Assembly (NCBI GenBank): GCA_003963305.1
Contig: RXJR01000018.1
Span: forward strand, 62,001-126,000
Direction: 5' to 3'
Length of the DNA stretch: 64,000 nucleotides
Source: Candidatus Melainabacteria bacterium
Lineage (GTDB): Bacteria; Cyanobacteriota; Vampirovibrionia; Obscuribacterales; Obscuribacteraceae
The position numbers and the translations under genes are program-made. How positions within the stretch are numbered: the stretch's first letter is position 1; each line of letters starts with the position of its first letter. Shown piece after piece: positions 1 through 64,000 of this stretch. The notes beneath the pieces were generated by a model. The model did no database searches, had not been told where the DNA came from, and saw only the letters and a list, made by a program, of their open reading frames with translations.

Positions 1-271
1 CATCCTTGACCTTGTTTTTATCGAGATCTTCTTTCATCAATTCGCGCATCATGTGCTTAAAGAGTTGTCCTCCCTCTGCCATCATCCGCATGCCTTCGCT
101 CATACCGTCGGCTTTGAGTTCGGCTATTCGTTCGACCTGCTCGTCGGTCAGCTCGAGGTCGTGCAGCATTTCTGCTCCGAAGTGACCGAAGGGTCCATGT
201 CCGTGGCGTCCACCGGGTCCACCTGGTCCGTAGTGTTTGCCCCCGAACTTACCACCTGAAAATGGAAACAT
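1..271 (-). CDS. Spy/CpxP-like metal/envelope stress protein (partial)
   Basis: The gene runs off the left window edge; about 90 N-terminal residues are visible. The ATG sits just behind a strong GGAGGA ribosome site at 275-280. The first 30 residues are rich in Gly and His (for example GGRHGHGPFGHFG), followed by a helical part with LELTDEQVERIAEL, which resembles the LTxxQ motif of the Spy/CpxP family of periplasmic chaperones and metal-resistance proteins. No signal peptide is visible, unlike classical Spy. It is transcribed away from the His-rich MarR gene, which suggests control by that regulator and a role in metal or envelope stress; this is inferred. The C-terminus is not seen, so family membership is tentative. 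Confidence 0.6.
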   Translation of the reverse strand, partial: MFPFSGGKFGGKHYGPGGPGGRHGHGPFGHFGAEMLHDLELTDEQVERIAELKADGMSEGMRMMAEGGQLFKHMMRELMKEDLDKNKVKD

Positions 272-343
272 AAGTCCTCCAATCGCCAGTAATGGCGACA
301 GTCTTGAATATATTTAGTGTTTAGGGTATTTTTAATGTATGCA

Positions 344-364
344 CCTCATTGTGAGGCGCCTCAC
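344..364. promoter_or_regulatory. Overlapping palindromes in the divergent spy-like/marR control region
   Basis: Positions 351-364 form a perfect 14-bp palindrome (GTGAGGCGCCTCAC), and 344-356 form a second inverted repeat (CCTCA-TTG-TGAGG) that shares half of it. A direct repeat TCACTAAT follows at 361-368 and 381-388. MarR dimers bind palindromes in divergent promoter regions, so this is the likely operator of the adjacent regulator; binding itself is inferred. Confidence 0.55.
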
Positions 365-395
365 TAATTACTGAGTCTACTCACTAATATTCCCA

Positions 396-1178
396 GTGTC
401 AAGCGGCAGAAAAATAAAAAAGCAGGGGCGCAACGAGCACGGGCGGGGGGATGAGCCGCACGGTGAGCATGGGCGTGGCGCACATGGCGAACACGGACAT
501 GGTGAGCGCGGGCGCGATGAGCACGGTCATGGTGAACACGGACATGGTGAGCACGGGCATGGTGAGCGCGGGCGCGATGAGCACGGTCATGGTGAACACG
601 GACATGGTGCGCACGGACATGGTGAGCACGGGCGTGGCGAACACGGGCACGGTGAACATTCGCGAAAGGGAATGCGAGGATTCTTTCCGCCGCATGATGG
701 TACCCCAGCAGAAAATGCAATGGCGGCTTTGATGATGACTGCCAAAATGATTCATCGGTTCGGCGAATCCAGAATTGCGCAGAATAAGCAGTACAGCAAG
801 TTATCTGGCCCCCGCATGGGCGTGTTGTTTATTGTGCATCACACGGGTGGTATCAGGATGGGTGACCTGGCTGCCAGATTGAATGTGGCACCACGCACGG
901 TGACTGACTTGGTCGATGGTCTCGAACGTGATGGCTTCCTCCATCGGGTTCCAGACCCGCGCGATCGGCGTGCTTCGCTTCTTGAGCTCTCGGACTTTGC
1001 GAAGAAAGATTTTGACCGAATATCGGCTATGAGGAAAGCTTTCGTCGAAGAAATATTCTCGCCTTTGAGCAACGAAGAGAAAGAGGCACTGATTGCGCTA
1101 TTGAGTAAATTGCAGGAAGGTCCGATTCGAGATTTGTTGAATGGCAGCGCCGATGCTGATCAGCCGACGACTGATTAG
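396..1178 (+). CDS. MarR-family regulator with N-terminal His/Gly repeat
   Basis: The last 165 residues form a MarR winged helix: the recognition segment MGDLAARLNVAPRTVTDLV is followed by the wing with VPDPRDRRASLLEL. Residues 13-90 are a low-complexity tract of HGEHGRG/HGHGEHG units, unusual for MarR proteins and a plausible Zn, Ni, Cu or Co binding segment. The GTG start has no clear ribosome site; a second start, ATG at 672 behind AAAGGGA, would give a normal-length MarR without the repeat. The reading frame is open through the whole repeat, which argues for the long form. It lies divergent to a His-rich Spy-like gene, so both probably answer metal stress. The metal sensing role is inference. 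Confidence 0.8.
   Translation: MSSGRKIKKQGRNEHGRGDEPHGEHGRGAHGEHGHGERGRDEHGHGEHGHGEHGHGERGRDEHGHGEHGHGAHGHGEHGRGEHGHGEHSRKGMRGFFPPHDGTPAENAMAALMMTAKMIHRFGESRIAQNKQYSKLSGPRMGVLFIVHHTGGIRMGDLAARLNVAPRTVTDLVDGLERDGFLHRVPDPRDRRASLLELSDFAKKDFDRISAMRKAFVEEIFSPLSNEEKEALIALLSKLQEGPIRDLLNGSADADQPTTD
498..609 (+). repeat. 60-bp period repeat encoding the His/Gly tract
   Basis: Bases 498-549 and 558-609 are identical (52 of 52), giving a 60-bp period inside the His/Gly-coding part of the MarR gene. Less exact copies of the shorter unit (ATGGTGAGCACGG-type) extend on both sides. Such identity implies recent duplication or slippage. Confidence 0.8.
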
Positions 1179-1312
1179 GATGGCTGCCGTCGATCCTTCT
1201 GCTCAGATGTCTTCGTAGTCAATTGACAATCAATATTGTCATCGCGCTTGGTATTTGACGCTAATTTGACGTGATACCAGTAATTCTAAAGATTGAGCGA
1301 GGACTATGGACT

Positions 1313-1843
1313 ATGCAAACAATAGAGATAGATTTAAAAATCAGACGACTTACTCACGACGACTTCGAGGACGCTTACAGCTTAGTCCGCGACATATACG
1401 CGTCGACGGACATGATGTGCCAACCGTTCGACGAGAAATATCCCGATTTCGAATCATTTGAACGCGATTTGAATGAGCACGATGCGACAGAAGGCGCATT
1501 CTTTCTGGTCGCGCAGACGTCTCACGGGTTAGCGGGCTATGTCACTGTCAAACCAGTTTCTGCTGCGAAGCTTGCGCATACCGCTTACTTGAACATGGGC
1601 GTGAGTGAGAATTCTCGCCGCAAAGCGGTCGGCAGAGCACTCTTATCTGCGGCTTTATCTCAGATTGTAGCCGACGGTAAAATCGAGATTCTATATCTGA
1701 ATGTTCGAGCCGATAATTTTGCTGCGGTTAAGCTCTATCTGTCAGAAAAGTTCGAAGTCATCGCTGAACTCGAGAAGGATACAAAGATTGGCGACCGCTA
1801 TTACACGGGTCTTTTGATGCGGCGATTTATCATCAATTCCTGA
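1313..1843 (+). CDS. GNAT-family N-acetyltransferase
   Basis: A single GNAT domain: an N-terminal IRRLTHDDFEDAYSLV strand-helix, a central AYLNMGVSENSRRKAVGRALL that matches the acetyl-CoA pyrophosphate loop (R/Q-x-x-G-x-G/A), and a C-terminal LYLNVRADNFAAVKLYLSEKF, typical of the conserved N-x-x-A-x-x-x-Y region. About 176 residues, normal for the family. The ATG at 1313 lies 10 bases behind GAGCGAGGA; an in-frame GTG at 1271 would add 14 residues that do not look like family sequence. The acceptor substrate cannot be told from sequence. It stands alone and is followed by a strong hairpin. Confidence 0.8.
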   Translation: MQTIEIDLKIRRLTHDDFEDAYSLVRDIYASTDMMCQPFDEKYPDFESFERDLNEHDATEGAFFLVAQTSHGLAGYVTVKPVSAAKLAHTAYLNMGVSENSRRKAVGRALLSAALSQIVADGKIEILYLNVRADNFAAVKLYLSEKFEVIAELEKDTKIGDRYYTGLLMRRFIINS

Positions 1844-1880
1844 GTGGTCTGCTTGACGAACTAAGTAGTCTTATTACCGA

Positions 1881-1906
1881 AAAGAGCCTGGTTGCCCAGG
1901 CTCTTT
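1881..1906. terminator. Hairpin terminator between convergent genes
   Basis: A perfect 11-bp stem, AAAGAGCCTGG paired with CCAGGCTCTTT, around a 4-base loop. The T-run on the right and A-run on the left allow it to serve both the GNAT gene and the guanine deaminase gene that ends at 1950. Confidence 0.8.
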
Positions 1907-1949
1907 CCAGTTGTTAGTTCGTATCAGTGCGGGTTTCCAGTGTCAAACA

Positions 1950-3491
1950 CTAATTGTTGTCGTGCTTGGTTTCGCTGTTTACCAGAGTAGTGTCTCCACC
2001 ACGCTTGTAAAGGCGCTTGCCGTATACCCAGGTTTCATCGACGGCGCGGTCGTCGCCGACAGCAATTACTCCGAAGAGCAATTTAGCTGCTTGATCGATG
2101 TTCTTTGGAGAGTCGCCCTCTTTGACGATCAAGGTCTGGTGCCACTTGGTTGCAAGAGGTCCGCCGTTCCAATCGAGAACAACAAAGTCGGCTTCTTTGC
2201 CGGGGTTGAAGTTTCCGATCTTATCGTCGAGGTAGAGTCCGCGTGCACCACCCAGAGTGGCAGAATAGAAGGCGCGCATTGCATTGAGTTTATTGCGCTC
2301 AGCTTCTGATTCATTCTTCCAGCGTGGGTCGACGCTGCCGTCGAGCATGGTGTTGTTGCACATGCCGACTTTGTAGCCCTGGTTCAGAACGTTGATCATG
2401 GAGAAGCTGTTTCCTCCGCCCATGTCTGATCCGAATGAGAGGCGCACTCTTTCGTTCGGGTCAGTGGCTTTGCCCAATCGGAACAAGCCGCTGCCGAGGA
2501 AAGTGTTGGAGTTGGGGCAGAAAGAAACAGCGGCGCCGGCTTTGTGCAAGCGTGCGAATTCATTGTCTGACAACCATACGCCGTGTCCAGCGGTGAACTT
2601 CGGACCTACCAAGCCGTATTTTTCATAGCAAGCGAGGTAGTCTTTGCATTTGTGTTCTTCCGCAGCGTTGTGAGTTTCTGTTGGGTTTTCTGATACGTGA
2701 GTATTGATCCAGCAATCTGGATACTCTTTGTGCAGTTTTCCGCACATTGCCAGCAGGTCGTCTGAGTCACCGTATGCGAAGCGCGGTGTGATCGCGTAGA
2801 GGTTGCGTCCTTTGCCGTGATACTTTTCGATCAAGCGCTTGCTGCCATCGTAGAATGCTTGCGGAGGTGTGATCATGCCTTCTGGGGCGTTACGATCGAG
2901 ACCTGCAATTCCGCAGATGACGCGCATGTTGCGTCTGCTTGCTTCGTCGAAATATTGACCAACGGCTGATTCAGATGATGTTCCGAAGTCTTGCACGGTT
3001 GTGGTGCCGTTTGCCAACAGGTTATCGAAGAAGTGATTGATGCCTTCTTTTGCATAAGCAGCATCTTTGTACTTCATTTCTTCAGGGAAAATCCATTCTT
3101 GCAGCCAGGGCAGCAATTGTTCTCCATATGCGCCGAGAACACGAGTTTGCGGGAAGTGGATGTGACCATCGACAAACCCAGGCACAATGATGCGATTTGG
3201 TAGCGAGGTCACTTTCAGACCAGGATACTTGGCTATCGTGGCATCATAGGGTCCACATTCCTTGACGATACCGTTGTTGATTACCAGAAGACCATCTGGA
3301 TAGAAGCGTGCCGCTTCATCACCATGACCGGTCGGCTTGGACCAGGGGTCATCTACAAAGTCCAGGATTCCACTTCGTATCGCGACTGTGCCTTCGTCAG
3401 CAGCTTGCACTGATGGCAACGCGTTGAAACCGCACACCATCAGCGAGAATGCCACTGCGCAAGCCTTTTTTAGCGAACTTGCAAACGTCAT
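1950..3491 (-). CDS. guaD: Guanine deaminase with signal peptide
   Basis: An amidohydrolase that converts guanine to xanthine and ammonia. Zinc-site motifs are in place: VDGHIHFPQ (H110, H112), NTHVSEN, GHGVWLS and FGSDMGGG; the HFPQ and NTHVSEN forms are typical of guanine deaminase rather than other amidohydrolases. At 513 residues it is longer than the usual 430-450 because of an N-terminal stretch: a Lys-containing start, a hydrophobic core near residues 11-25 and an ALPSVQAADE cleavage site, which reads as a Sec signal peptide. Export is unusual for this cytosolic purine enzyme and suggests scavenging of guanine outside the cytoplasm (inference). The start follows AAGGAGC by a good spacing. 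No purine transporter or xanthine enzyme lies next to it. Confidence 0.88.
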   Translation of the reverse strand: MTFASSLKKACAVAFSLMVCGFNALPSVQAADEGTVAIRSGILDFVDDPWSKPTGHGDEAARFYPDGLLVINNGIVKECGPYDATIAKYPGLKVTSLPNRIIVPGFVDGHIHFPQTRVLGAYGEQLLPWLQEWIFPEEMKYKDAAYAKEGINHFFDNLLANGTTTVQDFGTSSESAVGQYFDEASRRNMRVICGIAGLDRNAPEGMITPPQAFYDGSKRLIEKYHGKGRNLYAITPRFAYGDSDDLLAMCGKLHKEYPDCWINTHVSENPTETHNAAEEHKCKDYLACYEKYGLVGPKFTAGHGVWLSDNEFARLHKAGAAVSFCPNSNTFLGSGLFRLGKATDPNERVRLSFGSDMGGGNSFSMINVLNQGYKVGMCNNTMLDGSVDPRWKNESEAERNKLNAMRAFYSATLGGARGLYLDDKIGNFNPGKEADFVVLDWNGGPLATKWHQTLIVKEGDSPKNIDQAAKLLFGVIAVGDDRAVDETWVYGKRLYKRGGDTTLVNSETKHDNN

Positions 3492-3624
3492 TAAAATTGC
3501 TCCTTGAGAAGGAAGTGATCTGAGAGTGTCGAGTCTAGCGCACAGTGCATATCTGTGAGGTGTATCAAGGATTAATTCTGCCGCTTGGTGTTAGGTAGGA
3601 TACTGTCCACATCTTGAAAAGCTT

Positions 3625-3783
3625 ATGGGGACTTTTGACTACTTGCCAAGCCGCGACTATGGAGAGGTTTTAGAGCGAGGACTTGCGCCGCGACGTGATG
3701 TTGGATTTAGTCGACGGCTTGGTCAGCTGTTTGGCTGGTCGAGAGAGACGTTATGGGCGAAGACGGTGTGGCGCATTAAGTGA
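3625..3783 (+). CDS. Possible small protein, 52 residues
   Basis: A short open frame from ATG to TGA in the 356-base gap between guaD and the kinase. The product begins MGTFDYLPSRDYGEVLERG and is Arg- and Trp-rich toward its end (RRLGQLFGWSRETLWAK). The composition is protein-like, but the ribosome site is weak (GAAAAGC) and I know no family. The rest of the gap shows only AT-rich sequence likely to hold the two divergent promoters. Confidence 0.3.
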   Translation: MGTFDYLPSRDYGEVLERGLAPRRDVGFSRRLGQLFGWSRETLWAKTVWRIK

Positions 3784-3847
3784 TCCGACCAGGTGTTTCT
3801 TTCGAACATTTGTAAGGGAACAATAGTTTCGTAGTTCAGGTACGGTT

Positions 3848-5620
3848 ATGGATTTAACACCTGCAGATTTGAAATCATCACCTGCGATTTCGACCCATCC
3901 GCTGCAGAACAGCACTTTCGTCGGCGGTCGATATGAAATTATCGATTTGATTGGGCAAGGCGGCGCAGGTGCCGTCTATAGGGTCAGGCATCAAGCACTT
4001 AACAAGATCTTTGCTCTCAAGGCCTTGTACGCGGGAGTCACAACGGATGAAAAAGCCTTGCGTCGATTTGACGCAGAGGCCAAGACCGTTGGTAATTTGA
4101 ACAATCCTTATTTGATTCAAGTGCACGACTATGGTGTCACAGATAGTGGCATTCCGTATATCGTGCTCGATTATATCGAAGGAACAAATCTTGCTGATGA
4201 GATTCTGAGACTGGGTCACCTTGATGAAGATCGGGTGTTGTCTATTTTCTCAAAGGTTTGTGAGGGGCTTGAGCACGCGCACACCAATCAGATTATTCAT
4301 CGTGATCTGAAGCCAAGCAATATCATGCTGCTGCGTAATGAGCGAGGACAGGAGATTCCCAAGATTGTCGATTTCGGAATAGCGAAAAGACAGTCGGTCG
4401 ACAACAGTGTCACTCAAACCGGCGAGATTTTCGGTACGCCCCTCTACATGAGCCCTGAGCAGTGTCTCGGTAAAGCGATAGACAGTAGAAGTGATATTTA
4501 CTCGTTAGGGTGCGTCATGTATGAGGCTCTCGCGGGAGCACCGCCATTTGTCGGCAGTAACCCGGTCGAGACGGTGTTGCGACATATCAATGACACGCCC
4601 CTTCCCTTGCGTAAGGCTTGTGGTGACTGGAAAATCAGCCCTGAGTCCGAGCGGGTCGTAATGGCGTGTCTTGAAAAAGACCCAAAGGATCGTCCGGAAA
4701 GCGCCATTGCAGTGCAAAGGAATTTGGAGCGTATTGCTCAGGGTGAAAAACCGGCGCTGCGAAAAGCTGCTCATCGTGTGAAGAAGCGGATGAGCAAAAC
4801 GCTACTTTTTTCCGTTATCAGTTTTCTGCTTGGTGGACTATTGCTGTATGCGTGCCTAATATTTGTTTATTTGCCTCACCGAAAGACAGCATCTAAAGGC
4901 TTTAGTCACGATTACGTTCTCGCACTTGGACTAGAGAAGCAGTTGCGTTATAAGGAAAGCATTGATGTTTTGTTGAATGCCATGAAAGTAAATGAAGGAC
5001 ATATGACGGAACAGCAGTTGCTGCCGTGCTACCTGGCATTAGTTGAAGATTTTGTCAAACTGGGAGATAAGGATAGTTCTGAAAAGTACTTCGACAAGAT
5101 GATGGACCTCGTTAAGCAGTCAACAGATAAATTGGCTGTCTTTCGTTATTCCTCGAAAGTCGGCGATACAATTGTTGATCCGCTGCGTAAAATCTACGCA
5201 TATGAAGAAGCAAGTTCCGTGTGGTCTTTAGCTGAGCCAACTAAGCCTGATTACCTATTGCACGTCTTAACCAACATGATCAAGCAATATCGTAAGCTGA
5301 ACATGGTGGACAAAGCTTCCCACAGCTTGCAGTATGCGCGGGAAATTATCGAGAAATATCCCGAAGTTAGTGACGTGTATAAGTGGCAAATTGCTGACTG
5401 CTCGGGGGTGATTTCTCTGCAAATGTCTCAACCTTCTCGGGCTTTGCAATATTTTCGACAGGCCAAAGAACTAGCTCGTCTGCTGAAAAACCAGCAGTAC
5501 TTGCAGCTTTCGGAGAAGCAAGAAGAGGATATCCTTAAGTCGCTCAACCAGGGCGTTAAGAGCGATACTGCTTCGAATGCCGAACTTCGCGATAATGGGC
5601 AAGAGAATATAGTGCACTGA
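3848..5620 (+). CDS. Membrane Ser/Thr protein kinase with TPR-like C-terminal domain
   Basis: A Hanks-type kinase (PknB-like). Residues about 28-295 hold the catalytic domain: glycine loop GQGGAGAVY (37-45), ATP lysine K58 in FALK, catalytic HRDLKPSN (151-158), DFG (175-177), activation segment ending GTPLYMSPEQ. After a basic linker one transmembrane helix (about 312-335, SVISFLLGGLLLYACLIFVYL) precedes about 255 residues of helical repeats that look TPR-like. The kinase therefore lies in the cytoplasm and the repeat domain outside it, fit to sense a ligand or partner. All catalytic residues are present, so activity is expected. Substrates are unknown. It ends 18 bases from a convergent gene. 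Confidence 0.9.
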   Translation: MDLTPADLKSSPAISTHPLQNSTFVGGRYEIIDLIGQGGAGAVYRVRHQALNKIFALKALYAGVTTDEKALRRFDAEAKTVGNLNNPYLIQVHDYGVTDSGIPYIVLDYIEGTNLADEILRLGHLDEDRVLSIFSKVCEGLEHAHTNQIIHRDLKPSNIMLLRNERGQEIPKIVDFGIAKRQSVDNSVTQTGEIFGTPLYMSPEQCLGKAIDSRSDIYSLGCVMYEALAGAPPFVGSNPVETVLRHINDTPLPLRKACGDWKISPESERVVMACLEKDPKDRPESAIAVQRNLERIAQGEKPALRKAAHRVKKRMSKTLLFSVISFLLGGLLLYACLIFVYLPHRKTASKGFSHDYVLALGLEKQLRYKESIDVLLNAMKVNEGHMTEQQLLPCYLALVEDFVKLGDKDSSEKYFDKMMDLVKQSTDKLAVFRYSSKVGDTIVDPLRKIYAYEEASSVWSLAEPTKPDYLLHVLTNMIKQYRKLNMVDKASHSLQYAREIIEKYPEVSDVYKWQIADCSGVISLQMSQPSRALQYFRQAKELARLLKNQQYLQLSEKQEEDILKSLNQGVKSDTASNAELRDNGQENIVH

Positions 5621-5638
5621 GCGTAGTGCCCTTGCGTG

Positions 5639-6028
5639 TCAGTACGATGGATCGTAGAGTCGCTTTGACCAGGCTTCGCGGATGGCGAGATCAATGGAGT
5701 TCGCACTCTGATTGTTGTCGATAGCATTCAGTCCGGCTCGTGCCGCGGCCTCATCTGGTGAGCCGGCAAATTTGTCGAACAGTCCCGTAAAGTACAGTTC
5801 GCGACGAAACTGATGCTCCGCTTCTTCGACGTCGTTGTGCATGAGTGCGGTATGTGCTGCATTCATTATGGCTGCGCTATTGTCGCGTGCCCAGTCGAGG
5901 CGACCAAATACGGCGTTCATAGGGAATGTATGGCAGAAGTGCTCTTCCGAATAACTGTATGCGTCCAAAATGGTTTCGTGCGTGCGTCTGACAGTTTTGC
6001 CCGCAATTTCAAATGGATTGATGTCCAT
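5639..6028 (-). CDS. Hypothetical protein
   Basis: I do not recognise the family. The 129-residue product is soluble, acidic and mostly helical, with SYSEEHFCHTFPM near the start and a run of Ala/Glu-rich helices (HTALMHNDVEEAEHQFRREL). It has no signal peptide or membrane segment. The ATG at 6028 follows GGAGGA by five bases, which decides against the upstream TTG at 6040. It faces the kinase gene tail to tail. The 300 bases beyond its start, up to 6329, hold no convincing gene. Confidence 0.6.
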   Translation of the reverse strand: MDINPFEIAGKTVRRTHETILDAYSYSEEHFCHTFPMNAVFGRLDWARDNSAAIMNAAHTALMHNDVEEAEHQFRRELYFTGLFDKFAGSPDEAAARAGLNAIDNNQSANSIDLAIREAWSKRLYDPSY

Positions 6029-6328
6029 AGTGTCCTCCAATGGATGTGGTTTAGAATTTAGTCAGGAGTTTTGGCAAAATCAGGGCACAACGCAACAGCT
6101 TCATGTCTGGCGTTTTCGGTGATTTATGTGTGCTTTTCGAATTTGCCATGCAATTGCCAGATTTGAGGATTAGAGTGTTATCCAAGACAGCGGAGTCGGA
6201 ATAACATCTATGTAGAATTTGTTTGGAGTCCAGTCTGCTGTTCGATACCATAAGTGGTGCATTTGCCCGAACAGTTCGTGTAGGGATCAAAATGCTAAAC
6301 TGCATCAATAGGTTCACTGGTGCTTCTA

Positions 6329-7051
6329 ATGCGTTTAAACAAAGGTTTGATTGTTGCTTGCTTGATGTTCGGACTGCCGGCTGCCAGCTTCGCCGCGAAG
6401 TTTAATCAGGATGATTTGTTCAAGGCGGTGCCGAGTCAGAGTAAGACCGTGACTCCGAGTCCTGCTGCGACGTCGAATGCGGCTGGGGCGTTTGTTAACA
6501 CGGTTAGTAGCATTAAGGATGCCGATAAAAAGGCAAAGGCTCGTAAGTTCCTGCCGATTGCGAATGCAAAAATTGCTGAGGAGCCTAACAATGCACAGTA
6601 TTATCTGGCTCGGGCGCAGATTTACCGTGATTTAGAAGATTATCAATTGGCTCTTAAGGACGTGAATCGATCACTTGAGCTTAAACCTTCAAATCAAATT
6701 GCTTATGAATTTCGAGCCGCTATTTATGGTCAGTTGCTCGATTGGTCGAGCTCGTTGCGAGATATAAACAAGGCTATTGAGATTGGACCTCAAAAGGCAG
6801 ACCTGTTCCAGAGTCGAGCAACCAATCTTCTGTTTATGGAAAGATTTCAGGAAGCTCTTGCTGCAATCGATCGGTCGATAGCGATGGATTCAAATATTGC
6901 CTCATCATATGCAATACGAGGGTCTGCGCGCTTTCACTTGCACAATTACAAAGGTGCTCAGGAAGATTTGTTGCGAGCAGAGTCGATGGAACCGGGAAAC
7001 GCGATTGCAGCACGTTTGCGAAGCCTTCTCCAAGCGGCGAAGCGCAATTGA
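6329..7051 (+). CDS. Exported TPR-repeat protein
   Basis: The N-terminus MRLNKGLIVACLMFGLPAA and a cleavage site near SFAAKF form a signal peptide. After a Thr/Ser/Ala linker, residues about 70-235 hold at least four TPR units (ARAQIYRDLEDYQLALKDV; AIYGQLLDWSSSLRDI; ATNLLFMERFQEALAAI; ARFHLHNYKGAQEDLL). Its likely role is scaffolding of protein complexes in the periplasm or at the surface. An in-frame GTG at 6320 is an alternative start. The next gene begins nine bases after the stop, so the two are very likely one operon, and the TPR protein may assist the giant low-complexity protein; that link is inference. Confidence 0.8.
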   Translation: MRLNKGLIVACLMFGLPAASFAAKFNQDDLFKAVPSQSKTVTPSPAATSNAAGAFVNTVSSIKDADKKAKARKFLPIANAKIAEEPNNAQYYLARAQIYRDLEDYQLALKDVNRSLELKPSNQIAYEFRAAIYGQLLDWSSSLRDINKAIEIGPQKADLFQSRATNLLFMERFQEALAAIDRSIAMDSNIASSYAIRGSARFHLHNYKGAQEDLLRAESMEPGNAIAARLRSLLQAAKRN

Positions 7052-7060
7052 GGGAAAGTC

Positions 7061-10000
7061 ATGCCAGACGTACCTTCCGAAAGAAAGCCAGGAAATGAAG
7101 ACATTGCTAAGGCAGAGGCAAACCGCCGAATGCTTGAACAGTCTAACAATTCGTCGCGTGGTAGTTTACTGAACCGTGGACAAGTCAGTTTTGAAGAAAC
7201 ACTTAGTGTAAACAATCCTGTTGTCCCTTCTGAGTTGAACGCTCATAAAACGGTACAAATACCAAGTCAAGCAAAGACTCCTGATTTCCAAGCTGTTTCT
7301 CCCGATGCACCTAGACCGACCGCTATCGATCAACCTGTGTCGGATTCTGTAAAATCCAGCGTTGTGCCTCCTGTAAGTTATGAGGGACGGACTTCAGATA
7401 CGCAAACAGGAGTAAATCGTCCAGGTCCACCAGGTGGAAGGGAAACAAGTTACCAGCTGCAAGCTAGCACCGTGGATACTACGCGGCCGGGAGACAATAT
7501 TGCCGCGAAAGCGCCAGATGCTGAGACCGGAACCACAACCCGGACGATTGGACCCATCGCGATAACTACAACGCCCGATGGCAAGACAACCGTCTCTAAG
7601 GAGGCCCCTGGGTCTTCACGGCAACCGACTGTTGCTGACCAGCCAACTGTTGCGAGCGTGCCTCAGGGAGGCTTGCAACAGCCTTCAAGAGTGACTGAGT
7701 TACAGCCTCGTCAGATCGCAAGCACAACTGAAGTGCCCGACTCCGTTAGCCAGCCTCGCGTTGCTGAGAAGATCGATCCTGCTAGTAATCCCGTTCGAGG
7801 TGCGAGTGGAATTCCGCTGGAAGCCGGAATTGTTAATAGACCTTCTGCAAACGTTTCAGAGAGTCCGCCTTCTATTAAGGCGGCTGGGCTCACGCCGGAG
7901 TCCAAAGGCATTCCAGCAAACTCCAATGACGTTGGTTTCCGCGAAGGCGTGTCATCGAACAAGCCTGGTGCTGCCGGAAATTCTTTTGACGCTTCAAGTC
8001 GACAGATTCCGCTGGCAGTTGATAGCTCAAGTGTTAACAAACCGACTGTCGATAAGACGTTATCGGTGAGCGATGGCAGGAATGCAGATAGCTCAGCGAT
8101 TAAAGTAGCTAACCTGCAGACTCCGTCGGAAGCGCAGAGTAAGCCGCAGTTGAGTAGCTCTCCCTTGGAGACTCAATCGAAAGCGAATTCAACTCCGAAT
8201 GCATCTGCTCTTGAATCGCCGGTAAGACCAAATCCGGGCGTGTCTACGGATGCTCCAGGCAAGCAAACAAGCGTCTCTGCTCTCGATGCGCAAGGAAAGT
8301 TGAACACAGCTGGTAGTTCCGATAGCTTTGGTACCAGACGTGAAACAGGCATTCAGATGCCTGAAACTAAGCAGACTACTGGGCGCATTGAAAGTGGAGT
8401 ACAACTGCCTGATACTAAGCAATCTTCCGGTCGCACCGAATCTGGTATCGCGCAGGCGCCCGATGCTCGAAGCAATACCGGGCGAAATGATTCAAATTCG
8501 ACTCGACTGCCGGATTCGAAAACCCTGGCAAATCTCGATCAAAAGGTTGGCGACAAATTAAATCCGCCGAACAAAGACACTGGGTTACCAATTCCAATGC
8601 CTGCTGGGGGATTACCAGATATTCTCGGCGGGCTGCGCGGGGAAAGAGATAACAAATCCGTGAAGGATGTGAAGGTTGACTCGGCACCATCGCGTGAGGG
8701 CTCGACTAGAGGCGACTCGCAAGGCAACAAAGATATCAAAGATGCGAAGAACGAACCGACAGGTGGAAAAGACGCCGGTTTTAAATCTGGCGATGGAAAA
8801 ACCTCGCAAGATGTTCGGGTCTCATCACAGGACACCAAGGCGGGAACGGATGCCAAAGCTGTTCAAGATGTGCGGGTCCCATCACAGGATACGAAGACTG
8901 GAGCGGACGGCAGATCTGCTGATGTTAAACAACAAGGTGGAAGCAATTTAGTCCATGATGGCGGCACCAAATCTGATGGTGCATCTGGAAATCGCAGCGA
9001 TCTTAGTGGTAAATCGGGAGAGCGCTCCATTGGTCTGTCTGACAAAACTTCTGGCGACAAAGGCAATAATTCGATTGCTGATAAAGTTACCAATGCAATA
9101 GCCGATAAGGGTGGCAGTGCAATAAGCGATAAAGGCAGCCACGCGGTCGCAGATAAAGGCGGTCCGGATAAAATTACCGGAGATAAGGTTCCGTCCGAAA
9201 AGTCGACCGGTGAAGGCAAGACGCGTGTTGAGGCGCCAACACCGCGTGTCGTTGATCCAGATGGAAGGTCACTAGGCATTAAGAGTGACGCTACAACTAG
9301 AATTGGAGTCGGTGAGAAAGGACCGTCTGATTCAGTCTCGGGAGCCGGAACTAAGGGTGGATCTCGTGCTGATGGTCAGCTGGTTCTTCCACCGGGAAGT
9401 TTGCCTGTTCCAGATCTGGTTTCTGGTGTGAGAAATATTGCACAACAGATCGATTTACGTGGCGGCAAATCACAGACTGATGAAAAGGTTGTTCGCCAGC
9501 AAGAGCCTGGCAAGGCCGGCGACGGCGTTAAGACAGTCGTTACTGGTGGGACAGGTGAAGGAATCAAAACTGCTCTGACAGGTGTAACCGGAGAAGGAGT
9601 CAAAACGGTTGTAACCGGCGGAGTTGGTGACGGATCCAAAATATCAGCAACGGGCGGAGTTGGTGACGGATCCAAAATATCAGCAACAGGCGGAGTTGGT
9701 GACGGATCCAAAATATCAGCAACAGGCGGAGCTGGTGACGGCACTAAAGGTGGCGCGAAACCAGGAGATGCTGGTGCGCTCGTTGTGACTCCGTCCGTGG
9801 TGCCCCTCGCAGAGATGGTTGGCAATCTTAAGGCTATCGCCAGCCGAATATTCCCGCCGGAGGCTAAAACCGGGCGACCTGATGCCTTTGAGAACTCGCT
9901 ACCGGGACGAAAAACGGAGCGCCTGGAAGACCGTGCGCAGGCACCCACGGCTGGAGTTCGTCCGGAATCTACGATTCCGATCGTTCGTGCGATAGGTGAA

Positions 10001-10735
10001 CGAATTGGAAAGTCTGATGAACAGTTCGTAATTAAAGCCCCGCAGTCACAAGTTGAGAACACAGGATTGCCACAGTCTCGAGTTGATTCCTCTAAGTCTT
10101 TGCCACCATGGATAGCGCCAGCAGAGGAGTCAGGCTCAGGCAAATTTGCTGATCATAGAAACGCAGACATCGACAATGCCATCCCCAGAGCTACCAAAAT
10201 TAGCGATTCGGAGCAGGTCAGGAGCGACACTCCTCGTGGGTTAAAAGCTCCTGAAAATCATCCGTTGCTCGAAGAAAGCCACGACTTGGTAATCCATGAC
10301 GAGGCGGCGGAGAAGCTCCTCTCGAATTTGGAACTTATTGGTTCGATTGAATCTTCGGCTGCTGTGGAACTCGAGGAGGAAGAAATATTTCCTCTCGCAG
10401 CTGTCGAATATTTTGGCGGCGATTTTGAGCGGTCCATATCATCCGAAGATGAGGTGGCTTTCGATGGCGACGGCACCGTCGCAGACGACGATGAGCAAAG
10501 CACTCGCTATCAGTATGTTGTTGAAGCAGGCGATACTGTTGAGTTGATTGCGATTAAAGTGTTCAAGAATGTAACGCTTGCACCATTGATTTATGAGATT
10601 AATAAAGAGTCCATACCGATTGGCATGCAAGATGGTCGAATGGTATTTACGCTTAAAGTCGGCACCATCATCTGGTTGCCATTCCCGAAAGAGATAAAAG
10701 CCTACATGCAAGGTCTGGGAGCGAGCCCAGCCTGA
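7061..10735 (+). CDS. Giant low-complexity protein with C-terminal LysM-like domain
   Basis: A 1224-residue protein. Residues 1 to about 1080 are low complexity, rich in Ser, Thr, Gly, Lys, Asp and Pro, almost without hydrophobic segments and presumably disordered; they include many short repeats (SQDTKAG, DKGG, GDGSKISATGGV). An acidic stretch (ELEEEEIFPLAAVEYFGG) leads into residues about 1145-1220, YVVEAGDTVELIAIKVF to WLPFPKEI, which resemble a LysM peptidoglycan-binding fold but depart from the consensus. No signal peptide or anchor is seen, so cell location is open. The start lies behind GAGGGAAAG, nine bases after the TPR gene. Codon phase is intact over 3.7 kb, so this is a real gene despite its composition. 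Confidence 0.8.
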   Translation: MPDVPSERKPGNEDIAKAEANRRMLEQSNNSSRGSLLNRGQVSFEETLSVNNPVVPSELNAHKTVQIPSQAKTPDFQAVSPDAPRPTAIDQPVSDSVKSSVVPPVSYEGRTSDTQTGVNRPGPPGGRETSYQLQASTVDTTRPGDNIAAKAPDAETGTTTRTIGPIAITTTPDGKTTVSKEAPGSSRQPTVADQPTVASVPQGGLQQPSRVTELQPRQIASTTEVPDSVSQPRVAEKIDPASNPVRGASGIPLEAGIVNRPSANVSESPPSIKAAGLTPESKGIPANSNDVGFREGVSSNKPGAAGNSFDASSRQIPLAVDSSSVNKPTVDKTLSVSDGRNADSSAIKVANLQTPSEAQSKPQLSSSPLETQSKANSTPNASALESPVRPNPGVSTDAPGKQTSVSALDAQGKLNTAGSSDSFGTRRETGIQMPETKQTTGRIESGVQLPDTKQSSGRTESGIAQAPDARSNTGRNDSNSTRLPDSKTLANLDQKVGDKLNPPNKDTGLPIPMPAGGLPDILGGLRGERDNKSVKDVKVDSAPSREGSTRGDSQGNKDIKDAKNEPTGGKDAGFKSGDGKTSQDVRVSSQDTKAGTDAKAVQDVRVPSQDTKTGADGRSADVKQQGGSNLVHDGGTKSDGASGNRSDLSGKSGERSIGLSDKTSGDKGNNSIADKVTNAIADKGGSAISDKGSHAVADKGGPDKITGDKVPSEKSTGEGKTRVEAPTPRVVDPDGRSLGIKSDATTRIGVGEKGPSDSVSGAGTKGGSRADGQLVLPPGSLPVPDLVSGVRNIAQQIDLRGGKSQTDEKVVRQQEPGKAGDGVKTVVTGGTGEGIKTALTGVTGEGVKTVVTGGVGDGSKISATGGVGDGSKISATGGVGDGSKISATGGAGDGTKGGAKPGDAGALVVTPSVVPLAEMVGNLKAIASRIFPPEAKTGRPDAFENSLPGRKTERLEDRAQAPTAGVRPESTIPIVRAIGERIGKSDEQFVIKAPQSQVENTGLPQSRVDSSKSLPPWIAPAEESGSGKFADHRNADIDNAIPRATKISDSEQVRSDTPRGLKAPENHPLLEESHDLVIHDEAAEKLLSNLELIGSIESSAAVELEEEEIFPLAAVEYFGGDFERSISSEDEVAFDGDGTVADDDEQSTRYQYVVEAGDTVELIAIKVFKNVTLAPLIYEINKESIPIGMQDGRMVFTLKVGTIIWLPFPKEIKAYMQGLGASPA
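9617..9752 (+). repeat. 36-bp tandem repeat within the giant protein gene
   Basis: Three near-identical 36-bp units starting at 9617, 9653 and 9689, plus a decayed fourth from 9725. Each encodes the 12-residue unit GGVGDGSKISAT. Only one base differs between the first and second units, a sign of recent expansion. Confidence 0.85.
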
Positions 10736-10796
10736 ATACGTTACGCAATGGATGCTTCAATAAGGCGAATTCGATCCGTTAAAGGCTCGTTCTCAG

Positions 10797-11219
10797 CTAT
10801 TGATTGCTGGCGTTGACCAGTTCCGGCACTGCCTGTAGTGGCGCTTCCTGCGCTGCAAGTTTCTTTTCATGCCTTGCCGCGCATTCTTGCATTCCGCGTG
10901 TAGCAAGAAGCTCTTCCGAATGTTCACGAGCCCACGCTTCTAAATTTTCCAGCACCGGAATGAGTGTTCGACCCAACTCGGTGAGCGAGTACTCAACCCG
11001 CGGTGGCACTTCTGCGTAGACCTGTCGCGTCACCAGCCCATCTGCTTCGAGTTCGCGTAACTGATGAGTTAAAACGCGCTGTGTTACACCTTTGAGTTCG
11101 CGGCGTAGCTCATTGAACCGCAAAGTGCCCTTGATCAGTTTGCAAATAATCAGAACTTTCCACTTGTCGGAAATCATTGCGATTGTTGCCATAATTGGGC
11201 ATTCCAATTTCGTGTACAT
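10797..11219 (-). CDS. HxlR-family transcriptional regulator
   Basis: An HxlR-type winged helix of 140 residues with the family hallmarks: KLECPIMATIAMISDKWKV near the start (conserved Cys-Pro and SDKW), RFNELRRELKGVTQRVLTHQL as recognition helix, then VYAEVPPRVEYSLTELG in the wing. The N-terminal Cys is the redox-sensing residue in several members, so thiol or electrophile sensing is possible. The start at 11219 has GAGGT just upstream; the TTG at 11246 is less likely. A 45-residue Ala/Glu-rich tail follows the domain. It is divergent from yceI and probably controls it and itself through the GTATC/GATAC sites between them. Confidence 0.88.
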   Translation of the reverse strand: MYTKLECPIMATIAMISDKWKVLIICKLIKGTLRFNELRRELKGVTQRVLTHQLRELEADGLVTRQVYAEVPPRVEYSLTELGRTLIPVLENLEAWAREHSEELLATRGMQECAARHEKKLAAQEAPLQAVPELVNASNQ

Positions 11220-11263
11220 AACTACCTCAACCCATTCCTCTGTCAAACCCTCTCAAAATCATT

Positions 11264-11317
11264 GGTATCCAAACTGATACTACAATACATTTTGGTTACT
11301 TCTTGCGTCTGGATACC
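11264..11317. promoter_or_regulatory. Putative HxlR operator half-sites
   Basis: GTATC at 11265-11269 and GATAC at 11276-11280 form an inverted repeat with a six-base spacer, and a further GGATACC at 11311-11317 mirrors GGTATCC at 11264-11270. The sites lie between the two divergent starts, overlap the yceI promoter spacer and fit the dyad sites bound by HxlR dimers. Binding is inferred. Confidence 0.5.
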
Positions 11318-11330
11318 TACATCCTAGTAT
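11303..11330 (+). promoter_or_regulatory. Putative yceI promoter
   Basis: TTGCGT (11303-11308) and TAGTAT (11325-11330) separated by 16 bases, 44 bases upstream of the yceI ATG. A GGATACC half-site lies inside the spacer, consistent with repression by the adjacent HxlR protein. Confidence 0.45.
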
Positions 11331-11373
11331 GATTATCCATTCCTAGCAAGCACGTCTTTTTTTTGGAGGCTCT

Positions 11374-11973
11374 ATGATCCGTTTGGCTACAGCACTCACT
11401 TTCGTCGCTCTTGTATCAGGCGCTCTGCCGTCGTTTGCGACCACTTATACGATAGATCCTCAGCATTCACAGGCCGGTTTTTCGATTCGCCACATGATGT
11501 TGTCCAACGTGCGCGGCGCGTTTAGCAAAGTCAGTGGAACCATTGATTATGATCCCGCAAAGCCGGCCGCATCAAAGGTGGAAGCAGTCATCGACATGAA
11601 TTCCGTTGATACGCATGATGCGAATCGCGACAAGCATTTGAAGACAGCTGATTTCTTTGACACTGATAAGTATCCGACCATGACTTTCAAGTCTACGAAG
11701 GTTGTTCCGAAAGGTAAGACAGGTTTGACCGTAACTGGTGATCTGACTTTGCACGGCGTCACCAAGTCTGTTGTCTTGAACGTCGAAGGTCCAACTGAAG
11801 AGTTGAAAGACCCTAAAGGTTCAAAGCGAGGCGCTTCGGGCACTACGAAGATACATCGCAAAGATTTCGGAATCACCTACAACAAACAGCTCGACAATGG
11901 CGGCGTCGCGTTAGGCGAAGACGTCGACGTGACGATTGATGTTGAGATGAAAGCCGAACCTGCTTCGAAATAA
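11374..11973 (+). CDS. YceI-family periplasmic lipid-binding protein
   Basis: The signal peptide (residues 1-22, ending PSFA) is followed by a complete YceI lipocalin-like domain: TYTIDPQHSQAGFSIRHM, VSGTIDYDPA, DTHDANRDKHLKTADFFD, YPTMTFKST and VTGDLTLHGVTK are all standard motifs. Family members bind polyisoprenoid-type lipids in a beta-barrel. It is 199 residues long, normal for the family, and its start lies behind GGAGG. It is exported and stands opposite an HxlR regulator, a pairing that suggests induction by stress; the ligand here is not known. Confidence 0.92.
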   Translation: MIRLATALTFVALVSGALPSFATTYTIDPQHSQAGFSIRHMMLSNVRGAFSKVSGTIDYDPAKPAASKVEAVIDMNSVDTHDANRDKHLKTADFFDTDKYPTMTFKSTKVVPKGKTGLTVTGDLTLHGVTKSVVLNVEGPTEELKDPKGSKRGASGTTKIHRKDFGITYNKQLDNGGVALGEDVDVTIDVEMKAEPASK

Positions 11974-11984
11974 AATCCAGGGCA

Positions 11985-12013
11985 ACTAAGACTGTAATGT
12001 CTCAGTAGTTTTT
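11985..12013 (+). terminator. Weak hairpin terminator after yceI
   Basis: ACT-A-AGAC pairs with GTCT-C-AGT across one mismatch and a six-base loop and is followed by AGTTTTT, at the right place to end yceI transcription. Confidence 0.4.
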
Positions 12014-12319
12014 GGACGCAATAATGAGTTCTGTCGGTTTAATCTTGAGCCGGCAAAAACTATTGGCGCGAAATATCCTAAAAGCCCCGCTCATCCAATG
12101 TTTGCAAGTTGGGTGAAAGATTATTTTGAAAACTACGTATTTTCCCCACTGACTCTATTTGTCAGCGGTGTTATCAATATAAGCACACCTGGAAAAGGTG
12201 CCGGTCTTCCTAATCAGCTTCTTGCCCAAACTGATTTCCCACTTTCGGGAAAGAAAGACCTGATGTTTTAGTACTTCAAGTCTTATGTTTGCGCCCACCC
12301 AGGCGCAGAGGATTTTTCC
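12014..12319. other. Intergenic stretch without a recognised gene
   Basis: Between yceI and the next small gene I see no supported open frame or RNA. Only a short IR (CCCACTTTCGGGAAAG-type, about 12237-12254) stands out. The promoter of the 12320 gene presumably lies here. Confidence 0.4.
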
Positions 12320-12589
12320 ATGCAAACATGCTCTTTGACTCTTCAACAGTTGGCGACAACTAACGAGACCTACGATGGAGACAGTCAGTGGTTTCAGGGA
12401 TCTGTAGGTGCAATTTTGTATGAAATAGCACCTGGTGCCAGTTTCCTTTCGCAGCAGCAGATTGCGAGTGTGATGCGTGCAGCGTCTAAGCACTTCAAAA
12501 GAGGTCGAGTATCGGATGTGACCATCACAGTCGAGCGCGATGGAACGGTATCTTTTCGCGTCGAATTGCCGGGAGCCACGAGAGTTTAG
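12320..12589 (+). CDS. Small hypothetical protein, 89 residues
   Basis: Not recognised. The product has a hydrophobic-polar alternation typical of a folded alpha/beta domain: QWFQGSVGAILYEIAPG, a helix IASVMRAASKHFKRG, then two strands VSDVTITVERDGTVSF and RVELPG. The ATG follows AGAGGA by eight bases, which supports translation. It has no signal peptide or membrane span. It is followed after about 100 bases by another small gene on the same strand. Confidence 0.5.
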   Translation: MQTCSLTLQQLATTNETYDGDSQWFQGSVGAILYEIAPGASFLSQQQIASVMRAASKHFKRGRVSDVTITVERDGTVSFRVELPGATRV

Positions 12590-12687
12590 AAGAATAACCT
12601 TATAGTTCGGAAAGAGCTACAGAGGCACAGGAAACACAAACACAAGGCAGTACGTTGCGTATGCCACCACTTTTAGGAAAATAATTG

Positions 12688-13023
12688 ATGGATTGGTTTG
12701 TGGCAGTTTTTGTTATTCCAGAAGTCTGTATGTTGTTGCTAGGCTTTTTCGCCATAGCCTGTTCTCTTGTAGGAAGTGGTGAATTGGACCGATTCAAGCG
12801 TATCTACAAGCCGCGTGGGCGTGAGGTCGATCCCAGCTATTGGGGGCAATACATCAAGCAGACTCAACAGCGGGATTCAATTGAATTGAATCCTGTGCCA
12901 GGCGCGATTGCTGCGACGACGGGAGTTGCGAGTAGCTCTGTCGGTGGTATCAAGCTTCCGCGGTTGCTGAAAGCTCCTGAACCACAAGAATGGGATAAGG
13001 ACTGGACGGGTGGACCACAGTAG
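12688..13023 (+). CDS. Small single-span membrane protein
   Basis: A 111-residue protein with one N-terminal hydrophobic helix (about residues 4-31, FVAVFVIPEVCMLLLGFFA) and a polar tail with FKRIYKPRGREVDPSYWGQYIKQ and a Pro/Trp-rich end. No family recognised. The start used is the ATG at 12688 rather than the adjacent TTG. A run of four 17-bp repeats begins just after its stop. Confidence 0.5.
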   Translation: MDWFVAVFVIPEVCMLLLGFFAIACSLVGSGELDRFKRIYKPRGREVDPSYWGQYIKQTQQRDSIELNPVPGAIAATTGVASSSVGGIKLPRLLKAPEPQEWDKDWTGGPQ

Positions 13024-13032
13024 AAATGGTCT

Positions 13033-13100
13033 TCAATTAGACCCGACTCTCAATTAGATCGGAACCTTAATTAGATCTGACCCTCAAATTGACCCGACTC
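13033..13100. repeat. Four 17-bp tandem repeats between convergent genes
   Basis: Units at 13033-13049, 13050-13066, 13067-13083 and 13084-13100 share the pattern TCAATTAGAYCYGAMYC with exact 17-base spacing. They lie between a forward and a reverse gene. No hairpin is evident, so this is not a normal terminator. Confidence 0.75.
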
Positions 13101-13117
13101 ATGCCGCCGTGAGTGGT

Positions 13118-15232
13118 TCAGTCGCTTAAAAATTCGCTTGCAATGCGTTCGAGATGAAAGGGTGTCTCCTTTGCCACAGAAAACACGGTATCGGCTTCCT
13201 CTTCCGTGTTCACCAATTGTCCTCGCGCCTCTACGTGCATATGGAGTAATTCGTTGAGGTTGAGCCATTCTCGTTCGCTGAATGCTTTCATTGTCCACTG
13301 GATGTTATGCAAATTGTTGCCTACATTATTTGACCAGTGTGGAACGCCCTTCAGCGACAAATCTAGCCAGATGATTTCTTTCGCCTGCAGATCAAAAATT
13401 GCTGGCAGCGCAATTTTTGTATTTGCGGTGAGATCCAATCGGTCGAATACGGTGCGTGGTTCGTAAATTTCACCTGAATCAGGCTTTTCGCGGGACATCC
13501 AACCAGCAAAGCATTCCGGTAAATCGCAGTATGGTTGTTGAGTGAAGCTTGTCACGCACATGACGACATAGCGCACATCCCTTTCACGACAGCGTGCAGT
13601 TGAGATATCGATGAATTCGCTTGCGCCAAACGGTGCATTCACAATGTCGCCGCTGTGGTGTCCGCCAAAGTTTTTCAAGTTGTAGTAGGCAACAACGTCG
13701 ATATACGAAAAGTCTTCTCTGAACAATATTGCAGACAAATCAAGGTCAGTGCGATCCTTGCCGTTTTTCCACCAGATAAAAAATCTGAGGGTGTCACCTT
13801 TGGGCAGTGCCAGCCTGCTGCCGCGAGCAATGGTGCGAAGCGTTTTTGCGGCACTTCTTTGCGAGCCCGGCACGGCAAATTTGCTTAAACCCGGCTCGAT
13901 GTAGCACTTGCCGAGAGGTGCAAGTTTGGCGAATCGCTTTACCAGCGTAGCTCGACACTCGCAAGCGATGGTGCCGCATATGGTGTCTGCAAGATCGGGC
14001 AGTTTGCTTGGAATTACTTGCGCTTTCCCAACATCGCTTTTGGGCAGGAACACTCGAAGTTCGCCCATGCGCGGGCGGTGTTTGAAATGGTGCATAACTT
14101 GCAAAAGCACAGGAGTCGATACTTGTGAGGCTACATCGGCGAACGCGGCTGCAACATCTAATTGTTTATCAGGGTGGTTGCGCAGCAAATGGTCCAATCT
14201 GCGGGCGAACTCTCCTGGCCTTGTGCGGAGCAAGTCAATCAATTGGTCAGCGTCTCTGGCAACGAATGCTGCTTCTACCTTGGTATTGAATTTCACCAGT
14301 TTCAGGTTGTTTCTAATTAGCATAAAAGCTAAAGCAGACTCTGGGTGAGTCTTTTCCAGTTCCAGGGGATGCAGCCTTTCGCCCAGGCGCTTCCAACGTT
14401 CCTTCCAGCGCAGCATATCTTCCTGAATGTTATTCTGTTTTTCCAGCAGATTTAGCAGAGCGCGCCTTTCGGCTCTTTTGAATGAGCGGAATTTGCATGG
14501 CGTCGCAAGCGAGACATCGCCATCACTCATTGAAACTGCCAATCTGAGAACATCTGTTGCGGTCGTGCATAGTGTTTGGGCTATCGCTAATGCCTGCTCG
14601 CCTTTACCAATGAGCTTCCCGAGTAGGAACGCTTTGTTCTCTCGGTTTGGTATTGCAGTCGGTATTAAGGCAAAAGTCTCGTCACCGAAATAGTGGATGA
14701 TAGAGCATAAGTCATCCTTGTCTTGCTGAGATACCGAGGTATTAGCAGTAATGATGTTACGAAAGATGGTCAGTACATCACTGCTTGCACCTACGTCCAT
14801 CCGCTGCATGTGACCGCGCTCGTCAAGCGCCTCGCGGTTTTCTTTTTTGAACTCGGGCAACCACTTGCCGCTTGCAATATAGTGACAAACGGCGTTCAGA
14901 TAGAGTGTAGCTTTGCCGGTTTCCATCACCTGGCGTGGAAAGTTAGGATACATTGGCGCGAACGATTTGTTTCCACGGGCAATTTTAATCGATGACATCA
15001 GCCAATCATTTAACCGATCGAGTTCTTCGACAGAAAGATTTTGACAGGCGCTCATTAATTCAGGCGAGAATTCGTATCCGACTGATTCGAGATTCTTGAA
15101 AAAAGCGGCAATGACTGGCGCTTCCGCTGGTTGTTGTCCTGTCGGCACCGGCAACAGTACTTTGCGTGCGCGTCGAAACATCAGCTGTTTAATGAGTTCG
15201 GAATTTTTCGCCGACGTTTCCGCTACGACCAT
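13118..15232 (-). CDS. Large protein with C-terminal TerD-like domain
   Basis: About 704 residues. Residues about 470-660 look like a TerD domain: KGDTLRFFIWWKNG, DLDLSAILFREDFSYIDVV, YYNLKNFGGHHSGDIVNAP, EFIDISTARCRERDVRYVV and LPECFAGWM follow the TerD order, including the acidic DLDLS site that binds calcium in this family. The rest of the N-terminus is helical and Arg/Leu-rich (DLLRTRPGEFARRLDHLLR) and resembles the long N-terminal part of TerD proteins in some actinobacteria and myxobacteria (from memory, not tested). TerD proteins belong to tellurium and general chemical-stress systems. No other ter gene is nearby. The start is the ATG at 15232 behind CGGGTG; GTG at 15238 is possible. 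Confidence 0.72.
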   Translation of the reverse strand: MVVAETSAKNSELIKQLMFRRARKVLLPVPTGQQPAEAPVIAAFFKNLESVGYEFSPELMSACQNLSVEELDRLNDWLMSSIKIARGNKSFAPMYPNFPRQVMETGKATLYLNAVCHYIASGKWLPEFKKENREALDERGHMQRMDVGASSDVLTIFRNIITANTSVSQQDKDDLCSIIHYFGDETFALIPTAIPNRENKAFLLGKLIGKGEQALAIAQTLCTTATDVLRLAVSMSDGDVSLATPCKFRSFKRAERRALLNLLEKQNNIQEDMLRWKERWKRLGERLHPLELEKTHPESALAFMLIRNNLKLVKFNTKVEAAFVARDADQLIDLLRTRPGEFARRLDHLLRNHPDKQLDVAAAFADVASQVSTPVLLQVMHHFKHRPRMGELRVFLPKSDVGKAQVIPSKLPDLADTICGTIACECRATLVKRFAKLAPLGKCYIEPGLSKFAVPGSQRSAAKTLRTIARGSRLALPKGDTLRFFIWWKNGKDRTDLDLSAILFREDFSYIDVVAYYNLKNFGGHHSGDIVNAPFGASEFIDISTARCRERDVRYVVMCVTSFTQQPYCDLPECFAGWMSREKPDSGEIYEPRTVFDRLDLTANTKIALPAIFDLQAKEIIWLDLSLKGVPHWSNNVGNNLHNIQWTMKAFSEREWLNLNELLHMHVEARGQLVNTEEEADTVFSVAKETPFHLERIASEFLSD

Positions 15233-15372
15233 AAACACCCGTTATGTAAGAGATGCCGCGGAGAGCAAAGACTCTAGATCCAGATTGAGAAGGAAGAATC
15301 TTTATAGCCGCGACACTGATTTCGTACCCCTGTCGATGGATTTGAAAACACGCGTTTTAATTTCTTGTACTA

Positions 15373-15406
15373 ACAAAACGAAGCCCCCTGAGGGACTTCG
15401 TTTTGT
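15373..15406 (-). terminator. Hairpin terminator
   Basis: ACAAAACGAAG pairs with CTTCGTTTTGT (11 bp) around a C-rich/G-rich loop that can extend the stem. It lies just past the end of the reverse-strand repeat protein (15428) and before the TerD gene start, so it separates the two units. Confidence 0.75.
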
Positions 15407-15427
15407 GCTTCACCTAAAATTTGCTCG

Positions 15428-16582
15428 TCAGCCGAATAAGCCGATCGGGTCGAGGATTTTGTGTACGATGTCCTTTGGACTTTTCGGTGGTTTTACCAGG
15501 TTTTCAATTGGGTTTGATAATCTGCCGCTGCCGTCGTTGCCACCGAGTAGGTCGGTTGGGTTAGGAAGTCCAGACATGTTGAACGGGTTTGGTAAGCCGC
15601 TGTCACCGCTTTTGCCACCGAATAAATCTGCTGGGTTAGGAAGTCCAGACATGTTGAAGGGATTCGGCAGTCCAACACCAGATTTGCTATCCGAGCCGCC
15701 GAACATGTCGAATGGGTTTGGTAAGTGTGAAACGATGTCGGCTGGGTTCGGCAGTCCGCCGCCAGAGTTGCTATCCGAGCCGCCAAACATGTCGAATGGG
15801 TTTGGCAAGTGTGCAACTATGTCTGCTGGATTCGGCATCCCTGACTGAAAGTCGAGCGAATTTGGTAAGTTGAAAGATAGCGAAGGGCTGCGGTTCGTGT
15901 CACCAGATGGAGGATACTCTGATTGGTAATATGAACCTGGTTGTTGTGGTCCGTAATTTTGCCAATCAGGGGCGCTATTGTTGCCTTGCAGACTTGCAAT
16001 GCCGTCTCTTGTTTGATGTTGCCGATGGGCCACTTCTCTGATGCCTTTCTGCATCGCGTTGATCGCTCCTTCCGTATCACCTTCGCGCAAGAGCTGCTCC
16101 GCTTTCTGGATGTTTTGTGTACAGTCGGCTTCATTCACCATCGCTCTTTGAATTGTCTGGGAGCCGAAGCTCTGCCCTCCATCGCCGAGCTTTGCCAGCC
16201 CGGAATCGATCTTTCCACCCGCAGCGTTCAGATCTGTAGTTGCTTGTCTCAGATGCATCATGGCGCTGTCTATGTTTCCGAAGCTTGCATCTTGTATGGC
16301 ATTCATCAGATCGTGGCGTGTGCGACTATCGCTCTTTATTCCGCGTTGCAGATCGCCGATGGCACCGCTAGTGGTATCGTGAGCTCCGAATATGGAGCCG
16401 GCGCTGTTTAGTTCGTTGTTCAACTGCGCATCCGTTTTCGTGCTGTCAGGTGTAGCTTTGTTTGTGAATACGCAGCTGTATATGTGTATTGAGTTGTTGT
16501 AGGCTTCCGTCGCTGCATGTGCCACCGAATTGTCATTGGTGGCGGCACTCTCAGAACCGCGTATGCCTCTGTCTGAAACCAT
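15428..16582 (-). CDS. Repeat protein with NPF-rich C-terminus
   Basis: A 384-residue product with no recognised family. The N-terminal half (about 1-210) is helical, with a MHLRQATTDLNAAGGKIDSGL and AEQLLREGDTEGAINAMQKGI pattern that looks like weak helical-hairpin repeats. The C-terminal half is built of near-identical units LPNPFDMFGGSDS / LPNPADIVSHLPNPF / LPNPFNMSGLPNPADLFGG. No signal peptide or membrane helix is seen. The ATG at 16582 lies seven bases behind GGAGGA, which rules out the upstream frame extension to 16633. A terminator follows. Confidence 0.6.
   Translation of the reverse strand: MVSDRGIRGSESAATNDNSVAHAATEAYNNSIHIYSCVFTNKATPDSTKTDAQLNNELNSAGSIFGAHDTTSGAIGDLQRGIKSDSRTRHDLMNAIQDASFGNIDSAMMHLRQATTDLNAAGGKIDSGLAKLGDGGQSFGSQTIQRAMVNEADCTQNIQKAEQLLREGDTEGAINAMQKGIREVAHRQHQTRDGIASLQGNNSAPDWQNYGPQQPGSYYQSEYPPSGDTNRSPSLSFNLPNSLDFQSGMPNPADIVAHLPNPFDMFGGSDSNSGGGLPNPADIVSHLPNPFDMFGGSDSKSGVGLPNPFNMSGLPNPADLFGGKSGDSGLPNPFNMSGLPNPTDLLGGNDGSGRLSNPIENLVKPPKSPKDIVHKILDPIGLFG
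15530..15840 (-). repeat. Coding repeats LPNPFD/LPNPAD
   Basis: About six imperfect copies of a 36-57 bp unit encoding LPNPF(D/N)M or LPNPADI blocks; the block at about 15690-15760 and that at about 15770-15840 are nearly identical in DNA. The unequal unit length suggests several rounds of duplication. Confidence 0.75.
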
Positions 16583-16824
16583 GGTAAATTCCTCCGGGGT
16601 GAAGCGGAAAGTGAGCGGGCAACTCGCAGTCATCTCCTGTGAGCGTCACGTCGACGCGCAGGCGAAATGAGTCCGCAAAGCGGCGTGCTGTTTAGTAAGT
16701 GAATTTCGAGGGGCTAATGAACCGAACCAGTGAAAGCAATATACGCTTTATGGTGTGACCACGGCATGACCAATGACCGACCGGAACAAGTCGTGTTCGA
16801 ACAAAGAGATGCGGACTGTTGCAA

Positions 16825-17448
16825 TTAGTCCTTTGAGCTCGAAGCGGAATTGGTATTCTCACGATTCGGGCCATATAAGACGTTGTAATCGAAAGTGAAT
16901 TCAATTGTCACTTCAGGTGGAGCACCGGCTGGGAGCGGCTTGAAGTTGGGAGCTGCATTTTCGACGGCATTAATCGCGGCCTGATCGGCTACCGCTACTC
17001 CGCAACTCTTCAAAACTTTCAGATTAGACAGTTCACCGCCTCTGTCGATATTGAACCGAACAACGACGCGCCTCGACTCTTGCCTCTGTGGAGGGAACCA
17101 CGACCGTTTTATGTTGCGTTGCAAATTAGCCATGTAAGGACCAAAGTCAACATCGACCGCTGGTGCCTGTTTAACAGGTGCGGGCGCAACAGAGTGAACG
17201 TTTGATGGCTGGCTTAGATTGATCAGCGCAAAGATGCCGAGTCCCATGGCTGCCAGCATGGATACTTCGCCCAGGTGACGACTTACTTTGTGGCGCTGCT
17301 CGGTAGCCGTCGGTTTGGGCTTGTACTCACCCAGCTTGTCGCTTGCATTGAGCCATTCTTCCTCTGACGCATGTGGATTACCCAGTGTGTTGACCAGCTC
17401 TTCGTGTTGCGAGTTCTGGGATTCCTTGCGATTAAAGAGTGGCAGCAT
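16825..17448 (-). CDS. TonB-like energy transducer
   Basis: 207 residues. A cytoplasmic N-terminal part of about 60 residues precedes one membrane helix (about 64-82, LGEVSMLAAMGLGIFALINL), a short Pro-rich linker (SVAPAPVKQAPAVDVDFGP) and a C-terminal TonB domain (about 105-195) with YMANLQRNIKRSWFPP, VVVRFNIDRGGELSNLKVLKSCG and AAINAVENAAPNFKPLPAG. The long N-terminal part before the helix is not typical of TonB. No ExbB/ExbD or receptor lies beside it, so its partner is unknown. The start lies behind GGGGGAT. Confidence 0.8.
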   Translation of the reverse strand: MLPLFNRKESQNSQHEELVNTLGNPHASEEEWLNASDKLGEYKPKPTATEQRHKVSRHLGEVSMLAAMGLGIFALINLSQPSNVHSVAPAPVKQAPAVDVDFGPYMANLQRNIKRSWFPPQRQESRRVVVRFNIDRGGELSNLKVLKSCGVAVADQAAINAVENAAPNFKPLPAGAPPEVTIEFTFDYNVLYGPNRENTNSASSSKD

Positions 17449-17780
17449 TGATAATCCCCCAAATGGAAATATATATTTCCATCATCCCCGCATAAGCCGG
17501 AAAATCAACTAGGCAAACCCCTGGATTTCACTGTGTCGAAAAGATTTTTCTGACAGAGATCGACAGTTTTACGAATGTGGCAATCTGGAAGGTGCAAACC
17601 CTACCTTAAACAATGCATTTCGCCCTTTACCGATGTCATCGCACGTTGTGTTAATATCGAGCCACGTCACACTCACTGTCCAACACGGTGCACTAATGCG
17701 TGCAGGATGAGACAGGGTCGGTGCTTTTGCGGACGGGAGCACCGATAAGGCTGACGTTCCTGGTGTTCGAATACAGGTGG
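17449..17780. other. Intergenic region before the MOSC gene
   Basis: This divergent gap holds the promoter regions of the TonB-like and MOSC genes. An open frame continues upstream of 17781 to a GTG at 17700, but its residues do not match the family. I see no RNA gene or strong repeat. Confidence 0.35.
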
Positions 17781-18452
17781 GTGATTTTGGAAACTGTAGC
17801 CAATACCGAGTCAAAAGCCGGAAAAATTCTGTGCTTGTGCGTGGGCATGCCGATTACGGTTGTTAGTCAGGGGCGTGAGGTCGTAACAGGAATATTCAAA
17901 AAACCTGTCCAGGGCGCAATTAAATTGAGAAAACTGAACCTTGACGGCGACGCGCAGGCTGATTTGACCGTACACGGCGGTCCAGACAAGGCAGTCTATA
18001 GTTACTCCGCTGAGCACTATCCCTGGTGGCGCGAACAAATGCCTGGTTTCGATTTTGAGTATGGGCAATTTGGCGAAAATTTGACCACACAAAATATGCT
18101 GGAAAGCGATGTCTGCATCGGAGACGAATTTCAAGTCGGCACTGCAGTCATTAAAGCCTCGCAACCCAGATTGCCGTGTTACAAACTGGGAGTGCGGTTT
18201 GGCCGCAACGATGTGATCAAGCGTTTTATGCAGAGCGGTTTCAGCGGAATTTATTTTTCCGTCGTTCAGGAAGGCGAGCTGTCTGTCGGTGACCGTATTG
18301 AGTTTTTGCGCAGCGACGGGCTTGGGATAAACGTTCGGGACGTCGCAAGTCTTTTTACTGGTCGCCACATGCGAAACCCTGACTTTATCAGGAGAGCGCT
18401 CGATTCGCAGTTAGCTGACCAGATGAAGTCGTTTATACGTTCCCTCGGCTAA
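17781..18452 (+). CDS. MOSC-domain protein (YiiM-like)
   Basis: A MOSC domain (the molybdenum-cofactor sulfurase C-terminal fold) fills the protein: GKILCLCVGMP start, LNLDGDAQADLTVHGGPDKAVYSYSAEHY, FGENLTT, VCIGDEFQVG and the hallmark Cys in QPRLPCYKLGVRFG. This is the YiiM subgroup, whose members act in Moco-dependent reduction or sulfur transfer. A roughly 60-residue C-terminal extension carries VRDVASLFTGRH, as in YiiM. The start at GTG 17781 is chosen because family members begin near KILCLCVG; 17700 is the alternative. A Moco operon lies 14 kb away. Confidence 0.85.
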   Translation: MILETVANTESKAGKILCLCVGMPITVVSQGREVVTGIFKKPVQGAIKLRKLNLDGDAQADLTVHGGPDKAVYSYSAEHYPWWREQMPGFDFEYGQFGENLTTQNMLESDVCIGDEFQVGTAVIKASQPRLPCYKLGVRFGRNDVIKRFMQSGFSGIYFSVVQEGELSVGDRIEFLRSDGLGINVRDVASLFTGRHMRNPDFIRRALDSQLADQMKSFIRSLG

Positions 18453-18472
18453 GCAATTCCGGCAAGGATGAG

Positions 18473-18508
18473 ACGAAGTCCGCTGCAATTGCTGCCGGCG
18501 GACTTCGT
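18473..18508. terminator. Strong bidirectional terminator hairpin
   Basis: A perfect 11-bp stem ACGAAGTCCGC / GCGGACTTCGT with a 14-base loop that contains its own small dyad (GCAATTGC). It sits between the convergent MOSC and TPR genes. Confidence 0.75.
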
Positions 18509-18544
18509 AGATTGGGTTGCTATTTCCTTCAGTGCATGCCGCTT

Positions 18545-20515
18545 CTACTGACGTTCTTCTTTCTGTTTCAGCTTCGCGACTTTGTCGTTCAGCTTGCCAA
18601 TCAAGTCAGTCAGTTTTTCCCGGTCGTGCTCAGTCAAATCTGTCGCTACAGCCAGGTAATACTGATATTGCTTGGCTGACTCGCTCAAGGTTGGAACTGA
18701 GTCTTCGGGACCTTCTTCAAGGGCTTCGGCGAGACCACGGCGTGCTGAGGGTAGCGCCGGGTCGTCTTTGATCGCTTCCCGAAATTTGGCGATGGCACCG
18801 TCCCACTGCCTTTTATGAGCGAGTTCGGCGGCGACAGCGGCTGCATCAGCTGCAGCTTTTCTCAAGTCTGCAACTTTCTTCAAACCTACTTGTCCGCGTT
18901 CAGGGTTTCCGCCCATCGCCAGAGATTTCTTGTAAGCCGCTTCTGCGCTGTCGAGAGAGCGAGTCAATGTTGCGATATCGGCAACGGCGTAGAGCTGTTT
19001 GGGATCCTTCAAATTGGTTGTTACCGCATTGAATTCATCCGCAGCTTTTTTGAATTGACCTTGCGTGGCGAGTACTTCTGCAAGTGCAACTCTTTCGCCG
19101 TCACAGGTCGGCTGAATGTTTGCATATTGAGCCTGAAACTCGGCGGCGCCGGAAAGTGATACCAATTTCGCTTTCGCCAGGCGCAACTCCATGTCGTCTG
19201 GGCTCAACTTGATCGCTTCATTCAAAGCTTTGTTGGCTGTGTCGTAGTCGTTCGAAGACAACATTGCGCCCACTGTGGCTTTTTGCGCTTTGAGGAAAAG
19301 TGCCTGGCTCAAGCCTTTGACGGCATTGTTGTCGTTGGCACTCATTGAGAGAATGGCGCGATAGCCCTTGATGGCGTCATCAGCGCGTTCGAGGCTGAGA
19401 TCGATGTCAGCGATGCGTTGGCGCAAGCTCAGGTCGTATGGTGATTGCGTCAGTCCAGAGCGCAAGTCTGCGAGGGCCAACTCAAGATCTCCACGCTGTT
19501 GGTGGATGTCAGCCATAGCTAAATAAGGTTCAGCGTTTTCAGGCTTGATTAGAGTGGAAAGCTGGAACTGTTGAAGCGCTGCCACTGTATTTCCCTGTGT
19601 GTTGTAGGCTTGACCGAGCGCCATTCTGACCGGCCAGCTATTGGGAAACTGGTATAGCGAGGTGTTCAATTCTTTGATGGCATCATCGATCTGACCTTGT
19701 TTCAAGAGGGTGGCGCCCAGTCCGTAATGCGCGGTTGAGTTGCCGGAGTTCAATGTGATGGCGCGTTTGAAGGCTTCCGAAGCTTCAGCAGGACTGTTCT
19801 GCGCCAGTCGGACCATTCCGAGCGATGAGTAGGCGTAGGACATATCGGGATTCATGATGGTCGCATTGGTCAGCTCAGAAGCCGCTTCATCATTGCGTCC
19901 CTGCTCTTTGTAAACCTGACCGAGTGCGTTGTGAGCGTCGGCGTTGGCTGGACCAAGTGTGGTCGCGCGTTTGGCGTAATCTTCGGCTTGTTTGAGTATA
20001 GAGTCTTTTTCATTGCGAATCGTTCCAGAAGACGATTGCAGGCGGTTAAGCATGACCATGGCCTTGCCTGCGTATGCGGTTGCGTTGTTCGGGTCTATGG
20101 CGATGACACGGTCGAACATAGTGTCGGCACTGTCCAGCTTGAACTCATTAGCCAGGGCCATGCCGAGCCCCAGCGTCGCCAGAACGTCGGTAGGGTTGCT
20201 TACCAGTGCCTCACGGAAAAGCCCTTCTGCGTCCGACCATTTGCCCTGCGAGAGCAACTTTTCGGCAGTGGTCATGTCGACCTTGATGCCGCCGCTCAAG
20301 ACCTGTGGGGCTCCTGAGCCCGTGGCGGAGGTCGATGTTGTGGTTGTCGATGTAGTCGATGTTGTTTTAGTGGAAGTCGTTGCGGCCGCACTGGGGAGCT
20401 TCTTCGCTGGTTGAGCTGGCTGAGTGCTCGGCACACCCGGAACTTGGGCTGTGGCGGTTGACGCGCTGAGAAGCAATCCAGATAAGGCTATAGCGAAAGA
20501 AAGAGTGCGGTTCAT
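18545..20515 (-). CDS. Exported TPR-repeat protein, 656 residues
   Basis: Signal peptide at residues 1-23 (SFAIALSGLLLSASTATA), then a Pro/Lys linker and a Ser/Thr-rich stretch of about 25 residues. From about residue 80 to 620 there are ten or more TPR units (for example LLSQGKWSDAEGLFREALV, NALGQVYKEQGRNDEAASE, YGLGATLLKQGQIDDAIKE). Near the C-terminus a charged coiled segment (DKVAKLKQKEER) closes the protein. The protein has no catalytic domain and should act as a periplasmic scaffold. It stands alone, ended by the hairpin above. Confidence 0.88.
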   Translation of the reverse strand: MNRTLSFAIALSGLLLSASTATAQVPGVPSTQPAQPAKKLPSAAATTSTKTTSTTSTTTTSTSATGSGAPQVLSGGIKVDMTTAEKLLSQGKWSDAEGLFREALVSNPTDVLATLGLGMALANEFKLDSADTMFDRVIAIDPNNATAYAGKAMVMLNRLQSSSGTIRNEKDSILKQAEDYAKRATTLGPANADAHNALGQVYKEQGRNDEAASELTNATIMNPDMSYAYSSLGMVRLAQNSPAEASEAFKRAITLNSGNSTAHYGLGATLLKQGQIDDAIKELNTSLYQFPNSWPVRMALGQAYNTQGNTVAALQQFQLSTLIKPENAEPYLAMADIHQQRGDLELALADLRSGLTQSPYDLSLRQRIADIDLSLERADDAIKGYRAILSMSANDNNAVKGLSQALFLKAQKATVGAMLSSNDYDTANKALNEAIKLSPDDMELRLAKAKLVSLSGAAEFQAQYANIQPTCDGERVALAEVLATQGQFKKAADEFNAVTTNLKDPKQLYAVADIATLTRSLDSAEAAYKKSLAMGGNPERGQVGLKKVADLRKAAADAAAVAAELAHKRQWDGAIAKFREAIKDDPALPSARRGLAEALEEGPEDSVPTLSESAKQYQYYLAVATDLTEHDREKLTDLIGKLNDKVAKLKQKEERQ

Positions 20516-20734
20516 AATGTGCTCCGAGTACCTTGAAACCGGTCTATTTTACTGCTCGGAGCGTGACTTTTGACCCGATGCCATGATGTTCTTAACAATA
20601 GCCGCTTGCTGTCTGTGCATTGTTGCTTCGCACTGTCTGCGGTGGCAAATTGACTTTCCTGGCTCAGCATTAAGACACACTTCTACTTCGAGCACCGATT
20701 CGCCTTTTCATTTCTAACTAGTTTTCGGAGCGGC

Positions 20735-20763
20735 TTGACACATTGAGGATATTTCGATAATAT
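20735..20763 (+). promoter_or_regulatory. arsR promoter, near-consensus
   Basis: TTGACA at 20735-20740, a 17-base spacer and TAATAT at 20758-20763. Transcription should begin near 20770, at or next to the arsR ATG at 20771, so the message may have no leader. Confidence 0.75.
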
Positions 20764-20772
20764 TGGAAATAT
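20749..20772. promoter_or_regulatory. Putative ArsR operator
   Basis: ATATTTC (20749-20755) and GAAATAT (20766-20772) form an inverted repeat with a ten-base spacer that covers the -10 box and the start codon. ArsR-family repressors bind such AT-rich dyads at their own promoters. Confidence 0.6.
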
Positions 20773-21073
20773 GAAAGCGAAAGACGCAGTCCGGGCATTA
20801 TCTGCCCTGGCTCAGGAATCACGTTTGGAAGTATTCAGGCTGCTCGTGCGCAGGGGCCCCAGCGGACTGGCAGCCGGTGAGTTGAGCGAGACGCTAGGTC
20901 TTCCTCCAGCAACGATGTCCTTCCATCTGAAGGAACTATCAAACGCTGGATTGATCAGCTCTCGGCGTGAAAGCCGCTCGATCATCTATTCAGCGGATTT
21001 TGCACACATGAAAGACCTGATCGATTTTCTGCTTGAGAATTGTTGTTCAGACAATGGAGGCAAATGCCAATGA
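20771..21073 (+). CDS. arsR: ArsR-family arsenic-responsive repressor
   Basis: A 100-residue ArsR/SmtB winged helix. LSALAQESRLEVFRLLVRRGP is the typical first helix pair, LSETLGLPPATMSFHLKELSNAGLI the recognition helix and SRRESRSIIYSAD the wing. The metalloid site seems to be C-terminal: ENCCSDNGGKCQ carries a Cys pair and a third Cys, unlike the E. coli type with Cys in the recognition helix. It is the first gene of an arsenic operon and should repress it until As(III) or methylarsenite binds. The stop overlaps the next start (ATGA). Confidence 0.93.
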   Translation: MKAKDAVRALSALAQESRLEVFRLLVRRGPSGLAAGELSETLGLPPATMSFHLKELSNAGLISSRRESRSIIYSADFAHMKDLIDFLLENCCSDNGGKCQ

Positions 21074-21606
21074 AAAGGTTTCACGTTCATGTCGCTGTAA
21101 GTGACTTAGAACAATCTATCCAGTTCTATTCGATCCTTTTTAACACAGAGCCTTCGGTCAGGAAGGATGATTATGCAAAATGGATGCTCGATGATCCACG
21201 GATCAACTTCGCGATCTCGAAACGTGCAGCGCAACCCGGTCTCGATCACTTGGGAATTCAAGTTGACGACGAAGGAGCACTAGAAGAAATAACATTTAGA
21301 CTAAAACAAGCCAACCAAAAGGTTCTCGAACAAGAGAAAACTACTTGCTGCTATGCAAAATCTGATAAGACATGGGCGCACGATCCGCAAGGAATCGCCT
21401 GGGAATCGTTCTACACGATTGGTGAAGCAACCACCTACGGCGAAGATGTGCAATTGCTGCGTGAGAGTAATGCTGCTTGCTGCTCTCCGGCAGTTGAAGA
21501 AGCGATACCCGTGCAATTGACTCGCGAAAGCAAAGCCGCGTGCTGTGCTCCAGAAGCACCGGAAGTAGTACCAGTTCAAATTTCGAAAAAAGGATGCTGC
21601 AATTGA
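21070..21606 (+). CDS. arsI: ArsI-type glyoxalase-fold C-As lyase with Cys-pair tail
   Basis: Residues 1-125 match the ArsI/CadI vicinal-oxygen-chelate family: MKRFHVHVAVSDLEQSIQFY, YAKWMLDDPRINFAIS, GLDHLGIQVDD, TTCCYAKSDKTW and DPQGIAWESF. The Fe(II) ligands His and Glu and the Cys pair that holds methylarsenite are present. ArsI cleaves the carbon-arsenic bond of trivalent methyl- or aromatic arsenicals. A tail of about 55 residues carries three Cys pairs in a repeat (VQLLRESNAACCSP, VQLTRESKAACCAP, VQISKKGCCN). The ATG at 21070 overlaps the arsR stop, with GGAGG nine bases upstream. Confidence 0.9.
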   Translation: MKRFHVHVAVSDLEQSIQFYSILFNTEPSVRKDDYAKWMLDDPRINFAISKRAAQPGLDHLGIQVDDEGALEEITFRLKQANQKVLEQEKTTCCYAKSDKTWAHDPQGIAWESFYTIGEATTYGEDVQLLRESNAACCSPAVEEAIPVQLTRESKAACCAPEAPEVVPVQISKKGCCN

Positions 21607-22001
21607 AGGTTCTATTCATTTGTATAGAGAATAGTTGTCGCAGCCAAATAGCTGAAGGCTTCGGAAGACGACTGGGACTTGAGGCTGAAAGCGCCGGTAT
21701 AAAGGCCGGCGCCGGCGTTAACCCAGATGCTGTAAAAGTGATGGACGAGATCGGCGTCGACATATCGAAGCAGTACTCCAAGGCCATCGACAACGAAAAG
21801 CTCGGTAACTATGATGCAATCATTTCGATGTGCTCCGTGAAAACTGCCGACTTCTGTCCCTCAACATTCATTGGCACGCAAGCCAATTGGAACGTTGAAG
21901 ATCCCAAAGGGCAGCCGCTTGATGTGTTCCGGCGGGTGCGTGACGAGATAAAGTCTAAGGTCGAAGAACTGGCTAAAGAAAAGTGCCCAAGTAAATCGTG
22001 A
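21603..22001 (+). CDS. arsC: Arsenate reductase, low-molecular-weight phosphatase type
   Basis: The 132-residue product belongs to the thioredoxin-coupled ArsC family. KVLFICIENSCRSQIAEGF gives the P-loop (C-x5-R-S), and MCSVKTADFCP holds the two further redox Cys residues; ANWNVEDPKGQP has the general-acid Asp. It reduces As(V) to As(III) for export by the next gene. A TTG at 21603 overlapping the arsI stop is preferred because family members start with MKVLF; an ATG at 21594 would add three residues. Translational coupling to arsI is likely. Confidence 0.9.
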   Translation: MKVLFICIENSCRSQIAEGFGRRLGLEAESAGIKAGAGVNPDAVKVMDEIGVDISKQYSKAIDNEKLGNYDAIISMCSVKTADFCPSTFIGTQANWNVEDPKGQPLDVFRRVRDEIKSKVEELAKEKCPSKS

Positions 22002-22142
22002 GAAAAGCAAGGAACTCGCATCAGCAATTAAGTTCTGTCGTGATCGCGCAGAGCTGACTGCCGTTGGCAATATTTGGAGCGCACTCGCCCTTCGCATGAA
22101 CAAATCATTTGCGACACCTTAGAAACGCCGGAGACTTAGTAA

Positions 22143-23225
22143 ATGACCAGTCAAGCAGAAGCGAATGGAAAAAATAAAAATCCTGAGTCGACGATCGGCT
22201 TCTTTGAGCGTTGGCTGACGCTTTGGGTTTTTCTCTGCATCGCTGCAGGTATTATTCTTGGTCAACTTCTGCCTGAACCAGTCAAGTTCATCGGGTCTCT
22301 TGAAGTTGCCAGAGTGAACATTCCGGTCGGTGTGCTGATTTGGCTGATGATTATACCGATGCTGTTGAAAATCGACTTCGGCGCTCTCGGCCAAGTAAGG
22401 GAACATTGGAAAGGCATAGCCGTAACGCTCTTCATAAACTGGGCAGTCAAGCCCTTTTCCATGGCTCTTCTCGCATATGTATTTATACGCGTTCTTTTTG
22501 CTCCGTTTTTACCTGCGGATCAACTTGATAGCTATGTTGCCGGTCTGATACTTCTTGCTGCTGCACCATGCACGGCCATGGTCTTCGTCTGGAGCCAACT
22601 CACGAAGGGCGATCCGTATTTTACTCTTTCGCAAGTTGCCGTAAACGACGTTATTATGATATTTGCGTTCGCGCCAATCGTCGGGCTTTTGTTGGGACTC
22701 TCATCAATAAGTGTGCCGTGGGACACTCTGCTCATTTCTGTTGGACTGTACATCCTGATCCCGGTCATCATTGCGCAAGCATGGCGAGGTACATTGTTGA
22801 AGCAAGGACAGAGCGCATTTGATAAAACGCTTACGTTCCTTCACCCCGTTTCGCTCTCCGCATTGTTAATTACGCTCATTCTATTGTTTGCATTTCAGGG
22901 CGAGGCAATACTCAAACAACCGCTCGTCATCGCTATGCTTGCGGTGCCGATTCTGATTCAGGTTTTCGTCAACTCCTCAATCGCTTATTTATTGAATAAG
23001 AAGCTCGGTGTTGCGCACTCCGTTGCGTGCCCATCCGCCTTAATCGGCGCAAGCAATTTCTTCGAGCTTGCCGTCGCAACAGCAATCAGCCTCTTCGGCT
23101 TCCATTCCGGCGCTGCTCTGGCCACCGTAGTCGGCGTCTTAATTGAAGTGCCGGTTATGCTCGGCGTAGTTCGCATCGTCAATAGTAGTAAAAGCTGGTA
23201 TGAACAAGGACTTGTGCATAGGTAG
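22143..23225 (+). CDS. acr3: ACR3-family arsenite efflux permease
   Basis: An ACR3 (BASS superfamily) carrier with about ten membrane helices, 360 residues. Typical signatures are WLTLWVFLCIAAGIILGQLLP, MIIPMLLKIDFGALG, NWAVKPFSMALLAY, the CTAMVFVWSQLTKGDP helix with the conserved Cys of the As(III) path, and ACPSALIGASNFFELAVA. It exports arsenite made by ArsC or freed by ArsI. A 141-base gap separates it from arsC without a clear terminator, so it is probably in the same operon. It faces a GNAT gene two bases away. Confidence 0.94.
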   Translation: MTSQAEANGKNKNPESTIGFFERWLTLWVFLCIAAGIILGQLLPEPVKFIGSLEVARVNIPVGVLIWLMIIPMLLKIDFGALGQVREHWKGIAVTLFINWAVKPFSMALLAYVFIRVLFAPFLPADQLDSYVAGLILLAAAPCTAMVFVWSQLTKGDPYFTLSQVAVNDVIMIFAFAPIVGLLLGLSSISVPWDTLLISVGLYILIPVIIAQAWRGTLLKQGQSAFDKTLTFLHPVSLSALLITLILLFAFQGEAILKQPLVIAMLAVPILIQVFVNSSIAYLLNKKLGVAHSVACPSALIGASNFFELAVATAISLFGFHSGAALATVVGVLIEVPVMLGVVRIVNSSKSWYEQGLVHR

Positions 23226-23227
23226 AT

Positions 23228-23764
23228 TCAATTTTTCTCTGCGGCGCCAAGTGGTTCCCACTGGTCGCGGGTAATCGAATAGACCTGACATTCTATGGTG
23301 TCGAATATGGTGGTGCGTTCGAGCGTCATCCCAATATTTTTTGCCACGCCCTGTGATGCTAGATTCAGTGGGTGGATAATCGAAATAATTTTTGGGTAGC
23401 TCAGTTCTCTAAAGCCATAGTCGCGAAAGGCTAAAGCTGCTTCGGTTCCCAGCCCGCCCCGCCAGAAAAATTTATCGAGCATATAACCGACTTCGGGAAA
23501 TATTTCCCCTTCGATTTCTTGCAATACAATCCCGCATCGACCAATGAATTTGTTCTCGCGTTTGTGAATTGCTGCCATAAGACAAACTTGTTCGGTTTCG
23601 TATTTCTTTTGATACGTTTTAATTGATTCGCGCGTTTCTTCACGCGTGCGTGTTCTCGGGTAATAGCGCATTACATCCGGGTCTGCATAGAGGGCGGCCA
23701 GTGCGTCGAGATCGTCGTCAGTTATTCTGCGAAAAAGTATGCGCTCCGACTCAATTGTTTTCAT
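23228..23764 (-). CDS. GNAT acetyltransferase, RimJ/RimL-like
   Basis: 178 residues with the RimJ/RimL pattern: SERILFRRITDDDLDALAALYADPDVMRYYP at the start, FIGRCGIVLQEIEGE, EVGYMLDKFFWRGGLGTEAALAFRDYGF (acetyl-CoA loop) and HPLNLASQGVAKNIGM. The substrate is unknown. It begins 50 bases after the kmo stop on the same strand, so it may be read with the kynurenine operon, but no functional tie is known. Confidence 0.85.
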   Translation of the reverse strand: MKTIESERILFRRITDDDLDALAALYADPDVMRYYPRTRTREETRESIKTYQKKYETEQVCLMAAIHKRENKFIGRCGIVLQEIEGEIFPEVGYMLDKFFWRGGLGTEAALAFRDYGFRELSYPKIISIIHPLNLASQGVAKNIGMTLERTTIFDTIECQVYSITRDQWEPLGAAEKN

Positions 23765-23814
23765 AGCGACCTCGAGCGTTCTGAATTGTGTGCCTTCAGC
23801 GGTTTATTTGGCTT

Positions 23815-25302
23815 TTACTTAGCGGCAGCAAACAACTCGTCGCTGCGTTCTTCCAGAATCGGTGCTACCTTCGCTTTCAGCAGTTTCTGTGCGAGTTTCA
23901 GATCAACGTCTTCTGGTTTGCTGATGTTCGCGCAGAGTTCTGCCAACACTTCATCGTTGGCAATGCCTGCACGCATCGCGAAACTGTAAGGCACGTTGCT
24001 GAATGTCACTAACGAGTAGCGCGACAGATATGAGCCGGGAAATTCTTTCTGCAAGACTTTCTCCACTGCTTTTTCGAGCAGGAATTGCGGAATCGCTACC
24101 TTGTCACGCATCTCAGTGAAGTTTTCCACAGCCATGTCGGCAATAGCGTCAGTGTCAACCTTTCTGCGCTTGACGAAGTCGTCGAACACTTGCGCCCAAC
24201 CGCTTGAACCTTCCTGGATTCTTCTGCTCAGCGCGTCTGTTTCCCCTTCACGCGACCGGCGATTGATATAGAGTGCACCGCCCTGCGTCAGGTGGTTTTC
24301 GATGCACTGATCCAGTATCGTCAAATCTTCAAACCCTGCATTCATGCCCTGTCCAAAGAAAGGAACGATGGCGTGGGCAGCGTCACCGACTAGCAAGACT
24401 CTTTCTTCCACATTCCAGGGGCTGCATTTGACAGTCACCATGTGACCGGTCGGGTTGTCGAAGAACGTCTGTTCCAGGTTGGATAGGAGCGGCACTGCAT
24501 CAGCGAATTGTTCGTCGAAAAAGCGCTTTACGTCTTCCGGCGTTTTCAGTTTTTCGAAGCTGACCGGACCTTCCCACGGAAGGAACAGCGTGCATGTGAA
24601 ACTGCCGTCGAAGTTCGGCAGTGCTATGAGCATGAAGGTGCCACGCGGCCAGATGTGCAGAGCGTTCTTTTCGATCAAGAACGTGCCATCTTTGCCCGGT
24701 GGTATCACAAGCTCTTTGTAGCCGTAATCAAGTTCTGATTCTGTTTGCTGAAAGCCCGGTTGTTTTGCCATGTCATTTCGAATGGCAGAGGCTGAGCCGT
24801 CTGTGCCAATGACGATGTTCGCGACGACATCGGCGTATTGATTGTCAGGCTCGTGAAACAGGGAAATCATTCCCTTATCGATGTCCATGCCGGTGCATTT
24901 TTGATTGAAATAAATATCAACCATGCCTGTCTCTTCCGCAGCTGTCATCAGCATTTTGTTCAAATCAGCGCGTGAGATGGAATTGATGTATTCGGAATCA
25001 TCTTTGCCATATGGTTGATAAGTGAGCTGCCCGTCGATTGCGTGAATCATTCTGCCGCGCATGGGAACTGCGTATTTGAGCACTTCCTGGTCCAGTCCAG
25101 CTTGCTTGAGAGCATGAATGCCGCGAGTTGAAACCGCCAGATTTATAGAGCGTCCGGCACTGACTGTTTCTGTGCGCATATCCGGGCGTCGTTCGAAAAT
25201 ATCGATGGCAAATTTGCGTTTCGCCAGGAATATGGAGAGCAGCGACCCTACGAGTCCAGCGCCGACTACTGCAATGTCAGTTTTTCTTCTCAGTGTAATC
25301 AT
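23815..25302 (-). CDS. kmo: Kynurenine 3-monooxygenase
   Basis: An FAD-dependent aromatic hydroxylase that turns L-kynurenine into 3-hydroxykynurenine with NADPH and O2. The dinucleotide loop is VVGAGLVGSLLSIFLAKR (residues 12-29), the second FAD motif is LVGDAAHAIVPFFGQGMNAG, and AGRSINLAVSTRG is the KMO signature. 495 residues is somewhat above the usual 450-480. C-terminal hydrophobic parts (SYLSRYSLVTFSNVPYSFAMRAG) are typical. It is the last pathway gene of the operon, 76 bases after kynU. Confidence 0.94.
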   Translation of the reverse strand: MITLRRKTDIAVVGAGLVGSLLSIFLAKRKFAIDIFERRPDMRTETVSAGRSINLAVSTRGIHALKQAGLDQEVLKYAVPMRGRMIHAIDGQLTYQPYGKDDSEYINSISRADLNKMLMTAAEETGMVDIYFNQKCTGMDIDKGMISLFHEPDNQYADVVANIVIGTDGSASAIRNDMAKQPGFQQTESELDYGYKELVIPPGKDGTFLIEKNALHIWPRGTFMLIALPNFDGSFTCTLFLPWEGPVSFEKLKTPEDVKRFFDEQFADAVPLLSNLEQTFFDNPTGHMVTVKCSPWNVEERVLLVGDAAHAIVPFFGQGMNAGFEDLTILDQCIENHLTQGGALYINRRSREGETDALSRRIQEGSSGWAQVFDDFVKRRKVDTDAIADMAVENFTEMRDKVAIPQFLLEKAVEKVLQKEFPGSYLSRYSLVTFSNVPYSFAMRAGIANDEVLAELCANISKPEDVDLKLAQKLLKAKVAPILEERSDELFAAAK

Positions 25303-25378
25303 GTGTATTTCTGCTTGTTTTAGAGTGGCGGAATTTGGGTCTCAATGCGCCTGAGATTTACAGGTGCGGGTCTCCTAG

Positions 25379-26683
25379 TCAGGCAAATCTCGCCAGGATT
25401 TTGGCGAAGTCGTAGACGTCTTGATACTTGACGTAAAGCGGAACAGGCGTAGCTCTGATGATGTCTGGGTTGCGGAAGTCGCAAATGGCGCCTTCACGTT
25501 TCAGGGTTTCGAGCATGTCCTTAGGATCTTTAGAGAGGCGAATCGAAAGTTGTGAGCCTCTTTCCTCTGGATTGCGCGGTGTGATAATCGTGCAGAACCC
25601 CTTGGGCAACTGGTCCAGCAGATATTCCAGGTAGCCTGTGATGCGGACGCTTTTCTCGCGAATCGCTTTCATGGTGGCTTCGTCAAAAATCTCTAGAGAG
25701 GCTCTTAGCGCGGCCAATTGAAAGATTGGCGGATTGCTCAGTTGCCATCCTTCCGCTCCAGGAATTGGGTCGAATACCGGACCCATCTTGAAACGGTCTT
25801 TCTTATTGTGGCCCCACCAGCCTGCGAAGCGTGGCAGGTCGAAGCTCGTTGCATGTTTTTCATGCACGAAGCATCCAGACAATCCACCAGGGCCGGCGTT
25901 CAAATATTTGTAGCTGCACCAGACGGCAAAATCCAGGTCCCAATCGTGCAGCTTGAGCAACAAGTTTCCGGCGCCATGCGCTAAATTCAAGCCGATCAGG
26001 CAACCTTTGGCACGGGCTGCTTTGACAATCTTTTCCACTTCAAACGCCTGACCCGTCAAGTAATTGACGTCACCAAGCATAACCAGTGCGACCTTGTCGC
26101 CCTCTCTATCGATGACATCGAGAATGTCATCTGTGCGCAGAATCGATTCACCGTCGCGCGGTGTAAGCTCTATGATCGCTTGCGCCGGATCATAACCGTG
26201 AAATTTCGCCTGCGATGCGACCGCGTATTGATCGGATGGAAAGGCACCAGATTCGGTGATAATTTTGAATCGGTCTTTAGTCGGTCTGTAAAAGGAAACC
26301 ATCATCAGGTGCAGATTGACAGTGAGGGTGTTCATGACCACAACTTCGCCAGGCTTTGCACCGACCAGTCGCGCCGACATATCGGTGACATTTTCGTGGT
26401 AGGGCAACCAGGGGTACTTCGCCTCGAAGTGACCTTCCACACCCAATCTTGCCCAATCATCCAGTTCTTGCTCGATGTATGTTCGCGCTTTACGAGGTTG
26501 CAATCCGAGTGAGTTTCCCGCCAGGTAGATGCTTTCTTTTCTCTCTCCAGCGGCTGGAATCAAAAACTGCTCGCGATAGTGTCTGAGTGGATCCTGTGCA
26601 TCCATCGCCACCGCAAAATCGATCGAGTCTTCATACTGAATTGTTGACGAACCCGCGAGCGAAGACTGTTTAGTGCTAGACAT
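25379..26683 (-). CDS. kynU: Kynureninase
   Basis: A PLP fold-type I enzyme that cleaves (3-hydroxy)kynurenine to (3-hydroxy)anthranilate and alanine. The PLP lysine lies in VWCSYKYLNAGPGGLSG; other typical motifs are IYLAGNSLGLQPRKA near the start, SGAFPSDQYA, LNLAHGAGN and RFAGWWGHNK. 434 residues is normal. Its start overlaps the end of the ACMSD gene by eight bases, which supports coupled translation. Confidence 0.95.
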   Translation of the reverse strand: MSSTKQSSLAGSSTIQYEDSIDFAVAMDAQDPLRHYREQFLIPAAGERKESIYLAGNSLGLQPRKARTYIEQELDDWARLGVEGHFEAKYPWLPYHENVTDMSARLVGAKPGEVVVMNTLTVNLHLMMVSFYRPTKDRFKIITESGAFPSDQYAVASQAKFHGYDPAQAIIELTPRDGESILRTDDILDVIDREGDKVALVMLGDVNYLTGQAFEVEKIVKAARAKGCLIGLNLAHGAGNLLLKLHDWDLDFAVWCSYKYLNAGPGGLSGCFVHEKHATSFDLPRFAGWWGHNKKDRFKMGPVFDPIPGAEGWQLSNPPIFQLAALRASLEIFDEATMKAIREKSVRITGYLEYLLDQLPKGFCTIITPRNPEERGSQLSIRLSKDPKDMLETLKREGAICDFRNPDIIRATPVPLYVKYQDVYDFAKILARFA

Positions 26684-27722
26684 TCTTTACCGCTAACTCC
26701 GTGGCGAGGGCGAAATCTTGCTCCGTTTTTCCCAGCCATTGCAGTGCTGTTCCGTAGAGAAGACGCTTGCGTGTATTTTCCGAGAATTCCGAAATCGATT
26801 CGATCAGTTTCCCTGGTTCCTCTTCGCCGAGCGGGAACGGATAATCTGTTCCCAGGGCGATGCACTTCTCTCCGTACACACTGACCAGATACTTGAGCAT
26901 CTGAGCGTCGTGAACGAGAGAATCAACGAAAAATCTTCCTAAGTATGCGCGCGGATTTTTGTCGTTGTCGATTGCGCATAGATCGGGTCTGGCATGAAAG
27001 CCGTGTTCGATTCGCCCGATTGTTCCTGTAAAGGCACCACCACCGTGTGCGAAGCAGACACGCAGGTTTGGCAGCCTTTCCAGCACTCCGCCGAAGATCA
27101 TCGAACAGATTGCCAGAGAAATTTCAGCGGGCATGCCGACGAGCCACGGCAGCCAATACTTCTGCATTTTTGCCTCGCCCATCATGTCCCATGGATGTAC
27201 GAAGATAGCGGCGCCCAGCTCCTCTGCTGCCTGAAATATGGGGAAGAGATGTTCGTCGCTCAAATTCCAATCATTCACATGCGATCCAATTTGCACGCCG
27301 GCAAAATTGAGGTCGCGCATGCAACGTTCTAATTCTTTGATGGCGTGGGCGGGAGACTGCATCGGCAGCGTGCCCAGCCCAACGAAACGTTTCGGATTGG
27401 CGCGCACAACTTCGGCGATATGGTCATTTAGAAACTGTGAGAGATACATCGTATCTTCGACTTTTGCCCAGTAGCTGAACATAACAGGCACTGTCGAAAG
27501 CACTTGCACGTTCACTCCGTGCTTGTCTGCATCGGTAAGCCTTGTTAGCGGATCCCAGCAATTGCTCTCGATTTCGCGAAAGAATTTTCCGTCATCGCGA
27601 ATCATGCGCGCACAGCAGGGCTTGTGATGTTCCAGTGTGATGAATCCGCCGTAGCCGAACTTTTGTTTCAAATCTGGCAAATCACGCGGCAAGATATGCG
27701 TGTGGACATCAATTTTTTGCAT
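26676..27722 (-). CDS. 2-amino-3-carboxymuconate-6-semialdehyde decarboxylase (ACMSD)
   Basis: A zinc amidohydrolase-fold decarboxylase. The metal motif IDVHTHILP opens the protein, with VHPWDM, CFAHGGGAF and GTDYPFPLGE as the later ligands; the length of 348 and the RDDGKFFREIESNCWD segment fit ACMSD closely. It removes CO2 from the ring-opened product of 3-hydroxyanthranilate, which steers carbon toward 2-aminomuconate and away from quinolinate and NAD. It overlaps the dioxygenase gene by 14 bases and kynU by 8. Confidence 0.94.
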   Translation of the reverse strand: MQKIDVHTHILPRDLPDLKQKFGYGGFITLEHHKPCCARMIRDDGKFFREIESNCWDPLTRLTDADKHGVNVQVLSTVPVMFSYWAKVEDTMYLSQFLNDHIAEVVRANPKRFVGLGTLPMQSPAHAIKELERCMRDLNFAGVQIGSHVNDWNLSDEHLFPIFQAAEELGAAIFVHPWDMMGEAKMQKYWLPWLVGMPAEISLAICSMIFGGVLERLPNLRVCFAHGGGAFTGTIGRIEHGFHARPDLCAIDNDKNPRAYLGRFFVDSLVHDAQMLKYLVSVYGEKCIALGTDYPFPLGEEEPGKLIESISEFSENTRKRLLYGTALQWLGKTEQDFALATELAVKNV

Positions 27723-28233
27723 TTGGCTTCATCATCTTTGTGCCGCATTTTTTGCAGGTTGTGTGCTCGTCGTTGGCGTAAAAACGATCAAATATTGGAG
27801 GGAATTCTTTGACTATATCGGTGAGGTGAAATGACTCAGAGTACAGTTTTGTAGCGCAATTCTGGCAGTGCCACTGGAACGTGTCGAGTTCGTCCGGAGT
27901 TCGCTTTTTCTCGAGCACCAGCCCGACTGTGTTGGCTGGACGTTGCGGACTGTGTGGCATTCCGGCCGGAAGCAAAAATATTTCACCGGCGCGAATCGGT
28001 ACATCGACAAATTTTCCGTCGTCGATAACTTTCAAAACCATGTCGCCTTCTATCTGGTAGAAAAATTCTTCGCCTTGATTGACGTGATAGTCGTTACGCG
28101 AATTTGGACCGCCGACCACCATAACGATAAATTCTCGGTCTTCCCAGACCACCTGATTGCCAACTGGCGGCTTGAGTAGATGACGATTGTCATCAATCCA
28201 CTGCTTGAAATTGATCGGTGCGAGTCTGCTCAT
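27709..28233 (-). CDS. nbaC: 3-hydroxyanthranilate 3,4-dioxygenase
   Basis: A cupin dioxygenase that opens the ring of 3-hydroxyanthranilate. The iron ligands are in NDYHVNQGEEFFYQIEG and PHSPQRP. The C-terminal CxxC pairs (HCQNC and CKKC) form the extra rubredoxin-like metal site found in bacterial enzymes. 174 residues is normal for the single-domain form. First gene of the kynurenine operon, with AGGAGAT as ribosome site. The symbol follows the 2-nitrobenzoate pathway naming; haaO is also used. Confidence 0.93.
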   Translation of the reverse strand: MSRLAPINFKQWIDDNRHLLKPPVGNQVVWEDREFIVMVVGGPNSRNDYHVNQGEEFFYQIEGDMVLKVIDDGKFVDVPIRAGEIFLLPAGMPHSPQRPANTVGLVLEKKRTPDELDTFQWHCQNCATKLYSESFHLTDIVKEFPPIFDRFYANDEHTTCKKCGTKMMKPNAKN

Positions 28234-28260
28234 CTGATCTCCTGAACGTGGAGCGCGGCT

Positions 28261-28290
28261 ATTTTACCGCTCGCGACAATGGCGGATCAA
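28261..28290 (-). promoter_or_regulatory. Putative promoter of the kynurenine operon
   Basis: Read on the reverse strand: TTGATC (28285-28290), an 18-base spacer, then TAAAAT (28261-28266), 28 bases before the dioxygenase start. I see no operator dyad next to it. Confidence 0.4.
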
Positions 28291-28664
28291 GCAAATGCGG
28301 TGATTCGAACTTCAAGTGCTGGCGAAAGCGGCAATTGGCTTGCTGTTCCGATTTCTGATGATTTTATGAAGGATGTTGGAATGCCCGTCGATAGGCGAGG
28401 CGACGTCAGACAAGGTCGTCGACGACGGCGTCGGGGTCGGAGTCGAGGCAGTGCTGTCTTGTACACAAGCTGAACGAATGAGGCGAGCGCTAGCAGACCA
28501 GTACTAGCAGATCAGACTAGCAGGCCAGTGCTGGCAGGACAGTGAGTGGTAGCAGGCCAGTGAAAGGCATGGTGATTGTACGAGATTTTCAGTCGGCAAT
28601 TTTACCTGGGTTTGACGGGCTCATTGATAGCTTGGACTGAGAAGCGATTTGCCGGAGAAACCTC
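28291..28664. other. Intergenic stretch with short repeats
   Basis: This gap holds an open frame of 64 codons from 28279 whose product is Arg-rich and unconvincing, and a block of degenerate TAGCAG repeats at 28490-28562. The ribosome site of the next gene (CCGGAGA) ends the stretch. Confidence 0.4.
28490..28562. repeat. Degenerate 13-18 bp repeats, TAGCAGRCCAGT type
   Basis: Five copies of (C/G)T(A/G)GCAGNYCAG(T/A) follow each other at about 28490, 28504, 28517, 28531 and 28549. They lie outside genes, upstream of the beta-helix protein gene. Confidence 0.6.
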
Positions 28665-29639
28665 ATGGGAATTGAACAGGGAATTGCGGCGGCGGAGAAG
28701 GTTATTCCACTAATTGAAAAGGCTGGCGTATCCAGTGCTGACATCCCTCTGGCAGACGAGGTAATCGCGCAACTGACAGCGATTAAGAAGAGCCTGAGTT
28801 CAGTTCCCAGTGGCGCAGTTGGTCCGCACATCAAAGTCCCGGAAGGTTTCCCGACATACATTTCAAACGATAGCCGGCTTGGAGTCTTGCCTGGTCAAGA
28901 TGCTATGTCCTGGGAATCGTATGCAGCGCACTTCAAACAAGATCCTGTTGTCGGACTGATACGCGACTCAGGACCCCAGAGTGTGAATAGAATCAGCAGC
29001 ACTACCATGGGTCCCGGATTCAAGCTCGATGGAAACTTGAGAATTGATGGTTCACCGGAATCTCCAGTCAGCATCGGTAACCACTTTATACAACGCCTGC
29101 CGGTAAGCATAAGTGCAGGCTCCAAATTAGGAGACAATGTCGTTCTAGGCAGCCGCGTCGACCGGCTTGCCCCGGAAATAACCATTCACCCTTCCGTGAG
29201 CCTGGGCAACGGAACGCGCCTGCTTGGGGGAAACATCAAGTTATTTGAGGCGACAGTCGGTCCTGGTGTCATTATCAAAGAAGGTGCTCAGGTCTACATG
29301 AGCGCACTGGGCAAAGGATCTCAGATCGGCGAAAGAAGTTACGTTTCCGGCGCCTCGACGGGATCATACGCTCACATCGGTGCAGATGCGCAGGTGCTGG
29401 CCTCGCAAGTTGGTAAACAGGCAGAAATAGGTGAAGGTGCGATTGCGTCTAACTCAACTTTAGGAGATAGAGCGGAGATCGGCGCCGGTGCAAAGGTGAC
29501 ATATTCAAAACTAGGACCGGATGTTCGCATTGCTCCAGGTCGCGTTGTCTCGGGAGAACACCATCAGGTGTTCCACGCTCCTGCCACAGATCCGCGCCAA
29601 TTCGCAAACTGGTCGTTGCCGCCCGCCCCTCACTGGTAG
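28665..29639 (+). CDS. Left-handed beta-helix (hexapeptide-repeat) protein
   Basis: 324 residues. A helical N-terminus of about 50 residues and a linker come before about 180 residues of hexapeptide-like turns (IGNHFIQRLPVSISAGSKLG, VSLGNGTRLLGGNIKLFEA, IGEGAIASNSTLGDRAEIG), the pattern of left-handed beta-helices in acyl- and nucleotidyl-transferases. No catalytic His or partner domain is clear, so it may be structural. No signal peptide. The ATG lies eight bases behind CCGGAGA. I cannot assign a substrate. Confidence 0.65.
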   Translation: MGIEQGIAAAEKVIPLIEKAGVSSADIPLADEVIAQLTAIKKSLSSVPSGAVGPHIKVPEGFPTYISNDSRLGVLPGQDAMSWESYAAHFKQDPVVGLIRDSGPQSVNRISSTTMGPGFKLDGNLRIDGSPESPVSIGNHFIQRLPVSISAGSKLGDNVVLGSRVDRLAPEITIHPSVSLGNGTRLLGGNIKLFEATVGPGVIIKEGAQVYMSALGKGSQIGERSYVSGASTGSYAHIGADAQVLASQVGKQAEIGEGAIASNSTLGDRAEIGAGAKVTYSKLGPDVRIAPGRVVSGEHHQVFHAPATDPRQFANWSLPPAPHW

Positions 29640-29644
29640 CCTCT

Positions 29645-29704
29645 GCACAAGGCTTCGGATGGATTAGATGTTTCGCACAAGGCTTCGGATCGATTAGATG
29701 TTTC
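29645..29704. repeat. Two 30-bp direct repeats after the beta-helix gene
   Basis: GCACAAGGCTTCGGATSGAT plus ten more bases occurs twice, at 29645-29674 and 29675-29704, with one mismatch. It lies between convergent genes. Confidence 0.8.
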
Positions 29705-29713
29705 GATCGTTCA

Positions 29714-30124
29714 TTATTCCGGCGTCTGCGGCAGGCGCTGTCCTTTTTCTGCCAGGCGAATGTTTATGTAGGGCACAAGCTCACGCTTGAGCTGAGAGGG
29801 CTCCAGTGGATAGTTTAGAACCGCGTCAGCACCAAGATTCGATGCTCTAGTCTGAATCGCGTCGTCGATGCCTGGCTCGATGAACAGAAAGGGTATATTG
29901 CGCAACTCTTCATCAGCTTTGACTTCGCCAAGGAAGCTCCAACCGTCGCCGTCGTGCATTTCAAATGCACTGAGAATGACGTCCGGCAGATTTTTTTGAG
30001 CTAGAAAGACGGCAAGCGTCATTGAGGTGGCGCGAACGATCTCGCAGTCAAGGTCTTCGAACGCTTCCCTCGCCAGGTCTGAATATTCGAGGTTACTGCT
30101 TGCGACAAGAATGTGAATTGTCAT
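29714..30124 (-). CDS. Degenerate response-regulator receiver domain
   Basis: A stand-alone CheY-like fold of 136 residues: HILVASSNLEYSDLAREAFEDL, LPDVILSAFEMHDGDGWSFL, RNIPFLFIEPG and LGADAVLNYPLEPSQL fall in the receiver order. The acidic pair of strand 1 is SSN, the phospho-acceptor position after VILS is Ala (A53) in place of Asp, and the conserved Lys before Pro is replaced by Tyr. It should not be phosphorylated and probably acts by protein contact. No histidine kinase lies near. It is divergent from an aldo/keto reductase gene. Confidence 0.8.
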   Translation of the reverse strand: MTIHILVASSNLEYSDLAREAFEDLDCEIVRATSMTLAVFLAQKNLPDVILSAFEMHDGDGWSFLGEVKADEELRNIPFLFIEPGIDDAIQTRASNLGADAVLNYPLEPSQLKRELVPYINIRLAEKGQRLPQTPE

Positions 30125-30246
30125 TTCAACCGTTTGCCCCGCAGCGACTTGCTTTTGCTTCCTTATGTATTGTCGCTTTTACATAGCTGATTTTCCATCC
30201 TTGAGAAGAAGTAGAATTGTGAACTCGCAACTTCTGAGGGCAGGTC

Positions 30247-31146
30247 ATGGATAAGAAACCGTTCGGCAAGACTGGTATGAACGTGGCAGCGTTGGGCTTT
30301 GGCGGCGGCGAAATTGGATACGAGGGGGCGGCCCACGCGACTGTAAAGGAACTTCTCACTGCTGCGCTAGATGAAGGCCTGAATGTCATCGATACTGCTG
30401 AGTGTTACGTCGACAGCGAGGAAAAAATCGGTGAAGCAGTCAGCCACCGCCGAAATGACTTTTATCTTTTTACCAAGTGCGGGCACGGCGACACATACGC
30501 TGAAGACAAGTGGTCGAAGAAAGACATTACGAAGAGCATTGAGCGCAGTTTGAAGCGCTTGAAAATGGATTATGTAGACCTGGTGCAATTGCACAGTTGC
30601 AACGAGGCAATTCTGCGCAAGGGCGAAGTTATTGAAGCTTTGCAGGAAGCTAAAAAGGCTGGAAAGACCAGATTCATCGGGTATAGCGGCGATGGTACAG
30701 ATGCTGTCTATGCCATCAGTACTGGTGCGTTCGATACGTTGCAGACTTCCGTAAATATTGCCGACCAGCAATGCATCGAACAGACGATTCCGCTTGCAGT
30801 GGCTCGCGGCATGGGAATTATTGCTAAGCGTCCGATCGCGAATGCTGCCTGGACGTTTAAAACAAAACCGGAGAATACCTACATTCAACCTTACTGGCAG
30901 CGGTTTCAACAGTTGAAGTACGACTTCACTTTGAATGGCGATGTTGGTGCCGCCGTGGAAAAAGCATTGCGATTCACGCTCAGTGTTCCAGGTGTGAATG
31001 TCGCTATCGTAGGCACAAAGCGTCCTGGCAGATGGCGTGAAAACGCACAGTTGTTAGAAAAGGGACCGCTCACCGAGGAAGAATTCGCGGCCATTCGACA
31101 GGTCTGGTTTGAAAGATCGAACGATGAATGGGTTGGACAGGTGTAG
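30247..31146 (+). CDS. Aldo/keto reductase
   Basis: NADPH-dependent oxidoreductase of the AKR superfamily, 299 residues. The start KPFGKTGMNVAALGFGGGEIG is typical; the catalytic Asp and Tyr lie in NVIDTAECYVDSEEKIG, the Lys in YLFTKCGHG, and the His-like position in VDLVQLHSC. The cofactor motif near the end is VAIVGTKRPGRWRENA. The substrate is unknown. It is the only gene of its unit. Confidence 0.9.
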   Translation: MDKKPFGKTGMNVAALGFGGGEIGYEGAAHATVKELLTAALDEGLNVIDTAECYVDSEEKIGEAVSHRRNDFYLFTKCGHGDTYAEDKWSKKDITKSIERSLKRLKMDYVDLVQLHSCNEAILRKGEVIEALQEAKKAGKTRFIGYSGDGTDAVYAISTGAFDTLQTSVNIADQQCIEQTIPLAVARGMGIIAKRPIANAAWTFKTKPENTYIQPYWQRFQQLKYDFTLNGDVGAAVEKALRFTLSVPGVNVAIVGTKRPGRWRENAQLLEKGPLTEEEFAAIRQVWFERSNDEWVGQV

Positions 31147-31153
31147 TTCGAGT

Positions 31154-32161
31154 CTAGTTCGACTTCTGCTGCTGGTCAGTAACATCCACAATTTTGTTGG
31201 TGTCAGGCTGTGGCTCGGTTTGTTTGGCAAGCCAATCATCTATTTGACCCATGATTTTGGGATCGGTGTGGGTCGTTTCAAGCAACAGATGCCCTTTTTC
31301 CGGCGCAATATAGATCGTTTGTTTCTGTGAGCCGGTCGATTTCATGAATGCTTCGATTCCATCTGCTTTGTAGATTTGATCTTTGGCTCCAGCCACTACA
31401 AGTAGTGGCATTTCAGCAGGTATGCGTTCAGCATCTTTGAGTGCTTCAGAATTCGTGCGCATGCTCTTGATCAAGTCAGCAGCGCTGAATCTGCGATTAA
31501 TCATTGGATCTGCCATGTAATGCTCGGTGACAGTCTTGTCATCTGACAAATATGGCGCAATGTATTTGTCCAGATCCCGAGGTTTGTATGGATCGTGCCA
31601 GAGCTTGACGACATCTACAGCCATTCCTGGGCTCGGGTGCATTGCTTTTTTAATACAGGGGCTGGATAAAATCGCTCCGTCTGCCAGTTCCGGTCTGTTT
31701 GCTACAAGCCACAAAGCCATGTTCGACCCGAGGCTTTCGCCCATGCAGAAGATTTTGTCGTGCGGGTGAATTCGTCTGAGCATACCGAGCACTTCGGCTA
31801 TGTCTTCTTTACTTTGCGTGTAGTGAATGGCAGAGTCGCCGCCGAATTTGTCATTCTCCTTTTGCCAGCGTCCGAAACCACGCATGTCGAGCGCATAGAC
31901 GTGATAGCCCTCCGACGCGAGATGGCGGGCGAGATGATCGAAGGTGCCGGAGTAGAGCGTCGCTCCATGAATGCCGAAAATGATGGCTTTGGTGGGCACT
32001 GCATCATCTTTCCACTCCATGACAGGGAGCTTCAGATCAAGACCGACCGGGGATTCTTGAATTTGCACCGGCTCAGCTTTGGCGGCGTGTGCGAACGTGA
32101 ACGAGGCGAAAATTGCAGCGAGTGTCGCAGTTACTGTCAGTTTTGTGGAGCGCGTTTTCAT
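31154..32161 (-). CDS. Exported alpha/beta hydrolase (lysophospholipase-like)
   Basis: Signal peptide at residues 1-29 (LTVTATLAAIFASFTFAHAAKA). Then an alpha/beta hydrolase of the monoacylglycerol-lipase group: FGIHGATLYSGTFDHLARHLA, YALDMRGFGRW, nucleophile elbow CMGESLGSN (Ser), Asp in VVAGAKDQIYK and His in PEKGHLLLETTH. The triad is complete. The enzyme should act on lipids or esters in the periplasm. It faces the AKR gene tail to tail with seven bases between. Confidence 0.88.
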   Translation of the reverse strand: MKTRSTKLTVTATLAAIFASFTFAHAAKAEPVQIQESPVGLDLKLPVMEWKDDAVPTKAIIFGIHGATLYSGTFDHLARHLASEGYHVYALDMRGFGRWQKENDKFGGDSAIHYTQSKEDIAEVLGMLRRIHPHDKIFCMGESLGSNMALWLVANRPELADGAILSSPCIKKAMHPSPGMAVDVVKLWHDPYKPRDLDKYIAPYLSDDKTVTEHYMADPMINRRFSAADLIKSMRTNSEALKDAERIPAEMPLLVVAGAKDQIYKADGIEAFMKSTGSQKQTIYIAPEKGHLLLETTHTDPKIMGQIDDWLAKQTEPQPDTNKIVDVTDQQQKSN

Positions 32162-32288
32162 TTAAGTTTCAGGGGTTCCCGAAAAGTCTGCTTGAGGACC
32201 TTGGCACACAGTTGATCCTATCTCATGTGCCTTTAATATTCCCAGCTCGAGCGCTTAAGGTACACGATGCGCAATAGTCAAGAAGGCG

Positions 32289-33530
32289 CTAGTGGTCGTT
32301 CCAGTTGAGCATGTGAACGGCAACAGTGCTGCCTTCCAGTAGTGAATCACTCTGGTCCGGGAAGTGGATTAAACATTCTGCCAGACACAAACCGCTTATC
32401 ATGTGGGAATCCTGCCCCATTGTCGGCATAACTTGTAATTGACCCTGATCGTTTAAGCTTAGTGTTCCGCGAACCAGGTCGAGCCTTCCCAATGGCTTGC
32501 GTAAGGACTTCTGCAGGATCGCGGGCAGCAACAAGCCTTGTTGGCGAGTGTCGCCCATCATTTTGAGAAGTGCTGGCTTGACAAATTCGTTGAACGTCAC
32601 CAATATTGATACCGGATTTCCTGGCAATCCAAAGATGAGTTTCTTTTGCTTGCGGCGTGGTTGCTGCAAAGTACCGAAGTAGACAGGCTTGCCCGGCTTG
32701 ATTGCAATTCGCCAGAACACTGTTTCGACGCCCATCTCTTCCAGAGTCGGTTTGACATAATCGTAGTCACCAACCGAAACACCGCCCGAGGAGATGATTA
32801 TATCCGCCTGGTCGATGGCAAAACTAAAGGCTTGCTTTGTTGATTTCATGGTGTCGCGGGCATGCTGCACGACCCACTCGTCGATGCCGAGCGAGGACAA
32901 TGCCGCTTGCAGGGCGTAAGAGTTTGAATCGTATATCTGTCCATCGCGCAGTTGGTGTCCCGGTTGAATCAATTCATCGCCCGTGGTGACAATGGCAACG
33001 CGCGGTTTGGTGTGCGCAGTAAAAGAAGCGTAACCTAAAGTGGCGAGAAGCCCTATAACAGCAGGGTTTACGCGCACACCGGCAGGCAAGACGTGCTCAC
33101 CTGTTTTGAATTCATCGCCTGCTCTGCGAATGTTATCTCCCGGATTGGCGGTTTTGCTTACATGCAGAAAGCCGTAGTGCTCTTCGCAGTACTCTTTCAT
33201 TACGACGGCTTCCACAGATGGCGGTACGCGCGCGCCTGTGAGAACTTTGATAGCTGTGCCCGGTTCCAATTTGAATTCATCTGCCGAGCCTGCTGCTATT
33301 TCGCCAAGTAATTTCAACTTTGCCGGTTCGCCTGAGCTGGCGTTCTGGACGTCTGCACACAGCACTGCATAACCATCAACTGCCGAATTATCGAAGCGCG
33401 GCATGGCAAACTTCGCTGTAACCGGCTGAGACAAGAATGAGCCCAGCAGTTCGTCAAGCCTCAGGCGCGCTTGCGGAAGCGGTGTGACCTCCTGCAAAAT
33501 CAATCGCCTGGCTTCGTCGTAACTGATCAC
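32289..33530 (-). CDS. moeA: Molybdopterin molybdenumtransferase
   Basis: Inserts molybdate into adenylated molybdopterin. 413 residues with all four domains; marks are RFDNSAVDGYAV, VLTGARVPPSVEAVVMKEYC, VAIVTTGDEL, IISSGGVSVGDYDYVK and GLPGNPVSILVTF. Last gene of the Moco cluster, six bases after the moaC-moaB fusion. Confidence 0.95.
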   Translation of the reverse strand: MISYDEARRLILQEVTPLPQARLRLDELLGSFLSQPVTAKFAMPRFDNSAVDGYAVLCADVQNASSGEPAKLKLLGEIAAGSADEFKLEPGTAIKVLTGARVPPSVEAVVMKEYCEEHYGFLHVSKTANPGDNIRRAGDEFKTGEHVLPAGVRVNPAVIGLLATLGYASFTAHTKPRVAIVTTGDELIQPGHQLRDGQIYDSNSYALQAALSSLGIDEWVVQHARDTMKSTKQAFSFAIDQADIIISSGGVSVGDYDYVKPTLEEMGVETVFWRIAIKPGKPVYFGTLQQPRRKQKKLIFGLPGNPVSILVTFNEFVKPALLKMMGDTRQQGLLLPAILQKSLRKPLGRLDLVRGTLSLNDQGQLQVMPTMGQDSHMISGLCLAECLIHFPDQSDSLLEGSTVAVHMLNWNDH

Positions 33531-33536
33531 CGGATA

Positions 33537-34487
33537 TCAACCTTCTGTTTTGGTTGTTTTGCTTGTCTCACGCTGAGCATGATTGCCGCCCGCGAGCATT
33601 TTGAATGAGTGTTTGATGGCTGGAAAGATAGCATCCATGGAGTCTTGAACGCCGCCAGCCGAGCCCGGTAGGCAGAGAATTACAGTCTTGTTGCGCACCC
33701 CTGCAAGTGATCTGGATAGCATCGAGAACGGTGTTCTGACCTGTCCATAGTTGCGAATCTGTTCTGTTACTCCAGGCAATTCTTTGTCGAGCAGCCGCTT
33801 TATTGCGTCCGGTGTAGTGTCTCTCGGACCGATGCCGGTACCGCCGGTGGTGATGATCAGATCGGCTCCACCGTCGTCGGAATGCTTTCTTATTGCCGCG
33901 ATTATCTCTGATTCGTCGTCTGGCAAGACTTTGTATTCCACGATATCAAAGCCTTCCTTTTCCAGCCGTTTTCGAATCAAGTGCCCTGATACGTCTTCAG
34001 CTTTGCCTGCTGCAACTGTGTCTGACATAACGATGACAGCGGCGCGATAGTTGGCGCCTTCATTCTTGACCTGCCGGTCAGATTTGCCTCCGGTTTTGCT
34101 TTCTAATCGAACTGATTCGATCTGCATCACTTCGTCAAGCATCTTCGTCATGTCATAGATAGTCAGAGCGGCTACGGAAGCGGCGGTGAGCGCTTCCATC
34201 TCAACGCCGGTCTTGTAGATTGCTTTCACCGTGGTGACGATTTCGATGGCATCTTCGTCAAGCTGAAACTCCACTCCGACGAAAGCAACTGGAATCGGAT
34301 GGCAGAGAGGAATTATCTGACTTGTATTTTTCGCCGCCTGGATCGCTGCTACTTTGGCGCAGCTGAGCGGGTCTCCTTTCGGTATCTTTTGATCCTTAAT
34401 GAGCTGTATCGTTGCTGGGCTGACCCGCAGTATTGCTTTCGCAACAGCGGTTCGTAAACTGTCATTTTTCTGCGAAATGTCTCGCAT
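33537..34487 (-). CDS. moaCB: MoaC-MoaB/MogA fusion protein
   Basis: Residues 1-145 are MoaC (cyclic pyranopterin monophosphate synthase), with IPLCHPIPV, TVKAIYKTGVEMEALTAASVAALTIYDM and the Lys in IESVRLESKTGG. Residues 155-310 are a MoaB/MogA domain (molybdopterin adenylyltransferase) with VIVMSDTVAAGKAEDVSG, TTGGTGIGPRDTTPDA and LCLPGSAGGVQDSMDAI. The fusion joins an early and a late step of Moco synthesis and is known in other bacteria. Lies three bases after moaA. Confidence 0.93.
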   Translation of the reverse strand: MRDISQKNDSLRTAVAKAILRVSPATIQLIKDQKIPKGDPLSCAKVAAIQAAKNTSQIIPLCHPIPVAFVGVEFQLDEDAIEIVTTVKAIYKTGVEMEALTAASVAALTIYDMTKMLDEVMQIESVRLESKTGGKSDRQVKNEGANYRAAVIVMSDTVAAGKAEDVSGHLIRKRLEKEGFDIVEYKVLPDDESEIIAAIRKHSDDGGADLIITTGGTGIGPRDTTPDAIKRLLDKELPGVTEQIRNYGQVRTPFSMLSRSLAGVRNKTVILCLPGSAGGVQDSMDAIFPAIKHSFKMLAGGNHAQRETSKTTKTEG

Positions 34488-34490
34488 TCC

Positions 34491-35474
34491 TCAACCCCCG
34501 ATTTCGATCATCGCCCTGTTGTTTTCCGCTGCAATTTCTTCTGCTGGCGGATGAGCTTCCGGCTTCAGAGCCAGCGTTTGCAGTATCAATTCTTCCAGAT
34601 ATTCGTCTGTAATTCCTCTGCGCAGTTCGTCACGCAGGCTCGTCTCTGCTGGATAGAAGAGGCAAGATTTGATCGACCCATCGGCAGTCAGTCGAAGCCT
34701 GTTGCAAGTGCCGCAGAAGCTGTCCGACATGGAACTTATGAAGCTCACTGTGCCCGGGTATCCGTCGATGCCAAAGTCTTTTGCCACCGCAGACGGTTCA
34801 GCTGATAGCGGGTAAAGATTGTATTTTTGTTGGATTTGCTCGCGCATTTGTTGGAATGTGACAACTTTGTCCGACTTCCACTGATTGTCTTTGAACGGCA
34901 TGTATTCAATGAATCGAACGTTCAGAGCTTTGTCTCTGGCGAAGTCTACGAAATCCATGACTTCGTCGTCATTGATACCACTCATCACGACCATGTTTAA
35001 TTTCAGCGAGTCGAATCCGACTTCGAGTGCTTCGTTTAAACCGTCCATGACGCTGTAAAAATCGTCGCGTCTCGTTATTTCTGCGAATCTTTCTTCTCGC
35101 AAAGTATCCAGACTGATGTTCAGGGCTGTCAGCCCGATGCTTTTCAGATGCCTGGCCAGTGGCTTGAGCAGCGTTGCATTGGTTGTCATCGCCAGCGTTT
35201 TGACGCCATCAATGAGCGCCAGTTGCTCGATCAAAACTTCCAGGTCTCTACGCACGAGAGGCTCTCCGCCTGTCAGGCGGATTTTGTCGACGCCCATCCT
35301 GGCGAATACTCGCGAGATGCGAATGATTTCTTCGAAAGTCAAAAGCTGATCTTTTTTCTTCCACGCGATGCCCTCGTGTGGCATGCAATACTGGCAGCGC
35401 AAGTTGCATCTGTCAGTAACAGAGATGCGCAAGTAGTTGTGTTTTCTGCCGAAATTGTCGATCAGTCTGTTCAC
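34491..35474 (-). CDS. moaA: GTP 3',8-cyclase
   Basis: Radical SAM enzyme of the first Moco step. The N-terminal cluster is in TDRCNLRCQYCMP (CxxxCxxC), the SAM site in RLTGGEPLVRRDLE, the C-terminal cluster in DSFCGTCNRLRLTADGSIKSC. The protein ends in EIGG, the C-terminal Gly-Gly needed for activity. 327 residues is normal. It works with MoaC, encoded next. Confidence 0.96.
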   Translation of the reverse strand: MNRLIDNFGRKHNYLRISVTDRCNLRCQYCMPHEGIAWKKKDQLLTFEEIIRISRVFARMGVDKIRLTGGEPLVRRDLEVLIEQLALIDGVKTLAMTTNATLLKPLARHLKSIGLTALNISLDTLREERFAEITRRDDFYSVMDGLNEALEVGFDSLKLNMVVMSGINDDEVMDFVDFARDKALNVRFIEYMPFKDNQWKSDKVVTFQQMREQIQQKYNLYPLSAEPSAVAKDFGIDGYPGTVSFISSMSDSFCGTCNRLRLTADGSIKSCLFYPAETSLRDELRRGITDEYLEELILQTLALKPEAHPPAEEIAAENNRAMIEIGG

Positions 35475-35490
35475 TTATGGCTTCCAGTGA

Positions 35491-35955
35491 TTAGCGCCTT
35501 AGTGGCGCGGGCACTGCCTCCTCGTGCGCAGATTCGTGGTGATGGCTCTGGCAATTGACCCAGCCGGAAGAACCGTTTGTGTACGTTTCTTTTTTCCAGA
35601 TTGGCAGACGCGTCTTTATTTCGTCGATAACATATCGGCATGCATCAAAGGCGGCGCCTCGATGTTTCGATGAAACACCCACCCATACTGCCAGTTCGCC
35701 GATCTTCAAGAGTCCGGTGCGGTGAACGCAATGCACATCGATGATGCCAAATTTTTCTTTTGCTTCTTGCAAAATAAGTTCCGCTTCGTTTTTGCAGAGC
35801 GCTTCGTAGGCTTCGTATTCAAGCGATAAGACCTGCTTGCCTTCGTTGTGATCGCGAACCCATCCTTCAAAAGTAACGAGTGCACCTGCGCTACGATCAG
35901 TCAGTTTTTCTTTTAACTCTTCGATATTTACGCCAGAGCTGGATATTGAGAACAA
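35491..35955 (-). CDS. moaE: Molybdopterin synthase catalytic subunit
   Basis: Large subunit that adds sulfur to cPMP using thiocarboxylated MoaD. GALVTFEGWVRDHNEGKQVLSLEYEAYE and VWVGVSSKHRGAAFDACRYVIDEIK with the KKETY active-site loop are typical. 154 residues, with a short C-terminal His-rich tail (CQSHHHESAHEE). One base separates it from moaD. Confidence 0.95.
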   Translation of the reverse strand: MFSISSSGVNIEELKEKLTDRSAGALVTFEGWVRDHNEGKQVLSLEYEAYEALCKNEAELILQEAKEKFGIIDVHCVHRTGLLKIGELAVWVGVSSKHRGAAFDACRYVIDEIKTRLPIWKKETYTNGSSGWVNCQSHHHESAHEEAVPAPLRR

Positions 35956-35956
35956 A

Positions 35957-36211
35957 CTATCCTCCAGCTACGGGCGGAATGAAAACTACGCTGTCGTCAT
36001 TCTTAAGTGGGTGTTGCCAATCGGCGAAGTGGTCGTTGATTGAAACTCTCAGCCTTTGTGCGTCAATGCTGAAGTGATACTTCGTCTTCAGCTCATCGAA
36101 TAATTCTTGCGCGTTTGTTGCGTCGGTATCGAATCTTTCGCTGGAAAGACCGCGTTCTTCGCGCATCAATGCGAAGTATTGTATCTGGACTGTCTTGGAG
36201 CCGGTTTTCAT
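35957..36211 (-). CDS. moaD: Molybdopterin synthase sulfur carrier subunit
   Basis: Ubiquitin-fold carrier of about 84 residues. The chain ends in FIPPVAGG; its final Gly-Gly is adenylated and thiocarboxylated for transfer to cPMP by MoaE. The ATG at 36211 is preferred; a GTG at 36220 would add three residues. It follows the pseudouridine synthase gene by 40-50 bases, so all seven genes from def to moeA may be one transcript. Confidence 0.9.
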   Translation of the reverse strand: MKTGSKTVQIQYFALMREERGLSSERFDTDATNAQELFDELKTKYHFSIDAQRLRVSINDHFADWQHPLKNDDSVVFIPPVAGG

Positions 36212-36260
36212 CGCCGTCACTTTAAATGTCTTATCCTGGTCTTTGCTTAGCCCATAGATT

Positions 36261-36875
36261 TTAGCCTAACTTGTGGACTTTTTCGAACACTCGCGCCAGT
36301 TGGTCATCATCCAGATCGCACCATTGACCGGGCTCAAGGTCGAGTTCGAAGAGATCCAGCCGACCTATGGATTGTCGAATCAGGCGCAGCGTCGGGCAGT
36401 TGATAGCAGCGGTCATCTTGCGCACCTGTCTGTTTCTTCCCTCAATCAGTGTGAGGCTCAGCCAGGCTGTAGGAATGTTTTTGCGGAATCGAATCGGTGG
36501 GTTGCGCTCCGGCAGAACCGGCTCGAAATCGAGCAGTTCGGCGTGGGCGGGCAGCGTTTTCTTATTTTCGATAACAACACCCCGGCTCAGTTGGCGCAGT
36601 TGCTCAGCCGAAGGGATATTTTCAACCTGAGCCCAATAGGTGCGCTCGTGGGCGTTTACCGGCGAAAGAAGGCGGGAGTTCATGCGTGAATCATCTGTTA
36701 ACAGAAGCAGTCCTTCGCTGTCGTAATCCAGCCGTCCGACAGGATATACCTCCTTTGGCAGATGGCAGAGTGCTAGCGTTTCCTTCGATTCGTCTTCCGT
36801 CTCGCTGAACTGGCTGAGCATGCGGTAGGGTTTGAAGAGCGCGATGTAGTGCCGCCCAGGCGCACGCTTGAACAC
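36261..36875 (-). CDS. RsuA/RluE-family rRNA pseudouridine synthase
   Basis: 204 residues, without an S4 domain, as in RluE. The start YIALFKPYRMLSQFS, the catalytic Asp in PVGRLDYDSEGLLLLT and the EGRNRQVRKMTAAIN motif define the family. RluE modifies U2457 of 23S rRNA; the exact target here is not shown. A GTG start overlaps the def stop (TAGTG), so the two are coupled. Confidence 0.9.
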   Translation of the reverse strand: MFKRAPGRHYIALFKPYRMLSQFSETEDESKETLALCHLPKEVYPVGRLDYDSEGLLLLTDDSRMNSRLLSPVNAHERTYWAQVENIPSAEQLRQLSRGVVIENKKTLPAHAELLDFEPVLPERNPPIRFRKNIPTAWLSLTLIEGRNRQVRKMTAAINCPTLRLIRQSIGRLDLFELDLEPGQWCDLDDDQLARVFEKVHKLG

Positions 36876-37588
36876 TAGTGTTTTTCCTGCTCAGTAGGAG
36901 CGGACGGAATTGCTGAAGGATTGGCGCTTGCACTCGACGAAGTGCCCGGAATGGCTGAATGATCAGCGTTTGCACCTGACGCAGTGCCCGGAGTGGTTGA
37001 ATGATCGGCGCTTGCGTCCAATACAGTGCTCGGTTTCGGCATGTGAAATTCTTTGTAGTTCGGCTGAGTCGAGAAGTTCAACATTGACTTCATGCGGTCG
37101 ATGTAGACTTTCCCGTCCAGATGGTCGCATTCGTGCTGTATGACGCGCGCCGCCCAACCTTCGAATTCCTGAATGTGCTCTTCTCCGTCGACTGAGTCCC
37201 AGCGGCATTTAAGCCTCGTCGCCCTTGGAACCAGCCCCATATAGCCTGGAACGCTGAAACAGCCTTCCCAGCCGTCTACAGTCTCCTCTGACATCTCGAT
37301 AATGTCCGGGTTGATCATGACGTAAAGAGGGGTCTCGGGTCGGTCTGGGTGCAATTCGGTTTTTCGAACTTGAAAAACCATGGCGCGTTGCCAGGCGCCG
37401 ATCTGATTAGCTGCCAGCCCCGCTCCGTTGATTTCTGCAAGCAGGTACACGAGGCGCTCGCACAGAGCGCGGGCTCCATCAAAATCAGTGATGCGCGTTG
37501 TCGGCTGGCGGAGCATGGGCGTTCCAATGGTTACCAGCTCAGGATGAGCTGCACCCTCTGCGGAACCCTGGTCGGCAGGTCTGGTCAT
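36875..37588 (-). CDS. def: Peptide deformylase with a repetitive C-terminal tail
   Basis: Removes the N-formyl group of new proteins. All three motifs are present: GAGLAANQIG, EGCFSVP (Cys ligand) and QHECDHLDG (HExxH). The enzyme domain ends near residue 185, normal for the family. A tail of about 50 residues follows, with repeats ADHSTTPGTASGAN / ADHSAIPGTSSSAS / ANPSAIPSAP, not needed for catalysis. The tail is not seen in ordinary deformylases. It shares a divergent promoter region with the S9 peptidase. Confidence 0.95.
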   Translation of the reverse strand: MTRPADQGSAEGAAHPELVTIGTPMLRQPTTRITDFDGARALCERLVYLLAEINGAGLAANQIGAWQRAMVFQVRKTELHPDRPETPLYVMINPDIIEMSEETVDGWEGCFSVPGYMGLVPRATRLKCRWDSVDGEEHIQEFEGWAARVIQHECDHLDGKVYIDRMKSMLNFSTQPNYKEFHMPKPSTVLDASADHSTTPGTASGANADHSAIPGTSSSASANPSAIPSAPTEQEKH

Positions 37589-37749
37589 TTTTTCTCTCAG
37601 ATGTGTTACAACAGCCTCCTATTATCCTACGTTCTCGGAAACGCACTCAAAAGTCGTTGTCGGTAGCCACGGCGTCACTACGCCTCGCAGCCGTCGCGAT
37701 AGACTACATGACTAGTGATCCACTTGATAGACCACGAAAGGCGGAGAAA

Positions 37750-39726
37750 ATGACCAACGATACCAAGCAGATTCGCCCATATGGAACCTGGACATCGCCC
37801 ATCAGTGCTGAACTCGTGGCGACGAGCGGCGTGCGGCTCGGTCAAACTCTGTATGACAACGACGATCTGTATTGGCTGGAAGGTCGACCGTCTGAGGGTG
37901 GAAGGCAAGTGCTGGTGCGCCGGAGCGTGGATAAGCAAATTGCTGATGTGCTTCCGAGCAACTTCAATGTTCGAACTCTTGCGCACGAATACGGCGGCGG
38001 TCCGTATACCGTTAAGAACGGCATCATCGTCTTTTCCAATCTTTCCGACCAGCGCATCTATAAGGTTGAGAACGGCGGTGAGCCTGTTGTCCTGACTGCC
38101 GAGGGACCTTACCGCTACGCCGATTATGTAATCGATTTGCAAAAACGCCTTGTCTTCTGCGTTCAGGAAGATCATTCGGTGCCAGGCGAACAAGCGATTA
38201 ACTCGATTGTGGCAGTGCCTCTCGACCCGGGCACAAGATTGGGGTATGGCGAGGTCACCGTATGTGGTTGCGACTTCTTCTCCAGCCCGCGCGTCAGTCC
38301 TGACGGTAGATTGTTGACCTGGTTGTCCTGGAAGCATCCTAATATGCCGTGGGACGGTTGCGAATTGTGGATGGGACATGTAGATAAAAGCGGCATGGTT
38401 GCTGAGCCGCGAAAGATTGCAGGCGGATCAGCTGAATCTGTTTTTCAACCGGAGTGGTTGCCGAACGGATCTATGACATTTATTTCCGACAAGACTGGTT
38501 GGTGGAACATTTATGTCAGAGATCTTTATTCGGATGACGCCGTCAACATGACGCCGCAAAGCAACGATTTCGGAACTCCACAGTGGGTTTTCGGAATGTC
38601 CACATATGCTGTTGTGTCGGATGAATTGTTGATCTGCAGCTACAGCGATAAGGGTTTGTGGAAACTAGCTCAATTGAAGATTGACGCAGAGAATTCTAAA
38701 TTTGAATTGTCAGACATCAAAGCTGACTACACTGAATTTAGTTATTTCACTTCCAATGGCAAAGCTGTAGCCCTGGATGCAGCCGGACCAGCACATCCAG
38801 CCGCGATCGTCGAGCTTGATCTGAAGTCTTCGCAGTTCTCCGTGGTTAAGTCATCATCAAGTGCATCTGTCGATCCTCGTTTCATTTCGACTCCTCAGCC
38901 GATCACCTTTGATACCGCCAATGGTTTGCAGGCTTACGCGTTTTTCTATGCACCCAGTAGCCCAGGCTTCATTGGCTCTCGTGATGAATTGCCGCCGCTT
39001 TTAGTGAAGAGCCATGGTGGTCCGACTGGTGCAGCTTCGAGTGCCTACAACCTGGGTATTCAATATTGGACAAGTCGCGGATTTGCCGTCGTCGACGTGA
39101 ACTATGGCGGCAGCTCAGGATTTGGACGGGAGTTCCGCCAGCGCTTGAACGGTCAATGGGGCGTCGTTGACGTTCAAGATTGCGAGAACGTGGCGAAGTA
39201 TCTTGTCAAAACAGGAAAAGTCGACGGCAACCGCCTGGCTATTACAGGTGGTAGCGCCGGTGGTTACACTACGCTTTGCGCGCTTACTTTCGGCGACACC
39301 TTCAAAGCCGGAGCGAGTCACTTCGGCGTCAGCGACTTGAAATTGCTCATGGATGATACGCACAAGTTCGAGTCGCGTTACGGTGATACATTGATCGGAC
39401 CTTATCCCGAGGCGATGGAGTTGTACATTTCGCGTTCCCCGGTTCACTTCACCGATAAGCTCTCTGTACCTGTGATCTTCTTCCAGGGGCTCGAGGATAA
39501 AGTTGTGCCGCCAAGTCAGGCGGAAGTGATGGTTAATGCCCTGCGCAAAAAAGGATTGCCGGTCGCTTACATCGCTTACGAGGGCGAACAGCATGGATTC
39601 AGAAAAGCCGAGAATATCAAACGAACCATCGAAGCCGAATTCTATTTCTATTCAGCCATATTCGGGTTCAAGCCGTCTGATCATATCGAGCCGGTTAAAA
39701 TAGAGAATCTCGCGGCAGCGCGTTAA
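37750..39726 (+). CDS. S9-family (prolyl oligopeptidase-like) serine peptidase
   Basis: 658 residues with two domains: an N-terminal beta-propeller (about 1-380) and a C-terminal alpha/beta hydrolase. The nucleophile is in TGGSAGGYTTL, the Asp in GLEDKVVPPSQ and the His in EGEQHGFRKAE; the oxyanion motif region is SHGGPTGAASSAYNL. It fits the acylaminoacyl-peptidase/dipeptidyl peptidase group (S9C). No signal peptide, so it is cytoplasmic and may trim peptides. The ATG at 37750 follows GGCGGAG closely; an ATG at 37708 and GTGs further up are alternatives. Confidence 0.9.
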   Translation: MTNDTKQIRPYGTWTSPISAELVATSGVRLGQTLYDNDDLYWLEGRPSEGGRQVLVRRSVDKQIADVLPSNFNVRTLAHEYGGGPYTVKNGIIVFSNLSDQRIYKVENGGEPVVLTAEGPYRYADYVIDLQKRLVFCVQEDHSVPGEQAINSIVAVPLDPGTRLGYGEVTVCGCDFFSSPRVSPDGRLLTWLSWKHPNMPWDGCELWMGHVDKSGMVAEPRKIAGGSAESVFQPEWLPNGSMTFISDKTGWWNIYVRDLYSDDAVNMTPQSNDFGTPQWVFGMSTYAVVSDELLICSYSDKGLWKLAQLKIDAENSKFELSDIKADYTEFSYFTSNGKAVALDAAGPAHPAAIVELDLKSSQFSVVKSSSSASVDPRFISTPQPITFDTANGLQAYAFFYAPSSPGFIGSRDELPPLLVKSHGGPTGAASSAYNLGIQYWTSRGFAVVDVNYGGSSGFGREFRQRLNGQWGVVDVQDCENVAKYLVKTGKVDGNRLAITGGSAGGYTTLCALTFGDTFKAGASHFGVSDLKLLMDDTHKFESRYGDTLIGPYPEAMELYISRSPVHFTDKLSVPVIFFQGLEDKVVPPSQAEVMVNALRKKGLPVAYIAYEGEQHGFRKAENIKRTIEAEFYFYSAIFGFKPSDHIEPVKIENLAAAR

Positions 39727-39767
39727 GCAGGCAACATTTTTTACGTTTTGTAGTCATACTAGAGACT

Positions 39768-40331
39768 ATGGAAAATTATGGAGCCGCCTACGTTTTCATA
39801 AATTTCGAGCAAGCGATGGCTCTCGGGCACATCGGTTGGGGCTTCAAGGTTGAGCCCGACAGGTATTTTTTCGGCTCCACCGACCATCTCTGGAATCGCG
39901 AGTATCCGATGTGGCATCCGGGCGAATTGATTCGCTACATGGACGTGCCTGCTGGTGCCAACAACGATTATTGGTCAGCGTACGGTACCGAAGAAGAGAT
40001 GCTGACGGTAATGCGTTCTGGACCGCATGTGCGCTATCACTCGTACAAGCGAGTTCCCGTTGCGGTGCCAAACCCTGCTGCAGCCATCGCATTTGCAGAG
40101 GCGCTGAAGCACAATGGTTGGAATGTGGCGCGGAACAATTGTGTTCATCAGAGTCACGCCGTGCTTACCCAATACAGTGGTCCTATTCTGCCGAATCCTC
40201 ACACCACTCTTGATAGAATTCCGCGGCGATGGTTCGCTGCAATTCAGGCTGAGGAAATGGTGCTGCACGATCGAGTGCGCAATATTTTTCCAATTTTGAT
40301 GCGCTCTCAGGCGAGACGCAAAATTAGTTGA
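39768..40331 (+). CDS. Hypothetical protein, possible Cys-His hydrolase fold
   Basis: 187 residues, not recognised. It opens with AYVFINFEQAMALGHIGWGFKVE and holds NVARNNCVHQSHAVL; a His in GHIGW and a Cys in NNCVHQS are spaced as in permuted NlpC/P60-like or LRAT-like folds, but this is only a resemblance. No signal peptide or membrane helix. It begins 41 bases after the peptidase gene, so they are probably one unit. Confidence 0.55.
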   Translation: MENYGAAYVFINFEQAMALGHIGWGFKVEPDRYFFGSTDHLWNREYPMWHPGELIRYMDVPAGANNDYWSAYGTEEEMLTVMRSGPHVRYHSYKRVPVAVPNPAAAIAFAEALKHNGWNVARNNCVHQSHAVLTQYSGPILPNPHTTLDRIPRRWFAAIQAEEMVLHDRVRNIFPILMRSQARRKIS

Positions 40332-40370
40332 TGTTCGACTTTTGCTTTTGGTTGTGTATTGATTGGCGTT

Positions 40371-41852
40371 TTAGCGCCAGCCGCCACCAAGTGCTCTATA
40401 AAGGCTAACCCTGGACCCGACCAGGTTCATTTTCACTTCAACCAGATCTCTTTCGGCAAGCAGTTTCTCTTCCTGGGTGAGCAGCACTTCGATGTAAGTC
40501 GCCTTGGCGTACTTAAACAGGTTGTTGGCAATAACGATAGCTTCATCAAGCAATACGACTTCTCGTTTCTTTTTTTCAAAAGCCTGCTGCATGTTTTTTA
40601 TATTCGCCTGCTGAACAAGAACGTCAGTGTAGGCTTGTAGCAAAGTCTGCTCATATTTCAAAATCGCCTGGGTTTGGACGGCATTTGCTATCTGTACTCG
40701 CGCGATGATTGCTCTTCGGTTGATCAACGGCATAGTAAATCCACCCGTCGCATTCCAGAGCAAGGATTGTGGTGACTGAAACAGCAGTGCAGGGCTGAAC
40801 CCTGAGTAGCCAGTACCTGCCGTAATCGTCAGGTTTGGGTAGAGCTCTTTCTTGACACTTTTTAAATCGAGCTTTGCCGCTTTAATCGCCGCTTCAGCCT
40901 GACGAATATCGGCTCTGTTTTCCAAAAGCTGAGCAGGCACACCCGTCTGCAATTCATCCACCGGCATCGTCATAAACTGGTCCGAGTTTCTTGGTATTGG
41001 CGCATCTCTATAGATACCAGTGAGAAACTTCAGACGATTCTCTTTTTCGACAATGCTTTGAAGAGTTCCAAACCGCTGGCTTTTAGTCTTATTCAACTGG
41101 GCTTCAAACCGGTTGACCGCTAACTGATTCGCTTTCGCATAATGCTTCAGCAACTCCATTTTTTTGAAAGCCGCTTCCTGGATGCTGATGTTTTCATCCA
41201 GGATTTTCAGAGAATTATCCAGAGCCATTAATTCATAGTAGTTGCGCGCTATTTCAGTAACGAGCCTGGAAATGAGAAAATTCCGGACTTCGTATTGTGC
41301 CACCATCCGCAGTCTCGCGGACTCTTTGGCATTTCTCAATCTTCGCCAGATATCCACTTCCCAGGTCAGGGAAGGACCCAGATTCAGGTTAAAGTCTGGG
41401 TATCTATAAAAACCTCTCTCAGTAATGTTATCCAACACTCCTTCCGGGGTGTTTTCGGACGGCCTGATGTAGCTCGCGCCAAGTCCCATGTCAACTTTAG
41501 GCAAATACTGAGCTTGTCTTGCTCTCACTTCATTGGCAGCAATTTCAATATCCTGTATCGCAGTATTGAATTCCTGATTATTGGCCAGGGCTGTTTCAAT
41601 CAGGGAAACGAGATAGGGATCGGAAAAAAATTGCCGCCAGCTAACAGAAGCCTCACTATTAACAGTGTCTATACGAGTACTGCCCTGTAGCTGCGGATTG
41701 TTGTAGGTCTTTGGTACGTTGAATTTCTCCTTTTTTTCCAGGAGACTAAATGGATGAAAAAACGATTTTGCAAAAGCAGGCGCTTGAGGAACACCCATAA
41801 AAGCTATGAGAGTTAAGAGGCTAACAATTTGTTTTCCGTGCATTCGACTCAC
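40371..41852 (-). CDS. RND efflux outer-membrane factor (TolC/NodT type)
   Basis: 493 residues. After a signal peptide (LLTLIAFMGVPQAPAFA), two OEP domains hold helices with SLIETALANNQEFNTAIQDIE, RLVTEIARNYYELMALDNSLKILDENI, ENRADIRQAEAAIKAAKLD and TYIEVLLTQEEKLLAERDL, standard for outer-membrane factors. No lipobox Cys is visible. It forms the exit duct for the pump encoded upstream. A GTG overlaps the stop of the pump gene (TAGTG); an ATG at 41843 is the other start. Confidence 0.9.
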   Translation of the reverse strand: MSRMHGKQIVSLLTLIAFMGVPQAPAFAKSFFHPFSLLEKKEKFNVPKTYNNPQLQGSTRIDTVNSEASVSWRQFFSDPYLVSLIETALANNQEFNTAIQDIEIAANEVRARQAQYLPKVDMGLGASYIRPSENTPEGVLDNITERGFYRYPDFNLNLGPSLTWEVDIWRRLRNAKESARLRMVAQYEVRNFLISRLVTEIARNYYELMALDNSLKILDENISIQEAAFKKMELLKHYAKANQLAVNRFEAQLNKTKSQRFGTLQSIVEKENRLKFLTGIYRDAPIPRNSDQFMTMPVDELQTGVPAQLLENRADIRQAEAAIKAAKLDLKSVKKELYPNLTITAGTGYSGFSPALLFQSPQSLLWNATGGFTMPLINRRAIIARVQIANAVQTQAILKYEQTLLQAYTDVLVQQANIKNMQQAFEKKKREVVLLDEAIVIANNLFKYAKATYIEVLLTQEEKLLAERDLVEVKMNLVGSRVSLYRALGGGWR

Positions 41853-44800
41853 TAACTCTTAGACGGAGGCTTGGCGTCGGCTGAAACTGAAGGTTTCGCG
41901 TCGGCTGAAACTGAAGGTTTCGCGTCGGCTGGAACTGAAGGTTTCGCGTCGGCTGGAACTGAAGGTTTCGCGTCGGCTGAAACTGGAGGTTTCGCGTCGG
42001 CTGGAACTGAAGGTTTCGCGTCGGCTGAAACTGGAGGTTTCGCGTCGGCTGAAACTGGAGGTTTCGCGTCGGCTGAAACTGGAGGTTTCGCGTCGGCTGA
42101 AACTGGAGGTTTCGCGTCGGCTGGAACTGGAGGTTTCGGAGCCGCTGCAACTGTGGGTTTCGCGTCGGCTGGAACTGGAGGTTTAACGTCGGCTGGAACC
42201 GTACGTTTCGCATCGGCTGAAACAGAAGGTTTCGCATCGGCAGCAACTGTAGGTTTCGCATCGGCTGAAACTGAAGGTTTCGCATCGGCTGAAACTGAAG
42301 GTTTCGCATCGGCTGAAACTGAAGGTTTAGAGTCGGCAGCAACTGAAGGTTTCGCGTCGGCAGCAACTGAAGGTTTCGCATCGGCAGCAACTGTAGGTTT
42401 CGCATCCGCTACGACTGGAGGTTTCGGTTCGGCAGCAACTGTAGCTCTCGGATCGGCTGCAACTGTAGCTTTCGCATCCGCTACGACTGGAGGTTTCGGT
42501 TCGGCTGCGACTGTAGCTCTCGGATCGGCTGCAGCTGTAGCTTTCGCATCCGCTACGACTGGAGGTTTCGGATCGGCTGCAGCTGTAGCTTTCGCATCCG
42601 CTACGACTGGAGGTTTCGAATCGGCTGCAACTGCAGGTTTCGCATCGGCAGCAACTGGAGGTTTCGAATCGGCTGCAACTGCAGGTTTCGCATCGGCAGC
42701 AACTGGAGCTTTCGAATCGGCTGAAACAGAAGGTTTCGCATCGGCTGCAACTGCAGGTTTCGCATCGGCTGCAACTGTAGGTTTTGCATCGGCTGCAACT
42801 GTAGGTTCATCGGCTGCAACTGTAGGTTTCTCATCGGCTGCAACTGGAGAATTCACATCGACAAGAGCTGAAGGCTTGGCGGTGGCAGTGGTTTGAGGTT
42901 TCTCATCGGCTGCGACAACAGGCTTCGTTTTTTTGATCAGTAGTTTGATAAGTTTACTTGTTTGCTGACCGTGTCTTTTCCTCCGCATAAGTGATTCCGT
43001 GATACTGGTATGGTCTTCATCTTTCAGAAGGTTTTTGCCATCAACCATGGTGGCAAAAACATAGTAGAGTCCTGGAATAACTAACACGCCTATGATGGTG
43101 CCCGTTATCATCCCGCCCATCGCAGATGAGCCCAGGGTTCTGTTTCCCACTGCCCCGGCGCCATGCGATATCACAAGAGGGATAAGTCCTGCGACAAAGG
43201 CAAAGGACGTCATCAAGATAGGTCGAAATCGCGCTTTGGCGCCTTCCAGCGCAGCGTTTCGCAACTTGAAGCCTTGATTCCGTTTTTGAACTGCAAACTC
43301 CACAATGAGCACGGCATTTTTACCTAACAGTCCAAGCAGGGTAATCATCGCGATCTGTGCATACACATCGTTGGCCAGACCCACCATACCAAGCATTGCG
43401 AACGAGCCAAAAATACCTACGGGCAGGGAAAAGAGTACAGACAGAGGCAGTGCAAAGCTTTCGTATTGGGCAGCCAGCACCAAATAGACAAAAAGCACGA
43501 CGATAATAGAGATAACGACAAATTCATTACCTCGTTTCGCCTGGTCGAATGACAGGTCTTCCCAGGCAATGTCGTAGTCTTTGGACAGGGTGTTTTTAGC
43601 CACATCACGGATGGCCTGAATGGCGTCGCCAGTCGTATAACCTTTTGACTGAAATCCGCGAATGGCGGCAGAGTTGTACATGTTATAGCGCGTAATTTCA
43701 TTGGCCCCTTTTGTTTTTTTCAGGGTCATAAACGATGTATACGGCACCATGTCCCCATTGTCATTTTTGACAAAGAAGGTCTTCAAATCATCCAGATTTC
43801 TTCTGTATTCAGGGGCTGCCTGGGTAAACACTTTAAAAAATCGGCCAAATTTCACAAAACCTTGTTCATATGAGCCGCTCATTAGAACATCGAGGTTTTC
43901 CATAGCCGTGCTTATCGAAACACCCTTCTGCATGGCCATTTGGTTATCGATGATGATTTCAGATTGCGGATAGGACGCGTTGTAGAAGGTAAATAGCCCT
44001 GAAACCTCTTTGCGTTTTTCCAATGCTTTCATAAAGTTCCGAGTGGCCACTTCCAGCTCCGGATAGCGGAGATCGCCGGTTTTATCAAGTAATCGCAACG
44101 AAAATCCGCCAGAAGTACCAAATCCAGGAATGGCTGGCGGCTCAAAGAATTCAACCTTGCCGCCCAATCCAACTGTCTTATGCTCTAACTCCTCGATAAT
44201 TTCAGTGACGTTTTGTTTGCGTTCGTCCCAGGGTTTGAGGTTGATCAGGCAGGTCCCCGCATTGGAACCTCGGCCTTCTGTCATGATTTCGTAGCCAGCC
44301 ATTGACGTGACCGAATCGACCCCTGGAATCGGTTTGACTAATTTTTGCAGCTGGCCCATCACTTTGTTTGTATATTCCAGCGAAGACCCCGGTGGCGTTT
44401 GAACGATCGCGTAGATGGTGCCCTGGTCCTCATTCGGGACAAAGCCGGATGAAACCTTTTGGTTCAAGTAGACAATGCCCGCAGCAAATAATCCGACGAC
44501 TAACAGGCACAGTATCTTTTGAGTGACGATACGATTTAACACCCACATGTAGGCCCGGGTTAACAGCTCGAAACAGGCATTGAATTGACCAATGAACCAT
44601 TGAAATACGTTGAAGCGAGAGGGCTTGTGTCCGGCATGATTTTTGAGAAACATTGCGCATAAGACAGGCGTTAGCGTTAACGCCACCAACGCCGAAATAA
44701 TGATGGCGCTGGACATCGTGATAGAAAACTGCCGGTAAAACACTCCTACCGGGCCGGGAATGAATGCTATCGGTACAAACACCGAAATCATCACCATGGT

Positions 44801-46141
44801 GATGGCTATAATGGCGCCTCCCAGTTCGCCCATGGCTTTTTGCGTCGCCGCAAAGGGCGTTAGCTTCGGGTCGTTTTCCATGTTGCTATGGACGGCTTCA
44901 ATCACCACAATGGCATCATCGACCACAATGCCGATAGCCAGCACCAGAGCAAATAAGGTAATCAGGTTAATGGACATACCAAACATCGCCAGCACCAGAA
45001 AGGCGCCTATTAATGAAATGGGTACGGCGATGACGGGAATAACGGTGGAACGCCAGTCTCCGAGAAACAAAAAGACGACCAGGGTGACCAGAAGGAAAGC
45101 ATCTCGGAGTGTGTCGATGACTTGCTCAATCGAGGCGTCTAAAAACTTGGAGACATCGTAGCTGTACTCGATTTTTATGCCGTCTGGAAACTGTTTGGAG
45201 AGTTCGGCTACTTTCTCTTTGACCTTTTTGATGACTTCCCTGCCATTGCTATTGGTCGTCTGTTTCAGCACGATAGAGGCAGAGGGTTTTCCATCCAGGT
45301 TCGTGTAAATGTCATAGAACTCACTGCCCAGCTCCACGGTAGCAATGTCTTTGAGCTTGACCATTTCACCAAACCCGGAGCTTTTGATGATGATATTTTC
45401 GTACTGCTCAGGCTCGGAGTAGCGGCCGACATAAGTAAGCACTGTTACAGTCGACTGGGCTTGTTTTCCCGAGCTAATGCCGACCTGTCCGGGGCGCGCA
45501 ATAATGCTCTGGTCTTTGACGGCGTTGACCACATCGTCAGTAGAAATATTGTAGGCTCGCATGCGATCAGGTTTGAGCCATAGTCTCATGGAATAGGTTC
45601 TGCTACCCAACAAGGTCGCGTTCGCAACCCCTGTAATTCGTTGAATCTCCGGTATCAGCTTGGTATAGGCGTAGTTGAACAAGTACTTCTCGTCAAAGCC
45701 CTCATTGTCAGAATATAAGCTCACATACATCAGCATGGAGGGCTGCAGGGGTCGAATGATGACACCCTCTCGCTGTACGAGTGCAGGCAACGAGCTCATC
45801 ATCTGATCTACGCGGATTTTGACGTTAACCACAGCCTGGTTGGGGTCGGTACCCGGTTCGAATACAACACGGATGGTGGCTTCTCCAGCGCTGGTGGCAT
45901 CGGAGGACATGTAGCGCATGTCCTGAACCCCGTTAATGGCCGCTTCCAGAGGTACCAGTGTCGAGTCGGTAAGGACCTTGGCACTGGCACCAGGATAAGC
46001 AATAAAGCAATTGACGACAGTCGGCGCAATATTGGGGAACTGTGAAATAGGAAGCTGCACAATGGACAGGCAGCCGAGGAAAACGATCAGAACCGAGATA
46101 ACAATCCCGAGTACAGGCCGCGCGAGGATGTTACGGAACAT
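41852..46141 (-). CDS. RND-family (HAE1) multidrug efflux permease with long repetitive tail
   Basis: The first 1035 residues are a full HAE1/AcrB-type pump: N-terminal ARPVLGIVISVLIVFLGCLSI, GVQDMRYMSSDA, transmembrane helix 4 with ALVLAIGIVVDDAIVVIEAVH (proton-relay Asp pair), LTPVLCAMFL and GLLGKNAVLIVEFA. At 1429 residues it exceeds the usual 1030-1060 because of a tail of about 355 residues, mostly AADAKP/VSADAKP units, on the cytoplasmic side. Substrates cannot be told from sequence. It is encoded between its adaptor and outer-membrane partner. Confidence 0.93.
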   Translation of the reverse strand: MFRNILARPVLGIVISVLIVFLGCLSIVQLPISQFPNIAPTVVNCFIAYPGASAKVLTDSTLVPLEAAINGVQDMRYMSSDATSAGEATIRVVFEPGTDPNQAVVNVKIRVDQMMSSLPALVQREGVIIRPLQPSMLMYVSLYSDNEGFDEKYLFNYAYTKLIPEIQRITGVANATLLGSRTYSMRLWLKPDRMRAYNISTDDVVNAVKDQSIIARPGQVGISSGKQAQSTVTVLTYVGRYSEPEQYENIIIKSSGFGEMVKLKDIATVELGSEFYDIYTNLDGKPSASIVLKQTTNSNGREVIKKVKEKVAELSKQFPDGIKIEYSYDVSKFLDASIEQVIDTLRDAFLLVTLVVFLFLGDWRSTVIPVIAVPISLIGAFLVLAMFGMSINLITLFALVLAIGIVVDDAIVVIEAVHSNMENDPKLTPFAATQKAMGELGGAIIAITMVMISVFVPIAFIPGPVGVFYRQFSITMSSAIIISALVALTLTPVLCAMFLKNHAGHKPSRFNVFQWFIGQFNACFELLTRAYMWVLNRIVTQKILCLLVVGLFAAGIVYLNQKVSSGFVPNEDQGTIYAIVQTPPGSSLEYTNKVMGQLQKLVKPIPGVDSVTSMAGYEIMTEGRGSNAGTCLINLKPWDERKQNVTEIIEELEHKTVGLGGKVEFFEPPAIPGFGTSGGFSLRLLDKTGDLRYPELEVATRNFMKALEKRKEVSGLFTFYNASYPQSEIIIDNQMAMQKGVSISTAMENLDVLMSGSYEQGFVKFGRFFKVFTQAAPEYRRNLDDLKTFFVKNDNGDMVPYTSFMTLKKTKGANEITRYNMYNSAAIRGFQSKGYTTGDAIQAIRDVAKNTLSKDYDIAWEDLSFDQAKRGNEFVVISIIVVLFVYLVLAAQYESFALPLSVLFSLPVGIFGSFAMLGMVGLANDVYAQIAMITLLGLLGKNAVLIVEFAVQKRNQGFKLRNAALEGAKARFRPILMTSFAFVAGLIPLVISHGAGAVGNRTLGSSAMGGMITGTIIGVLVIPGLYYVFATMVDGKNLLKDEDHTSITESLMRRKRHGQQTSKLIKLLIKKTKPVVAADEKPQTTATAKPSALVDVNSPVAADEKPTVAADEPTVAADAKPTVAADAKPAVAADAKPSVSADSKAPVAADAKPAVAADSKPPVAADAKPAVAADSKPPVVADAKATAAADPKPPVVADAKATAAADPRATVAAEPKPPVVADAKATVAADPRATVAAEPKPPVVADAKPTVAADAKPSVAADAKPSVAADSKPSVSADAKPSVSADAKPSVSADAKPTVAADAKPSVSADAKRTVPADVKPPVPADAKPTVAAAPKPPVPADAKPPVSADAKPPVSADAKPPVSADAKPPVSADAKPSVPADAKPPVSADAKPSVPADAKPSVPADAKPSVSADAKPSVSADAKPPSKS
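41870..42860 (-). repeat. 24-bp coding tandem repeats in the RND pump tail
   Basis: About 40 units of 24 bp, each encoding ADAKP(S/P/T)V(S/A)-type octapeptides. The copies nearest the 3' end of the gene (41870-42120) are almost identical, while those at 42400-42860 have drifted (for example PKPPVVADAKATAAAD), so growth seems newest at the C-terminal end. Confidence 0.9.
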
Positions 46142-46158
46142 AGCTGGCCCAACCTGAA

Positions 46159-47313
46159 CTACTCTGCATACAGTTTTAAATTCTCAAAAGCAATTTTTGG
46201 TTCAATCAGCGTGTAATGAATTTTGTCGCCTTTCTCTAGTTTGTTCTGCCGTTCAAGGAGGAACATCTCATCAGGTTTTATTCCAGAGGAAACAATGTAG
46301 ATGTTGGGTTCCTCACGGTCGACTTTAATCTCACGCTCGTGAATCACACCGCTTTTATCGACAATTGAAATAAAGCGTTTATCTAGAATTTCATACGTTG
46401 ATTTTTGGGGAACAATCACCGCCTGACCAATCTTCTTGGGCCATAATATTGTGCCTGTTTGGCCGTAACGCAGCAGTCCGTGTGGATTACTGAAGCTGGC
46501 TCGAAAAGCAATATTGCCTGAAGTGCTATTAAAGTCTGATTGAATGACTTCTATCTTTCCAGGTTCAGGATAGATTTGCTTGTCGGCAAGCTCCAGTTGG
46601 ACGTTCTGCGAACCACCCTTTTGTTTGTTTTGCATGTAGTTCAGGTAGATCGCTTCGGGCACATTGAAGTACACCCAGAGTCGATGGGTATCGCTCAGGG
46701 TCGTCAGCAGGTCGTTTTCTTCCAGCAGGCTGCCCAGCCTGATATCACCAAAGCGGCCTATCAGCCCGTCAAACGGCGCTCGAATTTCAGTAAAGCCTAA
46801 ATGCGTTTTGGCCAGCTCTAGTTCCGCTTTGACTTTATTCAACTTGGCGGCAGACATGGCGGCTTCCGTGGGGGAAATAATGTCTTTTTCGACAAGTGCC
46901 TGGTTGTTCTGCAGCTCAATTTTTGAAAGCTCAACCTCTGCCTCTGATTTTTGAACATCGGCCTGGTAGACACTGGGCTTTATTTGAAAAAGCAGTTGTC
47001 CCTTATGAACGGACTGTCCTTCGTCAACGAGAATATTTTGCAGGTAGCCCTTCTCTAAGGAACGAATCTCAATGTGCTGTATGGCTCTAATCTGGCAGAC
47101 ATATTCATCATTGAGGGTCAGGTCTTTGACGAGGGGTTTACTGACCTGGTAAGTCGTATGCGATACTTCCTCATCATCATCATTGGGTGCCTGGTCTTTG
47201 ATAGGGGGTTTCCTGACCTGGAATACCGCCTGCGACGGTTGGCAGCCTGATATAGACAGTGCGAGCAGTAAGGCGCTGCAACACAGTGCCAGTGTATTAA
47301 ACAGTTTCATCAT
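46159..47313 (-). CDS. RND periplasmic adaptor lipoprotein
   Basis: 384 residues with a lipoprotein signal (LCCSALLLALSISGCQPS, lipid on the Cys of the lipobox). The membrane-fusion domains follow: IEIRSLEKGYLQNILVDEGQSVHKGQLLFQI (lipoyl), a helical hairpin with EVELSKIELQNNQALVEKDIISPTEA, and HLGFTEIRAPFDGLIGRF. Residues 33-62 hold a repeated segment, FQVRKPPIKDQAPND and YQVSKPLVKDLTLND. It links the pump to the outer-membrane factor. It is the first gene of the operon and ends 17 bases before the pump gene. Confidence 0.93.
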   Translation of the reverse strand: MMKLFNTLALCCSALLLALSISGCQPSQAVFQVRKPPIKDQAPNDDDEEVSHTTYQVSKPLVKDLTLNDEYVCQIRAIQHIEIRSLEKGYLQNILVDEGQSVHKGQLLFQIKPSVYQADVQKSEAEVELSKIELQNNQALVEKDIISPTEAAMSAAKLNKVKAELELAKTHLGFTEIRAPFDGLIGRFGDIRLGSLLEENDLLTTLSDTHRLWVYFNVPEAIYLNYMQNKQKGGSQNVQLELADKQIYPEPGKIEVIQSDFNSTSGNIAFRASFSNPHGLLRYGQTGTILWPKKIGQAVIVPQKSTYEILDKRFISIVDKSGVIHEREIKVDREEPNIYIVSSGIKPDEMFLLERQNKLEKGDKIHYTLIEPKIAFENLKLYAE

Positions 47314-47749
47314 CCATTGTTTGTTACTTTCACAGTAACCGTCTGTCAGCAGGTATCCTGGTTGATGTTCACGGCTCTCATCACAGATGAGCTAACCGGG
47401 AACCAATTAAGCTTCTAAAGTAATCCTATTTTCAATTTGTGCAGAGGGTGTGAACTATCAAGTGTTAGTTTTCATTCACATAGGTTTTGAGTCAGGTTGT
47501 CGATGATTGATTGAACCTGTTCATGCGCCAGAGGCGCCGGAATTAATGCGTCATCTGCTGGATTTGATATGCCGACGCTGGAATTGATGAGCCGGCTGTA
47601 AAGTACCTGGACCGCTTGCCAGTTGGTGCATTCACCGCTATACTCGATATATCGTTAAAAAAGTTGTCGAGACGGGAAGGTCTCTTAAGGCGCCCCTCCT
47701 GGTAGCTCGACAAAAGTATCCGCCCCCCACCAGTATTGGAGGACGACAG
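47314..47749. other. Intergenic region with promoters and a structured leader
   Basis: A 436-base divergent gap between the efflux operon and the small membrane protein gene. The left part is AT-rich and should hold the efflux promoter; I find no TetR- or MarR-type dyad strong enough to name. The right end holds the nested inverted repeats listed separately. Confidence 0.45.
47664..47713 (+). promoter_or_regulatory. Nested inverted repeats in the leader of the 47750 gene
   Basis: TTGTCGAG (47664-47671) pairs with CTCGACAA (47706-47713); inside it GAGAC (47669-47673) pairs with GTCTC (47680-47684). The two stems share bases and so exclude each other, which would suit a switch, but I recognise no known riboswitch. 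A run of pyrimidines and GGAGGA follow before the start. Confidence 0.4.
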
Positions 47750-48034
47750 ATGACGGTATCCAAAAACAAATTCAGCTACGGCAACGAAATTCTTTTCGTA
47801 GCGATCATGGTTCTGTTATTTGCGCCCCATGACTACAAACTACCTGGTTTAGGGATTCTCTGCTTTTGCCTGATAATCGCTGCATTCATCGATTGGGAGA
47901 AGAATAAGAAGCGCGTCAGGCGAATCACCAGGCGGGTCGCATCTTGCAGTTGTGTGAAAGCGAGAGAGACGATTTCGAACATGCAAGTGCCACAACTGTT
48001 TAATTGCACCGTATGCGGCGCGGAAACTACATAA
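47750..48034 (+). CDS. Small membrane protein with Cys-rich end
   Basis: 94 residues, family unknown. Two hydrophobic spans (about 13-26, ILFVAIMVLLFAP, and 33-47, GLGILCFCLIIAAFI) are followed by a very basic segment (KNKKRVRRITRRVAS) and Cys residues in SCSCVKARE and FNCTVCGAE, which might bind metal. A strong GGAGGA site lies six bases before the ATG, so translation is credible. Confidence 0.6.
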   Translation: MTVSKNKFSYGNEILFVAIMVLLFAPHDYKLPGLGILCFCLIIAAFIDWEKNKKRVRRITRRVASCSCVKARETISNMQVPQLFNCTVCGAETT

Positions 48035-48074
48035 ATCAAACTTGTATCCCGGGGTGCAAAGTTAGTCTCGCGAA

Positions 48075-49337
48075 TTAGCCATGAGACTGTGTTTCGGGGG
48101 CAGCTTTTTCCTGGCGCGCTTCAGTGTCCACGCGCTTGCCTTTAGGGTTGGATTTGCCACTTGCCAGCATGGCATCGGTCAGGGCATATTTTGCCAGCGG
48201 TTCACGGGAATACGGCTTGAAAAACACTAGCTTGTAGCGGCTTTTGACGTTGTCCACGCTAAAGGTGATTTTGTTGTTGAGGTGACTGCCGGGCTCGATT
48301 TTGCTGAACCACATGTTCGTATCGCTAAGGGGAGAGCGGAGAAACACGTGTCCCTGCTCGTCTTCCAGACCGATTTCAAAGGTCGAGAACGCGTATTCTG
48401 TTTGATTCAAAATGTCCAGCATCAGCGTAATCTCGCTCATTTCGCCTAGTGGGTGACGGTCGACACGCATGCCCGCCACCTTTACCGTCAGACCAGGGAA
48501 GCTAAAATCTTCCGCCGTCACATCTGGCATTGTCATGGTGGGCAGATTCAGGGGCTCGTTGAGTTTGATCTGCATTTCAGAGCCGGGCTGTAGCATCACG
48601 CTTTTACCCTTCAGCACCAGCGCGGTAGTCAGCCCGGCAGCACCACCGATGGCTGCTCCGCCCGCAAGGGCTGTTCCGTGGCTGGCCGCCGCCGCCGCCA
48701 GACCGCCATACTTGAGTACCACCAGTGTGCCAATCACGCCACCAAGAGCGGTATAGCCCGCCGCACGCCCGACGACTTTAGCTGCTGCCTTGGCTTTGGG
48801 GTCTCGTGTCGTGCTGTTGCCCTCAATCGGGACTTCACGCCCGTCAGGCGTGATTAGAAAATCAAAGCGTGCGGTGATGTAGCCATTTCGGCCAGCGCGC
48901 TTCGGTTCTTCCATGCTGGTCAACACCCCGTGCACCAGAGTGCCATAGGGGAGCACCACCCCGCCATCTACCATTACGTCCTTGCAAATTTTGCCGACAA
49001 ACTCATCGCCTTTAACGGTCTCACCGGGGGCAATCTCGCTCGAGAGAACCAAATCTAACACCGTGCCGGATTCCACCACACGCAAATCCTCCGTGTTAAC
49101 GGTCGGGCTCTGCGGGCGGGTTTCTGTCCGCGTAACTGTGCTGCGGAGCACCGGGGCGCCGTCGCCGTCGGCTGGGGTGTCGGCGGACAAGACGGCCAGC
49201 GGGGCGCTGGCGCTGAGGGTCAGAAACAGACCCGATGCGCACAGGGCACGGATGACGGGCGAGGGTAAACCGACAACTCCTGGAAGGCTTGCAAACCGAG
49301 GTAATTTCCAGACACGGCTCTCAAAGATTTCTTCCAT
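48075..49337 (-). CDS. Exported or anchored hypothetical protein
   Basis: 420 residues. A hydrophobic helix at about 32-52 (ALCASGLFLTLSASAPLAVLSA) acts as signal or anchor. Residues about 85-175 (VESGTVLDLVLSSEIAPGE, VLPYGTLVHGVLTSMEEP, ITARFDFLITPDGREVPIEG) resemble the beta-rich part of TrbI/VirB10-like or related envelope proteins. A Gly/Ala-rich hydrophobic region (about 190-245) precedes a C-terminal beta domain that looks like a cohesin- or FxLYD-type fold (ITLMLDILNQTEYAFSTFEIGLEDEQG). I cannot name a function. The start follows CTGGAGAC. Confidence 0.6.
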   Translation of the reverse strand: MEEIFESRVWKLPRFASLPGVVGLPSPVIRALCASGLFLTLSASAPLAVLSADTPADGDGAPVLRSTVTRTETRPQSPTVNTEDLRVVESGTVLDLVLSSEIAPGETVKGDEFVGKICKDVMVDGGVVLPYGTLVHGVLTSMEEPKRAGRNGYITARFDFLITPDGREVPIEGNSTTRDPKAKAAAKVVGRAAGYTALGGVIGTLVVLKYGGLAAAAASHGTALAGGAAIGGAAGLTTALVLKGKSVMLQPGSEMQIKLNEPLNLPTMTMPDVTAEDFSFPGLTVKVAGMRVDRHPLGEMSEITLMLDILNQTEYAFSTFEIGLEDEQGHVFLRSPLSDTNMWFSKIEPGSHLNNKITFSVDNVKSRYKLVFFKPYSREPLAKYALTDAMLASGKSNPKGKRVDTEARQEKAAPETQSHG

Positions 49338-49700
49338 GGGTCTCCAGGGTGAGCGCGAAGTGCAATTATGCCACCGTCCGTAATGAAGGAACAGAAGCGT
49401 CAGATTGTGGTCTCAATTACACTTCTGACATCTAAAAGCAGCAGCATCAATAATGCCGTGAAAATCGTGGAGAACGTATGAACTGCCTCAATCGTGCTAT
49501 GAGAGCCGCCTAAGAATTGGTTGGTTAATAAGGTTGAGCTTCGGGCAAAGCTTAGGACAAACTTGGGGCTATTTACTGTTATGCTGCGAAAGGGTGTACT
49601 TTTCAACCGGAAATGGTTGAATGAAGTTCAGAGATCAATAGAATCGCAGCTGGGTCGGCCTTAGCTGAGCTTCACCCTAACGGGATCGTCGGTCTGCCTT
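49338..49700. other. Intergenic stretch without a recognised gene
   Basis: A divergent gap of 363 bases. One reverse open frame (49400-49606) has no ribosome site and an unlikely composition. I see no strong repeat or hairpin; the promoters of both flanking genes should lie here. Confidence 0.4.
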
Positions 49701-50882
49701 ATGAGAGAAAATCAGTTACCCGTGCATCACACAGCCGCTGAGGAGACTGGGCGAGTTCGACCAGCAGTAGATTCCGGCGATGGTGGCGTGCATATTCTGA
49801 GCGAGCAAGTTGCGGATCTTGCTGTGAGACCAGTGGGCAATTATCTGGCTGATGATTTGACGAACAGCGTGCAGATAACCATGGCACACTGTTCTGCTGC
49901 CGGTTCGGCATCAAAGGCACCGGCTGTAGTGGTTGCTCCACGAGCATTGCCAGGTGATTGGAACCAGTACGTAGCTGACGATCCTGAGCGTCAATCCAGG
50001 TTGGAGGATCGTGATTCCAAATCAGAAAAATGGCTGCTGGCTGCAGCGGTCATCTCTGTGACGACTCTGTTCACCACTTTATCCACCCTTTCAAATCCCG
50101 AACGGGTGCCCAGCTTTGTTGCTCAAACTGTGAAAATCTCGAAGCAGCTGTCGTCTGAGAGCAAGAGAAGGTTTCGCACTACCTTTGGTGGCACCGCTGT
50201 TGCAGCGACCGCGACGGCTAGAGTCGGTACTGCCGATGATGCCGCGAAAGCTGGAGTCGGAACTGTCGCCGGTGCCGCGAAAGCTGAAGTCGGAGCTGCT
50301 GCCGCTAGTGGTCACGGTGCGACCCCCGGTTCCAACTCCGCGCTTGTCGCCCAACCAAAGGACGAGACGGCTATATCCGGAGTGAATAGCAATTCCGTAG
50401 TCCCTGGTGTAGTCATCGCTGATACACCAGACTCAAGGGAGGTCGGACGTCCGGCTGCCCACCATGATGGCTCCACTCGTGGTGAACGTGGAATCATCGC
50501 TTCAGGAACTGAAGAAACTGGAACGCACGAGAATTCGCGCGCAATCGAAATGCCAAAAGTTGCAGAAACAAGAACCTCAAAGTTGAAAACAGGCTTCCTG
50601 GTACCGCCACCACCGCCGACACCATGTATATTGCCGTCCGCACTTGGTCTCTTCCCTATGCAGTCAGATCAGCAATACCTAGCGGCCCAGCAGCAGTTAC
50701 AGCAAGCACAAGCTCAGGCTTCGCTTAATACTCATAAACACGCCGGGAACATGACGCAGCAACCGACCGCAGCCTCCGGCAGAACTGAAGGAACTCAATC
50801 TGACGCGCTAGTTGACGCCGACCAGAAACTCCAGTCCGCGCTGAACTCGTCGCTACATACCGTGGGCGAGTGGACGCGTTAG
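49701..50882 (+). CDS. Single-span protein with VPPPPPTP motif (A)
   Basis: 393 residues, unknown family. A soluble N-terminus of about 105 residues is followed by one membrane helix (about 108-128, WLLAAAVISVTTLFTTLSTL). The remaining 260 residues are Ala/Gly/Thr-rich and probably disordered, with the motif FLVPPPPPTPC at about 300 and a Gln-rich run (YLAAQQQLQQAQAQA). The opposite gene has the same design and the same Pro motif. The ribosome site is weak. Its stop lies 13 bases from that of its partner. Confidence 0.6.
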   Translation: MRENQLPVHHTAAEETGRVRPAVDSGDGGVHILSEQVADLAVRPVGNYLADDLTNSVQITMAHCSAAGSASKAPAVVVAPRALPGDWNQYVADDPERQSRLEDRDSKSEKWLLAAAVISVTTLFTTLSTLSNPERVPSFVAQTVKISKQLSSESKRRFRTTFGGTAVAATATARVGTADDAAKAGVGTVAGAAKAEVGAAAASGHGATPGSNSALVAQPKDETAISGVNSNSVVPGVVIADTPDSREVGRPAAHHDGSTRGERGIIASGTEETGTHENSRAIEMPKVAETRTSKLKTGFLVPPPPPTPCILPSALGLFPMQSDQQYLAAQQQLQQAQAQASLNTHKHAGNMTQQPTAASGRTEGTQSDALVDADQKLQSALNSSLHTVGEWTR

Positions 50883-50895
50883 CAAGGGCACTAAT

Positions 50896-52065
50896 TCAAT
50901 TTTGTGCGTAGGTTGGCTGCTGCTCTTGTAACTTTGGTGTTTCACCGTACTGTTGCACATTCGGCTTTTCAGCAGAACTTGGTGCAATCTGCTGCACTGC
51001 TGGTGGTTGGCTTGCGTATGCGGGAACCGAAGAGCGTTGGGCTTCAAAAGAAGAAGCTGCTTTGGTTTCCACTGTCGACGTCATGCTGACGGGTTCAATG
51101 ACTTTCTTCGGAGCAGTATACACGCGGTTAGTGTGCGCTACAGCCGGCGCCAGGGCTTGCAACGGATCGAATGCCGCGGGAATACCAGTTGGCACCATGT
51201 AGGGTGTAGGAGGTGGCGGAGGTACAAATCCTCTCGCGCCTGGTGGGCTGTTGAACGCCATCGGAGGCGGGGGAGGTACGAAAAATTCTCCGCGCTGCGA
51301 ATGGGAAGAATGTGTAATTTGTGTCTGTTCGTGGGAACGCGTCGACCTGCTGTGCACTTTCTTCGTTGATGCTTTCGCACTTTCATTGTTCACAACGCTT
51401 ACCGGTGGCGGCTCCGGAATCGTATCGGCATTCGCTCTCGCTGATGTAAGAGACACCGTTGGAACTTTGGCGGAGGCTACTTTTGGCGCAACCTTTGCGG
51501 CAGCTGGCTTGTTCAGGGCATTGACCGTAATCTGCTTGCTCATTTGCAGCTTCTGTAAAATTCCGAGCTGATCGTGGACCTGCCCGGTTAGTACAAGCAT
51601 TCCATAGCAAGCAGCGCCGAGCATGAATGTCATCGCGAACATAATCGCCGGCAGCTGGTTTGATTCCCGTTGATTGACCGAGTATGTGCGAGGTTCGTAC
51701 ATATAAGTATTGAAAGGCGCGAAATTGGTTCTGCGACCACCGCCGCCACCACCAACGCCAGCTAGTGCCGGTTGGTTCTCATTGAAAAAACTAAGCGACA
51801 GTTGAACGTTCGTACCGTCTGCCAGACGCAACGCCAGTTTGGACTCGGTATCTTCTCCCTCTTCGCCGATGGGACCGGACGTCTGTGCGTCCATCATCAT
51901 GATCCGGTTATTGCCCGGCCTACCGACACGTTTTGCGAATCTGACTTGAACGCTGGGCGCAAGTTCATGTGGATTGTCTAGAACCTGCTGGACGAGTTCA
52001 TCTCGATGGACGAGCTCGTTCTGTTGATCGGAAACCTCAGGAACGGTTAGTTGATTGTTTGTCAT
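50896..52065 (-). CDS. Single-span protein with VPPPPPTP motif (B)
   Basis: 389 residues. N-terminal domain of about 135 residues with GGGGGGRR before a TYMYEPRTY segment, one membrane helix (about 139-158, AIMFAMTFMLGAACYGMLVL), a coiled stretch (VHDQLGILQKLQMSKQI), then a Pro/Ala-rich disordered tail with FFVPPPPPMAF and GFVPPPPPTPYMV and a Gln-rich end. It shares layout and motif with the gene facing it, which suggests an old duplication or a joint function. No enzyme motif is seen. Confidence 0.62.
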   Translation of the reverse strand: MTNNQLTVPEVSDQQNELVHRDELVQQVLDNPHELAPSVQVRFAKRVGRPGNNRIMMMDAQTSGPIGEEGEDTESKLALRLADGTNVQLSLSFFNENQPALAGVGGGGGGRRTNFAPFNTYMYEPRTYSVNQRESNQLPAIMFAMTFMLGAACYGMLVLTGQVHDQLGILQKLQMSKQITVNALNKPAAAKVAPKVASAKVPTVSLTSARANADTIPEPPPVSVVNNESAKASTKKVHSRSTRSHEQTQITHSSHSQRGEFFVPPPPPMAFNSPPGARGFVPPPPPTPYMVPTGIPAAFDPLQALAPAVAHTNRVYTAPKKVIEPVSMTSTVETKAASSFEAQRSSVPAYASQPPAVQQIAPSSAEKPNVQQYGETPKLQEQQPTYAQN

Positions 52066-52526
52066 TCAATTACACTTCAAAAGGACGCGAAACGCCCTGC
52101 CCGATAGCCTATGCGACATGCTCAATATTCTTACGAGGGCAAAAAAATGAACTTCTCGAATGTATTTCGCAGTGGTTGCTGAAATACACGTGTGTGCTCG
52201 GAAGAGATCGAACTTGTCAACATTATATACCCATCGATATAAAAACTTGCATGCGTTTTGGAATTATCGGCTGGAAATATTGATGTGTGTAGAACTTGTG
52301 TAGTCCTGCCTGAACACGAAGTGACTGTTCTATACCCTTTTGAAGCACTGCATCTGGTGCCGCGGACTTGACTTGTAAATCGCCTCAAACCCCGTAAGTT
52401 TAGGTGTGGTGCTGGGTACATAATCGTAGAATCTGGCAGAATGGAACTTCAAGACCAGGTTGTTTGTTCGCACGGTGGATATTATCAGCTGCTGAGTTCG
52501 TTAAGCCTGGTGTTGAGGACCTTAGT
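52066..52526. other. Intergenic stretch without a recognised gene
   Basis: 460 bases between divergent genes. Open frames here (reverse 52131-52421; forward from 52404) lack ribosome sites and protein-like composition. Near the right end TTGACT (about 52369) could be part of a promoter, but no matching -10 box is clear. Confidence 0.4.
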
Positions 52527-53174
52527 TTGGATAAGCTGCTTCGAGCTGCATTAGTGTTTCTAGCTGTAGCCGTACTGACTGTCGGTCCCTGGACCTCAGT
52601 CCGTGGTTGGTTGAATGCTTGGGCTGCTTCGCCTCCACCGTCAGTGGATGTCCTCATCGTGCCTGGAAAGTCAGTGGGGCAAGTTTCGATTGGAATGACA
52701 CCTGCGCAGGTGGCTGAGGCGCTGGGCAAACCCGAGCGTGAAGAGCCAGGCATGTGGGTTGAATACAAGGAAGGCAACGCGCCATTGCATATATTTTTCC
52801 GGCGTGGGAAAGTGACCGAGATTCGCTTTGGTTCGAAGAAATATCGCACTGCCGAGGGCATTTCGCTGACCACCTACGCCCAGAAAAAGTATCATGATGA
52901 ATTCGACTACGACCGGTTGCAATTCAAATTCATGAATACACGTGCCCATTTAAAAGCGGGCGGCTTTAACATCTATAAGTTGAATCTCGACAGCACTGAT
53001 CCAAAAAGTCCCGTCGAGACTTTGGGTCTGGTATACGATCAGATTCCTTTGCACGAAGCTGTCTTCATCGAAGGGCAAGCGGACAACGGTTGGGAAAAGT
53101 GGGATGGATCTTCAGCCACGTTGTGGGATAAGTTCAAATCTCACGGCCCGGCTTTGATGGATCTGCCGGAGTAG
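52527..53174 (+). CDS. Hypothetical protein with N-terminal membrane anchor
   Basis: 215 residues. A TTG at 52527, seven bases behind GAGGA, is the likely start, since it puts the hydrophobic helix (LLRAALVFLAVAVLTVGPW) at the N-terminus; the ATG-type frame start at 52404 would add 41 residues of odd composition. After the anchor, VGQVSIGMTPAQVAEALGKPEREEPGMWVEY resembles the SmpA/BamE-like fold that recurs in envelope proteins, with VTEIRFGSKKY as its last strand. The rest is unknown. Confidence 0.6.
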   Translation: MDKLLRAALVFLAVAVLTVGPWTSVRGWLNAWAASPPPSVDVLIVPGKSVGQVSIGMTPAQVAEALGKPEREEPGMWVEYKEGNAPLHIFFRRGKVTEIRFGSKKYRTAEGISLTTYAQKKYHDEFDYDRLQFKFMNTRAHLKAGGFNIYKLNLDSTDPKSPVETLGLVYDQIPLHEAVFIEGQADNGWEKWDGSSATLWDKFKSHGPALMDLPE

Positions 53175-53188
53175 AACATTTTCAGAAT

Positions 53189-54205
53189 CTAGCTTTCCGC
53201 TTCTTGTAACTTGCTTGTCACCGTATGTGATGGCGCAAATAGAATGTAAACGGCAGCATTTACACTTGCCAATGCCAGTATAACCGCGTACGCAAGAGTA
53301 TGGTGGCTGGGAGCTGTAATCGGTTCGGCAATCAATGCCTGGTGTGTTAGCAGTGCAATTACACCCAAATACGTTAGGCCGATGTTTCCGATCAGTAATT
53401 CCTTGCGGAGGATCGAAACATTCGGAAGCAACTTCATAACAATAAAGGCAAGAACGGGAAAGAACTGCAGCGCGTGAATGCCGACGAAATGAGCGACTCG
53501 CAAGTCACCAGAGACTGTGCTCCAACCCAGGAAGGGAATACCGGAAGATGTTTGTTGTAAGCTGATAGACGCCTGGTGTAAGTTCGTGGACGCTTGTTGT
53601 AAGCCAGTAGATGTCTGGTGTAAGCTCGTGGAAACTTGATGAACAATTATGTGCTGCATTGCAACTGGTGCGAGCATCATGAACCCTGGTATGCAACCGA
53701 TTACGCTGAGAAGCACTCCCCATCTCAATGCACAACCGAGGACGGCGGGAAGATTTGGTTCTCGAAGCAACAGAAAGAAGACCACCACTATGCTAAAAGC
53801 CACAGGCAGAATTGAAATTGCTGCCAGCCAGGCCATTCCATTGTCGAAGCTGCTGCCCATGTTGAAATGGTTGGGAGCGCCTCGCATCACCTGAATTATG
53901 ATTATTGATAATTCGGCGATGGAACCAGACAGAGCTGCTCTACAGGTTCTTCGGAAAGCGTGGGTATGATTTGTCAGGAATTGACCGAGCCAGAAAAGGG
54001 TCACTCCAAAAATGGCTAGCGATGCACTGAACTTTACCGGCTTTATCCAGGGATGTTCTCCCAGTACCATCCGCTGATCGAAACAGAGTCCGAACATCGA
54101 GACTATCAACACCGAGACACTGAACACGATCAGCGCTGTGAGAGAACGGTTGCTTTTCCAGCATCTGATTAAGCATTTGCCGAACACGTTAGGAATGTGC
54201 GTCAT
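53189..54205 (-). CDS. Polytopic membrane protein with a heptad-repeat insert
   Basis: 338 residues with about eight membrane helices. HPWIKPVKFSASLAIFGVTLFWL and QVMRGAPNHFNMGSSFDNG are shared, in my memory, with a family of uncharacterised bacterial membrane proteins. Residues 191-221 carry an insert of seven-residue units (STSLHQT/STGLQQA/STNLHQA/SISLQQT) in the loop between two helices. Function unknown. It faces the anchored protein tail to tail, 14 bases apart. Confidence 0.65.
   Translation of the reverse strand: MTHIPNVFGKCLIRCWKSNRSLTALIVFSVSVLIVSMFGLCFDQRMVLGEHPWIKPVKFSASLAIFGVTLFWLGQFLTNHTHAFRRTCRAALSGSIAELSIIIIQVMRGAPNHFNMGSSFDNGMAWLAAISILPVAFSIVVVFFLLLREPNLPAVLGCALRWGVLLSVIGCIPGFMMLAPVAMQHIIVHQVSTSLHQTSTGLQQASTNLHQASISLQQTSSGIPFLGWSTVSGDLRVAHFVGIHALQFFPVLAFIVMKLLPNVSILRKELLIGNIGLTYLGVIALLTHQALIAEPITAPSHHTLAYAVILALASVNAAVYILFAPSHTVTSKLQEAES
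53543..53635 (-). repeat. 21-bp coding repeats in a membrane-protein loop
   Basis: Four to five units of 21 bp, encoding (S/A)ST(N/G/S)LHQ/QQ heptads. Unit length of seven codons keeps frame and favours an extended amphipathic helix. Confidence 0.75.
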
Positions 54206-54406
54206 TTTTATACGCTCGCGAAGATAGAGCCACCTGTCACGCAGATCAGACAGCTCGCGGTTCGTACTATTGATTTAATTTTCCAAACTGCTTTTGCGCA
54301 ATTCGGAGGGTCACAAACTTAACTACGTAAGTTGCATCCAAAAAGTTCAAGGCGAAAGATTAAACTTGAAAAGCGCGGCACGGGCGAGGTCAGCGTTTGA
54401 TCATTC

Positions 54407-56050
54407 TTACCATTGCACGTTTGGCAAGCCTGCAGCGATGGCTCGGATGCGTACGAGCAGACCGGTCGCCCAGGCCTGTTTTTCTTCATCTGAACCGATG
54501 TATGCGCTCATATAATTTTCTCTGGATCCGCCGGTTTGCTGCTTCATTGGAATTTCTTTGATCAACCCGACTCGCTCAAGCAGCCCGTAAAATGGAAATT
54601 TCGCTAAATAGGCGATAGATTCTTTACCATACAGAGGACCTTGACTATGGTGAACAAATTCGTGATAGATATTCTCGGCTGTTGCGGAATCTACTTTGGG
54701 GGAGTCGCCTAGCCCGACCTCTAAATGCTTCCCTATTGTTTGTCCATGCCGAGATGCGGAAACGTACACAGAGTTGACTGGTGGAATACCTATATCCGAG
54801 GCAAGTCCGTTAATTTCTGCTGTCAGCTTTTGGTCTGCTGTGGTTTTTTCGGGTGTCCATCGTGCACTTTGGGAGACCTTGGAGTATTCGGTGAGCGCCT
54901 TTTGTAGCGCAGCGTTTTCTGGCAGGTTTAATAGCGGTTCGACACTGCGGTCATATAGAACCTGCTGCAGCGACATATCCTTGAAGGCGGGGTTAACTGA
55001 CATCAAATCTTTGATTTTGCTCGCTTTGTTTAAAACGGGCTCTTGAGTCAGTCTGTAAGCGTTAATAGCGGCGGTGTTTTCGCTGCTGGTCAGGCGTCCA
55101 AGAAAGGCATCGATATTGGAGTCCTGACCGAGATCTTTATGTGCCACTCTTCGCACAGCTTGGATAACTGCTGGGCGCTGCTCCGGCATCCAATCGGAAA
55201 GGCTCAAGTTTATTGAATCTTTGTCTTTCCACGCCAGACTTTTTAGCTCTTCGTACTTTGGTGGTTTGGGTACAAGGTTCTTATTGGCGAGCCAGGTTAA
55301 AATTGGTGATCTTATATCACCGATGTTTGAATCGTAAACATTAGCTGACCAATCTTCCGTTGTGTATGCACTACCTTTGATACCATCTCCGGTCGCTTGA
55401 ATGGTCCGTGGTGCTCTTGGAATGCTGTGGTCTATTGCAGCCAAGCCGGCGCCAAAGATCGCGTTTTGAAGTATCGCTGATCCGGTCGCTTCCGCCGATG
55501 CGATTTGTCCTTTTGATATCAGGGAATCTAGATTCACTCCTACTCCCCCGCTCAGAGCCCCTGCCGCGGCATTTACGCCGGCGTCTTGCCAGAAACTTCT
55601 GAAGCCGGGGCGACCAAGAAATCCGAACTCGGCTGCTGTTCCGGTAACTCCCCCAAATGCGGCAAATGAGGCGCCTTCACTAACGATGCCTGCTAGTTTT
55701 TCCCGCGCAAAGTTATTGTCATTTACTGGCGTCAGAGCACCACTAACCGCTCCGGATATGCCCATCTTCAGTGCTTCACTGTTTTTGGTGCTAAACGCAT
55801 TGAGGTGACCAAGTCCGGAGACGTTTCCCACGGCTCGATTAATCAGCCAGAACTCACCGACCTTACCCACCATCTTGCCGGTCTGGAATGCCGCACTCGA
55901 CTCGACCTCAGGTTCAATTTGCGTTGGCTTTATGGGCTGACTTGAAAAACCTGTATGGTATGCAATCTGACGAATAGCATCGAGCGGCTCCTCTACGAGT
56001 CCTTTTTCCAATCCTATTGCAAATGATCTTGATTGCGCGCCGATGTCCAT
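54407..56050 (-). CDS. Large hypothetical protein with HEXXH motif
   Basis: About 547 residues. The N-terminal 200 residues have Gly/Ala-rich stretches (MGISGAVSGALTPVNDNNF, AAAGALSGGVGVNLDSLIS) similar to the pre-toxin region of secreted polymorphic proteins. The C-terminal part holds ENIYHEFVHHSQG, a zinc-protease-like HEXXH, about 75 residues from the end, in a context like secreted metallopeptidase effectors. No signal peptide is clear. The ATG at 56050 is preferred; a GTG at 56074 is possible. The upstream neighbour, an NlpC/P60 hydrolase, lies on the same strand 110 bases away. Confidence 0.6.
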   Translation of the reverse strand: MDIGAQSRSFAIGLEKGLVEEPLDAIRQIAYHTGFSSQPIKPTQIEPEVESSAAFQTGKMVGKVGEFWLINRAVGNVSGLGHLNAFSTKNSEALKMGISGAVSGALTPVNDNNFAREKLAGIVSEGASFAAFGGVTGTAAEFGFLGRPGFRSFWQDAGVNAAAGALSGGVGVNLDSLISKGQIASAEATGSAILQNAIFGAGLAAIDHSIPRAPRTIQATGDGIKGSAYTTEDWSANVYDSNIGDIRSPILTWLANKNLVPKPPKYEELKSLAWKDKDSINLSLSDWMPEQRPAVIQAVRRVAHKDLGQDSNIDAFLGRLTSSENTAAINAYRLTQEPVLNKASKIKDLMSVNPAFKDMSLQQVLYDRSVEPLLNLPENAALQKALTEYSKVSQSARWTPEKTTADQKLTAEINGLASDIGIPPVNSVYVSASRHGQTIGKHLEVGLGDSPKVDSATAENIYHEFVHHSQGPLYGKESIAYLAKFPFYGLLERVGLIKEIPMKQQTGGSRENYMSAYIGSDEEKQAWATGLLVRIRAIAAGLPNVQW

Positions 56051-56160
56051 GACTGGTCCGATTCGACCGCGCACAATACGTTTGCTTGTATGCGATCTGT
56101 GTTGACTTGTCGCAGACTTTACGGCAATGAGATTGCAAAGTTGGTACAGAAGACCAGTTT

Positions 56161-57267
<1,107 letters not shown>

Positions 57268-57382
57268 GACTAGTAATTCCAGGCGAAGGGATCTTGCGCC
57301 CGTTACTTAAACTCTGTCCGCAAGCGGTTCGAGTTATGTACGGACGTTTTCCTGAGTGCGCAAAGGCGCAGCAGGTCGGCGT

Positions 57383-57408
57383 TATTTGATATATGGGCTA
57401 GTCAAATA
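57383..57408. promoter_or_regulatory. Inverted repeat upstream of the VanW gene
   Basis: TATTTGA (57383-57389) and TCAAATA (57402-57408) form a dyad with a 12-base spacer in the divergent gap between the NlpC/P60 and VanW genes, a possible repressor site. No linked regulator is identified. Confidence 0.35.
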
Positions 57409-57549
57409 TATGTCTATTCAGAGGTCTTGTCAATCAGAATTTATCTATTCGGCTGCCTTAAATCCCGTCCTAATTAGCCGTTGGCCGCTCGTTACTGTTA
57501 CAACGGAAGCTAATGCAGTTTCCGAGCACCAGGAAACCAGGAAAAGGCA

Positions 57550-59340
57550 ATGAGCGTGTATCCCGAAGAACATCGAAACTCTATCCCTACCAGACAAAGC
57601 GCCATGATCTTTCGCTTAAAGACTCATGTTTTGCAGACTGGTCGTTTCGTCAAAAATATTCTGGACAAGGCGCATGTGGAGCACAAAATTGCGCCTGTGG
57701 ATGGCGATTTGACCGTTGTTGGCGAGTCGTCAACTCCCCTCTGGACGGAGATAGATCCGTCCGAGCGGAATTTGCAATTGGGGAAGGTACAGAATCTGCG
57801 CACTGCTTTGCGGAAATTGAACGGCGTCAGAGTTCCTGCCAATCAGACTTTCAGCTTCTGGGCACAGCTTGGCGCACCGACTCGTGCTCGGGGATACGTC
57901 GCCGGTCGGGAATTGCGTGAGGGGTGCATCGTTCCCAGCATCGCTGGTGGGCTCTGCCAGCTTTCTAATGCGCTTTATGATGCTGCATTACAGTCTGGTT
58001 TCGAAATTTTGGAAAGACACGCACATTCTCAGGTGGTACCAGGTTCGGTGGCGGAGCATGGCAGAGATGCCACCATATTTTGGAACTATGTAGACCTGCG
58101 ATTTCGTTCAACGCAAGATTTCGCCATCGAAGCCTGGATGACGGATGAAAAGCTGATTGTCAGATTTCGTGCCGCTAAACCCGCTCCGAAGCTCGCTGCC
58201 GAGCCTGTCAAATCGATGCTGGCCATTCTGCCGATTTCGGATCATTCTTCGCCGAACAGTTGCATGAGCTGTGGCGTCATCGATTGCTTCCGATCGCCGA
58301 AGCTATCTGTTCTTTCGCCTGCTAGTCGCACCGCGTTTCTTGTCGATGAATACTGGCCCGAGTTTGATGCATACATCGGTCAACACAAGACTGCAAACGA
58401 TTGTTTGATGTTGCCTATCGACGGCACCAAATTCAACAAAGCTAATTACAAGTGGACTACGCAAGGGTTTGCCGAATACAAGGAACAGCGGGTCTTTACT
58501 GCTCTGCGTTCCTTCGAATCGCGTTCACTTGCCCAACAGGGTGCCGAGCGCCAGCGCGCGTTGCTTAAGCAACAGAAGCGTCTGGCAAAAGCTTATGCCA
58601 GATCAATCGATTACCACATTACGCATCTTGTCGTAACCCAGAGTCTATTGCCGTACTTGTGGGATGAAGGCGTTCTCGGGGGCCGCACTTTCGATGTTCT
58701 GATGACCAGTTTGCCGCTCGCTAAGTTGCACGAGCGTCTTGACGGTGCCCAGTCCATGCATCCTAAAAGCCCCACATTGGGTGATTTTAGGGCTGATCAA
58801 TCGATTGTAGCGTCTGAGACGAAGGCTTTGCGTCAGGCTCGGCGCATCATCACACCGCATTCGGAAATTGCTTCACTGTTCGGTGACCGTGCTGAGCTGC
58901 TGAATTGGGTGATGCCTGAGATGAAGCCGCAGACAAAGTTGGGCACCAAAATTGTCTTTCCCGCATCGACGCTGGGGCGCAAGGGTGCTTACGAGCTGCG
59001 AGATGTGGCGCTTAAAATGAATTTGCCTGTTGCCCTTGTTGGACCAAATTTGGAAGGCGATGATTTCTGGAAAGGCGTAAAAGTTGAGCGACTGAACAGC
59101 GATAATTGGCTGGATGACGCTGCGATGGTGGTGCTGCCGGCATGGGTCGAACAAAGACCCCGCCGTTTGCTTGAAGCAATCAGTCGGGGTATTCCCGTAA
59201 TAGCGTCACGAGCCTGTGGTCTGGAAAAAATAGCGCAGGTGAAGTCAGTGAGAACGGGTGACGTTGCAGCGTTGTGTGCGGCGATGAAAGAAGGAATTCT
59301 AGAGCGTCATTCGATATCGACAGGATGCTCTTCCAAGTAG
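57550..59340 (+). CDS. VanW-domain/glycosyltransferase fusion protein
   Basis: 596 residues. Residues about 75-210 are a VanW domain: NLRTALRKLNGVRVPANQTFSF, ARGYVAGRELREGCIVPSIAGGLCQLSNALYD, ERHAHSQVVPGSVAEHGRDATIF. VanW proteins bind or act at peptidoglycan precursors and appear beside glycopeptide resistance genes. A Cys-rich link (SCMSCGVIDC, about 238) leads to a C-terminal part (about 260-590) resembling GT-B glycosyltransferases, with RRIITPHSEIASLFGDRAELL, KIVFPASTLGRKGAYELRDVA and LPAWVEQRPRRLLEAISRGIPVIASRACG. The two parts together suggest wall-polymer modification (inference). No signal peptide. Confidence 0.78.
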   Translation: MSVYPEEHRNSIPTRQSAMIFRLKTHVLQTGRFVKNILDKAHVEHKIAPVDGDLTVVGESSTPLWTEIDPSERNLQLGKVQNLRTALRKLNGVRVPANQTFSFWAQLGAPTRARGYVAGRELREGCIVPSIAGGLCQLSNALYDAALQSGFEILERHAHSQVVPGSVAEHGRDATIFWNYVDLRFRSTQDFAIEAWMTDEKLIVRFRAAKPAPKLAAEPVKSMLAILPISDHSSPNSCMSCGVIDCFRSPKLSVLSPASRTAFLVDEYWPEFDAYIGQHKTANDCLMLPIDGTKFNKANYKWTTQGFAEYKEQRVFTALRSFESRSLAQQGAERQRALLKQQKRLAKAYARSIDYHITHLVVTQSLLPYLWDEGVLGGRTFDVLMTSLPLAKLHERLDGAQSMHPKSPTLGDFRADQSIVASETKALRQARRIITPHSEIASLFGDRAELLNWVMPEMKPQTKLGTKIVFPASTLGRKGAYELRDVALKMNLPVALVGPNLEGDDFWKGVKVERLNSDNWLDDAAMVVLPAWVEQRPRRLLEAISRGIPVIASRACGLEKIAQVKSVRTGDVAALCAAMKEGILERHSISTGCSSK

Positions 59341-59633
59341 TCGCCTGCAACTTTTTTGCCACGTCGAGTCAAAAAGATCAGGTCCTGGTCATATGGACTC
59401 GCACCCATCAAACATTGCTGCGCCAGCCAACCGAGCGCCTCTTCGATAGCGTGAGAAACGGCATGATGGAAATCAGGATGGTAGTGAGAGGCAAGAGTTT
59501 TGGAAATTTCCTTACGTTTGATTTCCGATCCTTCGCCGCTATGGAGGACATGTAAGACGTGTTTCCCAAGCTCTTCCGGCTCCAGTTCAACTACCTTTTG
59601 CGGATCAGGAATAACGTCTTTGAGTGATTTCAT
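59307..59633 (-). CDS. Small hypothetical protein, 108 residues
   Basis: Not recognised. Charged and helical, with LEPEELGKHVLHVLHSGEGSEIKRKEISKTLA and a C-terminal FLTRRGKKVAGDYLEEH, a layout like a winged helix. GGAGGAGAA just before the ATG supports translation. Its 3' end overlaps the end of the VanW gene by 34 bases on the other strand. Confidence 0.6.
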   Translation of the reverse strand: MKSLKDVIPDPQKVVELEPEELGKHVLHVLHSGEGSEIKRKEISKTLASHYHPDFHHAVSHAIEEALGWLAQQCLMGASPYDQDLIFLTRRGKKVAGDYLEEHPVDIE

Positions 59634-59697
59634 TTCTCCTCCAATCTTCTCGTTGTGGTGACAATTTGTATTTGTTCTTGAGCAGTGAATCTTTGCC

Positions 59698-60219
59698 TTA
59701 CTTGTGACTGCACTTTAAACAGAAATCGAAAGCATTGTCCCACGGCTCGTTGCAGCTCGGGCAATTTTTTTGTGCTGTTGAGCTGTTGGTGCCACCTCCG
59801 TTTTCGGTGACATGTGCATCGCCGTTTCCGGTGGCATGTCCCGTGCCATTGGCAGTGGCACTAGATTTCGCATCGTCGGTGGCACTGGCTTTGACGTTGG
59901 CTTCTGCCAGGGACATCTCCGGTTCGCTGCCTAGATGCGTTAGATGGTCGACTACATGTTCCAGTCCATCGTGAACTAATTGAACGGCCTTTTTTTGTTC
60001 GCTGACTGGTTCCGCTGTTGTTGCCGAGGTTGCTGATGATGCCTTTGATGCGGCGCTTGAACTTGATGAGGGAGTTGATGTTAGCGAGGCGCTGCTGTTT
60101 GAATCTTGAGCCTTTTGGGCTTCCAGCGCTTGCAGTTTTTTCTTTTCTCGAATTGCCTGAATTAAAAGAATGATGCTAACTACAAGCGCTATATGGAATC
60201 CAATAATGATCAGTTCCAT
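59698..60219 (-). CDS. Membrane-anchored protein with C-terminal zinc ribbon
   Basis: 173 residues. One N-terminal membrane helix (about 3-21, LIIIGFHIALVVSIILLIQA), a long Ser/Ala/Thr-rich linker that also contains Gly/His-rich blocks (ATANGTGHATGNGDAH), and at the end a four-Cys zinc ribbon (NCPSCNEPWDNAFDFCLKC). Unknown function. It begins 21 bases after the aspartate kinase gene on the same strand and could be the last gene of the threonine operon. Confidence 0.65.
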   Translation of the reverse strand: MELIIIGFHIALVVSIILLIQAIREKKKLQALEAQKAQDSNSSASLTSTPSSSSSAASKASSATSATTAEPVSEQKKAVQLVHDGLEHVVDHLTHLGSEPEMSLAEANVKASATDDAKSSATANGTGHATGNGDAHVTENGGGTNSSTAQKNCPSCNEPWDNAFDFCLKCSHK

Positions 60220-60240
60220 GGTCCGATGTACCTCGCTGTG

Positions 60241-61536
60241 CTATTCGCCCAATCCAAATGCATCATGTATCACTCGTGCTGCTGCGTCTGCCTGAGTTGC
60301 TGCCACAACGCAGGTCAGTTTCTTTTCGCTTCCGGAAATCATTTTGATGTTGATCTTGTTTTGTCCCAGAATCGTGAAGAGCTTGGCCGCAACGGCAGGC
60401 TGACCGGCCATTCCGCTGCCGATCAAGCTGACTTTGGCGATGTCATTGTCGAAGATGACGCCCTTGGCACCCAGACGTCCTGTCATCTTCTCAAGCGCGT
60501 CGATCGTTTCATCAAGGTCTGAGGAGTTGACCGTGAAAGTCATGTTGTTCAATCCAGCTGTAGGATACAGTGCTTGCATGATCATGTCGATGACGATGTT
60601 TTTGTTGGCCAGGGCTTGCATGATCTCGCCCGCGATACCAGGCACGTCGGGCACGTCCATGATGCAAACACTGGCTTGATCCTTATCAACGGCAACGCCG
60701 CTGACTGTGCGATAAACCTCCATGTCCTCTCCTCCGTCAATGATGGTGCCGTTGTGTTCTGGTTTAAAGGTGTTGCGAATTCTCAGTTTGATATTGTATT
60801 GGCGTGATAATTCAACAGCGCGTGGATGTATGACTTGAGCGCCCAGTCGCGCCATCTCTACAACTTCGTCATAGGATATCCGTTTCAATAATTGTGCTTT
60901 CGGTATGACGCGTGGGTCAGCTGTGTAGATGCCATCGACGTCAGTGTAGATATCGCATTCAGGCAAGCCGAGTGCGGCTGCCAGCGCCACTGCTGTCGTG
61001 TCGGAACCGCCCCGACCGAGTGTAGTCACGTCGCCGTTTGGAGTGACGCCCTGAAAACCAGCGACGACTATAACGTCATTGTCTCGGAAAGATTCCACCA
61101 AAGTTTGTTTTCTGATGTCGACGATGCGTGCCTTGTTGTGCACGTTTTCAGTAAATATTCCGACCTGCATGGCCGTGTAAGAGCTGGCTTTGATCTTCAT
61201 GTTGCGCAGCACCATAGCCAGAAGAGTTATGGAAATCTGCTCTCCTGTCGCTAGAAGATGATCCAACTCGCGCTGGTCTGGTCGATTTGAGGCTTGATGA
61301 GCCAGTTTGAGAAGGTAGTCGGTGGTGTCGCCCATTGCCGAAACCACAACAAGGACGGGACCCTCTTGCAAGCGCGTTTTTACAATCTCTGCAACGTGTT
61401 GAATACGGGCGATGTTCTTCACGGATGAACCGCCAAATTTAACAACACTGATGCGTTGGCTGGCGGGCAGTTCGATTTGCTCGGTGCTTCTGATAGCACT
61501 CAATGCAGGGCTGTTAGACTGATTGGAGTCCGTCAT
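60241..61536 (-). CDS. lysC: Aspartate kinase
   Basis: Phosphorylates aspartate, the first step to Lys, Thr and Met. 431 residues: the substrate-loop VVKFGGSSVKN follows an extra 28-residue N-terminus; GFQGVTPNGDVTTLGRGGSDTTAVALAAALG is the catalytic Asp/Glu region; two ACT domains close the protein (VCIMDVPDVPGIAGEIM, VSLIGSGMAGQPAVAAKL). The ACT pair implies feedback control by Lys or Thr. It overlaps thrB by 23 bases. Confidence 0.96.
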   Translation of the reverse strand: MTDSNQSNSPALSAIRSTEQIELPASQRISVVKFGGSSVKNIARIQHVAEIVKTRLQEGPVLVVVSAMGDTTDYLLKLAHQASNRPDQRELDHLLATGEQISITLLAMVLRNMKIKASSYTAMQVGIFTENVHNKARIVDIRKQTLVESFRDNDVIVVAGFQGVTPNGDVTTLGRGGSDTTAVALAAALGLPECDIYTDVDGIYTADPRVIPKAQLLKRISYDEVVEMARLGAQVIHPRAVELSRQYNIKLRIRNTFKPEHNGTIIDGGEDMEVYRTVSGVAVDKDQASVCIMDVPDVPGIAGEIMQALANKNIVIDMIMQALYPTAGLNNMTFTVNSSDLDETIDALEKMTGRLGAKGVIFDNDIAKVSLIGSGMAGQPAVAAKLFTILGQNKINIKMISGSEKKLTCVVAATQADAAARVIHDAFGLGE

Positions 61537-62482
61537 GGTCCACCTCCAAATTTAAAATTGCCGGACTGTCTGACTGTTCCGACTGCCACGATTTAAGCAG
61601 ATCGCTAATCTCTGTTTCGTTGCGCCGATGGTAGACAATCATTACCGAAGAACCTGCACCGCTCAAAACGATGCCGATCACCGGTGCGTTGCGGAGATGC
61701 CGTCGCAGCGATCCGAGTTCAGGAACGAGTGAAAGTCGATAAGGTTCGTGCAAAGTGTCGATCATGGCTTCACGAGCCAGTCGTTCATCGCTGCGCGCTA
61801 TGGCAGCCACCAGCATGGCGGTGTTCTGTACGTTAGATACCGCATCTGACATTGCAATGGTCTTGGGCATTACTGCCCTCGCTCTGGTGGTGGAGAGTTC
61901 GTAGGTCGGCACAATCACCGTTGTTTTCCAATCTCGTGGCCAATCGAGTTTTTGAAAAACCACTTTACCCGATCGCGCGTGTGTGCTGGAAATAGTCAAC
62001 CCGCCGAACAGTGATGCGGAGAGATTGTCAGCGTGACCTTCGTAGCGACAAGATTCGCGTAACAAGTCTGATTTGTCGACAGGTCGCTTGCTGAAGTAGT
62101 GGGACGCATAGGCGGCGGCTAGAATGGCTGTAGAGCTGCTTCCCAGCCCTCGTCCAAGTGGAATGTCTGTAGTGATTTCCAGGCGCATGCGGTCGAATTT
62201 TTCTTTTTCATCAGTCCAGAGTTCGCCTAGAATGCGATAGGCGAGATTGCTTTTGTCGGTCGTCAGTGCGCAACTGTTGTCGTTTCCGAACGTTATTAAA
62301 GGCACGCTCGGATCATTTTTTTTAAGCAGCTTGAATTTGATTTTTGAATGCAGGGTGAGCGCCAGTCCAAGCGTGTCGAATCCGGGTCCGAGGTTGGCTG
62401 TGCTGGCGGGCACGCTGACGACAATTTCTTTTTCGACGAGATCAGTCATTTCTGGTTTGAGATCAGACGCAACGAGGGTCAC
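61514..62482 (-). CDS. thrB: Homoserine kinase
   Basis: GHMP kinase, phosphorylates homoserine. VVSVPASTANLGPGFDTLGLAL at the start, the ATP loop PLGRGLGSSSTAILAAAYA and the C-terminal VLSGAGSSVMIVY are all typical. 322 residues is normal. The start overlaps the thrC stop by four bases (ATGA). Confidence 0.95.
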   Translation of the reverse strand: MTLVASDLKPEMTDLVEKEIVVSVPASTANLGPGFDTLGLALTLHSKIKFKLLKKNDPSVPLITFGNDNSCALTTDKSNLAYRILGELWTDEKEKFDRMRLEITTDIPLGRGLGSSSTAILAAAYASHYFSKRPVDKSDLLRESCRYEGHADNLSASLFGGLTISSTHARSGKVVFQKLDWPRDWKTTVIVPTYELSTTRARAVMPKTIAMSDAVSNVQNTAMLVAAIARSDERLAREAMIDTLHEPYRLSLVPELGSLRRHLRNAPVIGIVLSGAGSSVMIVYHRRNETEISDLLKSWQSEQSDSPAILNLEVDHDGLQSV

Positions 62483-63543
62483 AATCTTAGAACCTCCTTC
62501 AATGCCTGGAACGTAGCCGGTACAGGGGTTAAGTCGACTTTGCTCACTTTCAGCGGCGTGTCGGGGTCTTTCAGACCATTACCAGTTAAAACGCAGACAG
62601 CGGTTCCCTCACCAGATATGGTGCCTTTTTTGAGGCTTTTGATCAGTCCGGCAAGGCTTGCCGCACTCGAGGGCTCACAGAAGATGCCTTCAGTACGAGC
62701 AACTAACTGATAAGCATCGAGAATTTCGTCGTCGGTGACTTCGTCTATGAACCCTTCAGATTCAGACGCTGCTCGCTCAGCTTCTTTCCAGCTGGCAGGA
62801 TTGCCTATGCGAATCGCTGTGGCAATTGTTTCCGGGTTCTCGAAAATTCTCTTGTGCACGATTGCCGCCGAGCCGGCCGCTTCGAATCCACACATTTTTG
62901 GCAGTGTGTTCGAGCGTCCGCTTGATTTTCCGAGTTTGAAGCCTCGCCAGTACGCACTGATATTCCCGGCATTGCCTACTGGAATGCAGAGATAATCCGG
63001 CGCGCCTTCAAGTTGCTCGATAACCTCGAGACCTGCAGTCTTTTGACCTTCGAGTCTATATGGATTGATCGAGTTGACGATAGTGATGTTGCACTTTTCA
63101 CCGAGTTCTCTGACTAAATCGAGAGCCTGGTCGAAGTTGCCATCCAGGGGAACGACACGCGCGCCGTAAAGTATCGCCTGGGCGAGTTTGCCGAGTGCGA
63201 CTTTGCCGGCAGGCAGAAGCACGTAACACGGCAGTCCGGCCTTAGTCGCGAAAGCTGCAGCTGACGCACTTGTGTTGCCCGTGGAGGCGCAAATAACGGC
63301 GGTGGCTCCTTCTTCCACGGCCTTGGACATTGCCAGGGTCATACCTCTGTCTTTGAAGCTGCCGGTCGGATTGAGACCTTCCAGTTTGAAGTGGATCTGG
63401 AGCTCAGGAAAACCCAGATGTTTGGGAAGATTTACCGCTTTCACCAGCGGCGTATTACCTTCGCCCAGCGAGATGATGGGAGTTTCAGCCGTAATGGGAA
63501 GAAATTCGCGATATTTTTCAATCAGTGCAATTGGTTTAGCCAT
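62479..63543 (-). CDS. thrC: Threonine synthase
   Basis: PLP enzyme that makes threonine from O-phosphohomoserine. The PLP Lys is in NPTGSFKDRGMTLAM; the phosphate loop is PVGNAGNISAYWRG. 354 residues is the short fold-type II form common in many bacteria. Its ATG overlaps the stop of the upstream hom gene by one base. Confidence 0.96.
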   Translation of the reverse strand: MAKPIALIEKYREFLPITAETPIISLGEGNTPLVKAVNLPKHLGFPELQIHFKLEGLNPTGSFKDRGMTLAMSKAVEEGATAVICASTGNTSASAAAFATKAGLPCYVLLPAGKVALGKLAQAILYGARVVPLDGNFDQALDLVRELGEKCNITIVNSINPYRLEGQKTAGLEVIEQLEGAPDYLCIPVGNAGNISAYWRGFKLGKSSGRSNTLPKMCGFEAAGSAAIVHKRIFENPETIATAIRIGNPASWKEAERAASESEGFIDEVTDDEILDAYQLVARTEGIFCEPSSAASLAGLIKSLKKGTISGEGTAVCVLTGNGLKDPDTPLKVSKVDLTPVPATFQALKEVLRL

Positions 63544-64000
63544 TAGCGACCTGCCGGTTGAAAAATGCGAATCTTACTTTCCAGTTTGCGCAGGAAATCA
63601 CACTTAGCCAGCTCGGCAAGGGCGGTTTCCATTTGCGAGTTCTTCACTTCGTGGGTGAATATGACGATTCTTGCGCCTGATTCTTCTACGCCGCGTTGAA
63701 AAATACTCTGAATGCTGATTTTGTGTTCACCAAATATGGTGCCAATGCGACCGATGACGCCGGGCGTGTCGTTGACGTCGAAACGCAGGTAAAATGGGCA
63801 GCTCCAGTCACCTGGCGCGGCTGTGACGGCCCATTCCGGTTCTATTTCCGGTTGGAAGTAAGTGGCAAAGTCAGGCAGTTGCAATGCGCTGGCCAGATTG
63901 ATGGTGTCTCCCACGATGGCAGAAGCGGTCGGCATCTGACCGGCACCGGGACCGACCATGACGATTTCGCCGACGGCGTCGCCTGATACTACGATGCCGT
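63543..64000 (-). CDS. hom: Homoserine dehydrogenase, C-terminal part
   Basis: Cut by the right edge; about 152 C-terminal residues are seen. VVSGDAVGEIVMVGPGAGQMPTASAIVGD is the catalytic-domain signature, followed by an ACT domain (YLRFDVNDTPGVIGRIGTIFGEHKISIQSIFQ) that binds Thr in feedback control. Reduces aspartate semialdehyde to homoserine. First of at least four genes that overlap stop-to-start, so one transcript for threonine synthesis is likely. Confidence 0.95.
   Translation of the reverse strand, partial: GIVVSGDAVGEIVMVGPGAGQMPTASAIVGDTINLASALQLPDFATYFQPEIEPEWAVTAAPGDWSCPFYLRFDVNDTPGVIGRIGTIFGEHKISIQSIFQRGVEESGARIVIFTHEVKNSQMETALAELAKCDFLRKLESKIRIFQPAGR

Follow-up and report, generated by a model that had tools for sequence, protein, structure and literature searches.

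A VanW domain joined to a divergent GT-B-like module in a Melainabacteria genome and in distant bacteria

The DNA analysed here, a stretch of 64,000 nucleotides from a Candidatus Melainabacteria bacterium (the window), carries a gene on its plus strand (57550-59340) whose product joins a VanW domain to a glycosyltransferase-like half, and the locus raises the question of whether this pairing is a genuine enzyme and on what substrate it would act. The first-pass annotation had taken VanW to recognise a cell-wall precursor, the C-terminal half to add a sugar to it and a cysteine cluster to join the two. The fusion itself was confirmed by a Pfam match to VanW, by a confident GT-B model of the C-terminal half and by the recurrence of the full arrangement in distant genomes, the last of which indicates that the architecture is not due to chance. 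No description of a VanW-glycosyltransferase fusion was found in the literature searched, which lay for the most part outside the subscription journals. The joined architecture with its cysteine-cluster glycosyltransferase (GT) module appears to be new as a combination, and its component parts are of known kinds.

Gene structure and the VanW module

The gene encodes 596 residues followed by a stop codon. The sequence AAGG, which resembles a ribosome-binding site, lies just 5' of the ATG, and the window copy contains zero internal stops and all conserved residues. An AlphaFold model of the whole protein, built from an alignment of 13 rows, had a pTM of 0.81. The N-terminal region (residues 1-78; 57550-57783, plus strand) contains a helix at residues 15-38 and is without signal peptide or transmembrane helix. 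It is followed by the VanW domain (PF04294; residues 79-206; 57784-58167, plus strand), for which the domain search passed the Pfam gathering cut-off (119.6 bits against 27, E 8.2e-35).

Conservation was counted over 18 members, defined as intact or split VanW-GT members. The predicted nucleophile of the VanW family, Cys136 of GGLCQLSN (57955-57957, plus strand), was kept in 18/18, all of which conform to the motif GG[LI]CQ[LM]SN. The predicted catalytic histidine region, His157-Ala-His159 of ERHAH (58018-58026, plus strand), was kept equally widely, with ERHGH or ERHSH in a few members and the ERHxH-type histidine still present in all 18; the His loop (residues 158-179) was of low confidence in the AlphaFold model. 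The VanW family was long without a known role; in 2024 two Clostridioides difficile VanW proteins, both attached to the membrane, were recognised as L,D-transpeptidases that use a Cys-His-small-residue catalytic set, and other VanW proteins are without transpeptidase activity (PMC12729407, citing Bollinger et al. 2024). The VanW transpeptidases known so far are bound to the membrane. The fusion protein belongs to the same PF04294 family as the two C. difficile enzymes, LdtCd4 and LdtCd5, and keeps the GGxCQ-type cysteine and the family histidine. However, LdtCd4 and LdtCd5 are attached to the membrane and carry peptidoglycan-binding domains, whereas the fusion protein has no signal, transmembrane segment or peptidoglycan-binding domain and carries a GT-B half instead.

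Passive recognition by VanW, as first proposed, is doubtful in a family that includes Cys-His L,D-transpeptidases and for a domain that retains both residues. A non-catalytic VanW module presenting a cell-wall precursor to the glycosyltransferase would agree with the presence of the glycosyltransferase, fused or beside it, wherever an intact copy has sufficient flanking sequence, and with the statement in PMC12729407 that some VanW proteins are without transpeptidase activity. However, Cys136 and the catalytic-position histidine are found in all 18 members, although drift would be expected at both positions if the domain did no more than bind, and C126, Q137, S139, N140, E155, R156, D173 and W178 are near-invariant too, so that a binding-only role appears unlikely. 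Because Cys136 and the histidine are retained, it is more likely that the VanW half carries a Cys-His active site, as predicted from its sequence.

The cysteine cluster and the glycosyltransferase module

A variable, disordered linker of low pLDDT and relaxed dN/dS (residues 207-237; 58168-58260, plus strand) leads to the cysteine cluster CMSCGVIDC (C238, C241 and C246; residues 238-246; 58261-58287, plus strand). This cluster falls in a disordered stretch of the model and yet is invariant, C-x2-C-x4-C being present in 18/18 members, and in this respect the first-pass annotation had singled out a conserved feature. Its proposed place as the joint between the halves was not upheld: in both split versions the cluster sits near the N-terminus of the separate glycosyltransferase protein (residues 11-19 and 14-22), indicating that it belongs to the GT module. 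A zinc ribbon was considered as a possible reading of the cluster; among the 18 members only three cysteines are invariant, and no clear fourth ligand was found.

The remainder of the protein was modelled as a divergent, GT4-like GT-B module of two Rossmann domains (residues 259-591; 58324-59322, plus strand) with a pLDDT of about 90 or more, and the GT half modelled alone had a pTM of 0.83. In Foldseek searches of the PDB with the full model and with the GT half alone, the best 50 matches were essentially all GT-B glycosyltransferases, with a probability of 1.00 and an E-value of about 1e-8 at best; the matches of the GT half had TM-scores of about 0.4-0.5 and a high rmsd, which is expected because the two domains shift. 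From this model the C-terminal half can be assigned confidently to the GT-B fold, as the first-pass annotation had anticipated; the lack of such a fold, which would have refuted that annotation, was not observed. The GT4 domain search was less favourable to it, with Pfam scores just under the gathering cut-offs for Glyco_trans_1_4 (residues 518-580, 25.8 against 27 bits) and Glycos_transf_1 (20.5 against 26.4 bits). When the family profile was compared with solved structures, the best sequence match was Escherichia coli WaaG/RfaG, a GT4 lipopolysaccharide glucosyltransferase (E 0.0015). With GT4 enzymes such as WaaG/RfaG, WaaB, PglA and BshA the module shares the GT-B fold, the C-terminal motif region and a weak profile similarity; however, identity is about 10-16%, the second glutamate of the EX7E motif is mostly lost family-wide and the N-terminal C-x2-C-x4-C is an addition.

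Two motifs bear on catalysis. R477-K478-G479 (58978-58986, plus strand), the probable counterpart of the phosphate-binding R/K site of GT4 enzymes, is present as RKG or an equivalent in most of the 18 members. The GT4-type EX7E motif, E534-x7-E542 (59149-59175, plus strand), has both glutamates in the window protein; the first is found in 16/18 members, being replaced in both split versions, and the second in 2/18 (the window protein and L069). Since the second glutamate is lost in 16/18 and the Pfam GT4 scores lie below threshold, glycosyltransferase activity is not assured. Among six alphaproteobacterial copies dN/dS was 0.15-0.47 in each of the two modules, with mostly larger values in the linker, and these estimates are rough because dS is high in many pairs; both modules are under purifying selection and the linker drifts. 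The motif losses and the sub-threshold Pfam scores would suit a GT-B half that has degenerated into a non-catalytic subunit binding a nucleotide or an acceptor, with all chemistry done by VanW. Such degeneration appears improbable, however, in view of the widespread RKG site, the first glutamate in 16 of the 18, the retention of both glutamates in the window protein and a purifying selection on the GT module that equals that on VanW.

Occurrence of the pairing and its genomic surroundings

Relatives were sought among GTDB contigs, which were scanned for the GT half with two short peptide patterns, and by genome searches covering Cyanobacteriota and Pseudomonadota. The same fusion was recovered from distant genomes at 36-50% identity over the full length. 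Three cyanobacterial MAGs found in the contig scan (Acaryochloridaceae RU_4_10, Acaryochloris CRU_2_0 and Oculatellaceae Prado106) carry full fusions that are 48-50% identical to the window protein over the whole length, and the scan and genome searches together yielded full-length fusions in 12 Pseudomonadota genomes, one of which, Centralia_MAG_140 (Alphaproteobacteria), has a frameshift late in the GT half of its fusion. Further fusions, with VanW in frame, came from genome searches in G470, G1048, G1192 and eight others (L076-L083); that at L081 is truncated N-terminally by the contig end, and a match at a contig edge (L087) was left out as uninformative. In two alphaproteobacteria the parts are encoded separately, VanW first: in G658 the genes abut, with TAA followed by ATG about 2 nucleotides later, and in G732 they share a GTGA start-stop overlap. 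All glycosyltransferases of the family with enough flanking sequence had VanW fused or directly upstream, a decayed remnant excepted. Its frequency was low, with 4/385 alphaproteobacterial genomes positive and 9/96 genomes of the order of G470; the true spread of the pairing is probably wider, since the genome searches were limited to two phyla and the contig scan to two short patterns.

Closer to the window, comparison of the complete protein with 60 relatives gave VanW-domain matches only, with the exception of one genome of the same genus (G002), and a search of 386 genomes of its own phylum with the GT half gave only short-stretch matches to ordinary glycosyltransferases. No relative of the fusion was found in viral contigs. 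Among the plasmid matches listed, the full-length query matched through its VanW half only, and the GT half alone gave zero plasmid matches. A hypothetical gene beside a plasmid VanW of Aureibacter (L084) was considered as an unfused glycosyltransferase partner and rejected, having neither similarity to the family nor a Pfam hit. At this plasmid locus (L084:886-3699) a soluble VanW gene is clustered with an M15 D-Ala-D-Ala peptidase and the hypothetical protein.

In the window the fusion gene is preceded by a divergent NlpC/P60 gene (56161-57267, minus strand) and followed by opposite-strand genes and then a threonine-pathway cluster; a van cluster is absent from these surroundings. The NlpC/P60 protein contains a long Gly-rich stretch and was not observed at the corresponding position of L055. 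Genes beside other copies include UreD, OpcA and TerC, and no neighbour besides the VanW-GT pairing was common to unrelated loci, so the fusion gene seems to function independently of its neighbours. At one locus (L054:9056-10426) a PG_binding_1 domain precedes OpcA, a glucose-6-phosphate dehydrogenase assembly protein, in a single polypeptide. A wall precursor as acceptor, as proposed in the first-pass annotation, would follow from the VanW family only, and no peptidoglycan-synthesis gene was among the conserved neighbours. This absence would suit an enzyme that tailors thiols or peptides outside wall metabolism, glycosylating small thiols or peptide natural products, with the cysteine cluster as acceptor or metal site, and so would the invariance of that cluster within a disordered stretch and the occurrence of BshA, SenB and small-molecule glycosyltransferases among the fold matches. 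However, lipopolysaccharide and polysaccharide glycosyltransferases matched equally well in the same fold searches and natural-product genes were not seen among the annotated neighbours, and we consider a tailoring role of this kind rather improbable.

The same-genus exception noted above is a decayed remnant of the fusion gene at a syntenic position in G002 (L055:7887-8693, the same locus as L003). The remnant retains the cysteine cluster and a portion of the GT module, lacks the entire VanW half, has an internal deletion of residues 372-429 and has lost its 3' end. L055 and the window are syntenic because they belong to one genus, as L057 and L068 are because they are close kin. That a relative of the same genus has only an internally deleted remnant without VanW might suggest that the fusion arose by chance or as an artefact, or that the gene is decaying in the window genome, but this is scarcely credible given that many unrelated genomes carry the fusion intact and at full length and that the window copy is without stops and retains every conserved residue.

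Cellular location and proposed function

The highest 19-residue hydropathy of the window protein was 0.43, near its N-terminus, and all fused members stayed below 0.8 over 19 residues, with no N-terminal hydrophobic segment long enough for a membrane helix; such a segment (about 1.1-2.8) is present in the resident VanW proteins of the bacterial family. The fusion protein is thus predicted to be soluble and cytoplasmic, and its substrate, by that location, should be a cytoplasmic precursor, a recycled muropeptide or another small peptide. In the VanW-domain tree the fusion VanWs clustered together (73/81), and a 100/99 branch separated them from the resident VanWs. The GT and VanW trees contained few supported deep branches, with the split forms on long branches, and neither gave a supported placement of the window copy.

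The resident VanW of the window genome (L075:8658-9467) has the VanW domain in common with the fusion protein but is anchored by a transmembrane segment, has no glycosyltransferase, lies beside alpha-2-macroglobulin and falls on the other side of the 100/99 branch. In this region (L075:3761-9467, contig C1 of G000) the anchored VanW is directly downstream of the bacterial alpha-2-macroglobulin gene, and an alpha-2-macroglobulin C-terminus was found at most 1.5 kb from VanW in 25/29 VanW loci of relatives (L002 and L004-L031). The alpha-2-macroglobulin of E. coli has the wall polymerase PbpC as its partner, which makes the position of this protein beside a putative L,D-transpeptidase family worthy of note. 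To VanW-B and VanW-G (NF033128, NF033122 and NF033123) the fusion protein is homologous over about 140 residues (E 1e-14 to 1e-19), and it appears soluble, as they do; VanW-B is itself an apparently soluble protein. However, it scored 54-71 bits against model cut-offs of 365-610, failing the curated cut-off for the glycopeptide-resistance accessory VanW (NF033128, 70.7 against 365 bits), and differs in being GT-fused and outside a van cluster.

As the pairing recurs, fused or adjacent, in distant bacteria, the VanW and GT halves very probably cooperate on a single substrate. The reading that we prefer, though with confidence a little short of even, is that of a soluble cytoplasmic protein whose two active-site-bearing modules act on the same small acceptor, probably one related to the envelope. 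The VanW module would form an acyl-enzyme with an acceptor that is a peptide or contains a D-amino acid, and would then transfer or hydrolyse it; the GT4-like GT-B module would add a sugar from a nucleotide sugar to the same acceptor, and the three-cysteine cluster with which the GT module begins would probably bind a metal or tune the acceptor site. In this scheme we infer catalysis by both modules, a shared acceptor, its identity as a muropeptide or a precursor of the cell envelope, and metal binding by the cysteines; the one argument for the shared acceptor is the recurrence of the fused or adjacent arrangement. More speculatively, and with distinctly lower expectation, the proteins may constitute a new family of bifunctional cytoplasmic enzymes that combine a VanW acyl-transferase/peptidase site with a cysteine-cluster GT-B module and use the two successively on a single precursor. 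Some cyanobacteria and Pseudomonadota would thereby make a novel glycosylated peptide or building block of the envelope.

If this is true, the soluble branch of VanW would gain a function. To our knowledge, soluble VanW proteins, such as those of the vanB and vanG resistance clusters, have no assigned role, although peptidoglycan cross-linking is now established for membrane-attached members of the family. A partner that is fused or adjacent across phyla is a direct lead on that function: the target of the glycosyltransferase is probably near that of VanW, and the function of soluble VanW would become testable through one protein.
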